The position numbers were made by a program, and so were the translations under genes. This document shows positions 1 through 64,000 of a DNA stretch of 64,000 bases, piece after piece (positions within the stretch are counted from its first letter, which is position 1; each line of letters starts with the position of its first letter). The DNA lies in assembly GCF_009618275.1 (NCBI RefSeq), contig NZ_WIAD01000031.1, positions 1-64,000 of the forward strand, written 5' to 3'. The stretch comes from Roseimaritima sediminicola. Lineage in GTDB: Bacteria; Planctomycetota; Planctomycetia; Pirellulales; Pirellulaceae. Under the pieces are notes generated by a model. The model worked only from the letters and a program-made list of their open reading frames with translations. It had not been told where the DNA came from and ran no database searches.

Positions 1-103
1 AAGCTTTCGAGCGACGCCGGTCGCGCTGGAGTCCAGGCTTCAGCCGCTCAAAGAGAACCGACCCGGGACAGTGCACGAAGGATCCGGCCGGGGACAGTGC
101 ACG

Positions 104-902
104 AAGGGGGGAGGAACAGGGACGGAGCCGACCTCGGCGCGCCGATGCTAGCTGCACCGAATCGCGAAGCGATGGCAGTTGATAGCCTCGGATGCCAATC
201 CGAGGTAGAAGCCCCCAAGATACGCCGGAAGTCGCGGAGCGACGGCACCAACCGTGCGGGGACAGTGCACGACCGTGCGGGGACAGTGCACCAACCGGCC
301 GGGGACAGTGCACGAACCGGCCGGGGACAGTGCACGAACCGGCCGGGGACAGTGCACGAAGAGGGGAGGGACAGGGACGGAGCCGACCTCGGCGTGCCGA
401 TGCTAGCTGCATCGAATCGCGAAGCGATGGCAGTTGATAGCCTCGGATGCCAATCCGAGGTAGGAGACCCCCAAAATACGCCGGAAGTCGCGGAGCGACG
501 GCATAGACCGTGCGGGGACAGTGCATGAACCGGCCGGGGACAGTGCACGAAGGCCGGGGACAGTGCACGAAGAGGGGAGGAACAGGGACAGAGCCGACCT
601 CGGCGTGCCGATGCTAGCTGCACCGAATCGCGAAGCGATGGCAGTTGATAGCCTCGGATGCCAATCCGCGGTAGGAGCCCCCGAAGATACGTCGGAAGTC
701 GCGGAGCGACGGCATAGGGGACGGGGAACCGACCGTGCGGGGACAGTGCACGAAGAGGGGAGGAACAGGGACGGAGCCGACCTCGGCGTGCCGATGCTAG
801 CTGCATCGAATCGCGAAGCGATGGCAGTTGATAGCCTCGGATGCCAATCCGAGGTAGAAGCCCCCAAGATACGCCGGAAGTCGCGGAGCGACGGCATAGG
901 GG
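104..902. repeat. Four copies of a 147-bp hairpin-rich unit
   Basis: Near-identical units lie at about 104-247, 360-506, 571-718 and 754-902. Each opens with a GAGGGGAGG(A/G)ACAGGGAC-type segment and ends with GTCGCGGAGCGACGGCA. Each unit contains several short inverted repeats, the clearest being CCTCGGATGCCAATCCGAGG (186-205, 441-460, 835-854; one mismatch in the copy at 652-671), plus TCGCGAAGCGA and GTCGCGGAGCGAC. The spacers between units are variable numbers of GGGGACAGTGCACGAA (about 11 copies in 64-760). Open frames across this block exist only because the repeats lack stops. The block looks like a mosaic of REP-like elements rather than coding DNA. Confidence 0.8.
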
Positions 903-912
903 ACGAGGAACA

Positions 913-1172
913 GGGACAGAGCTTGCCCCGACGTAACGTGCTAGCAACCAACTCGTGCGATGACTGTCCCCGACCGCAGTTGGTAAAGCCTTGTCCCTGT
1001 CGCCCCTCCAGGGCTTTGCGGATGGTTTGATTGCGTTTCCCCAGGCTCGCGCCTGGGGCTACCACCTGCCGTCGCTCCGCGACTCCGGAACGGAACCGGC
1101 CAGGCGCGGACGGGGACAGAGCTAGCCGCGACGTAACGTGCTAGCAACCAACTCGTGCGATGACTGTCCCCG
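913..1172. repeat. Pair of 60-bp units with GGGACAG...CTGTCCC ends
   Basis: Two copies (913-972 and 1113-1172) start GGGACAGAGCT and end GATGACTGTCCC, so their ends are inverted repeats, and they differ at only about three positions near the left end. Each contains ACGTAACGTGCTAGCAACC in the middle. Between them sits CCCAGGCTCGCGCCTGGGG (about 1040-1058), a palindromic element. A relative of it (CGAGGCTCGCGCCTACGG) recurs near 51780. GGGGACAG-type termini resemble the ends used by REP-associated tyrosine transposases; that link is an inference. Confidence 0.7.
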
Positions 1173-1199
1173 CCCGCTTCCGTGGGAGCCCGGTCATGG

Positions 1200-1605
1200 A
1201 TTGGCGCGGACTCGAGAGCAGGACAAGATTCAACTATTTCAATTGATCAAGAACGCGCATCCGGGCGATCTGCCAACGTTCGACACCCCGCTCGAGATGG
1301 CCTTGGATTCGCTCAGCAAAGTCGACGCGGCAGGACGCAGGTTGATCGTCCTGACCGACGGCGACCCGGTCTTGCAAGACACCGCGATCCTGGACAGGTA
1401 TGAACAGGCGGGAATCCAGATCGACGTTGTCCACGCGGAAATTCACGCTCCCAAGTACCGCGAGACGCCACAACGGATGGCCCGCCGAACCGGTGGCAAG
1501 TACATCCAAATCGGGCGGGATAAGCTCGATCAGGCGATTCCCAGAGTTCTTGCCCAGCGGACACGCGATTGCATCGCCTCGCTGGCCAGTGGACAGGATG
1601 ATTAA
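1200..1605 (+). pseudogene. C-terminal fragment of a von Willebrand factor A (VWA) domain protein
   Basis: The frame ending at 1605 encodes about 130 residues typical of the second half of a VWA domain: RRLIVLTDGDP (the beta-strand with its Asp), then a strand/helix segment DRYEQAGIQIDVVHAE and RTGGKYIQIG near the end. The first half of the domain, with the MIDAS DxSxS motif, is missing. The frame runs back directly into the GGGGACAG repeat block, so the gene has lost its 5' part, most likely through repeat insertion or rearrangement. An in-frame ATG at 1138 lies inside the repeat and is unlikely to be a real start. Confidence 0.65.
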
Positions 1606-1618
1606 GCAAGCGACGACA

Positions 1619-2175
1619 GCCACACAGAGCCACGCAGAGAGCTACGCAGGGACAGTGACCGCATCCCTGGCGCCCCGTATCAAACAACGTCCGCGTCAGC
1701 TAGCTGCTAGCAGTCCGACCTGCAAGCACGGCCACGCAGGGACAGTGACGAGAGCTACGCGGGGACAGTGACAGCCACACAGGGACAGAGCCACACAGGG
1801 ACAGTGACCGCATTACTAGCATCCCGTATTAACGGCGTCCGCCTCAGCTAGCTGCTAGCAGTTCCGATCTGCAAGCACGGAAAGCGACCGGGGGACAGTG
1901 CAAGCGACACACGGGGACAGCGACACACGGGGACAGCGACACACGGGGACAGCGACACACGGGGACAGTGCAGCGATCGGGATAGCTGCTAGCAGGCTGA
2001 TGTGCGTGCCCTGTCCCTGGACGCGCGACGACCGGGGACAGTGCAGTGAGCAGCGACGCGAGGGACGGCCACGCGGGGACGGCCACGCGGGGACAGTGAC
2101 CGAACTACTGGCGCCAGTACTGCCAGCGTCCACCTCAGCTAGCTGCTAGCAGTCCCGACCTGCAAGCACTGTCCC
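1619..2175. repeat. Second GGGGACAG repeat cluster
   Basis: This stretch has no believable gene. It holds many GGGACAGTG and GGGACAGCG motifs, including four tandem copies of CACACGGGGACAGCGA at about 1906-1968. It also has three copies of a 42-bp element at about 1688-1729, 1836-1878 and 2127-2169. That element begins CGTCC(G/A)C and contains TCAGCTAGCTGCTAGCAG, with the perfect palindrome CTGCTAGCAG, and ends CTGCAAGCAC. The third copy ends in inverted CTGTCCCC at about 2168-2175. Composition and motif match the block at 64-1172, so the two blocks flank the VWA fragment. Confidence 0.75.
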
Positions 2176-2343
2176 CGGCCGAGTCGCTCTCGGAGGAGAC
2201 AATCCTCACGTTCAAGATTCGTTCTCGACCAGGACTGATAGGAACGGAAAATTCCTATTCGATCGTGTTCCCCCCCCATTCCATCCTCGTTATCTCCCGT
2301 CGTTTCCGTCTGGCAGAAAACACGATTAAGTTCGAGTGAAAAC

Positions 2344-3237
2344 GTGCCGCTCGACTTGCAGCCCGGTCAAACGCACACAGTCGATTTCGGCACCGGCGTC
2401 GTGGTCCGGGGACGAGTCAAACCATCGGGCAAAGTGGCTTCGAGTTTGGACATGAACTATTGTCTCAACTTTTTCTTGAAGCGGGCTTCCGGTATCGATC
2501 CTCCCGAACCGATTCGACGCGCAGGATTTGACTGGCGTCACGGTTGGTCGTTTAATCTCCGAAACTCGGAAGAAGGACGAAGGTTTCTTTCGACGCTTCC
2601 ATATCATTTCGTCAAATTTCAATCAGACGGATCATTCGAAATTCACGGGGTTGAGCCGGGGGATTACCAATTTGCAATCTCAATCTATGAACCGCCAGAG
2701 GGTTGCTTGATTGATCCGGTCGGTCTCGATGTCGTCGACGTATCGGTCGGTAACCAGGATCTCGACTTGGGCGAAATCGAAGTCGAAGTGAAACTTGGTC
2801 CGCAAGTCGGCGAACGGTTTCCGAACTTTCGCTTTGCCAAAATGTCCCGGGACGAATCAGGTTCGATCGCAGATTTCACCGGCCGTTATCTGCTGATCGA
2901 TTTTTGGGCAACGTGGTGCGCACCATGCATCAAGCAACTGCCCGACGTCCGGACGGCCGCCAATCGATGGGATTCAGAGAAAGTGGCCGTGCTTAGCGTC
3001 AGTCTTGATGAGGATTCCGATCACGCGAGAAAGTTCATTTTGGAAAAGCAGGTGGATTGGCCGCAGGCACTTTTGGCAGGTCGCGACACACCCGTGGTTC
3101 GACAGCAACTTGGCATCAGTTCCGTGCCAATACACTACGTGCTCGATCCCGAAGGCACTATTTTACTCCGCACCTTTAAGCTTGACGAAGCTGTCACCTT
3201 CATCGATAAGAAGCTAGACTCATCTGATTCGGAGTAG
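2344..3237 (+). CDS. TlpA/redoxin-like thioredoxin-fold protein, probably 5'-truncated
   Basis: The C-terminal half (about residues 155-290) is a TlpA/ResA-type thioredoxin domain with the redox motif WCAPC in DFWATWCAPCIKQLPD, and a cis-proline segment SSVPIHYVLDPEG. The N-terminal half looks like beta-sandwich modules of the carboxypeptidase-regulatory type (DGSFEIHGVEPGDYQFAI). Planctomycete relatives normally have a signal peptide and several hundred more residues. Here the frame is open back to a stop at 2239-2241 with only a GTG at 2344 and no signal peptide or ribosome site. I infer that the 5' part was lost next to the repeat block. If expressed it would lack an export signal. Confidence 0.65.
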   Translation: MPLDLQPGQTHTVDFGTGVVVRGRVKPSGKVASSLDMNYCLNFFLKRASGIDPPEPIRRAGFDWRHGWSFNLRNSEEGRRFLSTLPYHFVKFQSDGSFEIHGVEPGDYQFAISIYEPPEGCLIDPVGLDVVDVSVGNQDLDLGEIEVEVKLGPQVGERFPNFRFAKMSRDESGSIADFTGRYLLIDFWATWCAPCIKQLPDVRTAANRWDSEKVAVLSVSLDEDSDHARKFILEKQVDWPQALLAGRDTPVVRQQLGISSVPIHYVLDPEGTILLRTFKLDEAVTFIDKKLDSSDSE

Positions 3238-3330
3238 GTCTTAAACCCAGCGTTCGATAACCCAGCGTTCGATGAACGCTGTCGATCTATTGCGGGCGAT
3301 TCCCCGCACGAGGTCGATCCGTTCGCGTTG

Positions 3331-3840
3331 TCAGCTTGTGCGGTAGCGCGACGTTCCTTGCGGGACCTCGAACAGAAAGTGGTTGTCTTCCTCGGCGCTA
3401 ACCTCCGCCTGCTTGTAATACTCAGGCGCCGGCGCTTGGCGCGCCGGACGGGATCCGGCCTCCGGGGGTGGCGGTTCTTCGCCACTGACGCTAATCACCA
3501 CACGGTGGCTCCCCAGCAACGCGCCCGGGGAACCGTCGGAATGGGTTAACCGGAACTCGCCATTGTTATCGGTGACGGCTCCCGACGGCGCTCCTTGGCC
3601 GTCCTGTGGGATAAACATCACGTTGACACCTTCGAGGGGTTCTCCGCCGCGAGTCACCTGGCCCGTAACTTCGGCCAACGGCCCGCTGACGCTGCCGCCG
3701 CATCCGGTCAGCAGGAGCGAGCCGACACAGAGGGCTGCAAGTCGCGCCAGCGATCGGATTGGCTGATTCTGACCGGCCGTAGGTCGCTTGTGCAGGCGGG
3801 TCGAGCGTCCTGGTGCAGACTGGGTAGCGAGGTGAGGCAA
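3331..3840 (-). CDS. Small lipoprotein with carboxypeptidase-regulatory-like domain
   Basis: A lipobox, LLLTGCGG, ends a hydrophobic stretch at about residues 33-48, followed by a single beta-sandwich domain: GQVTRGGEPLEGVNVMFIPQ and later TDNNGEFRLTHSDGSPGALLGSHRVVIS. This layout is typical of the small lipoproteins found directly downstream of DUF1559 genes in planctomycetes. It follows the DUF1559 gene at 3904-4920 on the same strand after about 60 bp, so the two are probably co-transcribed. The only standard start giving the lipobox is a TTG at 3840, which leaves a long N-terminus before the lipobox; the true start is uncertain. Confidence 0.8.
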   Translation of the reverse strand: MPHLATQSAPGRSTRLHKRPTAGQNQPIRSLARLAALCVGSLLLTGCGGSVSGPLAEVTGQVTRGGEPLEGVNVMFIPQDGQGAPSGAVTDNNGEFRLTHSDGSPGALLGSHRVVISVSGEEPPPPEAGSRPARQAPAPEYYKQAEVSAEEDNHFLFEVPQGTSRYRTS

Positions 3841-3903
3841 GGCGGGGTTCCTGAGTGCGTGGAAAGGTGGAGGTAGGTCGAGTGGAATAACGGGAATCGC
3901 TGC

Positions 3904-4920
3904 TTAGAACGATTCGGTGACCATCCCGTCGTTGCGAGCCGACAACCGAGTGAACAAGGAAAAGTCCATGGTCTCCTGAGCGAAGCGGACCGCGCCGTCG
4001 CTGAGCAGCACCTGGGCCCCGCCCGGATGATTCGAACGAGTGATCGTGTGCTTCTGATAACCCGGGCAGGCATTGGAGGTCGCCAAATTCCAGTTGATCG
4101 GATAGCGGACGACCGACACGTTCAGCCACCAATCGGAATCGCCCCCCGGGCCGCTGGCCCACATCCCGCCGGCGTGATTGCTGGCCCGACAGTCGGTCCT
4201 CTGGTTCGATGCATTGGTGTAAAACGACGACTGCTCGGTGATGCAGATCGTGTTGCTGGTGCCGTCGGTGATACTCGCAAAGCGGACGGGTCCGCCTTGA
4301 GCAGAACCGCCGACCGAGGCCATCACACCATTGAACGTCGCACGTCCGTAGTTGCTGAAGTTCGGTTGGGGAGCCGACGCCATGTCGTTGGGATCAAAAT
4401 ACGTGCCGGCCACACCGGCGTAGGAGGCCAGCTGGACCTCGATCGTGCCCGGAGCACCCAACGCTTGGGTGTCGCCGTTGGGCGTTTCGGTGCGGCGCCG
4501 TGGCATGTCGGACGACGGGCAGATGTACGTCTCGACTTCAACGGTGTTTTTCAGCTCCCAGTTGCGGTCCACGCTGTCCTGGCCCGTCCAGTCGGTGCCG
4601 ACAAACACCGCCCGGTCGAAGACGGTGTTCTGTTCCATATAGGGAAACGTACGCACGATCCAGGAGGCTTGCCGCTGGCGACCCACGTCCTGCGGAAGAA
4701 CTCCCGGGGGAATGCAACCGTGGGTGTCGTGATAGTTGTGCAGCGACAATCCAATCTGCTTCAGATTATTGGAGCATTGCATCCGCCGCGCCGCTTCGCG
4801 AGCCGCTTGAACGGCAGGAAGTAGCAAGCCGACCAAAACGCCGATAATCGCGATAACGACCAATAATTCGACTAGCGTAAATCCTTTTCTCTGAACGCCC
4901 ATCAGGGACTTCGACATCAT
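3904..4920 (-). CDS. DUF1559 domain protein with prepilin-type N-terminus
   Basis: The N-terminus carries a type IV pilin-like cleavage and methylation signal, [17 protein letters not shown] (cleavage after Gly, Glu at +5), then a hydrophobic helix and [19 protein letters not shown], the hallmark of DUF1559 pseudopilin-like proteins. The C-terminal H-x9-DG motif is present as HPGGAQVLLSDG. About 340 residues, the usual length. DUF1559 proteins are hugely expanded in Planctomycetota; their function is unknown. I chose the ATG at 4920 (ATGATG) over the TTG at 4929. A second family member is at 13068. Confidence 0.92.
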   Translation of the reverse strand: MMSKSLMGVQRKGFTLVELLVVIAIIGVLVGLLLPAVQAAREAARRMQCSNNLKQIGLSLHNYHDTHGCIPPGVLPQDVGRQRQASWIVRTFPYMEQNTVFDRAVFVGTDWTGQDSVDRNWELKNTVEVETYICPSSDMPRRRTETPNGDTQALGAPGTIEVQLASYAGVAGTYFDPNDMASAPQPNFSNYGRATFNGVMASVGGSAQGGPVRFASITDGTSNTICITEQSSFYTNASNQRTDCRASNHAGGMWASGPGGDSDWWLNVSVVRYPINWNLATSNACPGYQKHTITRSNHPGGAQVLLSDGAVRFAQETMDFSLFTRLSARNDGMVTESF

Positions 4921-5281
4921 ATTTCTCAAGCAGACTTAAAGGTAGTTAAACGACTTTGCAAAGATATTCCCAGCACATTGACAATGCACGGGAAAAAAGA
5001 GAATGCAATTTTAGGTGGGATTAATCAAGGGGCGGGCAGTATGCCAGATGGGAGACGTAGGCGATAGCCGTGATGTGTAGGATTAAGGCAAGGCCGATTC
5101 TCGAGCTGACCGAATCGCTGCAATGATTAATAATAGGCATTCATCGCTCTTATCCGCCGGAAACGATGGGTGGTCTCCGCCGGTCAGAGGTAGGGTGTGG
5201 AGGCCATGGCCACGCTAAAGTGTGCTTAGGAATGAATCTCCCTCGGGGAGAGCCGGCTCGTCGGGCCCGGAAAGGGGGCTG
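4921..5281. other. Intergenic stretch, no gene recognised
   Basis: This region separates two minus-strand genes and is more AT-rich than its surroundings near 4930-5150, where a promoter for the DUF1559 gene would be expected; I cannot fix its boxes. Near 5240-5252 there is a small hairpin CTCCCTCGGGGAG, which lies just downstream of the membrane-protein gene that ends at 5282 and could assist termination. No open frame here resembles a known protein. Confidence 0.5.
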
Positions 5282-6070
5282 TCAATCGCGTCCTGAGCTG
5301 CTGCCGATTTGCACCTTGATCGAACCCAGCACGCGAGTCAGCTCGCGTTCCTTCTGCCCGACAAACAACACGTTGTCGAGCACGATCGCCCGCTTCTCGC
5401 TGCTCGGATGCAGGATCAATCGGCCCGCGCCGAGCAACATGTACTCGAACACGTCGTTGATCTCTTTGTCGACGCGCAGGTTCGGTGCCGGATACCGTTT
5501 CAAATCGCTCAGCACCCCATGGTGATGAAGCAGTTCGTTGTTGCGGACTTCCCAATAATCAAACCGCACGCATAAAAACACGAACGCATACAACAACGTC
5601 ATTACCACGGCGATGCAGCCGAAGAAGGTGGCATTGGCGGCCGGACGAATGGCGGCAAAGATCGATTCCATCGACGGCAGAATGCCCGGCTGGAATACGG
5701 TCAGCAGCCAGAGGGCCATCACGGCTGTGGTGACCACAAACACCATCGTCAGCGACGTGGCTCGGGGGAAGTCGAAAATGATGACCAGCATGTTGGCCAT
5801 CGTCACGCCCAAGAAAATAGCCGTGACCGCGACCGGCACCGAATCGGTTGCCGGGTCGATCGTGTGGTAACCGCCGAAATACAGTACCAACGCCGCAATC
5901 GCCGAAGCCAACAGCGTGGGGTACATGAATACGAACTTGGGGTAGGGCACCAGCAGGATCGAATTGCTGTCCTTGCCGGCGGACTTCGTACGCTCGGACG
6001 TCTCGCCGGGCTGGGTCGCCTCGGGGGACGCCTGCGCAGGGTTCTCAGCAGGGCTCGATGGGTCGCTCAT
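5282..6070 (-). CDS. Four-helix membrane protein of unknown function
   Basis: About 262 residues if started at the ATG at 6070 (MSDPSSPAEN); the longer frame to 6127 adds only a low-complexity leader. A disordered, Ser/Pro/Glu-rich N-terminus of about 40 residues is followed by four hydrophobic helices, ending with CIAVVMTLLYAFVFLCVRF. A soluble C-terminal part of about 85 residues follows (EVRNNELLHHHGVLSDLKRYPAPN and LILHPSSEKRAIVLDNVL), which has the feel of a small beta-rich, PH-like domain. I do not recognise the family. No operon partner is evident; the next minus-strand gene upstream ends at 6183. Confidence 0.7.
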   Translation of the reverse strand: MSDPSSPAENPAQASPEATQPGETSERTKSAGKDSNSILLVPYPKFVFMYPTLLASAIAALVLYFGGYHTIDPATDSVPVAVTAIFLGVTMANMLVIIFDFPRATSLTMVFVVTTAVMALWLLTVFQPGILPSMESIFAAIRPAANATFFGCIAVVMTLLYAFVFLCVRFDYWEVRNNELLHHHGVLSDLKRYPAPNLRVDKEINDVFEYMLLGAGRLILHPSSEKRAIVLDNVLFVGQKERELTRVLGSIKVQIGSSSGRD

Positions 6071-6182
6071 GAACGGATTCCTGAAAGGGCTGGTGGAGGC
6101 GAACAGGGAAGGGCAGCTTTGAGGCAAGGCCCAAGTTTACTGAATCGAGGGCGCGCCGGTCAGCGGCCGAGCCCGCGATCGA

Positions 6183-6533
6183 TCAGTACAACCGAGTGCC
6201 CAGCGGTACCGGCCAATCGGGCTGGACCAACACGACGTTGCCCTCGCCATCGTCGACGCCCAGCGTCAAAACCTCGGAAAGGTGCTTGCCGATCTGCCGC
6301 GGTGCGAAATTGACCACGCACAGCACTTGGCGATCGAGCAGTTCGGCGCACTGGTAATGCGGCTGCAGACGGGCCAGCGACTTTTTCACCCCCAGCGCCT
6401 CACCCAGATCGATCCGCAGGATGTGCGTGGAGTACTTGCCTTCGGGAAACGGATCCGCCTGGACGACGCGGCCCACGCGAATGGCCACTTTCTCAAAATC
6501 CGCCAGCGTCGCCAGCGAAGCGGTATCAATCAT
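6183..6533 (-). CDS. tRNA-binding-domain protein, CsaA-like
   Basis: A 116-residue OB-fold protein of the EMAP-II/tRNA-binding family. The segment DFEKVAIRVGRVVQADPFP opens the fold. KYSTHILRIDLG matches the strand pair of CsaA and of the C-terminal domain of methionyl-tRNA synthetase, and VVNFAPRQIG is the conserved strand near the end. Length matches stand-alone CsaA (about 110 aa), a proposed export-related chaperone and tRNA-binding protein. The ATG at 6533 lies 8 bp after the stop of the FtsX-like permease gene, so it is probably the last gene of that transcript. Confidence 0.85.
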   Translation of the reverse strand: MIDTASLATLADFEKVAIRVGRVVQADPFPEGKYSTHILRIDLGEALGVKKSLARLQPHYQCAELLDRQVLCVVNFAPRQIGKHLSEVLTLGVDDGEGNVVLVQPDWPVPLGTRLY

Positions 6534-6541
6534 GAGGTTTC

Positions 6542-9487
6542 CTACTGGGTTGCCCGCCCGGATCGCAAGAGTTTCAGAGGCTCGGCGCGGCCGGTCTTGA
6601 AGGCGGGCCAGAGTCCGGCCAGCAAGCACAGCAGTAGCGTAAAGGAAAAACCGATGGACAGCTGCGCCCAGGGGATATGGAAGGTCGGCGGGCCGGCGAA
6701 CCAGCCACCAAACCGCGCCATGCCCACCCCGCACCAACCGGCTACCAACCCGAAGATCAGGCTGAGCACGCAGGCGGCCAGCCCCAGCAACACGGACTCG
6801 GCAAAGACCAAACGGACCAGTTGGCTGCGGTTTACGCCGATCGCTCGCATCACACCGAATTCCCAGGTCCGCGAACGCACCGAAGCGATCACCGTATTAA
6901 CCATCGCCAACGACATGATGGTCAGCGTGACCAGCGGCAGATAGCTCATCCTCCAGATTATCCCATCGGCATGCATGCGGATCGCTCGCCGCACCGTCTC
7001 GGTCGCCGTCAGGCGAGCAAACGGACGATAGGCCTCGACGCGACCTACGCCTGCCGCCGCAAACGATCCCTCACCGTGTTGTTCGGCGAGCGTCTGACAG
7101 CGTGCTTCGACTGCGGCGATGTCTGCACCCGGTTGAAGGTTCACCCAAAAGAACTCGGTCCGTTGCAGGTGAAAGTCCGCTTGCACTTCGGCGCGGTTGG
7201 CAAACAGCAGCGTTCCGGTGCGAACATAATGCCGCCGAACTCCTGAGAATTTCGTGATCCATTGCCAGCCGGGCAATCGGACCACCGCAGCAATGCGGTA
7301 TGTGATCCGGTCGCCATCGTCGGCCGGAGGCGTGAAATGCACCGGATCTCCCACCTCTAGTCCGGTGGCCATGACAAAATCTTCCGACACGATGCAGGCA
7401 CCGTCGCCCGCGGCCAGTGCGCCGATCGCGGACTGCCGGTCTCCGGAAACAAACTCGACCGGCAACATGGCTCGTTCCCCGCCAAAGGCCGCCTGGGGAT
7501 CGAGCCCGCAGAGCACCGCATTGTCGCCAAACTTCAGTCGGGGCGGTGGGCCTTCCTCGCCCCAAGCGAACTTGGCCTGTTCGATCGCCAACGGTAACAC
7601 CTGGTCGGACCGCACGCCCTCGACCTCGCCCAGCAATGATTCCTCTTCAGCGTCCAAGCCCGCCGGATGGATGGCCACTAGGCCATCGGGCAACCAGTCA
7701 CCGGGAGTAAAGGGAATCAGCATCGAGTATCCCCAGGTTTGTGTCGAGGCATACAGTCCCAAGCCGATCGAAAGCGCCAAGGTCGCGCCCACACTGCGCC
7801 ATAGATTGGTGGAAAGCTGCGTTCGCATCATTCGCTGATCCAGCCGCCAGACCCGACTCAGCAGGGGGGCGAAGCAGCGTTCGCAAAGCACGACTACGGC
7901 GGGCGCCATCAGGATCATGCCCAGCAGCAAGCTGGGATAGGAAACGTAGGTGTAAGCCCAGCGACGCCACTCGTCGGACATCGGCAACCCGAACACCAGT
8001 ACCGGTGTGGCTGCGGATAGCACGAGGCCGACAACGCCCCACGACGCCCACGATCTGAATGGCGGCGCCGGATGATAGGTCGACATGGCGTCCAGCGGGC
8101 GGATCCGGATGGCTCTGAGGGCCGGCAGGATCGCCGCACCCAAGGCGCCGACCAACACCGTCACGCCCGTTAACGCAAGGCAAGCCCAGCCGAGCACCGC
8201 CGTGCCGCTGAACAAACCCGGCAACACCCGGCTGCCGACCAGTACCATGGCCCAGCCGGCGACCAATCCGCCGACCCATCCCAGCACCGCCAACGCCAAG
8301 CTCTCTACGGCCACCATGACGGCGATTTGCGTGCGTGTCATCGCTACGGCCCGCAGCATTGCCAATTCGCGAATCCGCTCGCCGACACCCATGCTGAGGG
8401 TCGAAAAGATAATGAAGACCGCGGCCAGGGAAGCCATTCCAGTGGCGGCAAGTGCCTGGGCTTGTTGGCTTCCCACACTTCGGCTCTGCTGCATCCCGCC
8501 TCGAACGGCAGCAAAATCCACGATCTGTAGAGGCGGTTCAGTGCTGGCCAAAGGTTGCTGCCAGAGCTCGCGGAATTGTTCGACGCTCACGTTGTCTCGC
8601 ATCGCGACCTGTAAAATCTGCGGCTCGGCCGCATAGCCGTTGATGTTCGATGCCGTTTCGGGTCGTACGTACACCGCGTCGATGGCCACGCCTGACGCGG
8701 CTCCACGTGGCAAGCCGATCGGCTGGCCACCGGCTCGGCGATCGGCTGGCTCGTGGCTTGACGACGAGACGCTGAGCGACGACTTATTGCCAGGTCCGGG
8801 TACCGACGGTTTGGCGCGGGGTTTGCGCTGCTGGGAGGGACCGCGACCGTCGCTTCCACGCAGGGCAGGCGCTTCGGTTGCTTGCTCGACGATGCCGACA
8901 ACCCGCAAACGAACCTGATTGCCAAAGGTCGTGACCAACACCGCGTCACCCACCGCGATCTTTAAGGCTTCCGCCACCTGCTCTGTGACAACAGTCGATT
9001 CGCCGTCGTCTCGGCTGCCCAGCCAGTGGCCCTGGATCATTTCATAGGGAGGCTCGGCCGCCGGCGTGCTGACCAGCGTCGGACCGACCGGAGGCGCGCC
9101 GTTGACCGGCGGACGATCGCCGATGAGTAACCCCAACGTCGATTCCGTCTCCTCGCTGCGGGCGTCCGCCCGCGAGACCGTCGCCCGATAGTTGCCGATG
9201 GCATTGACTTCCCTCACGCCCGCATCCGCCTGCAAGCGTTGGATCAAGGCTGCATCGATCGATGCCGACGGCGACGCCAACAGACCTCCACTAGTGGGAA
9301 GTATCAACAAATCGTAGCGGCCGAGATACTTGTCCGCGTTCTCGTCAAACTGCGACACCAACGCATCGTAGCCGCTGACCACCCATACCAACGCACAGGT
9401 CGAAGCCACGATGGCCAGAGTCGTTGTCAGCCATCGTCCCGGATGCATGCGCATCTGCGAGATGACAAGTTTGGAGATGAATCGCAT
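6542..9487 (-). CDS. Large FtsX/MacB-type ABC transporter permease
   Basis: A 981-residue fused permease. The N-terminus (MRFISKLVISQMRMHPGRWL) enters a first transmembrane helix followed by a large extracytoplasmic domain. A first FtsX core follows (MGVGERIRELAMLRAVAMTR, then three helices), then a second helix and periplasmic domain. The protein ends with a second FtsX core (SRTWEFGVMRAIGVNRSQL and three helices). This duplicated architecture is that of lipoprotein- or substrate-exporting FtsX permeases that pair with a LolD/MacB-type ATPase; a suitable ATPase is encoded divergently at 11419. The ATG at 9487 follows a GAGG ribosome site; a TTG at 9532 overlapping the esterase stop is the alternative. 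Confidence 0.9.
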   Translation of the reverse strand: MRFISKLVISQMRMHPGRWLTTTLAIVASTCALVWVVSGYDALVSQFDENADKYLGRYDLLILPTSGGLLASPSASIDAALIQRLQADAGVREVNAIGNYRATVSRADARSEETESTLGLLIGDRPPVNGAPPVGPTLVSTPAAEPPYEMIQGHWLGSRDDGESTVVTEQVAEALKIAVGDAVLVTTFGNQVRLRVVGIVEQATEAPALRGSDGRGPSQQRKPRAKPSVPGPGNKSSLSVSSSSHEPADRRAGGQPIGLPRGAASGVAIDAVYVRPETASNINGYAAEPQILQVAMRDNVSVEQFRELWQQPLASTEPPLQIVDFAAVRGGMQQSRSVGSQQAQALAATGMASLAAVFIIFSTLSMGVGERIRELAMLRAVAMTRTQIAVMVAVESLALAVLGWVGGLVAGWAMVLVGSRVLPGLFSGTAVLGWACLALTGVTVLVGALGAAILPALRAIRIRPLDAMSTYHPAPPFRSWASWGVVGLVLSAATPVLVFGLPMSDEWRRWAYTYVSYPSLLLGMILMAPAVVVLCERCFAPLLSRVWRLDQRMMRTQLSTNLWRSVGATLALSIGLGLYASTQTWGYSMLIPFTPGDWLPDGLVAIHPAGLDAEEESLLGEVEGVRSDQVLPLAIEQAKFAWGEEGPPPRLKFGDNAVLCGLDPQAAFGGERAMLPVEFVSGDRQSAIGALAAGDGACIVSEDFVMATGLEVGDPVHFTPPADDGDRITYRIAAVVRLPGWQWITKFSGVRRHYVRTGTLLFANRAEVQADFHLQRTEFFWVNLQPGADIAAVEARCQTLAEQHGEGSFAAAGVGRVEAYRPFARLTATETVRRAIRMHADGIIWRMSYLPLVTLTIMSLAMVNTVIASVRSRTWEFGVMRAIGVNRSQLVRLVFAESVLLGLAACVLSLIFGLVAGWCGVGMARFGGWFAGPPTFHIPWAQLSIGFSFTLLLCLLAGLWPAFKTGRAEPLKLLRSGRATQ

Positions 9488-9528
9488 GGGTTGCCTCGAG
9501 TGGTTCTGAAAAAAAGCCTCGGAGTGGA

Positions 9529-11160
9529 TCAATCGCTAGTTGTCTTGGTGGGTTCGCCCAGCAACCCAACGATTCCGTCGGCAAAACGGTGTCGCCAATA
9601 AAAGTAACCATGGCCCCCAACAAATTCTTGATACTCCACCGCATATCCTTTGGCTCGTAGGCAATCCCGCAGGTGTCGAGTCGTTTGGAGGATTTCGCTG
9701 GGCTGCTCGAACGTGCCGGCCTGCAGGTAGTAGCGAACCGGTTGCGGCGGAGCAGCGACAAACTGGCGGGTCAACCACTGAGTCTCCTCCGTACGGTCAG
9801 CTTGGAATCCACCAGGGGACCACCAAAACGAGCCCGATTGACTGAAGACGTTGCCGAAAATCTCTGGATGCTTGAAACCCAGAAAGGCGGCGGCGAGTCC
9901 ACCGTAGCTGGCGCCGGCGACGATGGTTCGCTCGCGTCGCGTGTTCAGTCCCCGGCGCCGGATCCAGGGCATCAATTCGTCTGCGATGAAAGCAGCGAAA
10001 TGCTCGTTGCACGGCAACTCCGCCGATCGACTGCTTGGGCTGGGATTACCGACGAGGACCGCCGCGATCGGCGGTATCTTTTTTTCTGCCACCAAATGAT
10101 CGAGAATCGTGGCGACCTTGACCTCGTCCAAGTAGCGTTCACCATCGAAGATCACCGCCAACGCGTTGCCCTCGGCGCCGGGAACATAGCCGGGCGAGCG
10201 AGCGATGTGGATGTCGCGTGTGTTACCCAGGATCTCGCTGGTCAATGAGAAAGTCTCCACCACGCCGGAGGGATGTTTGGGGTTAGGCTGCAGTCCCAGC
10301 GGAGCGTCCGCCTCAGGCAACGCCACCACTGAGAACCCTTCATAGGCATCGACGGGAGCTGTTGGTTCGTAGTGTGGGTTCAGCGGGTCTCGTTGAAGCG
10401 TGGCCAAAATGGCTCGACGCTGCTGTCTGGCTGTGGTGTTCAAGTGCGGAACATCCGGTGCCACTCGATAGGCAATGCGGGCACTTTTCGGCACGCGATA
10501 GCTGCGATACCAGACGTCGCTTTCGCCCAGCCGATGCAGTTCGTCGTGATCTCCTGAAGGCGCTCCAAACAACCGGACGTTCCGCTTCGCACCGCGCCAC
10601 AAAAAAGTCACTAAGGCTTCGTGGTCGCCCAGCGCCGGAAGCACGTCTTCCATTTCAACCAGAGGCGTGCCTTGTTGTTGCATTCGTTGCCAGAACGCTG
10701 CGGTGTCGCCGCCGTCAGCGAGGGTTTGCTGGAGTCGCCGGAGCAGGGGACTGGCCAAGGGAGTTTCGGGGGCGACCTGGTTGGCTAGCGAAACGACGGC
10801 TTCGGTGCGCAGCGTATAACCGGTTGATGCCGAACCGCCGACCTCCAGCCGATAGGGACCCTCGTCGCCAGCGACGAACATGAATGGCTGCTGCGAACCG
10901 ACACCCGCGGCAAGCCTTCGCACAGGTGCCCCGCTGCCATTGACCAACCATAGCGTCAGCTTCTCGCCCTCCAGGCTGCCGCGGACGAAATCGCCCGGTG
11001 AAAGAAGGATTTCGATAGGCTGGCGTTGTGCACCCGACTGAATCACTCCCGACACAGGACGGTCAGGCTCGACCGAGGGCTGAGGCGAAGCCTGTGCCAG
11101 AGCCAATGAGCTGCAGCAGGCGGATAGCAACAACGCAGAGTGGATGATGGCGTGGTTCAT
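9529..11160 (-). CDS. Secreted enterochelin-esterase-like alpha/beta hydrolase
   Basis: About 543 residues with a signal peptide (MNHAIIHSALLLSACCSSLALAQ; ATG at 11160 preferred to the upstream in-frame start). A middle segment, VTFLWRGAKRNVRLFGAP followed by WYRSYRVPKSARIAYRV, matches the N-terminal domain of Fes/IroE siderophore esterases. The catalytic domain follows (LAVIFDGERYLDEVKV, nucleophile elbow GASYGGLAAAF, then SQSGSFWW, with a His near EFVGGHGYFYWRHRF). Fes-type enzymes hydrolyse tri-lactone catecholate siderophores; here the signal peptide points to the periplasm, so the substrate may differ. It is the first gene of a minus-strand unit with the permease and the CsaA-like gene. 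Confidence 0.85.
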   Translation of the reverse strand: MNHAIIHSALLLSACCSSLALAQASPQPSVEPDRPVSGVIQSGAQRQPIEILLSPGDFVRGSLEGEKLTLWLVNGSGAPVRRLAAGVGSQQPFMFVAGDEGPYRLEVGGSASTGYTLRTEAVVSLANQVAPETPLASPLLRRLQQTLADGGDTAAFWQRMQQQGTPLVEMEDVLPALGDHEALVTFLWRGAKRNVRLFGAPSGDHDELHRLGESDVWYRSYRVPKSARIAYRVAPDVPHLNTTARQQRRAILATLQRDPLNPHYEPTAPVDAYEGFSVVALPEADAPLGLQPNPKHPSGVVETFSLTSEILGNTRDIHIARSPGYVPGAEGNALAVIFDGERYLDEVKVATILDHLVAEKKIPPIAAVLVGNPSPSSRSAELPCNEHFAAFIADELMPWIRRRGLNTRRERTIVAGASYGGLAAAFLGFKHPEIFGNVFSQSGSFWWSPGGFQADRTEETQWLTRQFVAAPPQPVRYYLQAGTFEQPSEILQTTRHLRDCLRAKGYAVEYQEFVGGHGYFYWRHRFADGIVGLLGEPTKTTSD

Positions 11161-11418
11161 TCGCCCATTTGAACCATCTCTGTTGGCGATTGCGACCCTG
11201 GGCGGGATTTTGATCGCTGGCGTCGGATTAATCACCACAGCCGGTGATTGCCCGCTCGCGGGTACCGAAACCCAGTCCGCCTGTAAGCGGCATTTCCCCC
11301 GGGCTTTGCTTGACAGCGACGGCCATAAGTGAGTTTGAACCGCATTGGTATGCTCTGTGCACAGGGCGTCGGCGATCTGTCACGCTGTCCCACCCACCTT
11401 GCTACTACTGGGTTGCTC

Positions 11419-12192
11419 ATGAATCGTTCCACAGAAACTCCCGCTGCAGCGGTCCAAAACGCGGCCAAGCAGTACAAGCAAGGACACCGCCGCGTAGAGG
11501 CCCTACAGGGTGTCGACCTCGAAATCGAAGCCGGTAGATTCGTTGCCGTGATGGGGGCCAGCGGTTCTGGCAAGAGCACGCTGTTGCATCTGCTGGGCGG
11601 TTTGACGCGACCCTCTTCCGGAACCATCTCGATCGGCGGACAAAACCTGGCCGAACTATCCGATCGCCGGCTGACCCAATTTCGTCGAGATCGGATCGGT
11701 TTGGTCTTCCAAGACTTCAACCTGATCCCTTCATTGACGGCCTACGATAATGTCCTGTTCCCACTGTATGCCGCCGGGATCAATTCCCCCGATTCGTCCA
11801 GGGTTCAGGACATGGCCGTGCGGCTTGGTATTCACGACCGCCTGGAGCATCGACCGGATTCGCTCAGTGGTGGCGAGCAACAACGTGTGGCCATCGCTCG
11901 GGCGCTCGTCGCCGATCCTGCCATCGTGCTGGCCGACGAACCCACCGGTAGCCTGGATTCGGTTTCGAGCGAGGCGATCTGTAAGCTGCTTCGCGAGTTG
12001 TGCGATCGCCACGACCGCACCTTGGTGGTGGTTACGCACGAACCCAGTGTGGCGGTGTGGGCCGACGAGATAGTGGTGCTGAAAGACGGGCGGCTGGTCG
12101 AGCGTTTCCTCACCGCCGACTATGCGGACGCCCAGTCCCTGGCGACCCACTATCAATCCCTCATCAGCCGCGGCGAGCCGGCGGTTGTGTGA
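11419..12192 (+). CDS. ABC transporter ATPase, LolD/MacB type
   Basis: A 257-residue ATPase with Walker A GASGSGKST (about 46-54), Q-loop QDF (about 98), signature LSGGEQQR (about 149-156), Walker B IVLADEP and the H-loop VVVTHEP. The QDFNLIPSLTAYDNV stretch is typical of the LolD/MacB/FtsE class that works with FtsX permeases. The obvious partner is the permease at 6542-9487, but the two are on opposite strands, with the esterase gene in between. The ATG at 11419 gives the normal length; the upstream in-frame ATG at 11329 adds 30 residues unlike the family. Confidence 0.93.
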   Translation: MNRSTETPAAAVQNAAKQYKQGHRRVEALQGVDLEIEAGRFVAVMGASGSGKSTLLHLLGGLTRPSSGTISIGGQNLAELSDRRLTQFRRDRIGLVFQDFNLIPSLTAYDNVLFPLYAAGINSPDSSRVQDMAVRLGIHDRLEHRPDSLSGGEQQRVAIARALVADPAIVLADEPTGSLDSVSSEAICKLLRELCDRHDRTLVVVTHEPSVAVWADEIVVLKDGRLVERFLTADYADAQSLATHYQSLISRGEPAVV

Positions 12193-12230
12193 GTTGTTTT
12201 CATCCTGCAACCCCCGTATCGGTATCGATC

Positions 12231-12854
12231 GTGCTGCACTCTCAAAATCAACAGGAACATGGTCCGCCCTATCAGGATCCTCGCAAGGGTCCTTCCCTGG
12301 CGTTGCTGTTGGTCGATGTGATCAACGACTTGGAATTCGATGAGGGCGACCAATTACTACAGTTCGCCCGGCCGGCCGCTCCCAAGCTGCGCGCCCTGGC
12401 CGAGCGGTTTCGCGGGCTCGGCCTGCCGGTGATCTACGCCAACGATAACTTCGGCAAGTGGCAAAGCGACTTCAATGCCCAAGTCCAACACTGTCTCGAA
12501 GAAGGCGTCCGCGGCAAACCGATCGTCGAGCAACTGGTGCCCCACGACGAAGATTACTTCGTGCTCAAACCCAAACACTCTGCGTTCTACGGCACGACGC
12601 TCGAAATCCTGCTCCGCTCGCTGACCGTCGAAACGCTGGTGATCACCGGCTTTGCGACCGATATCTGCGTGCTGTTCACCGCTAACGATGCCTACATGCG
12701 GGATTACAAAGTCGTCATCCCGGGTGACTGTGTCGCAGCTAATTCGGCCCAGCGCACCGATAGTGCTTTGCAACTGATGCAGCAGGTCTTGAAAGCCGAC
12801 ATTCACCCCAGCACGGAGGTTCGCTTGCCTGGGACCACCGCGCCGCCGCACTAA
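12231..12854 (+). CDS. Isochorismatase-like cysteine hydrolase
   Basis: A 207-residue member of the cysteine hydrolase superfamily. The catalytic triad is visible: Asp in LLLVDVIND (D29), Lys in FVLKPKHSAF (K113) and Cys in ITGFATDICVLFTA (C146, with the preceding cis-peptide segment). Family members hydrolyse isochorismate, nicotinamide or N-carbamoyl groups; the substrate cannot be read from sequence. Start taken as GTG at 12231, because the open frame upstream overlaps the ATPase gene in another frame. It follows the ATPase by about 40 bp on the same strand. Confidence 0.88.
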   Translation: MLHSQNQQEHGPPYQDPRKGPSLALLLVDVINDLEFDEGDQLLQFARPAAPKLRALAERFRGLGLPVIYANDNFGKWQSDFNAQVQHCLEEGVRGKPIVEQLVPHDEDYFVLKPKHSAFYGTTLEILLRSLTVETLVITGFATDICVLFTANDAYMRDYKVVIPGDCVAANSAQRTDSALQLMQQVLKADIHPSTEVRLPGTTAPPH

Positions 12855-13067
12855 CCCCTCTTGCATCCGTCCCGCCAGCGGTTACGCTTGGTGCAACTGA
12901 TTCTCAATATCAGTTTCTGTAGCGCAGCAAGCGACGAGCCTTCTTTGCTCTAGCCAGCCACGTTCACGTTGTGTCTTCGCCGTCTTCCGCAGCTATGCCG
13001 CGGAGGGGAAACGGCTGCAGGCACGGAACCCCTGAACATCCTTGGTTTGAAGAAAGAAGGTGTCTTG

Positions 13068-14168
13068 ATGTCGCTGTCCTCGTTGGCGTGTTCTCAGGTT
13101 CGTGAATCCCAGACCGAGATACGGTCCCGGCGTCGCCAAGCCTCCCCGGGGCGCAATGGTTTTACGCTGGTCGAACTGCTGGTCGTGATCGCGATCATTG
13201 GGGTCTTGGTCGGTCTGTTGTTGCCTGCGGTGCAGGCCGCTCGAGAAGCTGCCCGCCGGATGCAGTGCAGCAACAACCTCAAACAATTGGGGCTGGCGAT
13301 GCACAACTACGCGGGTACCTACAGCGAGGCGCTGCCGAACAACGGTTATCCTTGGCCCGGCGGCTACCCCAACGATTTCTCGCCGCATGCCAAGCTGCTG
13401 CCCTTCATGGAGCAGAAAAATTTGCAGGACCTGGTGGATTTCAGCATCTACATGGGTCATCCGGCCGTTGCGGATCTGCCCGCGGCATTGCAACCTGCCG
13501 CCGGTACGCGGGTGCCCAGCTTCGAGTGTCCCAGTGACGTCGGTGCCGAACTGCATCGCTTGGAAATGCCCTCGGGCGCGGTCATCGACATTGCCGGTAC
13601 GAGCTATTCGATGAACATGGGCAGCGGTTTGGACGGTGTTTTCCATCCCGGCCGTGGCACCCCTTCCGATGGTCTGTGTTGGGTCGGAGCGCGCACAAAG
13701 CTGAGGGATATCGTCGATGGCACCAGCAACACGATCGCGTTTGCCGAAACCACAATCGGCATCGGCGGCAACATCACCTCACCCACCCCGCTGCAAGACC
13801 CTCTACGCTACCGGGCATTCGCCAATGCGGTGGACGAAACCACCGCAGCGGCTGCGGAGACCGGGGGCGTCGCCGCTGTGCAGGGCGGGATTACCGGCTG
13901 GGCTGGCGACCGCAACCACTACTGGTTGCGGGGCAGCGTTCCCAACGGCCCGTTGATCAACGGGCGCTTGACGCCCAACAGCGAAGTTCCGGATCTGCAA
14001 CGTGGATCCTCGAAGATTACGGCCGCTCGCAGCTATCACCCGGGCGTGGTGGAGGTGTTGCTGTGCGATGGCAGCGTCCGCGCCGTGGCGGACACGATCG
14101 ACCGAAACATTTGGCTGGCCAGCTGGACCCGTCATGGTGGCGAAGTCAAAACGGTTTCTTCAAATTAG
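13068..14168 (+). CDS. DUF1559 domain protein with prepilin-type N-terminus
   Basis: A 366-residue pseudopilin-like protein. [18 protein letters not shown] begins at about residue 28 (cleavage after G31, Glu at 36), followed by [19 protein letters not shown]. The C-terminal motif H-x9-DG reads [12 protein letters not shown]. The ATG at 13068 is preceded by an AAGAAAGAAGG purine run, a credible ribosome site. The start of the following PepSY-type gene is 8 bp beyond the stop, so it may head the transcript that continues into the DUF2271 and DUF4198 genes. Confidence 0.92.
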
Positions 14169-14176
14169 ACAATGTC

Positions 14177-14863
14177 ATGGTTTCTCCTGGCGAAATTTCT
14201 GCTGGCAAGCGGATTGTTGACAGGCCCACCCGCAATCGCAAGCGACGCGGCTGGTGGTTGCGGTTCCTGATCCATTCGCATTGGATGAGTTCAGCGATCG
14301 CTTTGGTGGGCATGGTGCTATTTGCCATCACCGGCATCACCCTGAATCATGCTGCCCAAATCGAAACCGAACCGGTCGTCGAGACGCGCTCGGCGCAATT
14401 GCCCCAGGGGCTGCTTCGAATGTGCCTGGAACAGCCTTCTGCCAGCGAATCGCAGGAACCCAGCGAGGAGCCGTTGCCGGCAGAAGTGACGACCTGGTTA
14501 AGTAAGCGGTTCTCACGTTCGGTTTCGAAAGCGACGGTCGAACGCAACGAGTACGAGATCTATCTGTCGATGCCGGCCCCCGGTGCAGACGCTTGGTTGG
14601 CGATCGATTGCGAAACGGGAGCGGTGGAGTACGAGTCAACCACCCGAGGCGTGATCGCTTACCTCAACGATCTTCACAAAGGACGCCATACAGGCACCGC
14701 GTGGAGTTGGTTCTTGGATCTGTTCTCGATCGCCACTTTGGTGTTCTGTCTCACCGGTTTGTTGTTGTTGTACGAACGGGCCAAACGCCGCATTCTGACT
14801 TGGCCGCTGGTCGCCATCGGCTTGATTGCTCCTTGGATCTTGCTGGTCCTGTGGGTTCACTGA
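14177..14863 (+). CDS. PepSY-associated transmembrane protein
   Basis: A 228-residue inner-membrane protein. One helix (SAIALVGMVLFAITGITLNH) carries the ITGITLNH motif seen in PepSY-associated membrane proteins. A periplasmic domain of about 120 residues follows, ending with YLNDLHKGRHTGTAWSW, another family signature. Two C-terminal helices complete it (IATLVFCLTGLLLLYERA and WPLVAIGLIAPWILLVLWV). Such proteins commonly accompany siderophore receptors and iron-reductase-like systems. It is followed by DUF2271 and DUF4198 genes on the same strand, a recurring set. Confidence 0.85.
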   Translation: MVSPGEISAGKRIVDRPTRNRKRRGWWLRFLIHSHWMSSAIALVGMVLFAITGITLNHAAQIETEPVVETRSAQLPQGLLRMCLEQPSASESQEPSEEPLPAEVTTWLSKRFSRSVSKATVERNEYEIYLSMPAPGADAWLAIDCETGAVEYESTTRGVIAYLNDLHKGRHTGTAWSWFLDLFSIATLVFCLTGLLLLYERAKRRILTWPLVAIGLIAPWILLVLWVH

Positions 14864-14923
14864 CGCCATGTTCGACTGACAAACTTTCCCCCTCTCTCCT
14901 TTCCTTTGCAGACGGTCTCGACG

Positions 14924-15499
14924 ATGAGCAAGTACGGTTGGTTTGGTTTTCTGGTTTGCGGTGCCGTATGGTTTGGCGACATCCTCCATCCGGCTTCGAT
15001 TGCCGTGGCCACTTCGTCGGTACACGCGGCAGAGCCGGCGGCGCACTTGGAGGCCACGGTCGAAATACCGCGACTGAACGTATCGGAATACCATCGTCCC
15101 TACGTGGCGTTGTGGATCGCTGATCAAGATCGCCAGGTCGCGGCGAATATCACTGTTTGGTATCAGCTCGCCGGTTCGCGCGAGGGCGAAGGAACCAAAT
15201 GGCTGCCGGATTTGCGACAGTGGTGGCGACGCAGTGGGCGCGGGTTGGAAATGCCCGTCGATGGTGTCTCTGCCGCCACGCGACCGCCCGGCGAACACAC
15301 AGTCAAACTCGCCGCCGACGACAAACGCTTGGCTGAATTGGCGCCTGGTCAGTATGACTTGATGATCGAAGCCTCTCGCGAAGTGGGAGGGCGAGAGCTG
15401 TTAACGATCCCCTTTACTTGGCCTCCCAGAAAAACTCAGACCCACGATGTCCAGGGAACGACGGAACTTGGCAAAGTCTCCCTCACGCTGACGCCCTAG
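14924..15499 (+). CDS. DUF2271 domain periplasmic protein
   Basis: About 191 residues: a signal peptide (cleavage likely after SVHAAEPA) and one beta-rich domain, with [23 protein letters not shown] near its start and WWRRSGRG in the middle, characteristic of DUF2271. It ends in a short Pro/Lys/Thr tail. Function is not established; the family co-occurs with PepSY and DUF4198 proteins, as here. ATG at 14924 is preferred; a TTG six codons upstream is also in frame. Confidence 0.85.
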
Positions 15500-15550
15500 T
15501 GGACCCTGCGACCAACTCTTTTCATTTCCTTTCACGTTAGGATCAAGTTG

Positions 15551-16357
15551 ATGTTACGCGTTCTGATCATTCCCGCCGTGTTGGCCGCCCTGTGCTGTTC
15601 GTCCGCTGAAGCGCACCGGATTTGGCTTCGTCCTTCCCAAACCGTGCTCTCCGGGGCCGAGCCTTGGGTCACGGTCGATGCAGCGGTTTCCAACGATCTG
15701 TTCTATTTCAACCACTTTCCGCTGGGCTTGGACAACCTTGTGATTACCGCTCCGGACGGTTCGAAGGTTGAAGCCCAGAACCAAGCCGTGGGTAAGTACC
15801 GCAGTGTGTTCGACCTGCCGCTTGAGCAAACCGGAACGTACCGGATCGCGGTGGTCAATCAGGGCTTGTTCGCCAGCTGGACCGAGGACGGCGAGCGGCG
15901 TCGCTTCCGGGGCAGCGTTGACAGTTTTTCCGAAGCGGTTCCGGCCGATGCGAAGAACTTGCAGGTCACCGAAAGCTACGGCCGCGTCGAGACCTTTGTC
16001 ACCAACGGCCAGCCCAACGGTACCGCCCTGAAGCCCACTGGGAAGGGCGTTGAACTGGTTCCCCTGACGCATCCCAACGACCTGTACGCCGGTGAAAAAG
16101 CGACGTTTCAGTTGTTGGTCAACGGCCAACCGGCAGAGGGTTTGGAGATTGAGTTGATTCGCGGCGAGACCCGCTATCGTGACGCCCACGACGCTCAGAC
16201 GCTCTCGACCGATAACAACGGCGAATTCACCGTTACCTGGCCCGAGGCGGGAATGTACTGGTTCGAAACCAGCGTCCAGGACAAGGACACTCAGATCGAA
16301 CAGGCCCAGCAACGCCGGATGAGCTACGCCGTCACGCTCGAAGTCCTGCCCCAATAG
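15551..16357 (+). CDS. DUF4198 domain periplasmic protein
   Basis: A 268-residue exported protein. The signal peptide ends in [13 protein letters not shown]; the AH-W start of the mature chain is the DUF4198 signature. Two beta-sandwich segments follow: one around [16 protein letters not shown] and one near the C-terminus ([21 protein letters not shown], then [19 protein letters not shown]). The family is linked to metal uptake (NikM-like). It is the last gene of the PepSY-DUF2271-DUF4198 set; the next gene, on the other strand, ends 8 bp away. ATG at 15551. Confidence 0.88.
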
Positions 16358-16364
16358 GCAGCGA

Positions 16365-17135
16365 TTACGCCACTGGGTCGGGACGGGTGGGTCGCGGCTG
16401 AAACGGCGGCGGGGCGTAACGCACCAGATGCCAACCGCGGCCGATTTCAGTGGCTGCGACCAGGCGGTGCCGGTCGCCCAACCCACCGACAAAGGATCGA
16501 GGTTGGCTGCCGGGCGGATGCCATTCGGCCCAGTCGTCGTGGGCGGTGCCGGTCAGCTGCAGTTTGATCGCGCCCTGATCAGATCGTTCGACCGCGGCGA
16601 CACGCAATCGCTCGCCCAACAACGATGGCGTTTGCAACAGTACCAGCGTCTTGGGTTGGCCAAAGGGATAAGCCATGAACGGCCCCAGTCGGGGCAGCTG
16701 GCCATCCTGCACGGGCCAATCCTCGCGCAACGGCCGGGCGATCGTTTCTAGTTCTTCTACGTCCAGCAGCAATTGCAGTCGTTGTCCTTGCCATGCCAAC
16801 GATTTGCGGTTGACCGCCAGGCCACACCACAGCGCGGCCACCGTTGCCAGGGCCAACAACGAGGCCAACGAGCGGGAGGCCGATGGCGAGTTGCGACGAA
16901 ACCGATCGGCGACCAACAGCAAGACGCTTGATCCGGCCGTCAGGACAACTGCCCCCAGGGCGAGAAAGCGCGCCAGTTCAGCGTGCTGATAAAGCGTTTG
17001 GGCCTTCGTCATCACGGACGAATCGCCGACCGCCAGCGACTGGAATATCGCTTGGGAACGCAGGTCCAATAACGCCCACCCGGCCACCGAAGTCAGGGCC
17101 AACAGGTGAGCGGTCCACAGCAGTTTGCGGTGCAT
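16365..17135 (-). CDS. Unknown three-helix membrane protein
   Basis: A 256-residue protein with three predicted helices: residues about 5-25 (LLWTAHLLALTSVAGWALLD), 52-76 and 88-107. A soluble C-terminal region of about 145 residues contains ERLRVAAVERSDQGAIKLQL and ends in a proline-rich tail. No family recognised. Its ATG lies 28 bp after the stop of the squalene-cyclase-repeat gene on the same strand, so the pair is probably co-transcribed; in the other direction it is convergent with the DUF4198 gene. Confidence 0.7.
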   Translation of the reverse strand: MHRKLLWTAHLLALTSVAGWALLDLRSQAIFQSLAVGDSSVMTKAQTLYQHAELARFLALGAVVLTAGSSVLLLVADRFRRNSPSASRSLASLLALATVAALWCGLAVNRKSLAWQGQRLQLLLDVEELETIARPLREDWPVQDGQLPRLGPFMAYPFGQPKTLVLLQTPSLLGERLRVAAVERSDQGAIKLQLTGTAHDDWAEWHPPGSQPRSFVGGLGDRHRLVAATEIGRGWHLVRYAPPPFQPRPTRPDPVA

Positions 17136-17163
17136 GCTGAATTCCGTACCCGTAGTGGAAAAC

Positions 17164-18297
17164 TTATTGACAGTACGACAAGGCCATCAGCGCAAAGGCC
17201 GTGGCCAGGTTCTTGTCGTTCTCGAACCACCGCCGGTTGTCGTTGCTCCAGGAACCATCTTCGTTCTGTCGCTCGGCCAGCTCTGCCACCAAGTCCGCCT
17301 TCCAATCATGCTCGACACCTTCGGCATCGGTCAGCGTTTTGACCCCTGCGGCGTTCAAACCGGCGGCAAAGGTGTGGTAGTAATAGTACAACCCGGCCGA
17401 ACCCATACCGGGATTGTTGTCCAGGTCGTAGTGATCGGTGACCCACTGCATGGCGGCTTTGACGCGAGGGTCTTCGGCCGTCAGCCCAGCAAAGATCATG
17501 CTCTTCAGCCCGGTATAGGTCATCGACCCGTAGCTGCGGAGTCCGCCGTTGGGGGTGTAGCGTTCGTCGGAGGTGCTGGGATCGATCTTGGTGACAGGGA
17601 TCTCGTAATAAAAACCGCCATCGTCGACCTTCGCAGCAAAGGCCGTGTCGTTGTAGCCGGCGTCCAGGTTCTGGCAACGCGACACGAATTTCAGAGCTTG
17701 CTGGATGGCTGGATCACTGGCCTCCGTTTCCATGGCTCGCAATGCTTCGATCATATAGCCGGTGTTGGAAAGATCCGGCCGGCTTGTCCCACCGTAGCCC
17801 ACGCCACCGTACCAGGGATCCGACTCGGCGCGTTTGCCTTGGCCGTATTGCATGTCGGTGACAAAAGCTTTGGCGTCGCGAAGGATGGCGTTGTAGCGGC
17901 CGTCCTTGTTGGCTTGGGCAAAGCAGAGAATGGCCACGCAGGTCTCGTAGTTCTTCAAGCGACCGTTGCCGTAGATGCCACCATCGGGTTTGACAAAGTC
18001 CTCCAACGCCCGCAAGCCTTGGACAACCATGGGATCGTCTACGGTGCGGCCATTACGCAGGGCAGCTGTGATCGACAACGCCGTAACCCCTGGCCCTACT
18101 TGGTCCGAGAACGTGCCGGCGTCCGATTGGCCTTCCTCGGTTAGATAAGCTAGGCCGCGGGCGACAATCTGATCGCGTTTGGTCGGCGGCTCGTTCCCGC
18201 TGGCTTTCTCCTCCGCGGTCAGTGGCAGCGGCAATGCCAGACTGGTGGCGAGGACAAAAAAGCGACAGGAGCGGCGGAAAAAGCAGCGTCGAAGCAT
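17164..18297 (-). CDS. Secreted prenyltransferase/squalene-cyclase-repeat protein
   Basis: About 377 residues with a signal peptide (SCRFFVLATSLALPLPLTAEE). The body is an alpha/alpha-toroid of the terpene cyclase/prenyltransferase repeat type, seen in repeated segments such as ARGLAYLTEEGQ, LRALEDFVKPDGGIYG, YMIEALRAMETEA and VAELAERQNEDGSWSNDNRR (a QW-like motif). No DxDD catalytic motif was seen. Such secreted proteins are common in planctomycetes and are probably structural or binding proteins rather than cyclases. The ATG at 18297 follows a purine-rich stretch; the longer frame to 18396 lacks a signal peptide at its start. Confidence 0.88.
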   Translation of the reverse strand: MLRRCFFRRSCRFFVLATSLALPLPLTAEEKASGNEPPTKRDQIVARGLAYLTEEGQSDAGTFSDQVGPGVTALSITAALRNGRTVDDPMVVQGLRALEDFVKPDGGIYGNGRLKNYETCVAILCFAQANKDGRYNAILRDAKAFVTDMQYGQGKRAESDPWYGGVGYGGTSRPDLSNTGYMIEALRAMETEASDPAIQQALKFVSRCQNLDAGYNDTAFAAKVDDGGFYYEIPVTKIDPSTSDERYTPNGGLRSYGSMTYTGLKSMIFAGLTAEDPRVKAAMQWVTDHYDLDNNPGMGSAGLYYYYHTFAAGLNAAGVKTLTDAEGVEHDWKADLVAELAERQNEDGSWSNDNRRWFENDKNLATAFALMALSYCQ

Positions 18298-18489
18298 ACG
18301 GAAAGTCCTTTCGAACAAGCGAGGCGTGGGGGCACGGATCGGAGAAATCATTGTGTTTTGCAGGGGTTCGTCACATTCGCCCCCGCCGAAACGCAACCGG
18401 CTCCAGTGGTGGCGTGGAAAACCCTCTGCCCCCTAACGCACAGTCTGTGCCAAGACCCTACACCGGCGCAACGCGGAATCTGCTAGTGC

Positions 18490-19434
18490 TCAACGCGACA
18501 TCCGCGCGCCCGGACGGACCAGTTCGTTGAAGCGGTCCACCGGTTGGTCGGCCGTCCAAGCGATCCCGCGCAGCAGCAGCGTGCGGAACAGCGGGTCGTC
18601 GAAGGTCCAGCTGTAGTGACCGGGGATGCTGACGAAGACGCGGCCCTTGCTCACCTGGTAGGCCCAGATCTGCGGCCGCGGCCGACCCTCTTCCAGGCTG
18701 CTGGCGAACAACGTGACCTTGTCGGCGTCGCCCGTCAGACGCCAGTAGCTCTCGTCGTACAGCTCGAGCCGCGGCATGTCTTGCAGGTCTTGCAGGTTGC
18801 GCATAATCGGATGCTCGGTGTTGTGCAGCTGCAGCGACAGCGGCCCGTGCCGGTAACCGATATTGCCGGCCTGCGACGCCAACCCGATCCGCCGGGCAAA
18901 GTCGGCCGCCCGGCGATCGCCATTGACCGCCCAGTGGATGTAGACCGCGCCGCCGCCGCGGCCGAAGTACGCGTCCATACTGGCTTGACGGCGGTCGTTC
19001 CAGGTGCCCTTTTGAAAGAACACCAGCACATCGGCGGTGGCCAGTTGTTGGCCGTCGGGAAAGTCCCAGGCGGTGTCGACGGTGACGTTCTCGGCCGCTC
19101 CCAGCAACCGGCTCCAGCGCTCCTGCCAAGCCGGGTAATCGTGCTCGCCCGGTCCATGATCCTTCTTGCCGGCAACGAGAACCATCTTGATCGGCGGCAG
19201 CACTTCGGGCCGTGACGCCGCCCCGGCCAGCACCGCGTCGACCTCCTCGGGCGAACGCACCGGCGGGGCCTCTAGCGGCGAATCCAGCGGCATCTGGATG
19301 GACTGCGGCGATAGTCCAGACGGCGAAGCTTCCTGCTGGGCCGCGGCGCGAACCGAAAACAAGGCTGCTGCGCACAGCGTCAGTCCAGCGAATCGAAGGA
19401 CACGAATAGATTTCATCTTAATCGTCCCACTCAT
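18490..19434 (-). CDS. Secreted ThuA-like protein
   Basis: A 314-residue exported protein. The signal peptide (about residues 8-32) ends near RAAAQQ, and a ThuA (trehalose utilisation, glutamine-amidotransferase-like) domain follows: KMVLVAGKKDHGPGEHDYP, VLVFFQKGTW, GAVYIHWAVNG and GRVFVSIPGHYSWTFDDPLF with LLRGIAWTA. ThuA proteins are numerous in planctomycetes and linked to sugar metabolism; the catalytic Cys of amidotransferases is absent here. The start overlaps the stop of the SET-domain gene by 4 bp (ATGA), indicating translational coupling. An ATG six codons downstream is an alternative. Confidence 0.88.
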   Translation of the reverse strand: MSGTIKMKSIRVLRFAGLTLCAAALFSVRAAAQQEASPSGLSPQSIQMPLDSPLEAPPVRSPEEVDAVLAGAASRPEVLPPIKMVLVAGKKDHGPGEHDYPAWQERWSRLLGAAENVTVDTAWDFPDGQQLATADVLVFFQKGTWNDRRQASMDAYFGRGGGAVYIHWAVNGDRRAADFARRIGLASQAGNIGYRHGPLSLQLHNTEHPIMRNLQDLQDMPRLELYDESYWRLTGDADKVTLFASSLEEGRPRPQIWAYQVSKGRVFVSIPGHYSWTFDDPLFRTLLLRGIAWTADQPVDRFNELVRPGARMSR

Positions 19435-19943
19435 GCCGACTCGCTTTTACTGCGCCGCTTGGCCAGCTTTTTCATTTTTTTGACCTGCGATTTATCGACG
19501 ACCCAGCCGCGGCAATTCCTGGCCTGACAGGCACACTCGGGGATCCAGTCGGCCGCTTCCCAGCCGTAGTCAAACGTCAATTGGCTTTCCGCTTCGATAT
19601 TGCAGATCGCCACCAGAGCCATCGTGGTTTTCGTTAGCTGGACCAGTTCGCAATTGGGGCTGCAGGAGTGGTTCACGAACGCGGCGGGAATCGCCGGTTC
19701 CAAATACCACTCCGAATCCATCTCCATCACATAGGACGAGCCATCGTAGCGGTCCTGTGGTATCAGTTGGCCCTGAACCTCCATGACCAACTCAGCCGGC
19801 AGGAATTGCCGCTGGGCAAACACCCCGACGCCATAGGGTTTGACTTCGCGGACCGCGATGTCGTCGTCGGCGTAATGGCGATAGTCGTACAGCTTGTCCA
19901 GTTTGGCTTGCAGCTGTCGCCGCCGTTTCTTGCTCAGTGCCAT
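19431..19943 (-). CDS. SET-domain protein lysine methyltransferase
   Basis: A 170-residue stand-alone SET domain. Key motifs: GVGVFAQRQF near the start, NHSCSPNC (91-98), the catalytic FDYGWE (124-129) and a post-SET CAC-x4-C (C137, C139, C144) that with C98 would bind zinc. It ends in a Lys/Arg-rich tail and begins with KKRRRQ, as in nucleic-acid-associated proteins. SET proteins are mostly eukaryotic but occur in some bacteria; the substrate here is unknown. First gene of a two-gene unit with the ThuA gene. Confidence 0.92.
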   Translation of the reverse strand: MALSKKRRRQLQAKLDKLYDYRHYADDDIAVREVKPYGVGVFAQRQFLPAELVMEVQGQLIPQDRYDGSSYVMEMDSEWYLEPAIPAAFVNHSCSPNCELVQLTKTTMALVAICNIEAESQLTFDYGWEAADWIPECACQARNCRGWVVDKSQVKKMKKLAKRRSKSESA

Positions 19944-20036
19944 GTAAGATGTCGGGACTCTTTTTCGGGATTTGGACAGGGCCGCTCGGGGTCGCTCGGG
20001 GCCGGTCGGGGCCGGTCTAGAGGCCGCCGGACGGAG

Positions 20037-20042
20037 TACAAT
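20037..20042 (+). promoter_or_regulatory. Possible -10 box for the beta-propeller gene
   Basis: TACAAT lies about 58 bp upstream of the ATG at 20100, in the gap between two divergent genes. No good -35 element is visible; the sequence upstream is a run of GC-rich near-repeats (GGGGCCGGTCGGGGCCGGTC). Weak support. Confidence 0.3.
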
Positions 20043-20099
20043 CCGTGGACTCCGTCACGCCGTCCCATCCTAACCTCAACCTTTCCCCAGACCAAACCC

Positions 20100-21017
20100 A
20101 TGAAGCGTTTTGCTTTTGTTATCTGCCTTTGCTTTGTCGCCAGCGGGCTTGCCGACGAGCCGCCGAGGTCAGGCCGCTCCTTCGACGTGCCAGCCGACAC
20201 GCCCGCGATCCTGTTGGCCGACCAAGCCGACAATCGGATCCGGCTGTTCGATCCCCTGGCCACCGATGCTGACCAAGCGACGCTGTGGTGCTACCCCGCC
20301 GATGACCAACCGCCAGATCGCCACGTGCCGACCGATGCCAAACGCGTCACCAGCGAGGGGGTGGTCTACATCCTGGCCGCCTATCATGGCCGCGTCCGGC
20401 TGATCCGTTTCCGCGATCAGGCGGTGATCAAAGACTTTCCCTCCCTGGGCAGTTGTCATTCGGCGGAGCTACTGCCCGACGGTGCGATCGTGACGGCCAA
20501 CAGCAACCACGGCAAGTTGCGGCTGCACCGGTCCGCGGAAGAATTTGTCGATCTGGAACTACCCTACGCCCACGGAGTGACCTGGGACAGAACCCGCAAC
20601 TGCTTGTGGGCTCTGGGGGATTACCTGTACCGGATCGATTACACCGCCGGCGATCTGGTCATCGACAAAAAGTTCGCCCTGCCGATCAGCCCCACCGGGC
20701 ACGATCTGTTCCCCTTGCGAACCGAAGCAAAGTTATTGGTCAGCAACAACGACGCCCTGTTCCTGTTTGAGATTGCCACGGAGAGCTTCTCGACGATTTC
20801 GGAGCTGGAGCACATCAAAAGCGCCAGCCAGCACGGGGACGGTTCGATCTGGATCAGCGACCCGCAGGAAATCGCTGGTGCCCGGCCGTGGCAAAGCGAT
20901 TCGGTACTGGCCGTGCGGCCGCCTTCCAACAACAAGCGGTACACTCGCGACGGCTCGCGCTTCTACAAAGCCCGTTGGTGGCAACCGGTCGTGTTCAGTT
21001 ATCCCGAAGCCAATTAA
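20100..21017 (+). CDS. Secreted beta-propeller-like protein (DUF6528-like)
   Basis: A 305-residue exported protein with signal peptide MKRFAFVICLCFVASGLADE. The rest is built of short strand repeats around NRIRLFDPLA, GRVRLIRFRD, GKLRLHRSAE, LYRIDY and LFLFEIATESF, consistent with a propeller. The layout resembles DUF6528 proteins; I cannot confirm the assignment without a search. It sits between a divergent SET gene and a downstream SNF2 helicase separated by about 190 bp, so it is probably its own transcript. Confidence 0.75.
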   Translation: MKRFAFVICLCFVASGLADEPPRSGRSFDVPADTPAILLADQADNRIRLFDPLATDADQATLWCYPADDQPPDRHVPTDAKRVTSEGVVYILAAYHGRVRLIRFRDQAVIKDFPSLGSCHSAELLPDGAIVTANSNHGKLRLHRSAEEFVDLELPYAHGVTWDRTRNCLWALGDYLYRIDYTAGDLVIDKKFALPISPTGHDLFPLRTEAKLLVSNNDALFLFEIATESFSTISELEHIKSASQHGDGSIWISDPQEIAGARPWQSDSVLAVRPPSNNKRYTRDGSRFYKARWWQPVVFSYPEAN

Positions 21018-21210
21018 TTCTGGCGGCCAGGCCGTCAACTCGCGCCGTTCGCCGGTGCCGTCGAAGAACGATTCGGTCTCCCTGCCCAGCCCGCATCGGC
21101 TCGCGGTATCATGACAGCTGCCAGCGATTGAACTTGTACGCTGCGATGCTCGGCTGTTGCCCGGCTGCGGTCAACCGAGGGCGAGTTCGCGAACTGAAAA
21201 GGAGATCTGG

Positions 21211-24027
21211 ATGAGCGTTTCCCCGACGAAGCGGAGCAAACGTACGGAGAAAGCCAAGAAGCCCAAGCGGAACATCTTTCACGAACGCCTCGGTACGCTG
21301 ACGTACTACCAAGCCTGCCAGTTGCTGGGCGACGATGCAGCCAACCTGATTCGGGCCGCTCAGAAGTACGAGATTCAACCCGACCGCGATGTTTATCTCG
21401 GTGGGGATCTGTTTCGCGTTCGTGTCGAAGATGCGGAGCTGGGCGACGAGGAGGTCGACCGTACCGACATGACGGAGGCAGAGCGACACGCCGGTTCCGG
21501 TCGCACGGCTAACGTGGCCATTGTCACGATGACTTTGCAGAGTGGCCGCAAGAAGCAATTGCAACTGAACTGCGACCGCTGTGATCTGCCCTGCGAACAT
21601 CTCGGTGCCGCGGTCGAGTTTTTGTTAGACGCCAAGAGCGTACTGGGACTTGCGCATCCGCCCGATGAATCGGTGCCATTAGAGAATCTGACGGCGGAGG
21701 AGCTGCATCTGCGAGCGATTGCCGAACGTCAACAGCGGGCCGACAGCGAAGCGATGATGGTGCGGGCGACCGACAAGCGGAATCCTTGGGCCGATTATGT
21801 CGTGACCAGTCGTCGTTCGGGACGCAGCTACCGCGTCGCCGTGCGCAGCCTGGCTAACGACGGCGGATCGGACAACGGGGACGTCTTTTGCACCTGTCCG
21901 GATTTTCGGACCAACCATCTGGGCACCTGCAAGCACGTGCTTCACGTACAGGCCAAAATGCGCAAGCGTTTCATGGCCAAGCAGCTGCAGAAACCTTATC
22001 GTCGTCGCCGAGTTTCGCTACGCGTGGACTATGGCGAAACGCGCGGCTTATTGTTCGGTTTGCCAGATCCGTGCGACGAGAAAGTTCGCGAGATCATTGG
22101 TACCGCTGACCACCAGCCGCTGACTGATCCCCGGGATGTTCTCGTACGCATCCAGTCGTTGGAAGAGAACGGTTGCCCAGTCACGATCTTTCCAGATGCC
22201 GAGCGGTTGGTGCAGCGGCGGTTGACCCAACAACGGCTGGCTCAGCAGTGCGAAAAAATCCGTCAAGACCCGGCCACTCATCCGCTGCGCGAGGACTTGC
22301 TGCGGGCAAAACTCCTTCCATATCAGCTGGACGGAATCGCGTTCGCCGCGGGAGCAGGTCGGGCGATCCTGGCCGACGACATGGGGTTGGGAAAAACCAT
22401 TCAGGGCATCGGCGTGGCTGAATTGCTGGCCCGGTTAGCCGACATCCGCCGCGTGCTGGTCGTGTGCCCGGCGTCGCTGAAAAGTCAATGGCGGAGCGAG
22501 ATCGCTCGGTTCTGCGAGCGAGACAGCCAGATCATCATCGGCTCGGGAAGCGAACGGGCCGAGCAGTATCGCGGCGCGGCGTTCTTCACGATCTGCAACT
22601 ACGAGCAAGTCCTCCGCGATGTGACGGCGATCGAAACTGTCGACTGGGATTTGATCATCTTGGACGAAGGCCAGCGAATTAAAAACTGGGAGTCCAAAAC
22701 CAGCCGCGTAATCGGCCAACTGGACAGCCCCTTCCGGTTGGTGCTGTCCGGGACACCGCTGGAAAATCGTCTGGGTGAATTGTACACGGTGACAAAATTC
22801 GTCGACGAAGCTTTGTTGGGGCCCGCTTACCAATTCTTCAATCGACATCACATCGTCGATGACCGAGGAAAAACCCAGGGGTATCGTCAGCTGGACGAGC
22901 TGCGGCAACGGCTTTCGAAGGTCTTGCTGCGTCGGACCCGTGCCGAAATTGCGGACCAGTTGCCCGAACGCACCGACGAGATTCTTCGCATCGAAGCGAC
23001 GCAGGAACAGCTGGACATCCAAAACGCCAACGTGACCAAGGCCGCTCGCATCGCTGCCAAGAAGTTCTTGACCGAGATGGATCGGCTGTTGCTGATGAGC
23101 TGTTTGAGCAACGCTCGGATGGCTTGCGACAGCACGTACCTGCTGGACCAGAATACGCAGGAATATAGCAGCAAACTGGAACGTCTGGCCGACTTGCTGG
23201 AAGGCCTGCTGAAGGATCCAACGCGAAAAATCGTGATCTTCAGCGAATGGCGGAAGATGCTCGATCGCGTCGAGTCGCGGATCGAGGATCTGGGCGCGGA
23301 GTACGTGCGTCTGGATGGGCAGATTCCCCAAAAGAAGCGAGCGGCGATTGTCGATCGGTTTCAGCAGGATCCGCGTTGTCGAGTCATCACGATGACCAAC
23401 GCCGGTTCGACCGGACTGAACCTGCAAGCCGCCAACACGGTGATCAACGTCGATCTGCCCTGGAATCCGGCGGTGCTCGAACAGCGGATCGCTCGGGCTC
23501 ATCGCATGGGGCAAAAGAACCACGTCCATGTCTACAAGCTCGTCACCGTCGCGCCGGGGACCGACGAAACGATCGAGGAACGCTTGCTAGACACGCTGGC
23601 CAGCAAACAGGAATTAGCCGACGCCTCGCTGAACATCGATAGTGACGTGTCGGAAGTGGCCATGGTCAGTGGCATGGAAGACTTGAAGCGGCGCTTAGAA
23701 GTCATCCTCGCCCCGCCCCATGCCGCGGTGGACCAGAGCCAACAGCAAGCGGTGCAGGCCGAAGCCGAGCGGCTGGCTGCGAAACGCGAGAAAGTCTCCG
23801 TGGCCAGCGGACAACTGGTCGCTGCCGCGTTGTCCCTCGCCGGCGAATTGATCGACGGTGCGAATTCCTCGCCGCCAAACCCCGAGCACGTAGCACAGCT
23901 GTCGCAGAAGCTGGGTGAATGCGTCCAGCGGGACAGCGAGGGGCGGCCTCAGCTGACGATCCGCCTGCCCGACGAAGCCTCCCTCCAAGGCCTCGCCCAA
24001 ACCCTCGCCAAGCTCCTCCAGGACTGA
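21211..24027 (+). CDS. SWIM zinc-finger SNF2-family helicase
   Basis: A 938-residue Swi2/Snf2 ATPase. A SWIM-type zinc finger at about residues 226-245 (CTCPDF...CKHVLH) precedes the motor. Motor: DDMGLGKTIQ (Walker A, about 388), DEGQRIKNWESK (motif II with DEGQ instead of DEAH, about 483), SGTPLENRLGELY, then the C-terminal lobe with IVIFSEWRKML, GSTGLNLQAANTVI and QRIARAHRMGQ (motif VI, about 758). Proteins of this class remodel or clear protein from DNA. The ATG at 21211 follows AAAAGGAG, a strong ribosome site. No nuclease or methylase neighbour suggests a defence role. Confidence 0.95.
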   Translation: MSVSPTKRSKRTEKAKKPKRNIFHERLGTLTYYQACQLLGDDAANLIRAAQKYEIQPDRDVYLGGDLFRVRVEDAELGDEEVDRTDMTEAERHAGSGRTANVAIVTMTLQSGRKKQLQLNCDRCDLPCEHLGAAVEFLLDAKSVLGLAHPPDESVPLENLTAEELHLRAIAERQQRADSEAMMVRATDKRNPWADYVVTSRRSGRSYRVAVRSLANDGGSDNGDVFCTCPDFRTNHLGTCKHVLHVQAKMRKRFMAKQLQKPYRRRRVSLRVDYGETRGLLFGLPDPCDEKVREIIGTADHQPLTDPRDVLVRIQSLEENGCPVTIFPDAERLVQRRLTQQRLAQQCEKIRQDPATHPLREDLLRAKLLPYQLDGIAFAAGAGRAILADDMGLGKTIQGIGVAELLARLADIRRVLVVCPASLKSQWRSEIARFCERDSQIIIGSGSERAEQYRGAAFFTICNYEQVLRDVTAIETVDWDLIILDEGQRIKNWESKTSRVIGQLDSPFRLVLSGTPLENRLGELYTVTKFVDEALLGPAYQFFNRHHIVDDRGKTQGYRQLDELRQRLSKVLLRRTRAEIADQLPERTDEILRIEATQEQLDIQNANVTKAARIAAKKFLTEMDRLLLMSCLSNARMACDSTYLLDQNTQEYSSKLERLADLLEGLLKDPTRKIVIFSEWRKMLDRVESRIEDLGAEYVRLDGQIPQKKRAAIVDRFQQDPRCRVITMTNAGSTGLNLQAANTVINVDLPWNPAVLEQRIARAHRMGQKNHVHVYKLVTVAPGTDETIEERLLDTLASKQELADASLNIDSDVSEVAMVSGMEDLKRRLEVILAPPHAAVDQSQQQAVQAEAERLAAKREKVSVASGQLVAAALSLAGELIDGANSSPPNPEHVAQLSQKLGECVQRDSEGRPQLTIRLPDEASLQGLAQTLAKLLQD

Positions 24028-24209
24028 GACGGCCGATTTGAGGGTGTCAGGACTCTCTTTCACTGCGCGCCGTGCGGCCGCCTTCGCCCGAGTTTGGACA
24101 GGGTACCGACCATCCGCGATGATAACGAGCAATTGCAGGTAGGTAGGATAGAGGAGACGCTTGCCGCGTTGTTTGACGAACCGCGAATTCTTGTTTTGGA
24201 GTGACACAC

Positions 24210-25526
24210 ATGACTCGATGGATTCTTTTGGGTTTGCTGGCCGCGATGCTTATCGCCGACAATCGCGCGCATGCGCAGTCGGTGGAGCAGTGGTATGAGG
24301 CTCACTGCGAAGCGGGATACGACCTGTATAAATGGCTGCACGCCAATCCCGAGTTGTCGTTTGAGGAAGAGCAGACCGCGGCCAAACTGGCCGCTCTGTG
24401 GCGGGATGCAGGCTATGAAGTCACCACCGGCATCGGTGGTCATGGCATCGTCGGGATCCTACGCAATGGCGACGGGCCGGTGCTGATGCTGCGTACGGAC
24501 CTGGATGCTTTGCCGGTCACCGAACAGACTCCGCTGGAATTCGCTTCGCAGAAAACGACCACGCTCGCCGGTGGCGGCCAGTCAGGCATCATGCATGCTT
24601 GCGGCCACGACCTGCATATGACCAACCTGACGATGACCGCCCAGTACTTGGCCGCCAATCCGTCGCGATGGTCGGGCACGTTGATGTTGGTCGGACAACC
24701 CGCCGAAGAACGCGGGGCGGGAGCCAAGGCGATGCTGGAGGACGGTCTGTTCGAGCGGTTTCCCAAACCCGATTATGCCGTCGCGCTGCACGTGGAGAGT
24801 TCCACGCCGGCGGGCAGCGTGCGGATTCGTTCGGGCTTTGTGTTGGCCAACGTCGACAGTGTGGATATCACGGTCAAGGGCCGCGGCGGACACGGGGCAA
24901 CCCCGCACGATACCATCGACCCGATCACGCAAGCCGCGGAGTTGGTGATGTCGCTGCAATTGATTGTCAGCCGCGAAGTGAAACCGATCGAACCGGCGGT
25001 GGTGACCGTGGGGTCGATTCAAGGCGGGACCAAACACAACATCATCGGCAATGAGTGCAAGTTGCAGATCACCGTACGCAGCTATTCCGATGAAGTCCGG
25101 CAGCAGGTTCTCGACGCGATTCGCCGCCGGGCACTGGCGATTGCCGAAGCCAACCGAGCACCCGCCCCGGAGGTTCGGATCAGCGAAGGCACGCCGTCGC
25201 TGGAAAACGACGCGGAGCTGGCCGCACGACTCGCGACCGTGTTCCGGAAAACGTTGGGCGAGGACCATGTGCTGGAGGCGGAACCGGCGATGGGCGGCGA
25301 AGACTTCAGCCGCTACGGCCGCGCCGGTGTGCCGATTGTGATGTACCGCCTGGGAACCATCCGTCCACAGCGGCTGGAACGTTTCGCGGAGTTGGGCGTC
25401 CGTCCGCCATCGCTCCATTCTTCTTCCTTCTATCCGGACCTGGAACCCACCCTAAGCACCGGAGTGCGTTCCCTGACTGCCGCGGCGCTCGACTTGTTGT
25501 CGCGTGAAGCAGATAGGAAGGAATGA
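24210..25526 (+). CDS. Secreted M20-family amidohydrolase
   Basis: A 438-residue metallopeptidase-like hydrolase of the IAA-amino acid/hippurate hydrolase class, with a signal peptide (MTRWILLGLLAAMLIADNRA). Metal-site motifs are visible: HACGHDLHM, GQPAEERGAGAKAML, LHVES and, near the end, AMGGEDFSRYG. The dimerisation domain lies between, beginning ITVKGRGGHGATPH. The family cleaves amide bonds of N-acyl amino acids. ATG at 24210. The next open frame, a pseudogene, starts only a few bases after the stop. Confidence 0.93.
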   Translation: MTRWILLGLLAAMLIADNRAHAQSVEQWYEAHCEAGYDLYKWLHANPELSFEEEQTAAKLAALWRDAGYEVTTGIGGHGIVGILRNGDGPVLMLRTDLDALPVTEQTPLEFASQKTTTLAGGGQSGIMHACGHDLHMTNLTMTAQYLAANPSRWSGTLMLVGQPAEERGAGAKAMLEDGLFERFPKPDYAVALHVESSTPAGSVRIRSGFVLANVDSVDITVKGRGGHGATPHDTIDPITQAAELVMSLQLIVSREVKPIEPAVVTVGSIQGGTKHNIIGNECKLQITVRSYSDEVRQQVLDAIRRRALAIAEANRAPAPEVRISEGTPSLENDAELAARLATVFRKTLGEDHVLEAEPAMGGEDFSRYGRAGVPIVMYRLGTIRPQRLERFAELGVRPPSLHSSSFYPDLEPTLSTGVRSLTAAALDLLSREADRKE

Positions 25527-25538
25527 CCGGGTAAACAG

Positions 25539-26112
25539 TTGGAGCTGTGGGCCTATCAGTGGAACGCCGAGGCGAAGGCTTGGGAATTTCTTTCGAAAGT
25601 CTACGACAACGCCATCAACAACTTCCCGTCACAGAAGCTACCTTCGGGCGATTGGATTCTGACTCGCCGGGACGCACGCTTCAACGTGACGATTCTGATC
25701 GGCGGCCGCACTTCGCTGGACGCATGGCAAGCGTTCCCTGTCGTCGAGGTCGGTGAAGTCAACGGCTTCCGGCCCGATGAGCCGATCTTTTGGCTCGGGG
25801 AAGACAACCGTTTGAACGCTTTGTTTCGCGACAACGGCGGCTCTCAACGATTGTTTCATCCCACGTCCCGGGACCTTGGCGAAACATGGACTACGCCCGT
25901 CCTGACGAACTTTCCCAATGCGTCCAGCAAGATTTTCTCGATGGCCCCAGTCGTGGCTGCCGCGTCATGGTATCCAACTCCAAATCGGCAGTTTGCAGTA
26001 TCCGCACATGATCGAGCACGACGAACATCTCTGGATCGCCTTGTCGCGATGCAAACTACAAACCGAGATGTTCCGCGTATCGCTCGACGCCCTCGACGAG
26101 GTGCTGGAGTAG
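25539..26112 (+). pseudogene. Broken sialidase/BNR-repeat-like gene
   Basis: The first part in one frame, NNFPSQKLPSGDWILTRRD then FNVTILIGGRTSLDAWQAFP, RPDEPIFWL and ALFRDNGGSQRLF, matches the middle of planctomycete exo-alpha-sialidase-like proteins. The signal then shifts frame: GCRVMVSNSKS is in another frame near 25950-25990, and SLQYPHMIEHDEHLWIALSR and FRVSLDALDEV are in a third frame at about 26000-26110. So the gene has no 5' end, at least two frameshifts and a probable internal deletion. The open frame that continues to 26150 after the shift is noise. Confidence 0.8.
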
Positions 26113-26199
26113 CACAACGCGTTCGAGGCGGCAGGGAATCTTTCTCGTAGTGGACAGCGTTTTTGAGGGGAATTTGGTTTGCTGAGGGGACGGGGCTGC

Positions 26200-26205
26200 T
26201 ATGAT
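26200..26205 (+). promoter_or_regulatory. Possible extended -10 box for the SH3b/PASTA gene run
   Basis: TGCTATGAT (26197-26205) fits an extended -10 (TGnTATGAT) about 48 bp upstream of the first ATG (26253). The matching -35 region (TTTGCTG, about 26178) has short spacing and is only fair. This would drive the four genes 26253-34465. Confidence 0.4.
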
Positions 26206-26252
26206 GAGGCGAAAGCGGGGCACTGTGCCTTTGTATCGTAGGACCCACGCCA

Positions 26253-28346
26253 ATGGTTGCCTCTCAGAAGCCTTCTTGGTTCGTTCATTGGCTTCGCCAC
26301 GGCAGATGCTGGTCCGTTGGCCTTACCTTGGCCTTGGCCTTGGCCTTGGCTCTCGCTCCGGCGGCGAGTTCCCAGGAGCTGACGCCGCAGCAGGTCGAGC
26401 TGCTTCATTCGTTGGATCAGCAGCAGATCGATCAAGCTTTAGAGATCGCCCAGCAGGCGGCTGAGTGGCGCCAGCGACTGCAGGCCGATGCCGATGCCGC
26501 CGCTCGTGAAGAGCTCGTCCGGGCCATCGCTCAAGAAGCCCAGGCCCTGCAGGCCCGGTACCCGGAACTGACCGCTCCGATCGACTACGCCAGCCGCATC
26601 GCTCCCATTCTTCGGCAAGCCGATCAGGCGTGGCGACAGGCGGAGTACGTGGCGGAAGAGTACGAAGGCTTCAGCGAAGAAAACTTCCGCGAGGAAGCCA
26701 AGCGGCGAGCCTGGGCCGAGGCGGCCGAGCGACTCGAGGAGGCGTTGGGAGCGGGCGTATTGGACCAGCTGGAAAGCCTCCGCGATCCGGCCGCCTATGC
26801 CAAACGGTTTGCCGAGGGCGAGCTGCAGAAGTGGATCTCCCAGCCGGTCGCGCTGGGCGGTGACGATTCGCTGCAGGCACGGATTCGTCCGCCGCCCGCC
26901 GGTGCGCCTTTGTTTGGACCCGAAGCCGAGTACGGCGCGGAGATCGTCTATATGGATGACCTGACCGTCGCGGCAACGGGAATCCACGTCGAGTACCAGC
27001 CCGGTCAGGTACCTCGCATCAACATCGATAACATGCGGGCCGAAACCAATCTGAAAGACATGGTGCTGGACAACGTCGCGGCGCTGGGCAACGAGTTTTC
27101 CGGCCAGCTGGATCTGCCGATCAAGGTGACGCTGAATGGCCAGCCGGAATTCGCAGCGGCCTCGGGCGGTGCTCGCGGCGGGATTTCGTTCGATGTCCAA
27201 ATCGGCTTGCTGGGCGGGGACAGTGTTCAGGCCACCGCTGAGGATCTGGTCCTGTACCCGGGCAACCGCGTGGACTGGAAAGGCGGTTCGCTGACCGTGG
27301 CGGTGCGAACCGATTCGCCGGTCCCGATTGGGACCACGCCGTTTGGGATGTGGAAGATCGTCGGCAAGATGAACCCGCAGACCAAGGAGATCACGATCCG
27401 CACCCAGATCAGCACGATGGCCAGCCCGCCGGAAATGGTCGGTCTGGATGTGGGGCTGACCACCCAGATGCCGATCAAGTCGCTGAAGCTGGACGGGCAC
27501 CTGATCGTCGGCACGCTCAAGTTCCTGCAGGCCGAAGGCTTGATCGACTTCGAGAAAGGCGAGATCGCGGGCAGGTTTCAATCGTCCGAGCAGGGTTCGC
27601 CGCTGGCACAGTTAGCCTTTGCGGACGGCTCGTTCCGTCTCCAGCGGGAACGCTTTCTCGCCGATGGACAGGTCGAACTGTTCGGCAAATCCTTCACCGA
27701 CATGCACTGTGAGATCGATTTTGAGGACGGCAGCGGCCAGCTGTACGCGACCGGCGGATTTGAATTGTTTGGAGCCGACTTCGCCAGTACGCTGGCCGCG
27801 CAAATCGATCCCGGTTTCGGCCGCGTGCGGCTCGAGGCGATGCAATCGTTGACCGTCGCCGGAGTCGCACCCTATGGCGAGATCGGGGTCATCGTGACGG
27901 TGAGTGCCGATTCGGATCAGCCGGAAACCGTGCACGTGGTCGCCGAAGCGTTCGGACCTGGATTGAAAGCGGAATTCGACGTCCCTACGTTGACCGGGTG
28001 CACCGTGGCCGTGCTGCAAAAGCAACTGCAAAAGCAAGCCGTCGCCAGCTACCACCAATTACTGAAATCGCTGGCCAGTGGCGAGGAAGACGTGCGCAAG
28101 TTCGGGGCCAAACTGGACCAGAAAACTCGTGATTATGTCGACGAGAAACTGGGTGTCACGGTCGACTGGGGCAACGAAGATCTGAACCGGTTGGGGGGCG
28201 ACCTATCCCGCGAGTTCAAGAATGCGGGCGGAGCGGCCAGCGACGCTCGCGAACAGATCGGCGGAGGGCTGACCGATGCCCGTGAAGGCGTTCAAGGATT
28301 CGGCCGCCGCGCCGATGAGGGTGCGCGGGAATTCTTTGGGTTGTGA
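26253..28346 (+). CDS. Large secreted protein of unknown function (gene 1 of the SH3b/PASTA run)
   Basis: A 697-residue protein with a signal peptide whose core is a simple Leu-Ala repeat (LALALALALALAP), encoded by tandem TTGGCC hexamers. Residues about 42-200 are helical and Ala/Glu/Gln-rich with coiled-coil character (LDQQQIDQALEIAQQAAEWR). Residues about 220-600 look like long beta structure (TVAATGIHVEYQPGQVPRIN, GGARGGISFDVQIGLLGGDS). The C-terminal 100 residues return to helix and end FGRRADEGAREFFGL. I do not recognise any family. Its stop overlaps the GTG start of the next gene by 3 bp, so the two are coupled. Confidence 0.8.
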   Translation: MVASQKPSWFVHWLRHGRCWSVGLTLALALALALAPAASSQELTPQQVELLHSLDQQQIDQALEIAQQAAEWRQRLQADADAAAREELVRAIAQEAQALQARYPELTAPIDYASRIAPILRQADQAWRQAEYVAEEYEGFSEENFREEAKRRAWAEAAERLEEALGAGVLDQLESLRDPAAYAKRFAEGELQKWISQPVALGGDDSLQARIRPPPAGAPLFGPEAEYGAEIVYMDDLTVAATGIHVEYQPGQVPRINIDNMRAETNLKDMVLDNVAALGNEFSGQLDLPIKVTLNGQPEFAAASGGARGGISFDVQIGLLGGDSVQATAEDLVLYPGNRVDWKGGSLTVAVRTDSPVPIGTTPFGMWKIVGKMNPQTKEITIRTQISTMASPPEMVGLDVGLTTQMPIKSLKLDGHLIVGTLKFLQAEGLIDFEKGEIAGRFQSSEQGSPLAQLAFADGSFRLQRERFLADGQVELFGKSFTDMHCEIDFEDGSGQLYATGGFELFGADFASTLAAQIDPGFGRVRLEAMQSLTVAGVAPYGEIGVIVTVSADSDQPETVHVVAEAFGPGLKAEFDVPTLTGCTVAVLQKQLQKQAVASYHQLLKSLASGEEDVRKFGAKLDQKTRDYVDEKLGVTVDWGNEDLNRLGGDLSREFKNAGGAASDAREQIGGGLTDAREGVQGFGRRADEGAREFFGL

Positions 28347-30058
28347 GCAATATGATTCGTCAACGTATTCGCAGATGGATGGCTCGGTCGATACTGCTCG
28401 GTGCTGCCGCGCTGTTGGTCGCTGGTTCCCCCTCCATCGGCCAGGAGCTGAGCAAGCGGGATCAGAGCCGAGTGGATCGCTTGGACAAGATGGCCGCATC
28501 GATGGACGAGGTGGACGTGACCAAGAAGGAAACGTCCGGAGACCGTCAATCCGACGGCCGTCGCCAGAGCAAGGTCTCCGAGCTGAAGTTTCGCTTCCTG
28601 CTGTGCACCAGCGGCCTGATCAACGACGACAAAGATGGGATGCTGTTGTTTCCGATGCAGGTCAGCGGCTTCACCAGCACGCTGTCGCCGGGCGTCAAAC
28701 CGCGTCGCCGCAGCGGGGCTGACTTGGTCGAAATCCGCGTCGTGTTTACCGGACTGGTCGGCCAGGATACCCCGCAGGCCGAAATCAAGCTGCCGTCGTT
28801 CAAGCAGGGCTCGACCTTTCCCGCGGCCGACCTGGTCCGCGAAGAAATCCAAAAGCGAATCGAACGCTTTCTTCCCGAAGCGGAAATCCAAGGTCGACAA
28901 CGACGCCGCGAAAAATACTTGCGCGTGACCAACCAGACCGAGCAGATCCTGAAAGTGTTCGTGCACCGCCGCACCAACCGCTTCGATCCAGAAACCGGGT
29001 ACCGGTGGCTGTGGAAGCCTGCGGAACCGGGCCAGCAGCCGCAGGTCGTGTCGATCGATCCCGGCAAGTCCGTGCGTCTGAAGGCCGACGGCGAAAACAG
29101 CGAACCGGACAGCGAGCAGGACGCCTCGCCGGTGACCGCCCAACGAGTGCGGATCTGGGCCGAGAACGAGGCAGGGCAGCGTTGGCCGAAGCATCGTGAG
29201 ACCGACCTGTGGTTGGTCGATAAGAATCCTGATTTCGACGACGCTCGCGTTTATTACTCCGAACAAATCGAAACGTTCGAACGCGTTTTCGATCCCCAAC
29301 CCGGACCCCACGTCTTCACCGAACGTGTGTTGCGGATGGCGAACAAGGCTCCCCAGCCGCTATCGGTTTCCCTGCAGTACCGCACCACCGAGCGCGGGCT
29401 CGCCGCGTGGCGAGAGGCCGAGTTTACGATCCCGGCCAATAGCGCCTTCGAACCCAAAGATGATTATGGAATGCGGATTCGCGCGTCCCGCATCCGCTTT
29501 TCGGCCGAGAGCGAAGACCGGCGCTATCGCACTTACCAAACCGATGATCTGTGGCTGGTGGAGCGTGTGGACGGGCGGCGAGCCTACCAGGCCGATGCGA
29601 TTGGCCAGTTCCAGTACGTGTTCCAACCTCTTGCCGCGGGCGTCGACGTCGCCACCGTCACCACCGACAGTGCCGAGGTCAAAGACGGCAGCAAGACGAT
29701 CGGCCGAGTCCGCAAGGGCGAACAATACGACGTGCTGCAGCGTCGCGGTCCCTGGACCCGGATCGCGTTCGCCTCCGATGGCAAACCCGTATCCGGTTGG
29801 GTGCTGCAAAAGCATCTGAAGGCCGGGCGTGACGCCCCCGGCGCTCCGCCGAGCGATTCGCGACAACGGTTTCGTACCACGCGTACCAACACCGAACTGA
29901 AGGTCGGCGGAGCGATCATCGCCAGCATCCCCAAAGGACAAGCCTACGACGTGCTGGAGCAACGCGATGGTTGGTTGCGTATTGAAGTGCAGCTGGACGG
30001 CGAAACCCGTCATGGCTGGGTGCGAAGCAGCGACGGTACGGTCGGTCCACCGGAATGA
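28343..30058 (+). CDS. Secreted protein with two C-terminal SH3b-like modules (gene 2 of the run)
   Basis: A 571-residue exported protein (signal peptide ending in SPSIGQE). The first 400 residues are not recognised. They contain two related modules around RVRIWAENEAGQRW...TDLWLVDKN and RIRFSAESEDRRY...TDDLWLVER, so there is an internal duplication. Two SH3b-like modules close the protein: TDSAEVKDGSKTIGRVRKGE...GPWTRIAF and NTELKVGGAIIASIPKGQ...GWLRIEV...GWVRSS. SH3b domains often bind cell-wall or surface ligands. Start is the GTG at 28343 (overlapping the previous stop) or the ATG at 28352. Confidence 0.82.
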   Translation: MSNMIRQRIRRWMARSILLGAAALLVAGSPSIGQELSKRDQSRVDRLDKMAASMDEVDVTKKETSGDRQSDGRRQSKVSELKFRFLLCTSGLINDDKDGMLLFPMQVSGFTSTLSPGVKPRRRSGADLVEIRVVFTGLVGQDTPQAEIKLPSFKQGSTFPAADLVREEIQKRIERFLPEAEIQGRQRRREKYLRVTNQTEQILKVFVHRRTNRFDPETGYRWLWKPAEPGQQPQVVSIDPGKSVRLKADGENSEPDSEQDASPVTAQRVRIWAENEAGQRWPKHRETDLWLVDKNPDFDDARVYYSEQIETFERVFDPQPGPHVFTERVLRMANKAPQPLSVSLQYRTTERGLAAWREAEFTIPANSAFEPKDDYGMRIRASRIRFSAESEDRRYRTYQTDDLWLVERVDGRRAYQADAIGQFQYVFQPLAAGVDVATVTTDSAEVKDGSKTIGRVRKGEQYDVLQRRGPWTRIAFASDGKPVSGWVLQKHLKAGRDAPGAPPSDSRQRFRTTRTNTELKVGGAIIASIPKGQAYDVLEQRDGWLRIEVQLDGETRHGWVRSSDGTVGPPE

Positions 30059-30097
30059 TCCGCACCAAAGAATCGCGAACAGACTCTGGAGATCCAC

Positions 30098-33000
30098 ATG
30101 GTGAAAACGCATGCGACCTGGCTGCTGCCTCTGCTGGTCGGGCTGTTGTCCGTCGAGGCGTTGCGGGCGGACGATGTAGGGGATTACGCGGAAGTCACCG
30201 TCGAGGAAGCTCCGGTTCGCTCCGGGGAAGAGACGCTGATGCGTGCGAAGAAGGGCGAAAAGTTTGAGATCATCGAAATCCGCGAACCCTTCTTCGGCGT
30301 TCAAGTGACGCTGGCCGATGGCCAGCGGCGAAAGGGTTACCTATGGAATCAACATGCGCAGGCCGTGCCGCCACCGCTGGCCCCGCTGTACACGCCGCCG
30401 CCGCCCGAGCCGTACGTGCGGGTCACGGCCGGCGAAGCGACTATCCGCGTCGGTAAAACGGCTCTCGGTTCGGTACGCGCCGGCCGAGTCCTGCGGGTGG
30501 AAAAACAACAGCCCGGCTGGTTCTGGGTTCAACCCACTGCCGACGCCGCGTCGGCCGGTTGGCTGCAGGCCAAAGCCGTCGAGCCGCTGCCGCACCACGG
30601 TCCCTCGCAGGACGGCGTGTGGCCGACCAGTATCCAACAGGCCCGCGTCACCTGGAGCAAAGATGGATTCGTGATCAGTAGTCCTTTGTCCGCTGCAGAC
30701 GAAACGCCTTTGGTACTTGCGGCAGCGGACCGAGCAGTCGACGAGGTCGAACGCAGCGGCAACCGTATCGAGGTCCGGCTTGCCGACGAATCACCGCTGG
30801 CACCGGGAACAAAGAGTCTGTGGATCGCCGAGCAGAACGGCCGGCAACACCGCGTCGATCTGCCGACGCCAGAGCTCGCCAGCACGGCCAGCAGCACGCG
30901 CTACGATTCCTCGCCCGAGCTTCAGTATCTGTCGATCGAGGTGACGGACGCTGCACCGGGCATGTGGCTGGAAGGCTGTCAGGTGCGGCCCGATCGCGAA
31001 AAACCCCGCCTGCGACCCCTGGACCGCAAGGGTTCAGCGGAGCTGTCGTTCACCGACCTCTACGAGTTCCAGGGAAAGACCTACGTCCGGATCGGCCTTC
31101 GCGATGTGTCCGATGATTTCAATCGATGGGTCTACCTGCGGGCCCATACTCCGTGGGGCGGTCGCAGCCGTACGGTCGCGCTGCGGCGTGTGGGCAACAA
31201 GGTGGAACCGAAAGCGACGCGGTTCGAAGATCACAAGTCCGGCTTTGTCGACGCCGTGGCCGAGGTTCCCAATGTCGAACTGATGCCCGTCGACTTGGCC
31301 GAGCAGGTTTTGAAGGAGGCCGGTTTGCAGGTTGAAATCGTTTCGGCGGCCGACCTGACCAAGGTGGCGAGTCCGGATCCGCGGGCACTGGTCAGCCGGC
31401 AGGGCGTGGCGGCTGGCGCGACGATGCTGTTGGGCAAGACCTTGTTGCTGTCGATCGGAAACACGCCCGAAGTAGCTCGGCCGGAATCGGCCAGCGGATT
31501 GACGATCGATGTGCTCGATGCGTTCGCCCTGGCGTCGCTGAAACCGCATTCTGCCGCGGACTTTGCTCCGGACGAAAACGGCTTGCAGTGGCTGACCGCC
31601 CAGCCCAACGCGACCGGCGTGTTGAGTCTGGGTGCCGACGGCGGTGTCTCCCTGGATCCCGACCGTTCCGCAACCCGGACCAACCAGGCTGCGTTCCTGA
31701 AACTGATGCTGTTGGCCACCCTGAACAATCCACCCGAGGCGATGCCCGGTTCGATCGGTGAAGTGTTTCGACAATTAATTTCTGTGGAAGACCGGATTCA
31801 ACAACGCATACGTTCCGATCGAAGTTTGGAAATCGGGCGCGTCGCGGAGCGCGTCGCCCAACTGTTGGCCGCGGAGCTCAGTGCCGCCGATCGCAGTGCT
31901 CTGGAAGACGATTGGCAGCGGTACCGGCAACACCGGACCACGCCTGCCGACTATGACCTGCAGGGCAATCAGTTCGTCGGCGATGACCTGGCGCTGTGGA
32001 CGATTCAGTGGTTGTTCGACCACGGCAAATACGATCCGCTGGAATCGACGGTTCCGGCCGCCGATACGCGCGGCCGGCCGCTAGCGGTGTTGTTCCAGCC
32101 GGGCCGGGCGCCGCAGTGGAGCCGCGAGGTGGGGATGCCGATCACGCCGCCCGGACAGACCGCGCCGACCCAAGAACAGCTGTCCGGTTTGATCGCTTCG
32201 CTGAACCAACAGGCTCCCTCGTCGGCCCCGCCGGAACAACTCATCCCGGACTCGCCGTCCCGCAGCGAACCGCCGCGTGGTGAACCGCTGGTTTACGCCG
32301 GCGACGGTCCCACCCACGTCCGCGTACCGCCGGTGGTCCGCCAGCCGGTTTCCACAGCCGACGAAGAACTCCGGAAGTTGGGGCTGCGCATCGCTCGCGC
32401 GGACCGCTTGCTGGACACCGATCGCGTTATCGCTAGCCGTCCCGAAGCTCGCGCCTGGGTGGATTCGGGCAGCGGCGTCGAACTGCAAGCCGAACGACGT
32501 GTGCCCGATGTCTTGGGATACACGCCCGACCGAGTCGACCGGGAACTGGAGCGGTGGAATTTTCAGGCCCGTCGGGACGGTCCCGCCGGCAGCAGTGATG
32601 TGGCTGTCGACCAGCAGCCCGCAGCCGGGCAGTTCGCCTCGGTGGACGATCCTATCGTGGTGCGTTTTCGTGTGCTGATGCCGGACTTGGTCGGCAAATT
32701 CGCGAAGGACGGGCTCGACCTGTTGCAGCAGCGTGATCTCCGCTATCGCGTGCAGACCAAGATTTTTCTGCGCGACCGGATCGTCGCTCAGGAACCTGCG
32801 GCCGGAACCTTGTTGGATCATGGCGACACGGCCGATCTAGTGGTCCACGCCCAGGTCCCTTCACTTGTCGGACGCACCCTCGCCCAGGCCCAGGCAAAGC
32901 TGGAGGAGTATGACCTTCGCGCCGAAACGCCCAACCGGTTGGCCCGCGACGGCGATACCGTTCGCGGCCAGCGTCCCCTGGCTGGCCAGTATGTGCCGCA

Positions 33001-33952
33001 CGGATCCGACGTCCGCCTAGCCCCGATCGTTACCTTCGTGCCCAACGTCGTGGGACTCAGTCTGGGCGAAGCCGAAACGGTGCTCCAGCAACAGAACGAT
33101 CTGGGCGTTCGTCCGATCGGCCCCTTGCTCGCTCGCGATCGCATCACCAATCAAACGCCGCGTCAGGGTACCGAGATTGAACGCGGCCAGACCGTGGTGT
33201 TGGATGGTCGTGTACCGATTCCGGATGTTCGCGGCGACAACCTGTATTCGGCAACCAATCGGATCCGCAGCGCCGGCGGTGAACTGGCGGTCGATGTGGA
33301 GGGATCCGGGCAGAATACCGATGTTGTTTACTCGCAGAATCCCAACCCTGGCGTGCTGGCGATGCCTCGTAGCACCGTGTCACTGACGCCGGGGGTCATG
33401 ATCCCATCGGTCAGCGGCCTGTCGGTCAATGAGGCCCGTCAGCGTTTGGCAAGGGTCAACGTCGACAGCCGTGTGACGTCCAGCGGGACACAGGAGACCC
33501 GAGATCGCGGGATGGCCGGTCAGACGGTCGTCAGCGGTCAGAGCCACCAAGGACTGCATCCGCGCCGCGGCATCGGGCAGGTCCGATTGGGCGTCACCGA
33601 ATACGTTCTACCTGTTCGGATTGTTCCCCGCGTGGTTGAGATGACTCCGGCGGCCGCGATCGCTGCCATCGAACGAGAGGATCTACGGGTCGACACGGTG
33701 GTCGTTACGATCGTGCCTCGCGGAGGAACGCGCCGTATGAGCGTCGGAGAGTTCCGCACGTTTATGTTCGGTCAAGCGTTGGCTTCGTTGATCGGAGGTA
33801 ATAGCAGCGAGCAAGCGCGGATCGAATCTGCTTACGCCTCGCATACGCAAGCCAGAGCGGGAACGCGTCTGGTCGCCGGAGACAGCGTCGATCTGTTCGT
33901 GGACGTGAGGGTCAGCTATGGCGAGGGCAACGGTGAGAGACCGAACCGGTAG
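30098..33952 (+). CDS. Giant secreted SH3b and PASTA-repeat protein (gene 3 of the run)
   Basis: A 1284-residue exported protein. Signal peptide about 1-24; two SH3b-like modules at about 28-85 and 105-163. A Pro-rich linker follows the first, and a middle region of mostly unknown fold occupies 200-740, with one isolated PASTA-like module near 390-455. From about 743 to 1170 there are seven consecutive PASTA-like modules of 55-65 residues, each opening with a P-x-(V/L)-x-G phrase (VPDVLGYTP, MPDLVGKFA, VPSLVGRTL, VPNVVGLSL, IPDVRGDNL, IPSVSGLSV) and each carrying a Q-x-P-x-x-G phrase; a divergent module ends it. No kinase domain or membrane helix. ATG at 30098 follows CTGGAGATC. Confidence 0.88.
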   Translation: MVKTHATWLLPLLVGLLSVEALRADDVGDYAEVTVEEAPVRSGEETLMRAKKGEKFEIIEIREPFFGVQVTLADGQRRKGYLWNQHAQAVPPPLAPLYTPPPPEPYVRVTAGEATIRVGKTALGSVRAGRVLRVEKQQPGWFWVQPTADAASAGWLQAKAVEPLPHHGPSQDGVWPTSIQQARVTWSKDGFVISSPLSAADETPLVLAAADRAVDEVERSGNRIEVRLADESPLAPGTKSLWIAEQNGRQHRVDLPTPELASTASSTRYDSSPELQYLSIEVTDAAPGMWLEGCQVRPDREKPRLRPLDRKGSAELSFTDLYEFQGKTYVRIGLRDVSDDFNRWVYLRAHTPWGGRSRTVALRRVGNKVEPKATRFEDHKSGFVDAVAEVPNVELMPVDLAEQVLKEAGLQVEIVSAADLTKVASPDPRALVSRQGVAAGATMLLGKTLLLSIGNTPEVARPESASGLTIDVLDAFALASLKPHSAADFAPDENGLQWLTAQPNATGVLSLGADGGVSLDPDRSATRTNQAAFLKLMLLATLNNPPEAMPGSIGEVFRQLISVEDRIQQRIRSDRSLEIGRVAERVAQLLAAELSAADRSALEDDWQRYRQHRTTPADYDLQGNQFVGDDLALWTIQWLFDHGKYDPLESTVPAADTRGRPLAVLFQPGRAPQWSREVGMPITPPGQTAPTQEQLSGLIASLNQQAPSSAPPEQLIPDSPSRSEPPRGEPLVYAGDGPTHVRVPPVVRQPVSTADEELRKLGLRIARADRLLDTDRVIASRPEARAWVDSGSGVELQAERRVPDVLGYTPDRVDRELERWNFQARRDGPAGSSDVAVDQQPAAGQFASVDDPIVVRFRVLMPDLVGKFAKDGLDLLQQRDLRYRVQTKIFLRDRIVAQEPAAGTLLDHGDTADLVVHAQVPSLVGRTLAQAQAKLEEYDLRAETPNRLARDGDTVRGQRPLAGQYVPHGSDVRLAPIVTFVPNVVGLSLGEAETVLQQQNDLGVRPIGPLLARDRITNQTPRQGTEIERGQTVVLDGRVPIPDVRGDNLYSATNRIRSAGGELAVDVEGSGQNTDVVYSQNPNPGVLAMPRSTVSLTPGVMIPSVSGLSVNEARQRLARVNVDSRVTSSGTQETRDRGMAGQTVVSGQSHQGLHPRRGIGQVRLGVTEYVLPVRIVPRVVEMTPAAAIAAIEREDLRVDTVVVTIVPRGGTRRMSVGEFRTFMFGQALASLIGGNSSEQARIESAYASHTQARAGTRLVAGDSVDLFVDVRVSYGEGNGERPNR

Positions 33953-33973
33953 CGTGTTTTTAGTTTCCAGCCA

Positions 33974-34465
33974 ATGGAGAGAGTCGTGATTGCTTGCCTA
34001 GTGTTGCTTTCGGCCATCGCCGCGGATCCCGGGTCCGGTGTGGCGACGCCCGATCTGAAGGGCGAATCGATGCAGCGAGGTGTCCAGCTGCTGCGGCTGC
34101 GCGGTCTCGAGCCGCTGCCGGGCGTCTACTTCATCTCGCCTGACAACTGGCGAGCCGATATCAAGCCGCAGACGGTGTATCTACAGTTTCCCCGCGCCGG
34201 TGCCACCGTTGATGCGGGCAGTCCCGTGGCCGTCTGGAGGTTCGAGCGAGCCCGGCGGCGGCAGGCCAAGTTGAAAGTTCCGGATTTGGTCGGGAAGACT
34301 TGGCAAGCGGCTCAAGAGGCGTTGGATGCCGCCGAGTTGCCGCTGATGAACGCGACCGAAGCGGCCGGCGCGACCGATACGGTTACGGACCAGTACCCCA
34401 AAGCCGGCCGCCAAGTCTATCGTGGAACGTCCGTGTTTCTCAAAGTCCTACCCAATCCACATTAA
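33974..34465 (+). CDS. Small secreted PASTA-like protein (gene 4 of the run)
   Basis: A 163-residue exported protein with two PASTA-like modules: TPDLKGESMQRGVQLLRLRG and VPDLVGKTWQAAQEALDAAE with QYPKAGRQVYRGT. It begins 22 bp after the giant PASTA gene on the same strand. Start may be the ATG at 33974, or the GTG at 33986, which has GGAGAG just upstream and gives a cleaner signal peptide (VIACLVLLSAIAADPG). A degraded look-alike of its signal-peptide region is at 56455-56530. Confidence 0.8.
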   Translation: MERVVIACLVLLSAIAADPGSGVATPDLKGESMQRGVQLLRLRGLEPLPGVYFISPDNWRADIKPQTVYLQFPRAGATVDAGSPVAVWRFERARRRQAKLKVPDLVGKTWQAAQEALDAAELPLMNATEAAGATDTVTDQYPKAGRQVYRGTSVFLKVLPNPH

Positions 34466-34505
34466 GCACGTCGGCATGAATCTTTCGGTGAAACCCCGCG
34501 ACAAC

Positions 34506-34561
34506 ACCCTCCCGCGCAGCGGGAGGGTCGGGCTCTTAGGCCCGGGGAGCCCGACCCTCCC
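34506..34561. terminator. Overlapping GC-rich hairpins between convergent genes
   Basis: Two perfect inverted repeats share one arm: ACCCTCCCGC-GCA-GCGGGAGGGT (34506-34528) and GGGAGGGTCGGGCTC (34521-34535) with GAGCCCGACCCTCCC (34547-34561). They are mutually exclusive folds. The position, between the PASTA gene run (ending 34465) and the convergent SpoIIE gene (ending 34653), fits a bidirectional terminator, although no U-tract follows. The sequence has the look of a dispersed intergenic element. Confidence 0.6.
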
Positions 34562-34652
34562 AGAGGGAGAGTAAAGCCGAATGAAATGTTGCGACGTGCT
34601 TAGAGGTGTCACCACAATCAAGGTGGCCCTCCGAGAACCCCGGATGCACCCT

Positions 34653-35816
34653 TTAGAGGTCGAGGGCTAGGATCGACAGGTCGTCGTTCAGGCGGCCCGC
34701 GTGACTCCAGGCCAGCACGGCGGCTTCGATCCCCTCGAGCACTTCGGCCAGGGGCCGCGTTTGCGTTTCGATCAAGTGTTTGCCGAGCCGCTGTTCGCTG
34801 AACTCCTCGTCGTGCTCGTCCAGTTGTTCGACCACGCCGTCGGAATAGGCCACCAATCGATCGCCGGGATTCAGCTGGATTTCGCAGTCGTCGAATTCGT
34901 AGTCATCGATCACGCCGATCAACATCCCGGACGCGTCCAGAGGCACGGCGCCGGCGGTCGGGCTGACGCGCAAGACCGGCGGGTGGCCCGCCGAAGCGAG
35001 CTTCAGTTTCCGGGTCCGCGGGTCGAGGATCCCGTAGCACATGGAAAAGAACCGTCCGCCGCATTGTTCGATCTGGAATCGGCGGTTCAGCTCGCGGAGC
35101 ACGTCGCTGGGGGCGCGGACCCGGAGGGCGTCGTCGCCGTTATCGGCGTCGTACAACAGGGAAGTTCGTGAGGGCGTGGGGTCCATCATGCGGCTGATGC
35201 TGACCGACAGCAGGGACGCCGCAACGCCGTGGCCGCTGACGTCGGCGACGTAGAAACCCACCTGATCGTCGCCCAGTTTGAACGCGCCCAGGATATCTCC
35301 GGCCAATTCGTCACAGGGACGAAACTTCCAAGCGAACTCCACGCCCGTGACCTCGGGTGCATGGGCCGGAAGCATCGAGAACTGGAGATCCGCTGCCGCG
35401 TCCAGGTCGGTTTTCATGCGTTGGTTCTGCAGCGACAGTGTCTGCTCGAGTTCCAGGATGCGTTTGCCGGCGCCCACGCGAACGCGGAGTTCGTTGCGGT
35501 CGAAGGGTTTGGTTACGAAATCGTCCGCGCCCGCTTCCATGCCCTGGACGATCTCGTGCTTCTCGCTCTTGGCGGTCAGCATGATCACGTAGGTGTAGGG
35601 TTGCTGGGCGGCCGAGCGGATTTTCTGGACCAGTTCCAGCCCGTCCATCTCGGGCATCATCCAGTCGGTCAGCACCAGCGGGAACGCGTTTTCCTGGAAT
35701 CGTTGCCAAGCCTCCGCGCCGTCGGCCGCCGCGGTGACCTGGAACCCCAGTTTTTCCAGGTTCCGCTGTAGTCGGATTCGGGTGGCCGATTCGTCTTCCG
35801 CGATCAATACGTTCAA
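34653..35816 (-). CDS. Response regulator with SpoIIE/PP2C phosphatase output
   Basis: About 387 residues. Receiver domain at 1-120 with acidic pocket EDE, phospho-acceptor D51 in VLTDWMMPEMDG, and K103 in VTKPF. A short coiled coil leads into a SpoIIE-type PP2C phosphatase (LQFSMLPAHAPEVTGVEFAW; metal Asp residues in LAGDILG and VADVSGHG; SDGVVEQLD). Such RsbU-like proteins dephosphorylate anti-sigma antagonists; no partner is in the window. The receiver begins at a TTG (35816), about 70 bp after the hybrid kinase stop on the same strand; no ATG/GTG fits, and the longer open frame runs into the kinase gene. Confidence 0.85.
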   Translation of the reverse strand: MNVLIAEDESATRIRLQRNLEKLGFQVTAAADGAEAWQRFQENAFPLVLTDWMMPEMDGLELVQKIRSAAQQPYTYVIMLTAKSEKHEIVQGMEAGADDFVTKPFDRNELRVRVGAGKRILELEQTLSLQNQRMKTDLDAAADLQFSMLPAHAPEVTGVEFAWKFRPCDELAGDILGAFKLGDDQVGFYVADVSGHGVAASLLSVSISRMMDPTPSRTSLLYDADNGDDALRVRAPSDVLRELNRRFQIEQCGGRFFSMCYGILDPRTRKLKLASAGHPPVLRVSPTAGAVPLDASGMLIGVIDDYEFDDCEIQLNPGDRLVAYSDGVVEQLDEHDEEFSEQRLGKHLIETQTRPLAEVLEGIEAAVLAWSHAGRLNDDLSILALDL

Positions 35817-35884
35817 GGCAGGATTCCAGTCAGGGAGGGATAGTTTTCGAGGCTTGGCTTCGGCGGTCCGCGATGGCGCCGGAC

Positions 35885-38800
35885 TCAGGCTTGCAGGCAG
35901 CGTCGCAGTTCGCTTTCCAGACGCGTCAGTTCGGCGCGCAAGCGTCGGCAGAGGGACTCCGCCTCGGCCAGCGCCGCGTCCTTGCCCGCCTGTTCGAGCC
36001 GTTGTGCGGTTTCGAAGGCGGCCTTGGCAAAGAAGTTGCCGCTGCCACCCTTGATCGTGTGGGCGTGTTGACACACCCCGGCGGCGTCATCGGCCGCGAT
36101 GGCTTGTTCGAGGCTCTCGATCAACTGCGGGACCAGGTCGAAGAACGATTGGATCATCTCCTCCAACAGCTCCTCGTCGTCCTCGTACTCCGCCGCCAGT
36201 TCTTCCTCGTCGAACACCTCCTCGACCGGCTGCTGGTTCGCCAGCCGGTCGGCATCGGCCGCAGCACTTGCGCCGCGGTCGGCCCCGCCGGCAGCATTCG
36301 GTTCCGCCGCAGCATTCGGTTCCGCCGCGGCTTTTAATTCCGCCTCGGCATTCGGTTCCACCTCGGCATTCGGTTCCACCTCAGCTTTTAATTCCGCCTC
36401 GGCTTTTGGTTCCGCCTCGGCTTTTGGTTCCGCCTCGGCTTTTGGTTCCGCCGCGGCTTTGGGTTCGCCTTCGCCGGGTGGCACGCCGGGCGGGGCGGCG
36501 GCTGCGTTGGTTTTCTGGATAACCTGCTCGATAGTGGTATACAGTGCTTTGCGGCGGACGGGTTTGGAGACGTAGCCATCCATACCGGCGTCCAAGCAGC
36601 GTTGGGCGTCGCCCTTCATGGCATGAGCGGTCATGGCGATGATGGGCAGGTGTCGGCCGCTGGCCTCTTCCGCCTCGCGAATCGCTTTGGTGGCTGCAAA
36701 CCCATCCATTTCCGGCATCTGGATATCGGTCAGTAACAGGTCGAAATCTTCTTTCCCGAGGACTTCGATGGCTTCGCGGCCGTTGTTGGCGACCACCACG
36801 GTGTGGCCTCGTTTTTCCAGCAGACGCACGGCCAATTGCTGATTGGGCGGGTGGTCCTCGGCCAACAGGATTCGCAGCGGCGCGGTCGTGGCCGAGTCCT
36901 CGTTGTCGGCGGCCGGCGGTTTGGGCAACAGGGATCCACTCGCGCCCATCGCCATGCCGATTTCCTCCAGCAGCTGCGATTGTTTGACCGGTTTGGTCAG
37001 CAACGCGGCCACGTTGATGGCTTTTGCACGGGCGGAGTCACCGCTGCTGCGCGACGAGGTCAGCATCATCGCGGTCACGTCCTGCAGTTTGGATTGCGTC
37101 CGCACCCAGCCCAGGAAATCAAAACCGTCCATGCCCGGCATGTTGACGTCGGACAGAATCAGCTGAAACGGCGGCGGATCGGACTCACCCAGCATCGCAA
37201 TGGCTCGCTGAGGGCTGTCGACGATCGTCGGAACCAGGCCCCACTGCGACAGCATTTCATTCAGGATTTTGAGGTTCGTGTGGTTGTCGTCGACCACCAG
37301 TACTCGCAGCCCCTGCAACTCGCTCAGCTCGGCGGCCACCGGTATCGTGGCCGGATCTTGAACGGCAAATCGAGCTGTAAAGTGGAACGTCGTGCCGATC
37401 CCGACGGTGCTTTCGGCCCAGATTCGCCCATCCATCAAGGCCACCAATTGACTGGAGATCGACAGTCCCAGTCCGGTCCCGCCGAACTTGCGGCTGGTCG
37501 AGGTATCGGCCTGGTCGAAGGCCCCGAATACCTTGTCGATCAAATGTTCTGGAATCCCGATGCCGGTGTCCGAAACGGCGAAGTGCAAAAGCACCGTTTC
37601 TTGGTCGCGAGATTCGATATCGACTTTGAGAACGACTTCACCCTCCTCGGTAAATTTGACGGCGTTGCCGATCAGGTTCACGACGATTTGTCGAAGTCGG
37701 CCCGGATCGCCGAGCAGGTAATCCGGAACATCGGGCAAGACGTGGCAGGCCAGTTCCAGACCCTTCTTGTGAGCGCGGACGGCCAAGGTATGCGTGGCAT
37801 CGCCCAGCACGTCGCGGAGCCGAAAGCTGACCGTATCCAGATCCAGTTTGCCGGCTTCGATCTTAGAAAAGTCCAGGATGTCATTGATCAACATCAAGAG
37901 GGCTTCGCCGGAGGACAACACGGTCTGCAGGTATTCGCGTTGTTCGCGATTTAGGTCGGTGTCGAGCGCCAACTCGCTCATGCCGATGATCGCGTTCATC
38001 GGCGTGCGAATTTCGTGGCTCATATTGGCCAGGAAATCGCCTTTGGCCTGACTGGCCGATTCGGCTGCCAACCGGGCTTCGTTCAGTTCGGCGGTGCGCT
38101 GTTGAACGGTTTCCTCCAGCGTATCGCGGTGTCGCCGCAGCTCTTCGGTGCGCTGCATGACCAGACGTTTCAGCGAACGGTTCCAGGCGACAATCGCGCC
38201 GATCAACGCCAGGGTGGACAGGACCACGATCCAGAATCCACGCTGTTGGTACAGCGGTGTCGGTGGGGGCAGAGGCGTCACCCAACGATTGGTGATCACT
38301 TTGCGCTGTTCCGGAGAAATCGTATCCAGACCTTTTTGCAGAATCCCTACCAGTTCCGGCCAGTCGCTGCGGACGCAGCATCCCATGTGGTAGACAAAGC
38401 CGCTTTCGCCCGCGACGCGCACATTGGCGATGCCTTCGCTCTCGATCACGTAGGAAGCCGAAGCGTAGTCACTGATGAAGGCGGTGACGGCTCCGGAAGA
38501 AACCGCGAACAAGCCCTCGCGAGCCGTCAGCACGGGGACCAGTTCGAGGTCCGGGTGATTGGCTTGCAGGTAGCGATGGGTCGCGTACCCTTCGGCTACC
38601 GCCACGCGTTGCCCCTTGAGGGCCTGCATGTCCAAGGTTTCGTCGCCGTGGCGAACCAGGATCACCGCCGGAAAATGAATGTATGCTTCGGTAAAGCGAG
38701 CGTACTCCAAACGGTCGGGCGTTTCGGCGGCCAGCGGGAACATGTCGACTTCGCGCTCGCGCAGCATGCGCAGGTTTTCCGACCAGGAATCCGTCTGCAC

Positions 38801-39067
38801 AATTTCAAATTGGATGCCCAGGATTCGCTCCAATTCGCGCATGTAATCGGAGGTGATTCCCACGTAGTTGCCCTCCTCGTCAAACCACTCGGCGGGCCGG
38901 TAATCGGGCGTGGGAGCCAGGCGAATGACCGGATGGGCTGCCAGCCAAGCACGCTCCTCGGCCGTCAGCAGATCGTCCGTTGGCTGCTGGGCAGAGCCCC
39001 CTCGGACCGACAGCAGGCAGACGACCAGAATGAATAAACAGCGGTGAAAAGACAGGTGAAAAGACAT
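35885..39067 (-). CDS. Hybrid histidine kinase with periplasmic solute-binding sensor, two REC domains and HPt
   Basis: A 1060-residue BvgS-like kinase. Signal peptide (1-26); one bacterial solute-binding family 3 sensor domain (about 35-262, with [11 protein letters not shown] and [18 protein letters not shown]); transmembrane helix 276-296; coiled coil to 340. Then HisKA with H351 in [13 protein letters not shown], HATPase ([26 protein letters not shown]), REC1 with D640, REC2 with D781, and an HPt with H1003 in [10 protein letters not shown]. Between REC2 and HPt is a 60-residue (K/N)AEAEP repeat linker (868-928). Probably signals to the SpoIIE regulator encoded just downstream. Confidence 0.95.
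36290..36470. repeat. 18-bp tandem repeat inside the hybrid kinase gene
   Basis: The linker between REC2 and HPt is encoded by degenerate tandem copies of GCCTCGGCTTTTGGTTCC (plus-strand view), giving (K/N)-A-E-x-E-P hexapeptides. Copies at 36398-36452 are nearly identical. Units are multiples of three, so copy-number change would alter linker length without breaking the frame. Confidence 0.8.
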
Positions 39068-39489
39068 GGGCTCGAGGGGTTGTTATGGCAGGCCGACGCG
39101 GACCCTCTCGGAAAAGCGGTGGTAAGGGTGGATCGACGTCGGCGACGAGCATCTGTGGGGACCGAGTATAACCGTCGGCGAGCCGAGCATCGAACGCGTG
39201 AACCCCGTCCACATCGAAGCATCCACGCTGCGGGACGGTCCCGCGGCCTGGAGGGGCTGGACGTTTTGTGAAGGCATCGCGCGGGCGCGGAGCACAACCC
39301 TGTTAATTGTGAGAGTTTCGCCGTGCGGCGTTCGCGTCACCGCTCTGCGTGAATTCTGACTGGTGTTTGCTTTTTTGTTCAGCCCGCCCCCGCGCGGTGG
39401 GCGATCTCCTTTGCACAACAGATTCTGTACCGTGGTGCGCTGGTCAGTCGTGGTGCGCCGGTCCCTCCAACACCGCGAGAGGAAACACG
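39068..39489. other. Divergent intergenic region between kinase and porin genes
   Basis: About 420 bp with no supportable gene; it must hold promoters for the kinase (leftwards) and the porin (rightwards). GAGAGGAAACACG immediately before 39490 is the porin ribosome site. No clear promoter boxes or repeats were seen. Confidence 0.5.
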
Positions 39490-40830
39490 ATGCAATATCG
39501 GGTCGAACACAAGGGCTTCGCAGCGACGCTGCTGCGCCGCTTTCTCTCGCTGCTGATTCCCGCGGTTTGCGCCCCCCTGGCCGCGGTCCCCGCGATCGAT
39601 GTCCAGGCCGCCGAGCCCTGCGATGGGTACCCGTCGATGGCTGCCTGCCTCGCACCGGTAGACATCCCTCCGGGTTTGCTGGGCGACTGTTGCGGGTTTC
39701 GCAGTGGTTTCGCCCAGCATGGCATTACTGTCGATGCCGATGCGACGTTGTTCTACATGGGCGTGGCCGATGGTGGGGTCGACCGAGAGTTCCGCTTTGC
39801 CGGCCACAACGACTACGTCGTGAACATGGACATGGGCAAGCTGGGTGTCCAGGAAGGGTTGTTCGTCAAGTTGCGAGCGGAACATCGTTATGGAGAGCCG
39901 CTGGGTGGGGCGACCGGTGCGCTGCTGCCTTCCAACGTCGTGGCCAGTCTTCCCGTGCTCGACAGCGAAGAGGTCTATCTGACCAACGTGTTGTTCACCC
40001 AGATGTTTTCGGAACAGTTCGGAGTCTTCTTCGGAAAACTGGACACCTTCGATGGCGACCTTAACGCCTTCGCGCACGGTCGCGGCAAGACGCAGTTTTC
40101 CAACCTGGGATTTGTCGTCAATCCGACACTGCTGCGGACGGTGCCTTACTCCACCCTGGGCGTCGGCTTTGTGGTTCTGGGCGAGGGAGCCCAGCCGCTG
40201 TTTCAGTTCAGCGTTCTGAACCCCACCGATACGGCGCGGACGAGCGGGATCAGCGAGCTGTACAGCGAAGGAGTCACGTTGGCTGCGGAGTTGCGTTTGC
40301 CAACGCAGTTGTTCGGGATGCCCGGGCATCAGCTGGTGGGCGGCACCTGGAGCAGTCGCGACGTGGCCAGCCTGGGCCAGGATCCGCGGATCGTTCTGCC
40401 GAATGTCCCGATTGCTCGGCAAAGCGATTCGTGGGCATTGTACTGGAACTTCGACCAATACCTGGTCACCGATGCATGCAACCCGCAGCAGGGCTGGGGC
40501 GTGTTCGGTCGCGCCGGCTTGGCCGACGACCAGACCAACCCGCTGTCCTGGTTCCTCAGTTTTGGGGTGGGCGGCAACAGCCAGCTTCGCGGTCGCCAGA
40601 GCGACACGTTCGGCGTGGGCTGGTACTACGCGGGCACCAGCGACGAATTGGGACCGCTGCTGCAGGCGGCCGTGGGCCCGGTGGGCGACGGGCAGGGCGT
40701 CGAAATGTTTTACAATGTGGCCGTCACCCCGTGGCTGCACATCACCCCGGACTTGCAATTCATCGTACCGGCCCGCGAGAATGTCGACACGGCCACCGTT
40801 GCCGGTCTTCGCGCCCAGCTGATCTTCTAG
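39490..40830 (+). CDS. Carbohydrate porin, OprB family
   Basis: A 446-residue outer-membrane porin. Signal peptide to about residue 38 (VPAIDVQAAEP), then an OprB-type beta-barrel: GLLGDCCGFRSGFAQHGITVDAD, VYLTNVLFTQMFSEQFGVFFGKLDTF and DGQGVEMFYNVAVTPWLHITPDLQF, with a terminal strand ending in QLIF. OprB porins admit sugars and other small solutes. The ATG at 39490 has GAGAGGAAA upstream. The divergent hybrid kinase with a solute-binding sensor may control it; that is inference. An antisense open frame spans most of this gene and is not real. Confidence 0.92.
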   Translation: MQYRVEHKGFAATLLRRFLSLLIPAVCAPLAAVPAIDVQAAEPCDGYPSMAACLAPVDIPPGLLGDCCGFRSGFAQHGITVDADATLFYMGVADGGVDREFRFAGHNDYVVNMDMGKLGVQEGLFVKLRAEHRYGEPLGGATGALLPSNVVASLPVLDSEEVYLTNVLFTQMFSEQFGVFFGKLDTFDGDLNAFAHGRGKTQFSNLGFVVNPTLLRTVPYSTLGVGFVVLGEGAQPLFQFSVLNPTDTARTSGISELYSEGVTLAAELRLPTQLFGMPGHQLVGGTWSSRDVASLGQDPRIVLPNVPIARQSDSWALYWNFDQYLVTDACNPQQGWGVFGRAGLADDQTNPLSWFLSFGVGGNSQLRGRQSDTFGVGWYYAGTSDELGPLLQAAVGPVGDGQGVEMFYNVAVTPWLHITPDLQFIVPARENVDTATVAGLRAQLIF

Positions 40831-40900
40831 CGTCGGCTGAATTGAAGGCGCCAGGATTCTTTGTCTGTGTCGATCTACTTGCTGTTCAACGAGGATGCTC

Positions 40901-41827
40901 ATGCGCCGGTTACTTTGTCTCCTTACGACCCTCCTGCTCGCCGTACCCGCCGCTGTCGCTGACGACGCTGCGGGGGACGATGGCAAACTGCGAATCATCG
41001 TCTTCGGGGCGCATCCCGACGACGCGGAGTATCGCGCGGGCGGTACCGCAGTGAAATGGTCGCGACTGGGGCACCACGTGAAACTGGTGTCTGTCACCAA
41101 TGGCGACATCGGACACTGGGAAATGGCCGGCGGGGCACTGGCCAAACGCCGTACCGAGGAGGTTCGCAAAGCCTCCGAGATTCTGGGCACGACTTCGGAA
41201 GTGCTGGACATCCACGATGGCGAATTGATGCCCACGCTGGAGAATCGCAAAAAGATCACCCGCTTGATCCGCGACTGGAAAGCCGACGTCGTGATCGCCC
41301 ATCGTCCCTGGGACTACCATCCGGACCATCGCTACGTGGGTGTTCTGGTGCAGGACGCTTCCTTCATGGTGGCCGTCCCGTTTTTCTGCCCCGACGTCCC
41401 GGCGTTGGAAAAGAATCCCGTCTTCCTGTACTCCAGCGACCGTTTTACGAAACCGTATCCCTTCAACGCCGACATCGCCGTTTCGATCGATGACGCCTTC
41501 GAAACCAAGGTCGAGGCGATCGCCGAACTGGAATCGCAAGTCTTCGACGGCGGTGCCCTGAGCAACGCCGAGAAAGCCGCTCAGGCCCCACCGGCACGCT
41601 TGAAGGAAGCGCGGCTGGAGCACGTTCGTCAGGTATGGGACAATCGCGCCGGAGGCGAAGCAAGGAAATACCGTGATGCCCTGATCCGCCGGTACGGTGA
41701 GGAACGTGGCAAAGCGGTGCAGTACGCCGAAGCCTTCGAGATCTGCGAATACGGCCACCAGCCCAGCGAAGCCGAAATCCGCGAGCTGTTTCCGTTCTTC
41801 GGCGAAGCGAACCAAGGCGAGAAATAA
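40901..41827 (+). CDS. Secreted PIG-L/LmbE-type N-deacetylase
   Basis: About 308 residues with a signal peptide (LLCLLTTLLLAVPAAVADDA). The PIG-L motif GAHPDDAEYRAGG supplies the zinc ligands and catalytic Asp; YHPDHRYVGVLV holds the downstream His ligand. Family members remove acetyl groups from GlcNAc-type substrates in glycolipid, mycothiol or exopolysaccharide metabolism. The ATG at 40901 is 6 nt after GAGG; the in-frame ATG at 40895 overlaps that ribosome site. Follows the porin by about 70 bp and may share its transcript. Confidence 0.92.
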   Translation: MRRLLCLLTTLLLAVPAAVADDAAGDDGKLRIIVFGAHPDDAEYRAGGTAVKWSRLGHHVKLVSVTNGDIGHWEMAGGALAKRRTEEVRKASEILGTTSEVLDIHDGELMPTLENRKKITRLIRDWKADVVIAHRPWDYHPDHRYVGVLVQDASFMVAVPFFCPDVPALEKNPVFLYSSDRFTKPYPFNADIAVSIDDAFETKVEAIAELESQVFDGGALSNAEKAAQAPPARLKEARLEHVRQVWDNRAGGEARKYRDALIRRYGEERGKAVQYAEAFEICEYGHQPSEAEIRELFPFFGEANQGEK

Positions 41828-41970
41828 ACGTCCTGATCCCAGGGCGTTTCCCAGAGCACGCCCAGTGCCGGCACGTGGGCCCGAACAAACCGTTCCGGCT
41901 CAGGTTTTCCGACGCAACTTAGGCTGTCCGGTCGGCGAGCTTGTATTCACAGGCTGGAAGCCTATGCCAC

Positions 41971-44898
41971 TCATTCGCCGGTCTCGGGCTGCTCGATCTC
42001 CAGCGTGATGGTTTTCACGACGTAGTGGATCAACGAGGCGACCTGTTCGACCGACAGGCCTTCCTCCAGGCCGACCGGCATCATCGACTCGCCCGAGCTC
42101 TGCAGCATCTCGAGTTCGCTGCGCAGCAGCTCGTGCGTCTTGCCATCGGAGGCCGCGAGGGTCACGCTGTGATCCGACTCCGATGTGAGCACGCCGGTAT
42201 AGATGATCCCGTCGAGGGTGACGGCTTGGTACTGCAGGTATTTGTCCTCTACCGCACGGTTGGGATCCAGCACCGCGGTCAGAATCGCTTTGGGCGTGCG
42301 GTTGGTCAGCAGTTCCAGTTGGGGGCCGACCACGTGTCCGCGGTCCTCCAGCCGGTGGCAACTGGCGCACTTGGTCGCAAACAGGGCCCGTCCCTGATCG
42401 AGATCGGTCTTGCCCTGGTCGAACAACGCGATCGCCGGCGAGTAGGCCTCGACGACGGCTTGGCGATCGCGGCTGTGCTGCTTGAGAACCTCGGTCGCCA
42501 GCTGCCGAATCGCTTCGGAGCGATGATTCAGCAGCTGCACCCGTTGCTCGGCGGACAGGCTGGTTCGGGCAATGCTTCCCTCGCCGATGCTGGTCAACAG
42601 ATCTTGAGTCGACTGTTGGTTCTGCAGGATGATCGACAGCGCGTGCGAGCGAACTTGCGGACTGAGGGATTTCCAGTGACGGGCCAGCCGCGAAACAGTC
42701 TGCGGGCGATCCAGTTGGGCCAGCCGGTCGATCGCCGCAATCTGTAGGGCGGACGGATGAGCCGGCGCGAGCAGCGATTCGAGCCGCTCGACGTCCTGTT
42801 CGGTTTGCTCGCGCCGGTAACCCAGCAATTCCACGGCGACCGTCTTTTCGGCGGTGCTGCTTTCATTCGTTTCCAGCAACGACGTCGCACGGTCGAGAAT
42901 GCGGCCCAGCGCGGCGGTCGCTTGCTGAGACAAACCGAATTGTTCGATGGGCTCGGTCGGACCGATCGTGCGGAACCAGGCGTGGATGGTCTGCCAAGCC
43001 CGCGGTTCGGTGGACAACTGTGAAAGAATGGTTTCCAGCGTCTGCGGCTGGTCGATCCGAGACGCCATGACCAGCAATGAAGCAAGCGAGACGGACGGGC
43101 CGGCGCGGTCGGCGAGGAAGGACTCCACGACGGACGGCAGATTGTCTCGATGGACGCTGCTGAGGATCGCAGCCCGCAGCCACGGATCATCGCCGTCGGC
43201 GGCCAGCAGGGCACCGAGCAGTTTACCTGTCCCCGGCGCATCGATCTCGCCCAAGCTGTACGCGACCTGCATTCGCACCATCGGGTCCTCATCGGCGGCC
43301 CGTGATTCCAGCAGGCGGCGGCCGGCCGTTTGCCGGTCACCGGACCAACCGTCCCAGTGGAACTCGAGCATTCGAACGGCATGACGCCGGACGCCGGGAT
43401 GGGGATCGTCCAGGGCCGAGAGCACCGTCTGCGGTTGCAGCGAGCCGAGGCCCGCCAGCGTGCACAACGCGTGCAGCCTGGCCAGTGGCCGCGAACTGGT
43501 CTCGTAAAGCCGTCGGAGGTGCGGGGCGGCTTGCGGATCAGCCTGCCACAGCAGCATCCGCTGGGCCAGATCCCGTTGCCAACCGTTGGAGCTCTCCAGT
43601 ACTCGAACCAGTTCCGCCGTGTTCATGCGGTCCAGCCGTGGGACGTCACGCGGCTGGACGTTCTCGGGCACGATGCGATAGATACGACCCAGATGCGATC
43701 CGGAGCGAACGTCCAGCGTCTTTTCCAGTTCGTCGTCGATCCACTCGGGATGCTCGATCACTTCCCGCACCATGTCGGCGAGGTACAACGCGCCGTCCGG
43801 TCCAGTGTGGATGCATGCTGGCCGCGACCACGGATCAGCCGACCGGAAGAACTCTTCGGTCTCCGCGTGCAGCTTGTGGCTTTCGAACGTTACGCCTTGG
43901 GGCAGCAGTTTGCGGGCGTGAACGATGTTGTAGACCGGTTCGCTGGTGAAGCTGACGTGTTCGTAATCCGGTCCGAACAAGTTGTCGCGATAGATCATCG
44001 TTCCGCAGGCGGAGGTAAACCGCGGCGTGGCTCCGATCGCTCGGTACTGCGGATCACAGTGGCTGATGATCGGGCCGATCGGATAAACGCGTGTGTCGCC
44101 ACGACGGATGTCATGTCGCGCTGCCGGAAAGGTCAGGTGTGGGTTCCGCGCCAAATACTGTTCATCCAGCACATAATGAAAGATGGGATTGGGATTGTTA
44201 CAGCCAAACCAGTTGCCCCAGTCGTCGCGGTTGCGGCCGTACTGCGTCTGTCCCGATTGCACCTCCAGCTCGCCGGTGTCGGGACGGATTCGCAGGTCGC
44301 GACCGCGGAGCTGGACCGTTTCGCCGGTCTTGGTCGAGGTGATCGTCCCGCCGCTGTCGCCGTTGGCCAGATAGACCCAGTTATCCAGACCCCAGCGCAG
44401 CCCATTAACGCGGTGCTGTTCATTGCCCTCGCCAAAGCCGGTGTACAGCACGTCGCGGCGATCGGCGCGGCCATCGCCGGTGGTGTCCTCCAGATAAACC
44501 ACGTCCGGCGCGGCGGTTACCAGCACGCCCCCTCGCCAACAGAGGATTCCGTTGGGCGTGCTCAGACGCTGGGCGAACAGCGTGCTATGGTCGTAGACTC
44601 CGTCGCCATCACGGTCCTCCAGTACGCGGACGCGGCCGCCCGGTTTTCGGTCGCCATCGATGCCCAGCGGATAGTCGGCCATTTCCACAACCCACAGCCT
44701 GCCGTCGGGACCCCAGTCGAAATCCACTGGATCCTGCACCAACGGTTCGGCGGCCACGGTCTCGACGCGAAAACCGGCGGCGACTTCGATCTGGTCCAGA
44801 CGCTGGTCGGCCCAAAGGTGCGAAGCGGCGCCGGCCAGCAGAACCCAGCCGAGAGCGAGCGACGTCCAGGGTCGACTGAGAAGCGGACTGCGAATCAT
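41971..44898 (-). CDS. PVC-type membrane-bound dehydrogenase with HEAT repeats and haem c domain
   Basis: A 975-residue exported protein. Signal peptide (ending SHLWADQ); N-terminal beta-propeller dehydrogenase-like domain (GFRVETVAAEPLVQDPVDF, WGPDGRLWVVEMADYP, MIYRDNLFGPDYEH, TGPDGALYLADM). HEAT repeats occupy about 400-800, and the C-terminal Pirellula/Verrucomicrobium-type haem domain has CASCH (about 844-848). Such proteins are a hallmark of Planctomycetes and Verrucomicrobia; the substrate is unknown, probably sugar-related. Its ATG overlaps the stop of the upstream dimethylformamidase-like gene (ATGA). Confidence 0.93.
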   Translation of the reverse strand: MIRSPLLSRPWTSLALGWVLLAGAASHLWADQRLDQIEVAAGFRVETVAAEPLVQDPVDFDWGPDGRLWVVEMADYPLGIDGDRKPGGRVRVLEDRDGDGVYDHSTLFAQRLSTPNGILCWRGGVLVTAAPDVVYLEDTTGDGRADRRDVLYTGFGEGNEQHRVNGLRWGLDNWVYLANGDSGGTITSTKTGETVQLRGRDLRIRPDTGELEVQSGQTQYGRNRDDWGNWFGCNNPNPIFHYVLDEQYLARNPHLTFPAARHDIRRGDTRVYPIGPIISHCDPQYRAIGATPRFTSACGTMIYRDNLFGPDYEHVSFTSEPVYNIVHARKLLPQGVTFESHKLHAETEEFFRSADPWSRPACIHTGPDGALYLADMVREVIEHPEWIDDELEKTLDVRSGSHLGRIYRIVPENVQPRDVPRLDRMNTAELVRVLESSNGWQRDLAQRMLLWQADPQAAPHLRRLYETSSRPLARLHALCTLAGLGSLQPQTVLSALDDPHPGVRRHAVRMLEFHWDGWSGDRQTAGRRLLESRAADEDPMVRMQVAYSLGEIDAPGTGKLLGALLAADGDDPWLRAAILSSVHRDNLPSVVESFLADRAGPSVSLASLLVMASRIDQPQTLETILSQLSTEPRAWQTIHAWFRTIGPTEPIEQFGLSQQATAALGRILDRATSLLETNESSTAEKTVAVELLGYRREQTEQDVERLESLLAPAHPSALQIAAIDRLAQLDRPQTVSRLARHWKSLSPQVRSHALSIILQNQQSTQDLLTSIGEGSIARTSLSAEQRVQLLNHRSEAIRQLATEVLKQHSRDRQAVVEAYSPAIALFDQGKTDLDQGRALFATKCASCHRLEDRGHVVGPQLELLTNRTPKAILTAVLDPNRAVEDKYLQYQAVTLDGIIYTGVLTSESDHSVTLAASDGKTHELLRSELEMLQSSGESMMPVGLEEGLSVEQVASLIHYVVKTITLEIEQPETGE

Positions 44899-46325
44899 GG
44901 TTTCGATCCTGTTTCCTGACGTTTCGCAAGTCGGTCGAGCACGTTCTTGGTGATCTGGACGACGGCCGGGTCCTGACCCTTCAAGCCGTGCGCCCAGTCC
45001 GTGGTGCCGCTGGTCACGACGGTCCCGCCACGGGTGTAGGTGCCCAGCACGGCAGCCCCCACGCGATCTTTGGGAAAGCGGTCGTACCAGTAGCTGTCTC
45101 CGGGAGCCCAGCGGGCAGGGCAGGTGGCCAGCACGGTGAACGATTCCGGTGTGCCGTCGCGATGCGTCGGGAAAGGCAGGTCGTCCTTCCACTCCAGTTC
45201 GCAACCATCGCACTCATAGCCGACGATGGTGTCTTTCGAGCCGAACTTGTCGTTGCGTTTCAGGTCCGTGCCCTCAAACAGCCAGTGATCCGGACGATGG
45301 ACTTTGAACGCCGCGTCCCCGTCCATGAACTGGCCGTGACTCTTGTGGTAGCCGCCCCACAAAAATCCAACGCCGGTCAATTCATTCTCCGGACGCCCGA
45401 TCAAGTGATGGCTCCACAGCGTACTGAGCAAACCCTGGTCGCCCACGCGGTACAGCGGATCCATGTTGTAGGCCTGCTTCCAACACGTCAGCGCCTGGCC
45501 GTCGTCTTCGCTGCGGACCTGCCAACAACAGGTGTTGCCGCTGAAGAAGGCGACGTTTCCGCCGTCAGAGATGAATTGTTCCAAGTTGTCTCGCATCGCT
45601 GACGACCAGTATTCGTCGTGACCGACGCTCAGCACCAGGTTGTAGTGCTGGAGGATTTCCGGATGGCGTTCCAGATCCAGGTTGACGGCGTAATCGATCT
45701 GGTAGCCGTTGTTTTCGGCCCACTGCACAAAGGGCAGTTCCCAGTTGTTGAACTGGGGATAGATCGGACGCTCAAACGAGACGCGATGCCCCTGCAGGCC
45801 GTCGCGATCGTGGTAGCCGTAAAGGCTGTGCCCGCCCCAGTTGGTGTAGGCGTTGTAGGTGTTGGTCGCCAATTGCAACAGGATCTTGGTGTCCTGCCCC
45901 GGTCGAGCGGAACGGACCACAAACAGGATCGAGGTGCTGGCGGTCTGGTCGTCGCCGGTCAAACGGACCGTGGCGATGTAACAACCGCTTCGCCACTGCT
46001 CGGGGACCGGCATGCTGAAGGCGGCCGGCCAGTCACAACCGTGGGACGAGGCGCGGTCGGGAATCGGGTAGGCCTGGCACGCAATATCGGTCTTCTCGAA
46101 AACCCGTTCGCGCGTTGTTCCCACGCGATCGATGGAAATGGCAACTTCCTCGCCACTGCAAGACAGATGGAATGCGAGTGTGTCCCCGGCGACGCGGCTG
46201 TTCTCATTGACGTATCCGAACACGAAGGGTCCGTCGGGCTGCTTCTGCTCCGCCTGGGCACGGGGTGAGCCGCAGAGGAGGATGGCCAGAGCCAGCAGGA
46301 ACCAAGAGGGTTTTCGAAAGCGCAT
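44895..46325 (-). CDS. Secreted protein with N,N-dimethylformamidase beta-like domain
   Basis: About 476 residues with a signal peptide (MRFRKPSWFLLALAILLCGSPRAQAEQ). After a beta-sandwich segment, the core resembles the large subunit of N,N-dimethylformamidase: TNTYNAYTNWGGHSLYGYHD, LVLSVGHDEYWSSAMRDNLE, GGNVAFFSGNTCCWQVR and TYTRGGTVVTSGTTDWAHGL. Export and the absence of a small subunit argue against true DMF hydrolysis. Start at 46325 rather than 46445, because only the shorter form has a signal peptide. Translationally coupled to the dehydrogenase gene. Confidence 0.85.
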   Translation of the reverse strand: MRFRKPSWFLLALAILLCGSPRAQAEQKQPDGPFVFGYVNENSRVAGDTLAFHLSCSGEEVAISIDRVGTTRERVFEKTDIACQAYPIPDRASSHGCDWPAAFSMPVPEQWRSGCYIATVRLTGDDQTASTSILFVVRSARPGQDTKILLQLATNTYNAYTNWGGHSLYGYHDRDGLQGHRVSFERPIYPQFNNWELPFVQWAENNGYQIDYAVNLDLERHPEILQHYNLVLSVGHDEYWSSAMRDNLEQFISDGGNVAFFSGNTCCWQVRSEDDGQALTCWKQAYNMDPLYRVGDQGLLSTLWSHHLIGRPENELTGVGFLWGGYHKSHGQFMDGDAAFKVHRPDHWLFEGTDLKRNDKFGSKDTIVGYECDGCELEWKDDLPFPTHRDGTPESFTVLATCPARWAPGDSYWYDRFPKDRVGAAVLGTYTRGGTVVTSGTTDWAHGLKGQDPAVVQITKNVLDRLAKRQETGSKP

Positions 46326-46465
46326 CAGGATGCTCGATCTGTGGAGGAGGGAATTTCTGCAGGTGGGATTGACCGCTTTGGTCGGCGGGGTCGCCAGCTT
46401 CGATATTAACACGAAGTCGGGCCGCAGGGGCCGAACATTGACCACTTTGCCAATGCAGTGCGACT

Positions 46466-46496
46466 TTCGTTACACTTCGGACCGTTCGTTACACTT
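46466..46496. promoter_or_regulatory. Two direct 12-bp repeats, candidate operator
   Basis: TTCGTTACACTT occurs at 46466-46477 and again at 46485-46496, with a 19-bp period. They lie about 90 bp upstream of the start at 46581, in the gap between divergent genes. Spacing and identity suggest a binding site for a regulator, possibly the repeat protein encoded immediately downstream. Confidence 0.5.
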
Positions 46497-46580
46497 TAAG
46501 CAGAACGCTCGCCGCGGCAAAATGAAGACTGTGGCGAACAAAGTGATTCGTCTGGTAGTCGGCCTTCGAGAGGGGCAGCG

Positions 46581-48461
46581 ATGCAGAAACAAGCCGTGCT
46601 GTCAGCCATCCGCAAACGACACATCAACCGGCAACCGCTGAATCTGGCCCCGGTCAAACGCGAGCAACCGGAATTGGTCCGCGCGGTGTATGCGGTGGAG
46701 CCGTACTGGGGTTGGAAACAGGCTCTCGAGGACGCGGGGTTATCGTACAAAACAATTCGCATCCACGTTCGCGAGACCGTCCGCTGTCGGCTGTGCGGCA
46801 AAGCGTATCGCATGCTGAACACGCATCTGCTCGCCCATCAGCTGAGCGGCGAAGACTACCGCGAACAGTTTCCAGATGCCGACCTGATCAGCGAAGCGAG
46901 GCGGGCGGCGATGATGGGTCCCAAGGAAACGCCGCCCCCGGGCTGGCTGCCGCACTGGGAACCCTTTCTCTCGCCGGAGTACATCCTGGACCGGATCAAA
47001 GAGTACGCCAATCAAGGCACCTGGATGGAGGCGTCGACGATCGGTGAAATCGATGTCGCACTGATGAGTGCGGTGCATCATCATCTAGGGATCAGCAATT
47101 GGGATCACGCCCTGCGACGCGTCGGTTTGAATCCGGCGGTCTATCGCGGTTGCAGCCGCGCCCAGGATTTCGATCTGGCGGACCTGCAGGCGTTTCTCCA
47201 GCAACGCCACGCCGCCGGTCTGCTTAGCACCGCCGAAGCGGTGCTGGCAGTCCGCGACGAACACGATCGCCGTCCGCGCGTGGTGGCCTGGGCGCTGCAA
47301 CGCTACGGCGACTGGACGGCCGCCCTGGATGCAGCGGGCGTGGACCGGTCGGATCCGCTGTTCGGCGGCGATCGGTACCTGACCAAGGACAGCGTGATCC
47401 GGGACCTGCGGCGCTTGCAGGACGAACTATCGGATTTGCCGCACGTCTCGGTTAGTCGGTTGCCCGATGGTGCGCAATTGAGCGGAGCGGCGTCGCTGTA
47501 CTTTGGCAGTTGGGAAGCGGCCTTGGATGCAGCCGACGTCCCTGCAGATCTGCGTCATCGCATCACCCGTTACGAATCCGCCGAGGAAGTCCTCGCCGGC
47601 ATTGCCCAGCACCGGCGGTACGGCTTCAGTGTCGCCCCGTTGGATGTCTACTTCGGTACGCACAACAATATCCAGCTGTGGAAAGCCGCCTTTCGCTTCT
47701 TTCCCAGTTGGCACGCCGCAGTGGCCAAGGCGGGCGGCACGTCGAGCCAAATCAAACAAGCGTCCAAGACGCCGCTGGGAACCCGCGACGAGGTGCTCGA
47801 CGAACTCCGCCGCCGCAGCGCCGACGTGACGCAGTTGTCCGTGACCACGCTGACCAGTGCCGAAGCGGATAAATACTTGTACCTCATGGCCAGCGGTTTC
47901 TTCGGCGACTGGCAATCCGCGATCCGGGCGATCGGCGTCGATCCCAAGAGCTACAACCAGAAGAACCTCAATCCCCAGCGAAAGTACTTGGACGAAGCCG
48001 ACTTGTTGGAAGAGATTCAGCGGCGACAAAAGGCCGGCGAGCCGCTGCACACTCGCGGCGTAACCGGGGGCCAGCACGTCGACGCACCGCTGCTGTATAC
48101 CGCTCGCAAGCTGTTCGGCAGCTGGGAAGCGGCCATCCGCGCGGCAGGCATCGACTACAACCAGATCGTCCGCAAACACCAAGACTACGAAGCGTTACGC
48201 GACCGCCAGTACAAATCCTACTCAGCGGCCGAAGAGGTAACGGCCGAGCTGCGAAGGCGTCAGGCGGAAGGGTTGCCCTTGAATTCCCGCGCGATGACGC
48301 ATGGCAAAGTCTACGAGCATCGTGATCACGCGCTGTACAAGGCGGCCCGAGAGTTTTTCGGTTCGTGGGACGCAGCCCTAACCCAAGCCGGTATCGATCT
48401 CGATGCCATCCGCCCCGCCTGGGTCACCGGCCGAAACCAACGTCTGGCTTCCCAGGATTAA
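46581..48461 (+). CDS. C2H2-finger protein with tandem homing-endonuclease-associated repeats
   Basis: A 626-residue soluble protein. Residues 69-86 form a finger C-x2-C-x9-H-x3-H (CRLCGKAYRMLNTHLLAH) followed by EDYREQFP, very like the Ros/MucR zinc-finger layout. The rest is about seven modules of 55-65 residues ending in a phrase like YFGSWEAALDAAGV: ends near 182, 254, 320, 386, 453, 525 and 605, plus a partial module near 42-55. The phrase F-G-(S/D)-W-x-x-A-(L/I)-x-x-(A)-G is that of the HNH-associated repeat (HNH_repeat). No HNH or other nuclease motif is present. Probably binds DNA; function unknown. ATG at 46581 follows GAGAGGGGC. Confidence 0.85.
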   Translation: MQKQAVLSAIRKRHINRQPLNLAPVKREQPELVRAVYAVEPYWGWKQALEDAGLSYKTIRIHVRETVRCRLCGKAYRMLNTHLLAHQLSGEDYREQFPDADLISEARRAAMMGPKETPPPGWLPHWEPFLSPEYILDRIKEYANQGTWMEASTIGEIDVALMSAVHHHLGISNWDHALRRVGLNPAVYRGCSRAQDFDLADLQAFLQQRHAAGLLSTAEAVLAVRDEHDRRPRVVAWALQRYGDWTAALDAAGVDRSDPLFGGDRYLTKDSVIRDLRRLQDELSDLPHVSVSRLPDGAQLSGAASLYFGSWEAALDAADVPADLRHRITRYESAEEVLAGIAQHRRYGFSVAPLDVYFGTHNNIQLWKAAFRFFPSWHAAVAKAGGTSSQIKQASKTPLGTRDEVLDELRRRSADVTQLSVTTLTSAEADKYLYLMASGFFGDWQSAIRAIGVDPKSYNQKNLNPQRKYLDEADLLEEIQRRQKAGEPLHTRGVTGGQHVDAPLLYTARKLFGSWEAAIRAAGIDYNQIVRKHQDYEALRDRQYKSYSAAEEVTAELRRRQAEGLPLNSRAMTHGKVYEHRDHALYKAAREFFGSWDAALTQAGIDLDAIRPAWVTGRNQRLASQD

Positions 48462-48463
48462 AC

Positions 48464-48691
48464 GTGGCATAGGCTTCCAGCCCAGTGGCATAGGCTTCCA
48501 GCCTGTGAAAACCCAGTGGCATAGGCTTCCAGCCTGTGAAAACCCAGTGGCATAGGCTTCCAGCCTGTGAAACCCAGTGGCATAGGCTTCCAGCCTGTGA
48601 AAGCCAGTGGCATAGGCTTCCAGCCTGTGAAAACCCAGTGGCATAGGCTTCCAGCCTGTGAAACCCAGTGGCATAGGCTTCCAGCCTGTGA
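48464..48691. repeat. Eight-copy 30-bp tandem hairpin repeat
   Basis: GTGGCATAGGCTTCCAGCC begins at 48464, 48486, 48516, 48547, 48577, 48607, 48638 and 48668, with 30-31 bp spacing except the first (22). Most units continue TGTGAAAACCCA. In RNA, CAUAGGCU and AGCCUGUG pair into an 8-bp stem around UCC. Single copies occur at 41948-41970 (inverted) and 51692-51716. There are no unique spacers, so this is not a CRISPR. Open frames across it in the minus strand read as GFHRLEAYAT repeats and are artefacts. Confidence 0.88.
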
Positions 48692-48989
48692 AGGAAAACG
48701 CCTAAAAAAATTCCCGTCACCGAAGGTTGTCGGCGCCAATTCGCCGTGACACTGAGTACTTGAGCGCTGGACGCCTCTGCAGTGCCGCCGAGCGACGGCC
48801 GAGCTGGCTGCATCGCGACGGTGGTCGTCTCGGCCGCCATGGCTCGCCGGTCCGCCAACCGCCTGCGACGCTACCGCCCGCGCCGCGTGTCGATTTGCCG
48901 CGACCAAACAGCGACGAAACCGAGCTTCCTGGCACCGTGATTGCGGCATATGCCCCGAACTGATCCACCGATTTGGAGGGAAGCACCAC
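48692..48989. other. Non-coding stretch before the hemerythrin remnant
   Basis: About 300 bp between the hairpin array and the gene remnant at 48990. I see no credible gene; the open frames lack recognisable motifs. It may contain decayed 5' sequence of the remnant gene. Confidence 0.4.
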
Positions 48990-49086
48990 ATGTCCACGTC
49001 AAAACGTACGCACTGGGAGGACGCCTCGCTGACCGAACTGTGCAATCATATCGAAACGACGCACCACGTATTCTTGAAGGCAGACC
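48990..49086 (+). pseudogene. Remnant of a hemerythrin/RIC-type di-iron protein gene
   Basis: WEDASLTELCNHIETTHHVF at the start of the frame strongly resembles the entry helix of the hemerythrin domain in ScdA/RIC iron-sulfur repair proteins (a SLTEL-x2-HI-x2-THH pattern). The similarity stops after about 33 residues, and the rest of the frame to 49196 is unrelated sequence overlapping the start of the uracil-DNA glycosylase gene. So only an N-proximal fragment survives. Confidence 0.55.
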
Positions 49087-49173
49087 TACTGTTTCCGCGG
49101 GCGATCGAGATCGAGCGAGCGTGGCACAGTCAGAAGCCTCGGCACAGCCTGCACGCTCCGAGCAGGGACGGAC

Positions 49174-49761
49174 ATGGATCTTCCGGTACTGCTTGAACAG
49201 ATCCGCGAGTGCCGGGAATGCGAGGAACAGCTTCCTGCCGGTCCACGGCCGGTGCTCCAAGCCGCCGCGGGAGCCAAGATTCTCGTCATCGGTCAGGCGC
49301 CCGGGCGCCGCGTGCACCAGTCGGGGATCCCCTGGGACGATGCCAGCGGGGCTCGCCTGCGAGACTGGACGGGCCTGAACCATGATACGTTCTATGACCC
49401 GGACTTCGTCGCCATCATGCCGATGGGATTCTGCTATCCCGGCCGCGGCACCTCGGGCGATCTTCCTCCGCGAAAAGAATGCGCACGGCTGTGGCACGCG
49501 TCCTTGCTCGAACGGTTGCCGGCGGTTGAGCTGACGCTGCTGATCGGCACTTACGCACAAACGCATTATCTGCCCGAGGGTCGCCGCCGCACGTTGACCG
49601 AGAACGTCGCGGCCTGGCGTGATTTTGCGCCCGCCCTTTTTCCGCTGCCCCATCCGAGTCCGCGAAACAACGGCTGGTTGAAGCACAATCCTTGGTTCGT
49701 CCGCGATCTGTTGCCGGCGCTGCGGCAGCGAATCGCCGGCCTACTGGCCTCCTCGGGATGA
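49174..49761 (+). CDS. Uracil-DNA glycosylase superfamily protein, 4Fe-4S type
   Basis: A 195-residue protein. Motif 1 is IGQAPGRRVHQSGIPWDD (39-56), motif 2 LPHPSPRNN (about 158-166). Four cysteines sit as in family 4/5 iron-sulfur uracil-DNA glycosylases: C13-x2-C16 at the N-terminus and C87-x15-C103. The GQAPG first motif replaces the GExPG of classical family 4, so substrate preference is uncertain. It would remove uracil or a related base from DNA. ATG at 49174, overlapping the frame of the upstream remnant. Confidence 0.85.
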   Translation: MDLPVLLEQIRECRECEEQLPAGPRPVLQAAAGAKILVIGQAPGRRVHQSGIPWDDASGARLRDWTGLNHDTFYDPDFVAIMPMGFCYPGRGTSGDLPPRKECARLWHASLLERLPAVELTLLIGTYAQTHYLPEGRRRTLTENVAAWRDFAPALFPLPHPSPRNNGWLKHNPWFVRDLLPALRQRIAGLLASSG

Positions 49762-49795
49762 TTAGCCTGCTGGCCTCCTCGGGTTGATTACACGC

Positions 49796-50149
49796 TCACT
49801 GCGATGAGCCGTCCGCATCCTCGTCGGCCAGCTTTTCGAGAGCCAGCGCCGAATGGGCGTAAGCCGCTCCGGCGCGCATTTCGGCCGCGACCCAGATCGC
49901 TTCCATGATCTCCTCGGCGTCGGCGCCACTTTGCAGAGCACCTTTGGTGTGACCCTTGATGCAGTAGGGACACTGGGTCACATGGGCGACGGCGACGGCG
50001 ATCAGCTGTTTGGTTTTGGCCGGCAGCGCTCCGTCCGCGAACACGGCTTTGCTGAACGCTTTGAAGGCTTCGGTTTGGTTCGGCGTCAAGCGTTTGCGCT
50101 TCGCACCGTGCTGTGGGTTTGGCTGGGGATAGACGCTTTCATCCGACAT
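49796..50149 (-). CDS. Carboxymuconolactone decarboxylase/AhpD-like protein
   Basis: A 117-residue CMD-fold protein with the redox motif C60-PY-C63-x3-H67 (QCPYCIKGH) and helices ALPAKTKQLIAVAVAHVT and AEEIMEAIWVAAEMRAGAAY. AhpD-like proteins act as small peroxidase or thiol reductants, typically as oligomers. Its start overlaps the end of the DUF488 gene by 11 bp, so the two are coupled. Confidence 0.9.
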   Translation of the reverse strand: MSDESVYPQPNPQHGAKRKRLTPNQTEAFKAFSKAVFADGALPAKTKQLIAVAVAHVTQCPYCIKGHTKGALQSGADAEEIMEAIWVAAEMRAGAAYAHSALALEKLADEDADGSSQ

Positions 50150-50519
50150 CGTGTTTCTCGATCCATTCTTTAAGGGCGACGGCTTGGTTGTGTTCTTCGT
50201 CTTTGGTTCCGTAGATCAAAAGGACTGTGCGTTTGCCGGCCTCCTCGATCATCTCGGACACTTGATCGCCGACGTCGTCGAGTTCCTTGAAATACCGCTC
50301 GCGGAATTCGTCCCATTTCTCCGGATCGTGGTCGAACCACTGACGAAGCTCCTCGCTGGGGGCGAGCTCCTTGGGCCAAGCGTCGACCGACAGGTCCTCC
50401 TTCTTCACGCCGCGCGGCCACACGCGATCGATCAAGACGCGGTAGTGACGGTTGTCCTGCGGGATGTCGTCGTAGGCGCGGACGAGTTCGAGCTCGGTTT
50501 TCTGCTTACGTTTACTCAT
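50139..50519 (-). CDS. DUF488 family protein
   Basis: A 126-residue protein with the DUF488 signature RVLIDRVWPRGVKKEDL near the N-terminus, then LAPSEELRQWFDHDPEKW and TVLLIYGTKDEEHNQAVAL. The family is widespread and its function unknown. First gene of a two-gene unit with the AhpD-like gene. Confidence 0.9.
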   Translation of the reverse strand: MSKRKQKTELELVRAYDDIPQDNRHYRVLIDRVWPRGVKKEDLSVDAWPKELAPSEELRQWFDHDPEKWDEFRERYFKELDDVGDQVSEMIEEAGKRTVLLIYGTKDEEHNQAVALKEWIEKHDVG

Positions 50520-50680
50520 GCGGATGGCTTGCGGAACGCGGCGTTGACGGATGCGACGCTGTCGCGGGAACCGCCGAAATTTGCTGCACTTCGCATGCCA
50601 ATCACCTGCCGCCGAGGACCGTCTGCAGCATGCCCTTGCCAGCGTCCTGTTCGGGCTTCACCATTTCGGTAACAGCCGGA

Positions 50681-50708
50681 ACAAGACAATATCAACAAGA
50701 CAATATCG
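50681..50708. repeat. Tandem 14-mer upstream of the epimerase gene
   Basis: ACAAGACAATATCA (50681-50694) is followed directly by ACAAGACAATATCG (50695-50708), ending 27 bp before the ATG at 50736. It could be a regulator site or simply a local duplication; AATATC may also overlap a promoter. Confidence 0.5.
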
Positions 50709-50735
50709 ATGACGCCAAACGCAAGGGAGCGAACA

Positions 50736-51632
50736 ATGAAGATTGCACTGACCGGGGCGACGGGTTTTATTGGTCACTACTTGGCCGAACATCTCGTCAG
50801 CCAGGGACACTCCCTCCGGTGCTGGTATCGGCCGTCGAGCGATCGCAGCGGCCTGCAGCATCTGGACGATATCGACTGGGTCGAAGGCGAGCTGGACGAG
50901 TCCGCGGATTCGCAGCGGTTGGTCGAGGGTTGTGAAGCCGTCGTGCATGCCGCGCTGTACCGACCGGGCAAGGGCTTTGGCGGCGCCGAGGGCGACGTCG
51001 TGGAGTTCGTCGACAAGAACGTGCTGGGCACATTGAAGTTGATCGAAGCGGCTCGCGCGGCCGGGGTAGGGCGGTTTGTGTGTTTCTCCACCTGCGCCGT
51101 GCACGACAAAATCCTCACCGACCGGCCCCTGGACGAAACCCATCCGCTGTGGGCCAAGTCCCACTACGGTGCCCACAAAGCAGCCATCGAAAAGTTCGTG
51201 CACAGCTACGGCCTGGGCGAGGGCTACCCGATCTGTGCGCTGCGGCCCACCGGCGTCTATGGGACGGCCTCGCCGGCGGAACGCAGCAAGTGGTACGACT
51301 TGGTGGCCGCGGTCGTGCGCGGCGAACCGGTCGATTGCAGCGGCGGCGGCAAGGAAGTCCACGCGGCCGATGTGGCTCGTGCGGCCGGGTTGTTGCTGAC
51401 GGCCGACGGGATCACCGGCGAAGCGTTCAACTGCTACGACCGCTACGTCTCGCAGTACGAGGTCGCCCAAATCGCCAAAGAGCTGAGCGGAAGCAGCAGT
51501 GAGATTCGCGGCGAACCCAAACAACCCAAGCACCAGATCGCGGTCGACAAAATCCAATCGCTGGGGATGCGGTTCGGCGGCGAAGAACGCCTGCGCCAAA
51601 CCATCGCCGAACTGGTCGACCACGCCAAATAA
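50736..51632 (+). CDS. NAD(P)-dependent epimerase/dehydratase (extended SDR)
   Basis: A 298-residue extended short-chain dehydrogenase. Nucleotide-binding motif TGATGFIG at the N-terminus; catalytic Ser in CFSTCAVH with a downstream YGAHK, where Tyr and Lys of the Y-x3-K motif are present; PTGVYG follows. Such enzymes modify nucleotide sugars or reduce sugar-like substrates. ATG at 50736 is preceded by AAGGGAG; the frame upstream to 50709 is unlikely to be used. Confidence 0.92.
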   Translation: MKIALTGATGFIGHYLAEHLVSQGHSLRCWYRPSSDRSGLQHLDDIDWVEGELDESADSQRLVEGCEAVVHAALYRPGKGFGGAEGDVVEFVDKNVLGTLKLIEAARAAGVGRFVCFSTCAVHDKILTDRPLDETHPLWAKSHYGAHKAAIEKFVHSYGLGEGYPICALRPTGVYGTASPAERSKWYDLVAAVVRGEPVDCSGGGKEVHAADVARAAGLLLTADGITGEAFNCYDRYVSQYEVAQIAKELSGSSSEIRGEPKQPKHQIAVDKIQSLGMRFGGEERLRQTIAELVDHAK

Positions 51633-52040
51633 GTCCGCCCCGCCAGATACGTCGACCCTGCCGCACCTATGCCGCCCAGCGGGCTGAGCCAGTGGCATAG
51701 GCTTCCAGCCCGTGGTGTTAAGGAGCCGTGCTGGGTGTTGGAACCGGCTGGGCTGCGGCCGGATCGATCGGGATGAGACCCGAGGCTCGCGCCTACGGCT
51801 AATTGGGTTACCGTCGCCGCCAGCCCGAAGGGCGACACAGCCCCTGCCGGGGACGTGAGTCCCCGGTTGCCAGCCCCCCCAAAGAATCTCAAGCCCCGGA
51901 GGGGCGACACAGCGGCCCGCCTGCGGAGCGACTATACTTTGGGCTCCCACCGAAACCATCTCCCCGGCCTTTGCTAAGCCTCGAGCAGGCTTCGTCGCTG
52001 GCCGAGCCGGCCCCTACCTCGTTTTTGCCCGGAGTCCACC
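51633..52040. repeat. Intergenic stretch with several dispersed elements
   Basis: About 400 bp without a gene. It contains one GTGGCATAGGCTTCCAGCC copy (51692), a CGAGGCTCGCGCCTACGG element (about 51780), the hairpin CCGGGGACGTGAGTCCCCGG (about 51849-51868), and two near-copies of GGGCGACACAGC (about 51829 and 51901). It looks like a landing place for the same families of small repeats seen elsewhere in the window. Confidence 0.6.
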
Positions 52041-53405
52041 GTGCCTCGTACCAAGCACCGTTCCCAGAATCTCGACCGCCGACAGTTTCTCGTGGCCGGC
52101 GGCGTCGCCTCCGCAGCGGCCCTGACGATGCACCGGCCGGCCCTGGCGGCCGCCAATGACCGCATGCGGGTCGCCTTCATCGGCGTCGGCGGTCGCGGCG
52201 GCGCGAACCTGGCGGCGATCACCGGCACCGGGGCGGTCGATGTGGCGGCCATCTGCGACATCGACTCGCGAACCCTGGGCCGGATCGGTGAAGCCTTTCC
52301 GAAAGCCAAGCGGTTCAGCGACTTTCGTAAACTGTACGACGAACTCGGCAACGATATCGATGCGGCGGTGGTCAGCACCACCGAACACACGCACGCCTAC
52401 GCCACCATGCCGGCCCTGCAGCTGGGCAAGCATGTGTACTGCGAAAAACCGCTGGCCTACAACGTCGACGAAACGCGTCGCATCACCGAAGCCGCTGCCG
52501 AGGCCGGTGTGGTCACCCAGATGGGCACCCAGATCCACGCCGGCAACAACTACCACCGCGTGGTGGAACTGATCCAGTCCGGCGCGATCGGCGACGTGCG
52601 CGAAGCCCATGTGTGGGTCTCCCGCGCCTGGGGCCTGCAGACGCAGGCCGAAGCGACCGCTCACAAAGACCGCCTGTACGTCGCCGCCCGGCCCGAGCAA
52701 GCGATGACGCCGCCGGACTACCTGGACTGGGACCTGTGGCTGGGTCCGGCGCCGTATCGGCCCTACCACGACGTGTATTTCCCAGGCCCCAACTGGTATC
52801 GCTGGTGGGACTTCGCCAATGGCACGATGAGCGACTTGGGCAGCCACTGGAACGACTTGCCCTACTGGGCGCTGCAGCTCGACGCACCGCGAACGGTCGA
52901 AGCCTTTGGGATCCCGCCGCATCCGGAGATCGCCCCGGCTTCGATGACCGCGGTCTACGAGTACGGAGCTCGCGGCGACCTGCCACCGGTGAAGATGAGT
53001 TGGTACCAGGGCACCCATAAACCGCAGATCTGGACCGATGGCGGGATCCCACAGTGGGGCAGCGGCGTGCTGTTCGTGGGCAGCCGAGGCATGCTGCTGT
53101 CGGACTACGGCAAACACGTGTTGCTGCCCGAAGACAAGTTTGTCGACTTCCAGCCACCCGAGCCATTTGTTCCCGATTCGCCCGGACACCACAAGGAATG
53201 GGTGCTTGCTTGCGGCGGCGAAGGCCAGACGGCCAGCCCGTTCTCTTACGCCGGCCCGCTGACCGAGGCCAATCACTTGGGCAACGTGGCTTACCGCGTC
53301 GGCAAGAAAATCCATTGGGACGCGGCCAAGATGGAATGCACCGGCTGTCCCGAAGCGGAACCCTTCCTGCGCCGCGAACCGCGCGAAGGCTGGTCGTTGG
53401 GCTAG
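52041..53405 (+). CDS. Tat-exported Gfo/Idh/MocA family oxidoreductase
   Basis: A 454-residue protein. Twin-arginine signal [17 protein letters not shown]; Rossmann fold [20 protein letters not shown] with the conserved Lys; C-terminal alpha/beta domain with [12 protein letters not shown] and [14 protein letters not shown] (the conserved His). Planctomycete genomes carry many such exported oxidoreductases, assumed to act on sugars. Start is a GTG at 52041. Followed by the esterase gene after about 150 bp on the same strand. Confidence 0.93.
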
Positions 53406-53434
53406 CCCGAGCCGATACTCGTACCGCGTTCGAC

Positions 53435-53500
53435 GGGCGGGAGCGTAGCCAGCGTGGTGTGGTTCCCATAAAGACACCTCGCTCGTTCCCGCCGATAGCT
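53435..53500. repeat. Imperfect inverted repeat downstream of the oxidoreductase gene
   Basis: GGGCGGGAGCG (about 53435) and CGTTCCCGCC (about 53484) form an imperfect inverted repeat with GTGGTG in the loop region; possibly a terminator or a dispersed element. Confidence 0.35.
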
Positions 53501-53552
53501 TTTGTCGGCAGTTCTTGTCGACTTTTGCGAGTCTTCTTTTTTGAGGTTTCGA

Positions 53553-55532
53553 ATGAAGTTCCCCAGCCTGGTCGCGATTGCTGGCCTGCTTGTAATGGCC
53601 GTGGCGACTTCCGCAGCCGCCGACGATTGGCTCTCCCTGTACGGCGCGGCTCGCGGCGATGCCCGGCGGCTCTCCGGCAGTGCGCTGGCTGAACCGCTCG
53701 GTCCAGTCCAGTGGCAGGAGACCGAGGACGAGCGCCGCGAACAGTGTCGCGAAATGCTGGGCCTGTCACCGCTGCCCGAACGGACGCCGATGCAGGCGAC
53801 GGTGACCGGTACGCTGGACCGTGGCGATTATGTCGTCGAAAAGATCCACTTTCAAAGTTCGCCCGGCGCCTATGTCGCCGGCAATCTGTACCGGCCGGCC
53901 AAGGTCGAGGGTCCGCTGCCGGCAGTCCTCTACCTGTGTGGTCACAGCACGGGCAAGGTGAATCCTCCCTATCAACAGAATGCCAGGTGGTTCGGTCAAC
54001 ACGGCTACATCGCGTTGATTCTCGATCCGATTCAGGTCGGCGAATCCCAGGGGTTGCATCACGGTACTTATCGTGAAGGACGTTGGGACTGGCCCAGCCG
54101 TGGCTACACGCCGGCCGGAACCGAGGTCTGGAACGCCATGCGGGCACTGGACTATCTCGAAACCCGCGACGATGTCGATCCCGAGCGTTTCGGAGTGACG
54201 GGCCTCAGCGGTGGCGGCGTGATCTCGTGGTGCCTGGCCGCTGCCGATAAACGGATCCGCTGCGTCGCCCCGGTTTGCCAGTCGGGAAGCATCGAGCAGG
54301 CGGTGGTCGACCAAAGCGTGCAAGGCCACTGCGACTGCGCCTTCTGGATCAATTACTACCGCTGGGATTGGTCCAATCTGGGCGCCCTGATCGCTCCGCG
54401 CCCCTTGCTGATCGCCTCCGGTTCCGAAGATGTCCTCTGGCGGCCCAGCGGTTACCTGCACGTCGCCGAACGGATCCGGCGTCAATACGGCGCGCTCGAC
54501 GCTGTGGAGAATTTTCAGGTCGTCGAAGACCTCTCCCGGCATGGCTACACGCCCAAACTGCGGTTGGCCGTGTTCAGCTGGTTCGACAAGCACCTCAAGG
54601 GTGACGACACGCCGGCGACCGAAGACATCACCGACTACGTCGAACCGGCTCGCAACCTGCTGGTCTTCGATGGCCAGTTGCCCGAGGACGACACGATGAG
54701 CGAGATCGACAAGACGCTGGTCGTCCGCTCACGCCTGCCCGAGTTGACCGATAAAGCCAGTTGGGAGAAGCACCAACAGGAGGCGCTCGAGCGTTTGCGG
54801 GCCACGACGTTCCGCAACACCGTCCAACCGCCGCGGTACAGCGACTTTCGCACCGCCGGCCGCGATCGTTCCGAGGGCCAGTACGGCACGCACGAGTTCG
54901 CCCACGCCGACGGCATCAAGCTGTCGGTCAAGACGCGCCGCGATGTCCGCGCCCAAGCGGCCAATCCGACCCTGGTTTTTGCCGTTCCCAGCAGCGTGGA
55001 CAAAACGTTCGCCGGCGGCGGAACGGCTCGCCCGCGGATGGGTAACCAGGTGACGACCGCCGCGGTGCTGGTACGAAACAGCGGTCCGACGTCGGTCGGT
55101 GAGGGTTACCTGTGGACGGTCCGCCGGACCCTGCCGCTACTGGGACACACTCTGCCGGAACGACAGGTCAGCGATTTGCTTTCGGGCGTCGCCGTGATGC
55201 GACGGCAGCCCACGACCGGACCGATCTCGCTGTACGGCGAAGGCGACGCGGCCGTGTTGGCGATCTACGCCGCCCTGCTGGATCCGGAGGTCGAGCAGAT
55301 CGTGATCGCCGATCCGCCGACCACCCACGAGGACCCGGCGACGCCCGAGTTCCTGGGCGTCCTGCGGGTCGGCGATCTACCGCATAACCTGGCGCTGCTG
55401 TTCCCCCGCCCGATCACCTTTGTGGGAGAGGTTCCGCAGGAATTCCAGTGGACGCGAAAGGTTTATCAGCGGTTCGGTGCCGGCGATCGTTTCCGGGTCG
55501 TCGATCGCCCCCGCGATTGGCAACCGCAATAA
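53553..55532 (+). CDS. Secreted acetyl-xylan-esterase-like alpha/beta hydrolase
   Basis: A 659-residue exported protein (signal peptide ending ATSAAADD). The hydrolase core has LPAVLYLCGHSTGK, nucleophile elbow GLSGGGVISW, APRPLLIASGSEDVLW (Asp region) and LSRHGYTPKL (likely His). About 230 further residues of unclear fold follow, including GEGDAAVLAIYAALLDPEVE, which looks like a second, inactive hydrolase half. Relatives deacetylate polysaccharides. ATG at 53553 with GAGG upstream. Probably co-transcribed with the preceding oxidoreductase. Confidence 0.85.
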   Translation: MKFPSLVAIAGLLVMAVATSAAADDWLSLYGAARGDARRLSGSALAEPLGPVQWQETEDERREQCREMLGLSPLPERTPMQATVTGTLDRGDYVVEKIHFQSSPGAYVAGNLYRPAKVEGPLPAVLYLCGHSTGKVNPPYQQNARWFGQHGYIALILDPIQVGESQGLHHGTYREGRWDWPSRGYTPAGTEVWNAMRALDYLETRDDVDPERFGVTGLSGGGVISWCLAAADKRIRCVAPVCQSGSIEQAVVDQSVQGHCDCAFWINYYRWDWSNLGALIAPRPLLIASGSEDVLWRPSGYLHVAERIRRQYGALDAVENFQVVEDLSRHGYTPKLRLAVFSWFDKHLKGDDTPATEDITDYVEPARNLLVFDGQLPEDDTMSEIDKTLVVRSRLPELTDKASWEKHQQEALERLRATTFRNTVQPPRYSDFRTAGRDRSEGQYGTHEFAHADGIKLSVKTRRDVRAQAANPTLVFAVPSSVDKTFAGGGTARPRMGNQVTTAAVLVRNSGPTSVGEGYLWTVRRTLPLLGHTLPERQVSDLLSGVAVMRRQPTTGPISLYGEGDAAVLAIYAALLDPEVEQIVIADPPTTHEDPATPEFLGVLRVGDLPHNLALLFPRPITFVGEVPQEFQWTRKVYQRFGAGDRFRVVDRPRDWQPQ

Positions 55533-55635
55533 TCGTGAGCGTCGTGCTTGCGATTTTGCCCCGAAACAAATGCAAACGGGTCGTGGGGTGGCACGGCATG
55601 TGCACGTTGGCAGCTCCTTTCTGGATACTGCGCCG

Positions 55636-56448
55636 ATGAGCAATGCCGAAGATTCGCCGGACGAGCACGCCGTCACGCCCCACGATGGCGGCCGCGCAAC
55701 GCTTCACCAAATTCACGAGACCGTGCGGCAGGAAGGCGATCACGAACTGCAGCGCAGCTCGTCCGCCCTCGCATGGTCTGGTCTCGCCGCGGGACTGGCG
55801 ATGGGCTTTTCCTTGATCGCCGAGGGGTTGCTGCATCACGCCCTACCCAAGCAGTCGTGGAGCGGCGCGGTCAGCAACTTTGGCTACAGCCTGGGATTCG
55901 TGATCGTGATTCTCGGACGCCAGCAGCTGTTCACCGAAAATACGATCACCGTGGTGATTCCCTTTCTGCACAACAAGTCCTGGCAGCGGTTCGTGAATCT
56001 GGCGCGCGTGTGGGGCATCGTTCTGACGACGAATCTGATCGGTGGGCTGGCGATCGCCCTGTGTTTGGCTCATACCTCGCTGTTCGACCCGCCCGTACGT
56101 GAATCCTTTCTGAAGATCGGCAAACAGGCTCTCGCCCCGGCGGCCGGGACCGTTTTGTTGCGAGGCGTGATGGCAGGTTGGTTGATTGCGCTGCTCGTGT
56201 GGCTGCTGCCCGCGGCGCAATCGGCTCGACTATGGGTGATCATGTTGATCGCCTACGTCGTGGGCTTGGCTCACCTGGCCCACGTGATCGCCGGATCGGT
56301 CGAAGTTTTCTACGTCGCCGCCGCCGGAGAGCGCGGCTGGGGTGAGGTCCTCCTCGGCTACGTCGCTCCCGCGCTGGCAGGAAACATTGTGGGAGGTGTC
56401 GTGCTGGCGGCCCTGATCAACCACGGTCAATTCCATGCCAACCGCTAG
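55636..56448 (+). CDS. Formate/nitrite transporter (FNT) family channel
   Basis: A 270-residue membrane protein with about six helices in the FNT fold: WSGLAAGLAMGFSLIAEGLL, FGYSLGFVIVILGRQQLFTENT, then VWGIVLTTNLIGGLAIAL and the VMAGWLIALLVWLLPAA and HVIAGSVEVFYV helices. The layout is closest to the YfdC-like branch, whose substrate is less clear than FocA or NirC. ATG at 55636; the longer frame upstream overlaps no motif. Confidence 0.9.
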   Translation: MSNAEDSPDEHAVTPHDGGRATLHQIHETVRQEGDHELQRSSSALAWSGLAAGLAMGFSLIAEGLLHHALPKQSWSGAVSNFGYSLGFVIVILGRQQLFTENTITVVIPFLHNKSWQRFVNLARVWGIVLTTNLIGGLAIALCLAHTSLFDPPVRESFLKIGKQALAPAAGTVLLRGVMAGWLIALLVWLLPAAQSARLWVIMLIAYVVGLAHLAHVIAGSVEVFYVAAAGERGWGEVLLGYVAPALAGNIVGGVVLAALINHGQFHANR

Positions 56449-56454
56449 CGAAGC

Positions 56455-56530
56455 GTGATCGTTTGCCTTGGTACTGTGTTTGGCCATCGCGGCCGATCCG
56501 GGCCAGGCGGTGACCGACTCCGTCGCGTGT
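56455..56530 (+). pseudogene. Possible remnant of a PASTA-like gene signal-peptide region
   Basis: With one frameshift, this stretch reads VIVC / LVLCLAIAADPGQAVTD, closely matching the start of the small PASTA gene at 33974 (VIACLVLLSAIAADPG). The nucleotide match covers about 60 bp (GTGATCGTTTGCCTT, GGCCATCGCGGCCGATCC). No downstream PASTA sequence follows. Convergent composition is possible, so this is tentative. Confidence 0.4.
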
Positions 56531-56609
56531 GTGTATCTTGCCGCTGCGAATTGGAGTACGATCGGGGTTCGGTAATCAACACCATTCTTGGGCAGATCGA
56601 GGTGCTGTG

Positions 56610-57455
56610 ATGTTTCTACGCTGGTTGGCTGTGGGCTGCATATGCTTGATCGTTTCGGTTGGCACGTCGCAAGATGCGACCGAAGCGGAAGACAATCCGA
56701 AAGAGTCCTCCGGTTTGGTCGATCGACTATTCGAGATGGCCGAGCACGACAGTGTCCAAGAAGTCCGCCGGATAGCACTCGGCGCGTGCGCGACGATGCC
56801 GGATCAGCAATCACGCTTCGCCGCGACCATCGATCGAATGCTGGATTCATCGGACCGAGCAACGCGGTTCGACGCCGTGTTGCACCTGGACAGCGTCGAC
56901 CTGCCTGCCGAGCGCGAGGTGGCGGCAGCGATTCGTCACTTGCGGGACCTGTATGCCGAAGGGAAAACCCTTTTCCGGGAACCCGACGTCCTACCCGCCT
57001 TGCGAGCGCATCCCGAGGTGGCACTCGGGATGATTGTCGAGCACCTGCAAAACGACGGTGACTTTCCCTTGCTGTATTGGGACTTGGCGGACAAGTGCGG
57101 ATTGGATGTCGAGGAGTATCCGTCCCTGCTGGTCAAGTACTCGCAGTCGCAGGACGCGGAGGTCCGGCAGCGCGTGGCACGATTAATTTCACAACGCTTG
57201 CAGGTAAAACAAGCGAGACGCAAGCGGGCAAACGAACAGCGGTCAGCCGAAGGAAATGGCGGGACAATCCCCGAGAGGTACTACGACTATGCAAAACGCG
57301 TTATCGCCCGCTACGACCGAGACGACTCGGGCAGTTTGCAGGCCGCCGAATGGGAGACAATGCTGATCAGTCCGGTGCCGGCGGACGCCAATCACGATGG
57401 CGAAATCACCGCCCGGGAGTACGCCGATTACCTGATCAAGAGGTCAAATCGCTAA
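56610..57455 (+). CDS. Secreted protein with two EF-hand-like calcium loops
   Basis: A 281-residue protein with a signal peptide (MFLRWLAVGCICLIVSVGTSQ). The middle is helical and HEAT-like in feel (VRRIALGACATMP, RATRFDAVLHLDS, VRQRVARLISQRL). Two EF-hand loops end it: DRDDSGSLQAAEW and DANHDGEITAREY. Calcium binding is likely; function unknown. ATG at 56610 after ATCGAGG. Confidence 0.8.
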   Translation: MFLRWLAVGCICLIVSVGTSQDATEAEDNPKESSGLVDRLFEMAEHDSVQEVRRIALGACATMPDQQSRFAATIDRMLDSSDRATRFDAVLHLDSVDLPAEREVAAAIRHLRDLYAEGKTLFREPDVLPALRAHPEVALGMIVEHLQNDGDFPLLYWDLADKCGLDVEEYPSLLVKYSQSQDAEVRQRVARLISQRLQVKQARRKRANEQRSAEGNGGTIPERYYDYAKRVIARYDRDDSGSLQAAEWETMLISPVPADANHDGEITAREYADYLIKRSNR

Positions 57456-57562
57456 ACCATCAAACCTTCAAACCATCCTGATGCGTCGAATGTTGCGGCT
57501 CCCCACCCGGCCACGCCGAATCGAGCTCTGCGTCTAAGCGTCCAGCCAAACCCTTGAAACGA

Positions 57563-59311
57563 ATGATGACTGAACGCCCGATTGTGGGTATTGACCTGGG
57601 GACAACCCATTCCCTGTGCGCGGTGTTTCGCGACGGCCAACCGGAATTGATTCCCAATGCCCTAGCGCACACGCTGACGCCCTCGGTGGTCGGCGTACTG
57701 CCCGATGGCCACATCGTTGTCGGGCAGGCCGCTCGTGAATTACAGGTCGCCCACCCGGATCGCGCGGTTGCCTGTTTCAAACGGTGGATGGGAACCGAGC
57801 GGCGAGTGGAGATTGGCGGGCAGTCGTTCGACAGCCAGGAATTGTCCAGTTTGGTTTTGCGGTCGCTGCGCGAAGACGCCGAAAACTATTTGGACACCGC
57901 CGTGGTCGATGCCGTCATTACCGTGCCCGCGTACTTCAACGACCATCAACGCAAAGCGACGAAGTTGGCCGGCCGCATGGCGGGACTGAACGTGCGGCGG
58001 ATCATCAACGAACCCACCGCCGCGGCCCTCACGTACGGCTTTCATGATCGTCAAGCTGAGAAAAAGCTGATCGTCATCGACCTGGGCGGTGGCACCTTCG
58101 ACGTGACGGTGATGGATGTTTTCGAAGGCGCGCTGGAAATCGTTTCCACGGCCGGAGAAACGCAGCTCGGCGGCGAAGATTTCACCACGCGGTTGATGGC
58201 CCAAGTGCTGAAGACGCAGTCACGGCAGCTGGAAAACTGCGAGATGCAACACCCCCTGTTCGTGTCGCGGCTGAGAGAGAAGTGCGAAGCGGCCAAACGA
58301 GCACTGGGCCGACAAACCTCGACCTCGGTCGCTATCCCGGAAGACGACGGACGGTTCCGCGATCCCGCCCCCACGATCACCATCTCCCGGGAGGACGCCG
58401 GGCAATGGTTTCAGCCGTTGGTCCAGCGGCTGGCCCGACCGATATCGCGTGCTTTACGAGACGCGCGTTTGGAAGCGGCCGAGATCACAGAGGTCATCCT
58501 GGTGGGTGGCGCGACGAGGGACCGGACGGTTCGAGAGTTTGTCAGCCAGTTTTTCGACTGCCAGCCGCACGCTACCGTGAACCCCGACGAAGTGGTTGCC
58601 TTGGGCGCAGCCGTTCAAGCGGCTTTGATCACCGATGATCGCGCCGTGGAAGACATGGTGATGACCGACGTCTGTCCGTTTACGTTGGGCGTCCAGGTCG
58701 TCAAACAATTTGGCAACAAAGAAGTCCCCGGTTACTACCTGCCGGTCATCCATCGCAACACCACCATTCCCGTCTCCCGCGAAGAGGTGGTGGCCACCAC
58801 GCGAGCCAACCAACGCGAGGTGGAGGTGCAGATCTATCAAGGCGAATCTCGCAAAGTCAGTGACAATCTTCGCCTGGGAGCATTGTCGGTCCCCGACATA
58901 CCCGCCGGTCCTGCCGGACAACCCGTCCATATCCGCTTCACCTACGACCTGAACGGCATCTTGGAGGTCGAAGCTTACTTGCCCCAGACCGGCAAGAAAT
59001 TCAATACCGTTTTGACCAACCATGTGGAGGGACTGTCGCCGCAAGAACTCTCGTCAGCTCTCGTCCGTATGCAGCAAATCAAGTTTTATCCGCGCGACAA
59101 CGTGCGACATCAGCGACTGTTGCGGTTTGCCGAAAAAGCGATCGGCGAAGTCAGTCCGTTTCAGCGCGACGAATTGGAGGCCGCCGTGGATGGTTTCGAA
59201 CATGCGATGGAAGCGGGCGATCGGGAGCTGTTCGAGCAGATGCGGGAAAGCTTGCTGTTGACCTTGTCGGCCCTGGGACTACCGATGCAGGACGTTGATG
59301 ATGAACGATGA
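57563..59311 (+). CDS. hscC: HscC-like Hsp70 chaperone
   Basis: About 582 residues, shorter than DnaK (about 640) and lacking the disordered C-terminal tail, as in HscC. ATPase motifs: [36 protein letters not shown] and [17 protein letters not shown]; substrate domain follows ([21 protein letters not shown]). The next two genes overlap or abut it and encode membrane-linked partners, one with a J-like domain, as E. coli hscC sits beside djlB and djlC. Start is ATG at 57563 or 57566; the ribosome site is weak. A TTG at 57554 is also in frame. Confidence 0.9.
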
Positions 59312-60020
59312 TGTCCCCGAAGGTACGCCGACGGAAACCGACGACGACCGCCAGTACCTGCAGACGATGCTCAGGATGCAGCCGACGGTCGAGGCGGATG
59401 CGATGTTGGTACGCCGCAGGCAGTATCTGGCCTCGCGAGCTCTGGCAGATGACGAAGTCCTCGCAGTGCAGCTGGACGACCAATCGCTGCGGCCGCAGAT
59501 GTTGCAAGCCCTGGCCGAGATTCGGCACCATTTTTGGACCCTGCCCGCGTATCAGATGCACCAGGATTTGAAGCAGCTGGCCACGGCTCGCCATCCGGAA
59601 GTGGCTGCCGGGGCAGGGCGGTTGATCGCCGTGTCCGAACAACGCGAAGCTTTCGCTCGATTAGCGCAGGACGAAGCGGTGCACCCCGCCTTTGCCGAAT
59701 CGCTGCAGAAGATCGTCGTCGCCACGCCGGCCCAAGCCAATCGCCTGCGTGAGCGACAGTTCGGATTCATCCGTCCCAGTCGCAATCCGCAATACCTGCA
59801 GGCCCAACAAGCCATTCAAGCTTCCATCCGACGATTGATGCAGGCATACCCCGGAATCTATGCGTTGGAACAAACTTGGCTGAATGAATTGGTGAACTAC
59901 GACCCCCAGTGGGATATCGTTCGCGATGGCGAGAACAATGGATTCGATACGATCGCCGGGTTGATCGTACTGGCTGTGCTTCCCGTCTGTGCGTTCGTGG
60001 TCTGGGCGATTTTGTTCTGA
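59298..60020 (+). CDS. Membrane-tailed unknown protein of the HscC module
   Basis: About 240 residues: a helical soluble part ([51 protein letters not shown]) and one C-terminal helix, [19 protein letters not shown], that would anchor it in the membrane as a tail. No family recognised. The start overlaps the end of the Hsp70 gene by about 14 bp, and the J-like gene follows within 25 bp, so it is almost certainly part of the same transcript and probably works with the chaperone. Confidence 0.8.
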
Positions 60021-60044
60021 GTTACTCTGCGTGTGACACCTGCT

Positions 60045-61739
60045 ATGAACGCCCCCAACAATCCGAATCCACCGGCCGAGCCCGCCTGGCAGCGTTTGCC
60101 ACACGACCCGCTGGGCTTTTTCGATTTATCGGCCGAGGACGATATACGCTCGTTGAAACGCGCCTACAACCGACTGCTGCGGCGTTACAAGCCGGAGAAG
60201 TTCCCGGCCGAGTTCCAACGGATTCGTGAAGCCTACGAGCAGCTCAGCGAGCAAATGCGGTACGGCGTATCGGACTCCGCCTCGGCGGCGGCTTCGATCA
60301 GGCGAGATCACTCACGCAGCGAAGCCGAAGCTTTCGCGTTGCCGACCAACGCTCCCGCCGACGCTTCGGAGCACCTGGACGGCGAGCGCGATTTGCTGGA
60401 GCAGATCCCGCAGGATGAAGAATCCTTGGTGCAGTGGCAGGCCCGCCTGTTGAACAAGGACCGCCGATCGCCGCGAGACGATCTGGCTCTCGCGGTGCTT
60501 TCGGACATCTTGCCCGCCTCGCCCTCGCGCGACGCCGACCAACGCTCGTTCATCGACTGGGTGTTGGAATCGCTGGACCGTCACCGTGATGAGCCGGGAT
60601 TCTGCGAGTTGCTGAGGGAGTACTTGGCCGGGGATCTGGAGGGCGAAGAGCGTTCGCGGTTGTTGATCAAAGCGGCAGGCGTGTTGTCACCGAATCGGTT
60701 TTATCTGCTGACCGAACGCGCCTGGGATCGGCTGCTGCAACAGCTTCCCTTCGAACAGTTCAAACACACTTTGGCCAGTTGCCAGACGACCCAAGGGCTC
60801 GCTACCACAGACCGACTGGTGTTCTACGTGCACCTGTTGCGAAGAGCTGTCTGGAAAGCTGATGAGGACTGGATCGAGGACATCCGCGCCGAACTGGAAG
60901 ACAGCTACTTCCAACTGCCTCGCTGGACCCAGCACGAGATGGAATGCCTGGATGCATTGATTACCTATCAACGAACACGAAGCCGCTTTGCCGAGCTATC
61001 TGAAACGGCGAAGAAGATCGATCAAGCCATCGTAACCTTCTACAGCGCGGCGGAATCGGAAGGCGATTGGGCGGTGTTGGAATGTCAGTATGCGATCGCC
61101 GAACGAGGACTGTTCTTGGCCCAGGACTTTCCCCTGGAAGACGACCTCCAAGACATCCGCGAGAACCTCTTGCTGGTTTGGCAAACGATCACCAATGAAG
61201 TCGAAGACCGATTGGGAGTCGAATCGTTGGAAGTCCAGCCTGCAGAGCTGACCGAACCGGTCCAACAACTGATGGTGCGGATGCAAAAGCGAGCCAGCAA
61301 GACCACGCAGTATTCCTTCGGCAATATGATGCTGCACGCCGGGCTCGGTGTGGCGGTGGTCGCTTTGGTGGCGGCGGTCAGTTTACTGATTCGCAGCGTC
61401 ATGGATTTCATCAACGTCGGGATCGTCGCCGGGATGATTGATTTGGTGCTGTCGGTGGTGGCCCTGTTCGTCGGCGTAATCGGAGGGCTGATCCTGATCC
61501 TCATCGGCGGCCAGCGCGTGAAACTGCAGTACCGCGACGTACGCCTGGAGTTGTTGCATCTGTTTCGCATCCAGCCGCTGACCGTGTCGCAAATGGTTAC
61601 GGTAATCGAATCCACCGAAGGCACCACTCACGACGACCAATCGATCAGTGGCACGGCCGTCGTTGCCGAAGGAATGGCTGATGATCTGGCCACAAATCTT
61701 TTCTCCGGATCCCTGCGAACGCTCGCCGCGGCAGGGTAG
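60045..61739 (+). CDS. Membrane-anchored J-domain-like protein (KPE in place of HPD)
   Basis: A 564-residue protein. Residues about 21-70 form a J-domain-like hairpin: DPLGFFDLS, DIRSLKRAYNRLLRRYKPEKFP, FQRIREAYEQLSE. The canonical HPD that stimulates Hsp70 reads KPE here. A long helical region follows (about 90-410), and then two close hydrophobic helices (LGVAVVALVAAVSLLIRSV and IDLVLSVVALFVGVIGGLILILI) near 430-490, with a cytoplasmic tail. Likely the dedicated co-chaperone of the Hsp70 encoded two genes upstream. ATG at 60045 preferred to GTG at 60033. Confidence 0.85.
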   Translation: MNAPNNPNPPAEPAWQRLPHDPLGFFDLSAEDDIRSLKRAYNRLLRRYKPEKFPAEFQRIREAYEQLSEQMRYGVSDSASAAASIRRDHSRSEAEAFALPTNAPADASEHLDGERDLLEQIPQDEESLVQWQARLLNKDRRSPRDDLALAVLSDILPASPSRDADQRSFIDWVLESLDRHRDEPGFCELLREYLAGDLEGEERSRLLIKAAGVLSPNRFYLLTERAWDRLLQQLPFEQFKHTLASCQTTQGLATTDRLVFYVHLLRRAVWKADEDWIEDIRAELEDSYFQLPRWTQHEMECLDALITYQRTRSRFAELSETAKKIDQAIVTFYSAAESEGDWAVLECQYAIAERGLFLAQDFPLEDDLQDIRENLLLVWQTITNEVEDRLGVESLEVQPAELTEPVQQLMVRMQKRASKTTQYSFGNMMLHAGLGVAVVALVAAVSLLIRSVMDFINVGIVAGMIDLVLSVVALFVGVIGGLILILIGGQRVKLQYRDVRLELLHLFRIQPLTVSQMVTVIESTEGTTHDDQSISGTAVVAEGMADDLATNLFSGSLRTLAAAG

Positions 61740-61777
61740 GCGGCATTGCACTTGGGCTGAACCCACGAGAATCCCGA

Positions 61778-62917
61778 ATGGACCGATTTTTTGTTGTGCT
61801 CTTCGTCTGGATTCCTATTCATATCGCCTCGGCCCAAAGTGCGTTAACGCCTAAAGAAGTCGTTGCCAGAATCGTTGAGTCCCGCGAGAAGCTTTATGCC
61901 GGTGATGTGGTTATCCGTGGGATCGAACGCAGGGCGTTCCCGAACCAGCCGAACCCGGTAAGGTCCACGCGGCAAATCTTCGAGCGGCAGCTATTTGATC
62001 TTCCAAGGGAGCGGCTTTGGCATGAGCAACGAAAAGGTGCTCTGACAACTGAAGCGGATCCGGACGCACCTCATGAGGTAAGGCTTTTTGGTGCCGAGGG
62101 GTATTACCAGTGCAGTGTCTACGCCAAGCACATCAACGTATTCCGGCCGGCTTTGCCTGTCGATTTTTGGGATTGCCGAGCATTCGGTATTTGCACTTTT
62201 GGTGATCTAAACAGTTTCGCGCGTTTCGAAGAGCACGTCGGAAATTTTGAAGCAGCGATTGCCGGTTCACTGGCAAAGGTTGAGAGCACTGATGCGGATG
62301 GAATAATCGTCCTTGTCGTGGATTCGCCGAAATCCTCGCAAAAGCCGGGCGACATAAATAGAAGGACGCGATATTGGGTTGATACGAATCAGGATTTCGT
62401 CGTGGTTCGTATGGAGCAGCAATACAAGAGCCAGTCGTCTCAGAAAGGAACTGGCGATGCGGTTTGGATGCCTCCAACTACGAAGTCTGCGACGGAATGG
62501 ACATTTGTCAATCACGTATGGGTGCCTAAGTCAACGAACGTAAGTTTTCGACTTAATGAGGAGGGTAACACAGTACTCTCGGTCCAATTCGAACTGGCAT
62601 TCGACTGGCACGCGGTGAATCAAGTTTTCGATGAGTCGAACTACAGCTTGGCGAAACTTGATGTGCCCGAGGGATCGCATTATATCCTTGACATGCAGCG
62701 GGACCCCGCCAATCCCCTTGTCGTTCAGCATCCAAATATTTCTAACGCCGAAGTTTTGGAGAAGTTTGCGAAGGCCTCGAGAGATATGCAGTCTTCAGAG
62801 CCTCAGCTCGAGACGCGCACACCTCTGCATTGGATCCTGATGGCGACCCCGCTTGTGCTTTTCGCGTTGTGGTTAGTGCTTCGTTATCGTGAGCACCCGA
62901 GCAGGAAACATTTGTAG
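61778..62917 (+). CDS. Exported protein with C-terminal membrane helix, unknown function
   Basis: A 379-residue protein: signal peptide (MDRFFVVLFVWIPIHIASAQ), a large extracytoplasmic region of beta-rich character (DVVIRGIERRAFPNQPNPV, RYWVDTNQDFVVVRMEQQYK, WTFVNHVWVPKSTNVSF), and a C-terminal helix (LHWILMATPLVLFALWLVLRY) with a basic tail. The central part resembles LolA-like or secreted lipoprotein-carrier folds in pattern only. Codon and base use look less GC-rich than its neighbours, so it may be a recent arrival. It starts about 40 bp after the J-like gene. Confidence 0.75.
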   Translation: MDRFFVVLFVWIPIHIASAQSALTPKEVVARIVESREKLYAGDVVIRGIERRAFPNQPNPVRSTRQIFERQLFDLPRERLWHEQRKGALTTEADPDAPHEVRLFGAEGYYQCSVYAKHINVFRPALPVDFWDCRAFGICTFGDLNSFARFEEHVGNFEAAIAGSLAKVESTDADGIIVLVVDSPKSSQKPGDINRRTRYWVDTNQDFVVVRMEQQYKSQSSQKGTGDAVWMPPTTKSATEWTFVNHVWVPKSTNVSFRLNEEGNTVLSVQFELAFDWHAVNQVFDESNYSLAKLDVPEGSHYILDMQRDPANPLVVQHPNISNAEVLEKFAKASRDMQSSEPQLETRTPLHWILMATPLVLFALWLVLRYREHPSRKHL

Positions 62918-63064
62918 CCACCTGGAAGCCTTCGCCGGGGTCAGGCCTTGTGTTCGGTGTTCAGGTGGAGTTGCCAAGGACTATCGTCGGCAAAGCCCGG
63001 CCGTCATGTCACGGCTTGCTTTGGCGCTATGAAAGACGGCGTAGTCGGTCAGGTTCAGTCTGGG

Positions 63065-63859
63065 AAATCAAAGGGGGCAGGCCTCTTTGATGTCCGTCTT
63101 GGGAAAGCGGACGCGCTGTCGGCCTCTTGGACGCATGGTTGATTCCAAGTGAAGTCGACGTGCCGTCGACTCGACCCAGCCTTCGTCACCCAGGGGTTTG
63201 CCACGCTGGGCGGAAAGACGCACCGCTGCCAGTTCGCCCTCTGACAACGGCGTGTTGACACGCTCGGCGCAACCCGGAAGCCGCGCGGGCGGCCGAGGAG
63301 ACAGCAGCGGCGGCGGGGGCTCGGGCTTGCGAAGCCAACGCCACAACGAACTCCACCGCCAGTCTTCGGCTCGATCGACCAGTCCCGCCCGCAGGGCATT
63401 TTGCTCGACGCGATCGACAAGCCACAAAGAAATGGTCGTCGGCCTGGATGGGGAAGCTTTTGTAGCGTTGCTGATAAACATGTCCCATTCCGCTGGTGTG
63501 GTAGTGCGCGTGGTATCGCATTGTGTGCGTGCCTCCCACCCAGCCCATAAAGCGACTCATCTCCCCGTCAACCAGTGGGCGGAGCACCAGATGATAGTGA
63601 TTGGGCATCAGTTGAAACGAGTACAACTCGATTTGATGAATCTGTAAGGCTTCGTACAGGATTCGCTCAAACGCCTCGTAATCAGCGTCTTTGTGGAAGA
63701 TGGTCGCGCGCAAGTTGCCTCGATTAAGGGCGTGGTACAGTCCGCCCGCCTCGTCGGCTAGTGGTGGTCTCGGCATTGGCTCGGTCCCCTCCAAGAACAG
63801 GAAACCCCGTTCTACAGCGATCCTAGATAGTCATCAAAGAGACCTGACCCCTTTGATTT
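63065..63859. mobile_element. REP-associated tyrosine transposase unit with 30-bp inverted ends
   Basis: Left end 63065-63094 (AAATCAAAGGGGGCAGGCCT and on to CTTTGATGTC) and right end 63830-63859 (reverse complement AAATCAAAGGGGTCAGGTCT to CTTTGATGAC) are near-perfect inverted copies. Each end itself folds (ATCAAAG pairs with CTTTGAT). They enclose a broken Y1-type transposase gene. A further partial GGGGTCAGGCCT lies at about 62937-62948. Confidence 0.85.
63068..63794 (-). pseudogene. REP-associated tyrosine transposase (RAYT), frameshifted
   Basis: The first 126 codons (start near 63794 or the ATG seven codons in) carry the IS200/RAYT fold: GGLYHALNRGNLRATIFHKD, the HUH motif in LMPNHYHLVLRP, and the catalytic Tyr region HVYQQRYKSFPIQ. 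After FFVACR the family sequence switches frame: EQNALRAGLVDRAEDWRWSS and RVNTPLSEGELAAVR are read in the next frame, down to the stop at 63068, inside the left inverted repeat. A single extra base at about 63408-63416 (TCGC where a codon is expected) explains it. Either inactivated or a sequencing slip. Confidence 0.88.
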
Positions 63860-63930
63860 GTCAGGCGGCGTGGTCCGTCGGCGCCGCTTCGGGTCGAGCG
63901 ATCAGAGGCGGAGAATCGCTTGAGTGAAAC

Positions 63931-64000
63931 CTACCTGTTGCGCTCCGCCGCATCGAGCTGCTTGTGGAGAAGCTCCACTTCTGTCGCAAGCGTTGGCTCA
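63931..64000 (-). CDS. C-terminal end of an unknown gene (cut by window edge)
   Basis: On the minus strand the last bases read an open frame ending TEVELLHKQLDAAERNR and a TAG stop (63933-63931). The heptad-like leucines suggest a helical or coiled-coil C-terminus. The rest lies beyond the window, so the call is tentative. Confidence 0.35.
   Translation of the reverse strand, partial: EPTLATEVELLHKQLDAAERNR

Follow-up and report, generated by a model that had tools for sequence, protein, structure and literature searches.

What kind of repeats fill the start of this contig, and did they break the two genes that lie beside them? The window, a stretch of 64,000 nt from Roseimaritima sediminicola, opens with two blocks of short repeats, next to two genes that lack their 5' ends. 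The array is very probably composed of two families of short hairpin mobile DNA: Acido-Lenti-1 (AL1), serving as substrate of a TnpA clade of the subclass 1.2 type, and a TIR element headed by GGGGACAG. The initial annotation, made from the sequence alone, had read the region as a zone of gene decay driven by repeats that were left unnamed. This reading does not go far enough, since the hairpins can be identified; the name AL1 and the link of the hairpins to a transposase family are additions to it.

Layout of the Repeat Array

Both of the GGGGACAG-type repeat blocks described in the initial annotation, one of them with four units of ≈147 bp, are present in window 1–2241 (Table 1). GGGGACAG or its complement occurs 22 times in this region (19 on the forward and three on the reverse strand), whereas the 61.8 kb that follow it have two occurrences; the whole genome contains 373 occurrences, compared to 92 for a reversed-pattern control. 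The window and contig C110 share their first base, and the assembly therefore cuts block 1, with loss of the left flank of the array. GGGGACAG repeats are also found near the ends of contigs C22, C95, C144, C145 and C166, and their occurrence at several contig ends, including that of C110, suggests that such arrays break the assembly.

Table 1. Coordinates of repeats and gene remnants at the start of the window.
Feature	Position	Strand	Evidence or remark
Repeat block 1: GGGGACAG tracts, four composite units, AL1 copies	1–1171	.	from contig end
Composite unit 1, 146 bp	102–247	+	GGGACAG-type half element + AL1 + half AL1
AL1	160–205	-	46.0 bits; Rfam and own model; DNA fold z -3.45
Half AL1, second hairpin only	231–247	-	own model
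Tandem tract, 22-bp period	245–360	+	carries GGGGACAGTGCAC
Composite unit 2, 149 bp	357–505	+	
AL1	415–460	-	46.0 bits; Rfam and own model
Half AL1, second hairpin only	487–504	-	own model
Composite unit 3, 149 bp	568–716	+	
AL1, in unit 568–716	626–671	-	below Rfam listing; 64.8 bits by own model only
Half AL1, second hairpin only	698–715	-	own model
Composite unit 4, 148 bp	751–898	+	
AL1	809–854	-	46.0 bits; Rfam and own model
Half AL1, second hairpin only	880–897	-	own model
Near copy (97%) of the TIR-bounded element 1112–1171	913–971	+	
AL1 of another subfamily	1039–1084	+	46.2 bits; Rfam and own model
TIR-bounded element GGGGACAG...CTGTCCCC, 60 bp	1112–1171	+	intact
Remnant of kinase-linked gene ("VWA" by reading)	1183–1605	+	homology to C44 paralogue
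Repeat block 2: GGGACAG-headed elements of ≈82–88 bp, GGGGACAG tract	1616–2176	.	
Tandem tract of GGGGACAG, 16-bp period, within repeat block 2	1903–1968		
TIR-bounded element GGGGACAG...CTGTCCCC, 88 bp	2089–2176	+	intact
Remnant of TlpA-like gene, 5'-truncated	2213–3237	+	frame change at C8 run 2270–2277

The four units are composites, and units 1–3 are 96–98% identical to unit 4. The left part of each resembles half of a GGGGACAG TIR element located on contig C103, and is followed by a 90-bp stretch that holds one full and one half AL1. When the left part was compared with five TIR elements in both orientations, two of the five, in one orientation, gave a score of 32, against 21 for the best of 200 shuffles, while none of the other eight comparisons rose above the shuffles. 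Further occurrences of the 90-bp stretch, ending at similar places, lie on at least seven other contigs (among the 45 of 128 matches listed), and the same composite is also present inside contig C103.

Three further repeats were observed in the window. A 30-bp tandem repeat of about seven copies with a TGGCATAGGCTTCCAGCCTG core (48481–48692) may constitute a third repeat family, and a hairpin word like this repeat adjoins AL1 copies in two of the transposase loci described below (L027 and L045). An 18-bp tandem repeat of about ten copies lies at 36294–36470, and 51779–51909 contains a weak cluster of degenerate AL1-like matches (best E 0.003).

The Hairpins Belong to the Acido-Lenti-1 Family

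The hairpins match Rfam family RF01687, Acido-Lenti-1 RNA, with five full and four half copies in the window. At the Rfam gathering cut-off (37 bits), four places scored 46.0–46.2 bits, representing three of the four units and the copy at 1039–1084, which is part of a dispersed element of ≈92 bp (993–1084). RF01687 matches in the genome number at least 112, spread over 31 contigs, from 150 of 1679 candidates scored; here and in other genomes, the counts are lower bounds, since 150 or 84 candidates were scored in each. Neighboring AL1 copies within 250 bp are arranged -+ in 18 cases, -- in 14, and ++ and +- in four each. RF01687 was absent from 14 well-known control genomes. Outside the source genome, AL1 was found in Planctomycetota, Verrucomicrobiota, Sumerlaeota (BRC1), Calditrichota and other groups, and of 26 named genomes that were probed, matches were present in 24: in all 17 picked because of a flanking Rfam hit, and in seven of the nine picked without one.

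AL1 consists of an 8-pair and a 5-pair hairpin, joined by a conserved linker of 12 nt. All 13 pairs are kept among 24 copies (16 of them distinct), and nine of the 13 have changed on both sides, a degree of covariation reached by none of 500 shuffles. Two of the AL1 forms in the window, taken as single-stranded DNA, are predicted to fold exactly to the two hairpins. Read on the reverse strand, hairpin 1 carries GTAG in 14 and ATAG in 10 of the 24 own copies in the alignment, and the tnpA-linked copies elsewhere have GTAG in 23 and ATAG in 19 of 45 (a foot in 42/45). The GTAG foot is the tag of classical REPs, according to the available text of PMC3733652; GTAG proper is found in only about half of the AL1 copies.

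AL1 Adjoins an IS200-like TnpA

The genome has seven Y1 transposase genes, four of which are IS200-like. These four are single genes, with 43–78% identity to the first of them; near-identical tnpA copies with constant ends, as expected of IS200/IS605, were thus not seen. Three of them stand among AL1 copies, and the fourth, on contig C152, has a different hairpin pair. The own TnpA passes the NCBIfam IS200/IS605 model (NF033573) and fails REP_Tyr_transpos (NF047646), and its profile aligns with the solved transposases of IS608 and ISDra2, with the HuH and tyrosine regions matched. The motif Y---Q--HH is present in 81 of 84 TnpA sequences collected and HuH in all 84, and all four own enzymes have the WQ motif. 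Judged by these motifs and not by the profile of its authors, the enzymes bear the signature of TnpA_Y1 subclass 1.2. A class-3 TnpA was rejected as the enzyme of AL1, as none of the 84 sequences fit the pattern for the class-3 Y motif.

The four own TnpA proteins alone were used to fetch loci from named genomes, and the best 80 of 327 confirmed loci were analyzed; several come from one genome, and the 80 are therefore not fully independent. Rfam hits to AL1 numbered 38 at 0–300 bp from tnpA, 15 at 300–750 bp, two at 750–1500 bp, none at 1.5–3 kb and one at 3–6 kb. In terms of sequence covered, these were 38 hits in 47,334 bases within 300 bp, compared to one in 541,532 bases at 1.5–6 kb, and 21 of the 80 loci had such a hit within 300 bp. 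A model of our own, trained on the 24 own copies that lie away from any tnpA, gave 162 hits, of which 139 (E up to 0.01) were used and 23 weaker ones dropped. These fell into the same five zones as 101, 30, 3, 1 and 4 (101 hits within 300 bp against five at 1.5–6 kb), with 48 of 80 loci having AL1 within 300 bp. With both models pooled, this number was 50, and AL1 was absent within 300 bp by either model in the other 30 loci, which include those from Bacteroidota and Chlamydiota in the tree described below.

The flanking copies have a preferred orientation. The nearest upstream AL1 is on the reverse strand in 31 of 40 cases and the nearest downstream one on the forward strand in 24 of 31; in loci with AL1 on both sides, the two orientations occur together in 18 of 25. 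Further arrangements were noted in two of the loci. In Rhodopirellula solitaria, weak AL1-like matches recur every ≈234 bases downstream of tnpA, forming a tandem array (L094:6519–8680), and in L024:1501–1590 an AL1 copy abuts a GGGGACAG-ended stretch, with ≈40 bases to CTGTCCCC, so that the two families are joined there as well.

Among 60 relatives, AL1 was found in 26 of the 28 with a strong enzyme match and in seven of the 32 without (p = 1.5e-8, a value that ignores kinship). Other thresholds gave 25/27 against 8/33 and 30/37 against 3/23. The exceptions are two relatives with the enzyme and no AL1 (G022 and G043) and the seven with AL1 and no strong enzyme match. In a set of 28 Y1 loci, the best one of each genome, AL1 was near 12 of the 18 enzymes assigned by profile score to the clade of the own TnpA and near none of the 10 others. 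On a tree of the 84 enzymes, which has few columns and many unresolved forks, the flanking state is clustered (16 changes, compared to 25.3 when shuffled) and is not confined to one clade.

The GGGGACAG TIR Elements

The GGGGACAG...CTGTCCCC elements are 60–88 bp long and their ends fit GGGGWSAS, the consensus published for the ends flanking TIRYT transposases (Di Nocera 2013, PMC3733652, in the text available). No GGGGACAG was found near the seven own Y1 genes within the fetched flanks (≈1.5 kb per side where the contig allows). Three of these genes are TIRYT-like (C110:63438, C110:66696 and C97:483338) and were rejected as makers of the GGGGACAG elements, since their fetched flanks are free of GGGGACAG; they adjoin GGGGTCAG/GGGGGCAG-type motifs instead. 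The first of them lies in the window on the reverse strand (63438–63737), has an apparent frame change, and is flanked by GGGGGCAGG and GGGGTCAGG-type motifs; its second copy is located just beyond the window (C110:66696–66995). Among three plasmid homologues examined, inverted GGGGTCAGGCC ends are present in one and GGGGTCAG, in a single orientation, in another; the third has none.

The 13-mer GGGGACAGTGCAC has 65 copies in the source genome and seven in one congener; the 38 others among 40 relatives lack it. A sample of 294 genomes of the phylum included eight that were positive, among them the source genome, and the other seven had one or two copies each. GGGGACAGTGCAC is thus nearly private to the source species, and the idea that it represents a widespread family was dropped. 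No paper on the GGGGACAG repeat was among the matches listed in a literature search.

Two Gene Remnants Beside the Array

The initial annotation had described a headless VWA fragment and a headless TlpA-like gene, and both are indeed truncated at the 5' end, their homologues being far longer. The first remnant matches residues 536–680 of a 680-residue open frame elsewhere in the same genome (C44:8193–10232) with 66% identity. Residues 126–378 of this paralogue are a protein kinase domain, and 535 of its residues are absent from the remnant. The fragment gave no VWA hit in Pfam or NCBIfam, nor did the C44 protein in Pfam, and the VWA label is thus one from reading only. A second close copy of the missing kinase part was absent from the assembly, where the next best match had 39% identity, and the possibility that one resided beside another array in the genome was thereby discarded.

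The GTG at 2344 is not where the TlpA-like remnant starts. Homology to open frames of 1017 and 1307 residues in relatives begins at 2213, in another frame, and the frame switches at a run of eight C (2270–2277). This remnant would therefore be both 5'-truncated and frameshifted, unless the C8 run reflects an error in the sequencing. In the listed matches from 40 relatives, the best ones for the two remnants lie within much longer open frames, and no intact gene with exactly these starts was present.

The remnants start 12 and 37 bases past the ends of the TIR elements at 1112–1171 and 2089–2176, respectively. The proposal that repeats broke the genes gains partial support from truncations that abut TIR-bounded GGGGACAG elements; no relative with the same site free of repeats was found. 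Truncation of both genes by the repeats is plausible, and the short distances fit deletion by recombination, with the reservation that two cases are not proof.

Discussion

Our observations suggest the following model. AL1 would be a two-hairpin, REP-like element that flanks a tnpA of the subclass 1.2 type, often as an inverted pair, and the GGGGACAG family would belong to the type of element known from beside TIRYT-type Y1 transposases, with its own enzyme not found in the genome. Joining of an AL1 element to half of a GGGGACAG element may have produced the 147-bp composite, followed by tandem amplification. By analogy with IS608 and ISDra2, a TnpA dimer would bind the AL1 hairpin on single-stranded DNA at replication forks, cut at a position that the foot specifies, and then move or duplicate AL1. 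Successive insertions, together with tandem amplification, would enlarge the arrays, and recombination among the copies might delete the flanking DNA.

The position of AL1 next to one transposase family across many unrelated bacteria makes it most likely a DNA substrate of TnpA, and we regard it as most likely being mainly a REP-like DNA element handled by an IS200-like TnpA. We consider it probable that an Rfam sRNA family of many phyla is primarily the single-stranded DNA substrate of a REPtron-like system run by a subclass 1.2 TnpA_Y1. That AL1 is instead a genuine small or cis-regulatory RNA, merely riding along with transposase genes, appears improbable. Strong covariation made it an RNA candidate in the first place, it appears among the likely RNAs in Weinberg 2010, and regulation of proteases is proposed in the available text of PMC13298647. 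However, a DNA substrate explains the hairpin covariation equally well, and an RNA gene would sit uneasily with hundred-fold copies in both orientations and in tandem and inverted arrays, and with a steep enrichment at one transposase clade and none at other Y1 transposases. The two roles are compatible, since one element can be mobile DNA and functional RNA at once. A more serious alternative, which we still hold to be unlikely, is that tnpA and its two flanking AL1 copies form an ordinary IS200/IS605 insertion sequence, with the dispersed copies as MITE-like non-autonomous ends and no REPtron. TnpA does exceed the NCBIfam IS200/IS605 cut-off, and the inverted AL1 pairs in 18 of the 25 two-sided loci are regular and at similar distances. 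On the other hand, the own TnpA genes are single and divergent, where a real IS200 in relative G030 gives six equal-score matches; the genome has more than 20 AL1 copies for each of the enzymes; and subclass 1.2 is described as low in copy number and without IS ends in the accessible part of PMC6006769.

The role of the array in the loss of the two genes is less certain than the identity of its elements. Repeats piling onto already dying genes would give an identical picture, and the 5' truncations could precede the repeats. The possibility that the genes decayed first from other causes and that the repeats then filled dead space is a close contender, to which we give slightly less than even weight: REPs gather outside genes, and the internal frame change of the TlpA-like remnant need not involve repeats. 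Against this, both homologies end 12–37 bases from TIR elements, which chance decay need not produce; with two cases, this argument is weak. It is very improbable that the array is in part an assembly artefact of collapsed or chimeric repeats. The contig starts at window base 1, and other contig ends also have GGGGACAG repeats, but the composite recurs inside C103, its AL1 part is found on the other contigs noted above, and block 2 and both gene remnants are interior to the contig.

If AL1 is DNA acted on by TnpA, a likely identity emerges for an RNA family that annotation pipelines still place in genomes and that has been without a function since 2010. In that case, annotations of "Acido-Lenti-1 ncRNA" would denote mobile DNA, and published links of AL1 to gene regulation would call for another reading. 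A 2026 paper on Tannerella (PMC13298647) suggests that AL1 regulates protease genes and, in the part of it available, mentions transposases only to say that none was found near those genes; if AL1 is transposase DNA, its position there has another cause. An enzyme group of no known role would gain a testable substrate, and a third type of enzyme, neither RAYT nor classical IS200, would emerge as a driver of REP-like repeats and arrays, and perhaps of gene loss, in Planctomycetota and related phyla.

Comparison with Known Systems

The window copies share with RF01687 both the gathering score and the two-hairpin structure. Weinberg 2010 (PMC2864571, in the text available) gave the motif without a function, as a likely RNA that is not cis-regulatory, and its Rfam entry describes an sRNA gene from Acidobacteria and Lentisphaerae, whereas the copies studied here form a dispersed DNA repeat of high copy number that is tied to a transposase. 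In the literature found on AL1, RAYT, REPtron, TIRYT and planctomycetes, a search that reached few subscription papers and in which sources were available in part, there was no link between AL1 and a transposase. AL1 repeats may already figure among the GTAG families of R. baltica reported by Di Nocera; we believe that their connection to the Rfam family and to a subclass 1.2-like TnpA is new.

The TIR elements of TIRYT transposases resemble the GGGGACAG family in their motif fit, inverted ends, repeated families, dimers and clusters, and differ in that they flank a Y1 gene, while no gene flanked in this way by GGGGACAG elements was found here. TnpA_Y1 class 3, described in the available text of PMC6006769 as rarer, present in Planctomycetes and Acidobacteria, and associated with atypical structures in high copy number (≈600 in Solibacter usitatus), is similar to the enzymes studied here in its hosts and in flanking high-copy structures, but has a different Y motif, YV[VI][AENY]EQ, and the foot CnGA.

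The REPtron of REP/REPIN and RAYT offers the closest parallel in organization: high-copy palindromes with a GTAG foot, in pairs and arrays, with a Y1 HuH gene amid the copies. AL1 agrees with REP/REPIN in being a dispersed, high-copy palindrome, often in opposite pairs, and in its GTAG-type foot. However, the AL1 unit has two hairpins and a conserved 12-nt linker, unlike REP/REPIN, and where the REPtron enzyme is RAYT, that associated with AL1 is IS200-like (Y---Q--HH); an association of AL1 with RAYT (class 2 TnpA_REP) was not seen.

The enzymes themselves compare best with subclass 1.2, which Quentin 2018 (PMC6006769, as far as its text was available) characterizes by Y---Q--HH, REP "no", and occurrence in Cyanobacteria and Bacteroidetes. 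Shared features are a length of ≈150 aa (the subclass criterion being ≈148), DHVH, WQ, Y[IV]xNQxxHH, and few, divergent copies per genome. While subclass 1.2 was published without REPs or terminal structures, the pooled models place AL1 within 300 bp in 50 of the 80 loci, and the enzymes described here, mainly from Planctomycetota and from other phyla as well, are flanked by this REP-like element.
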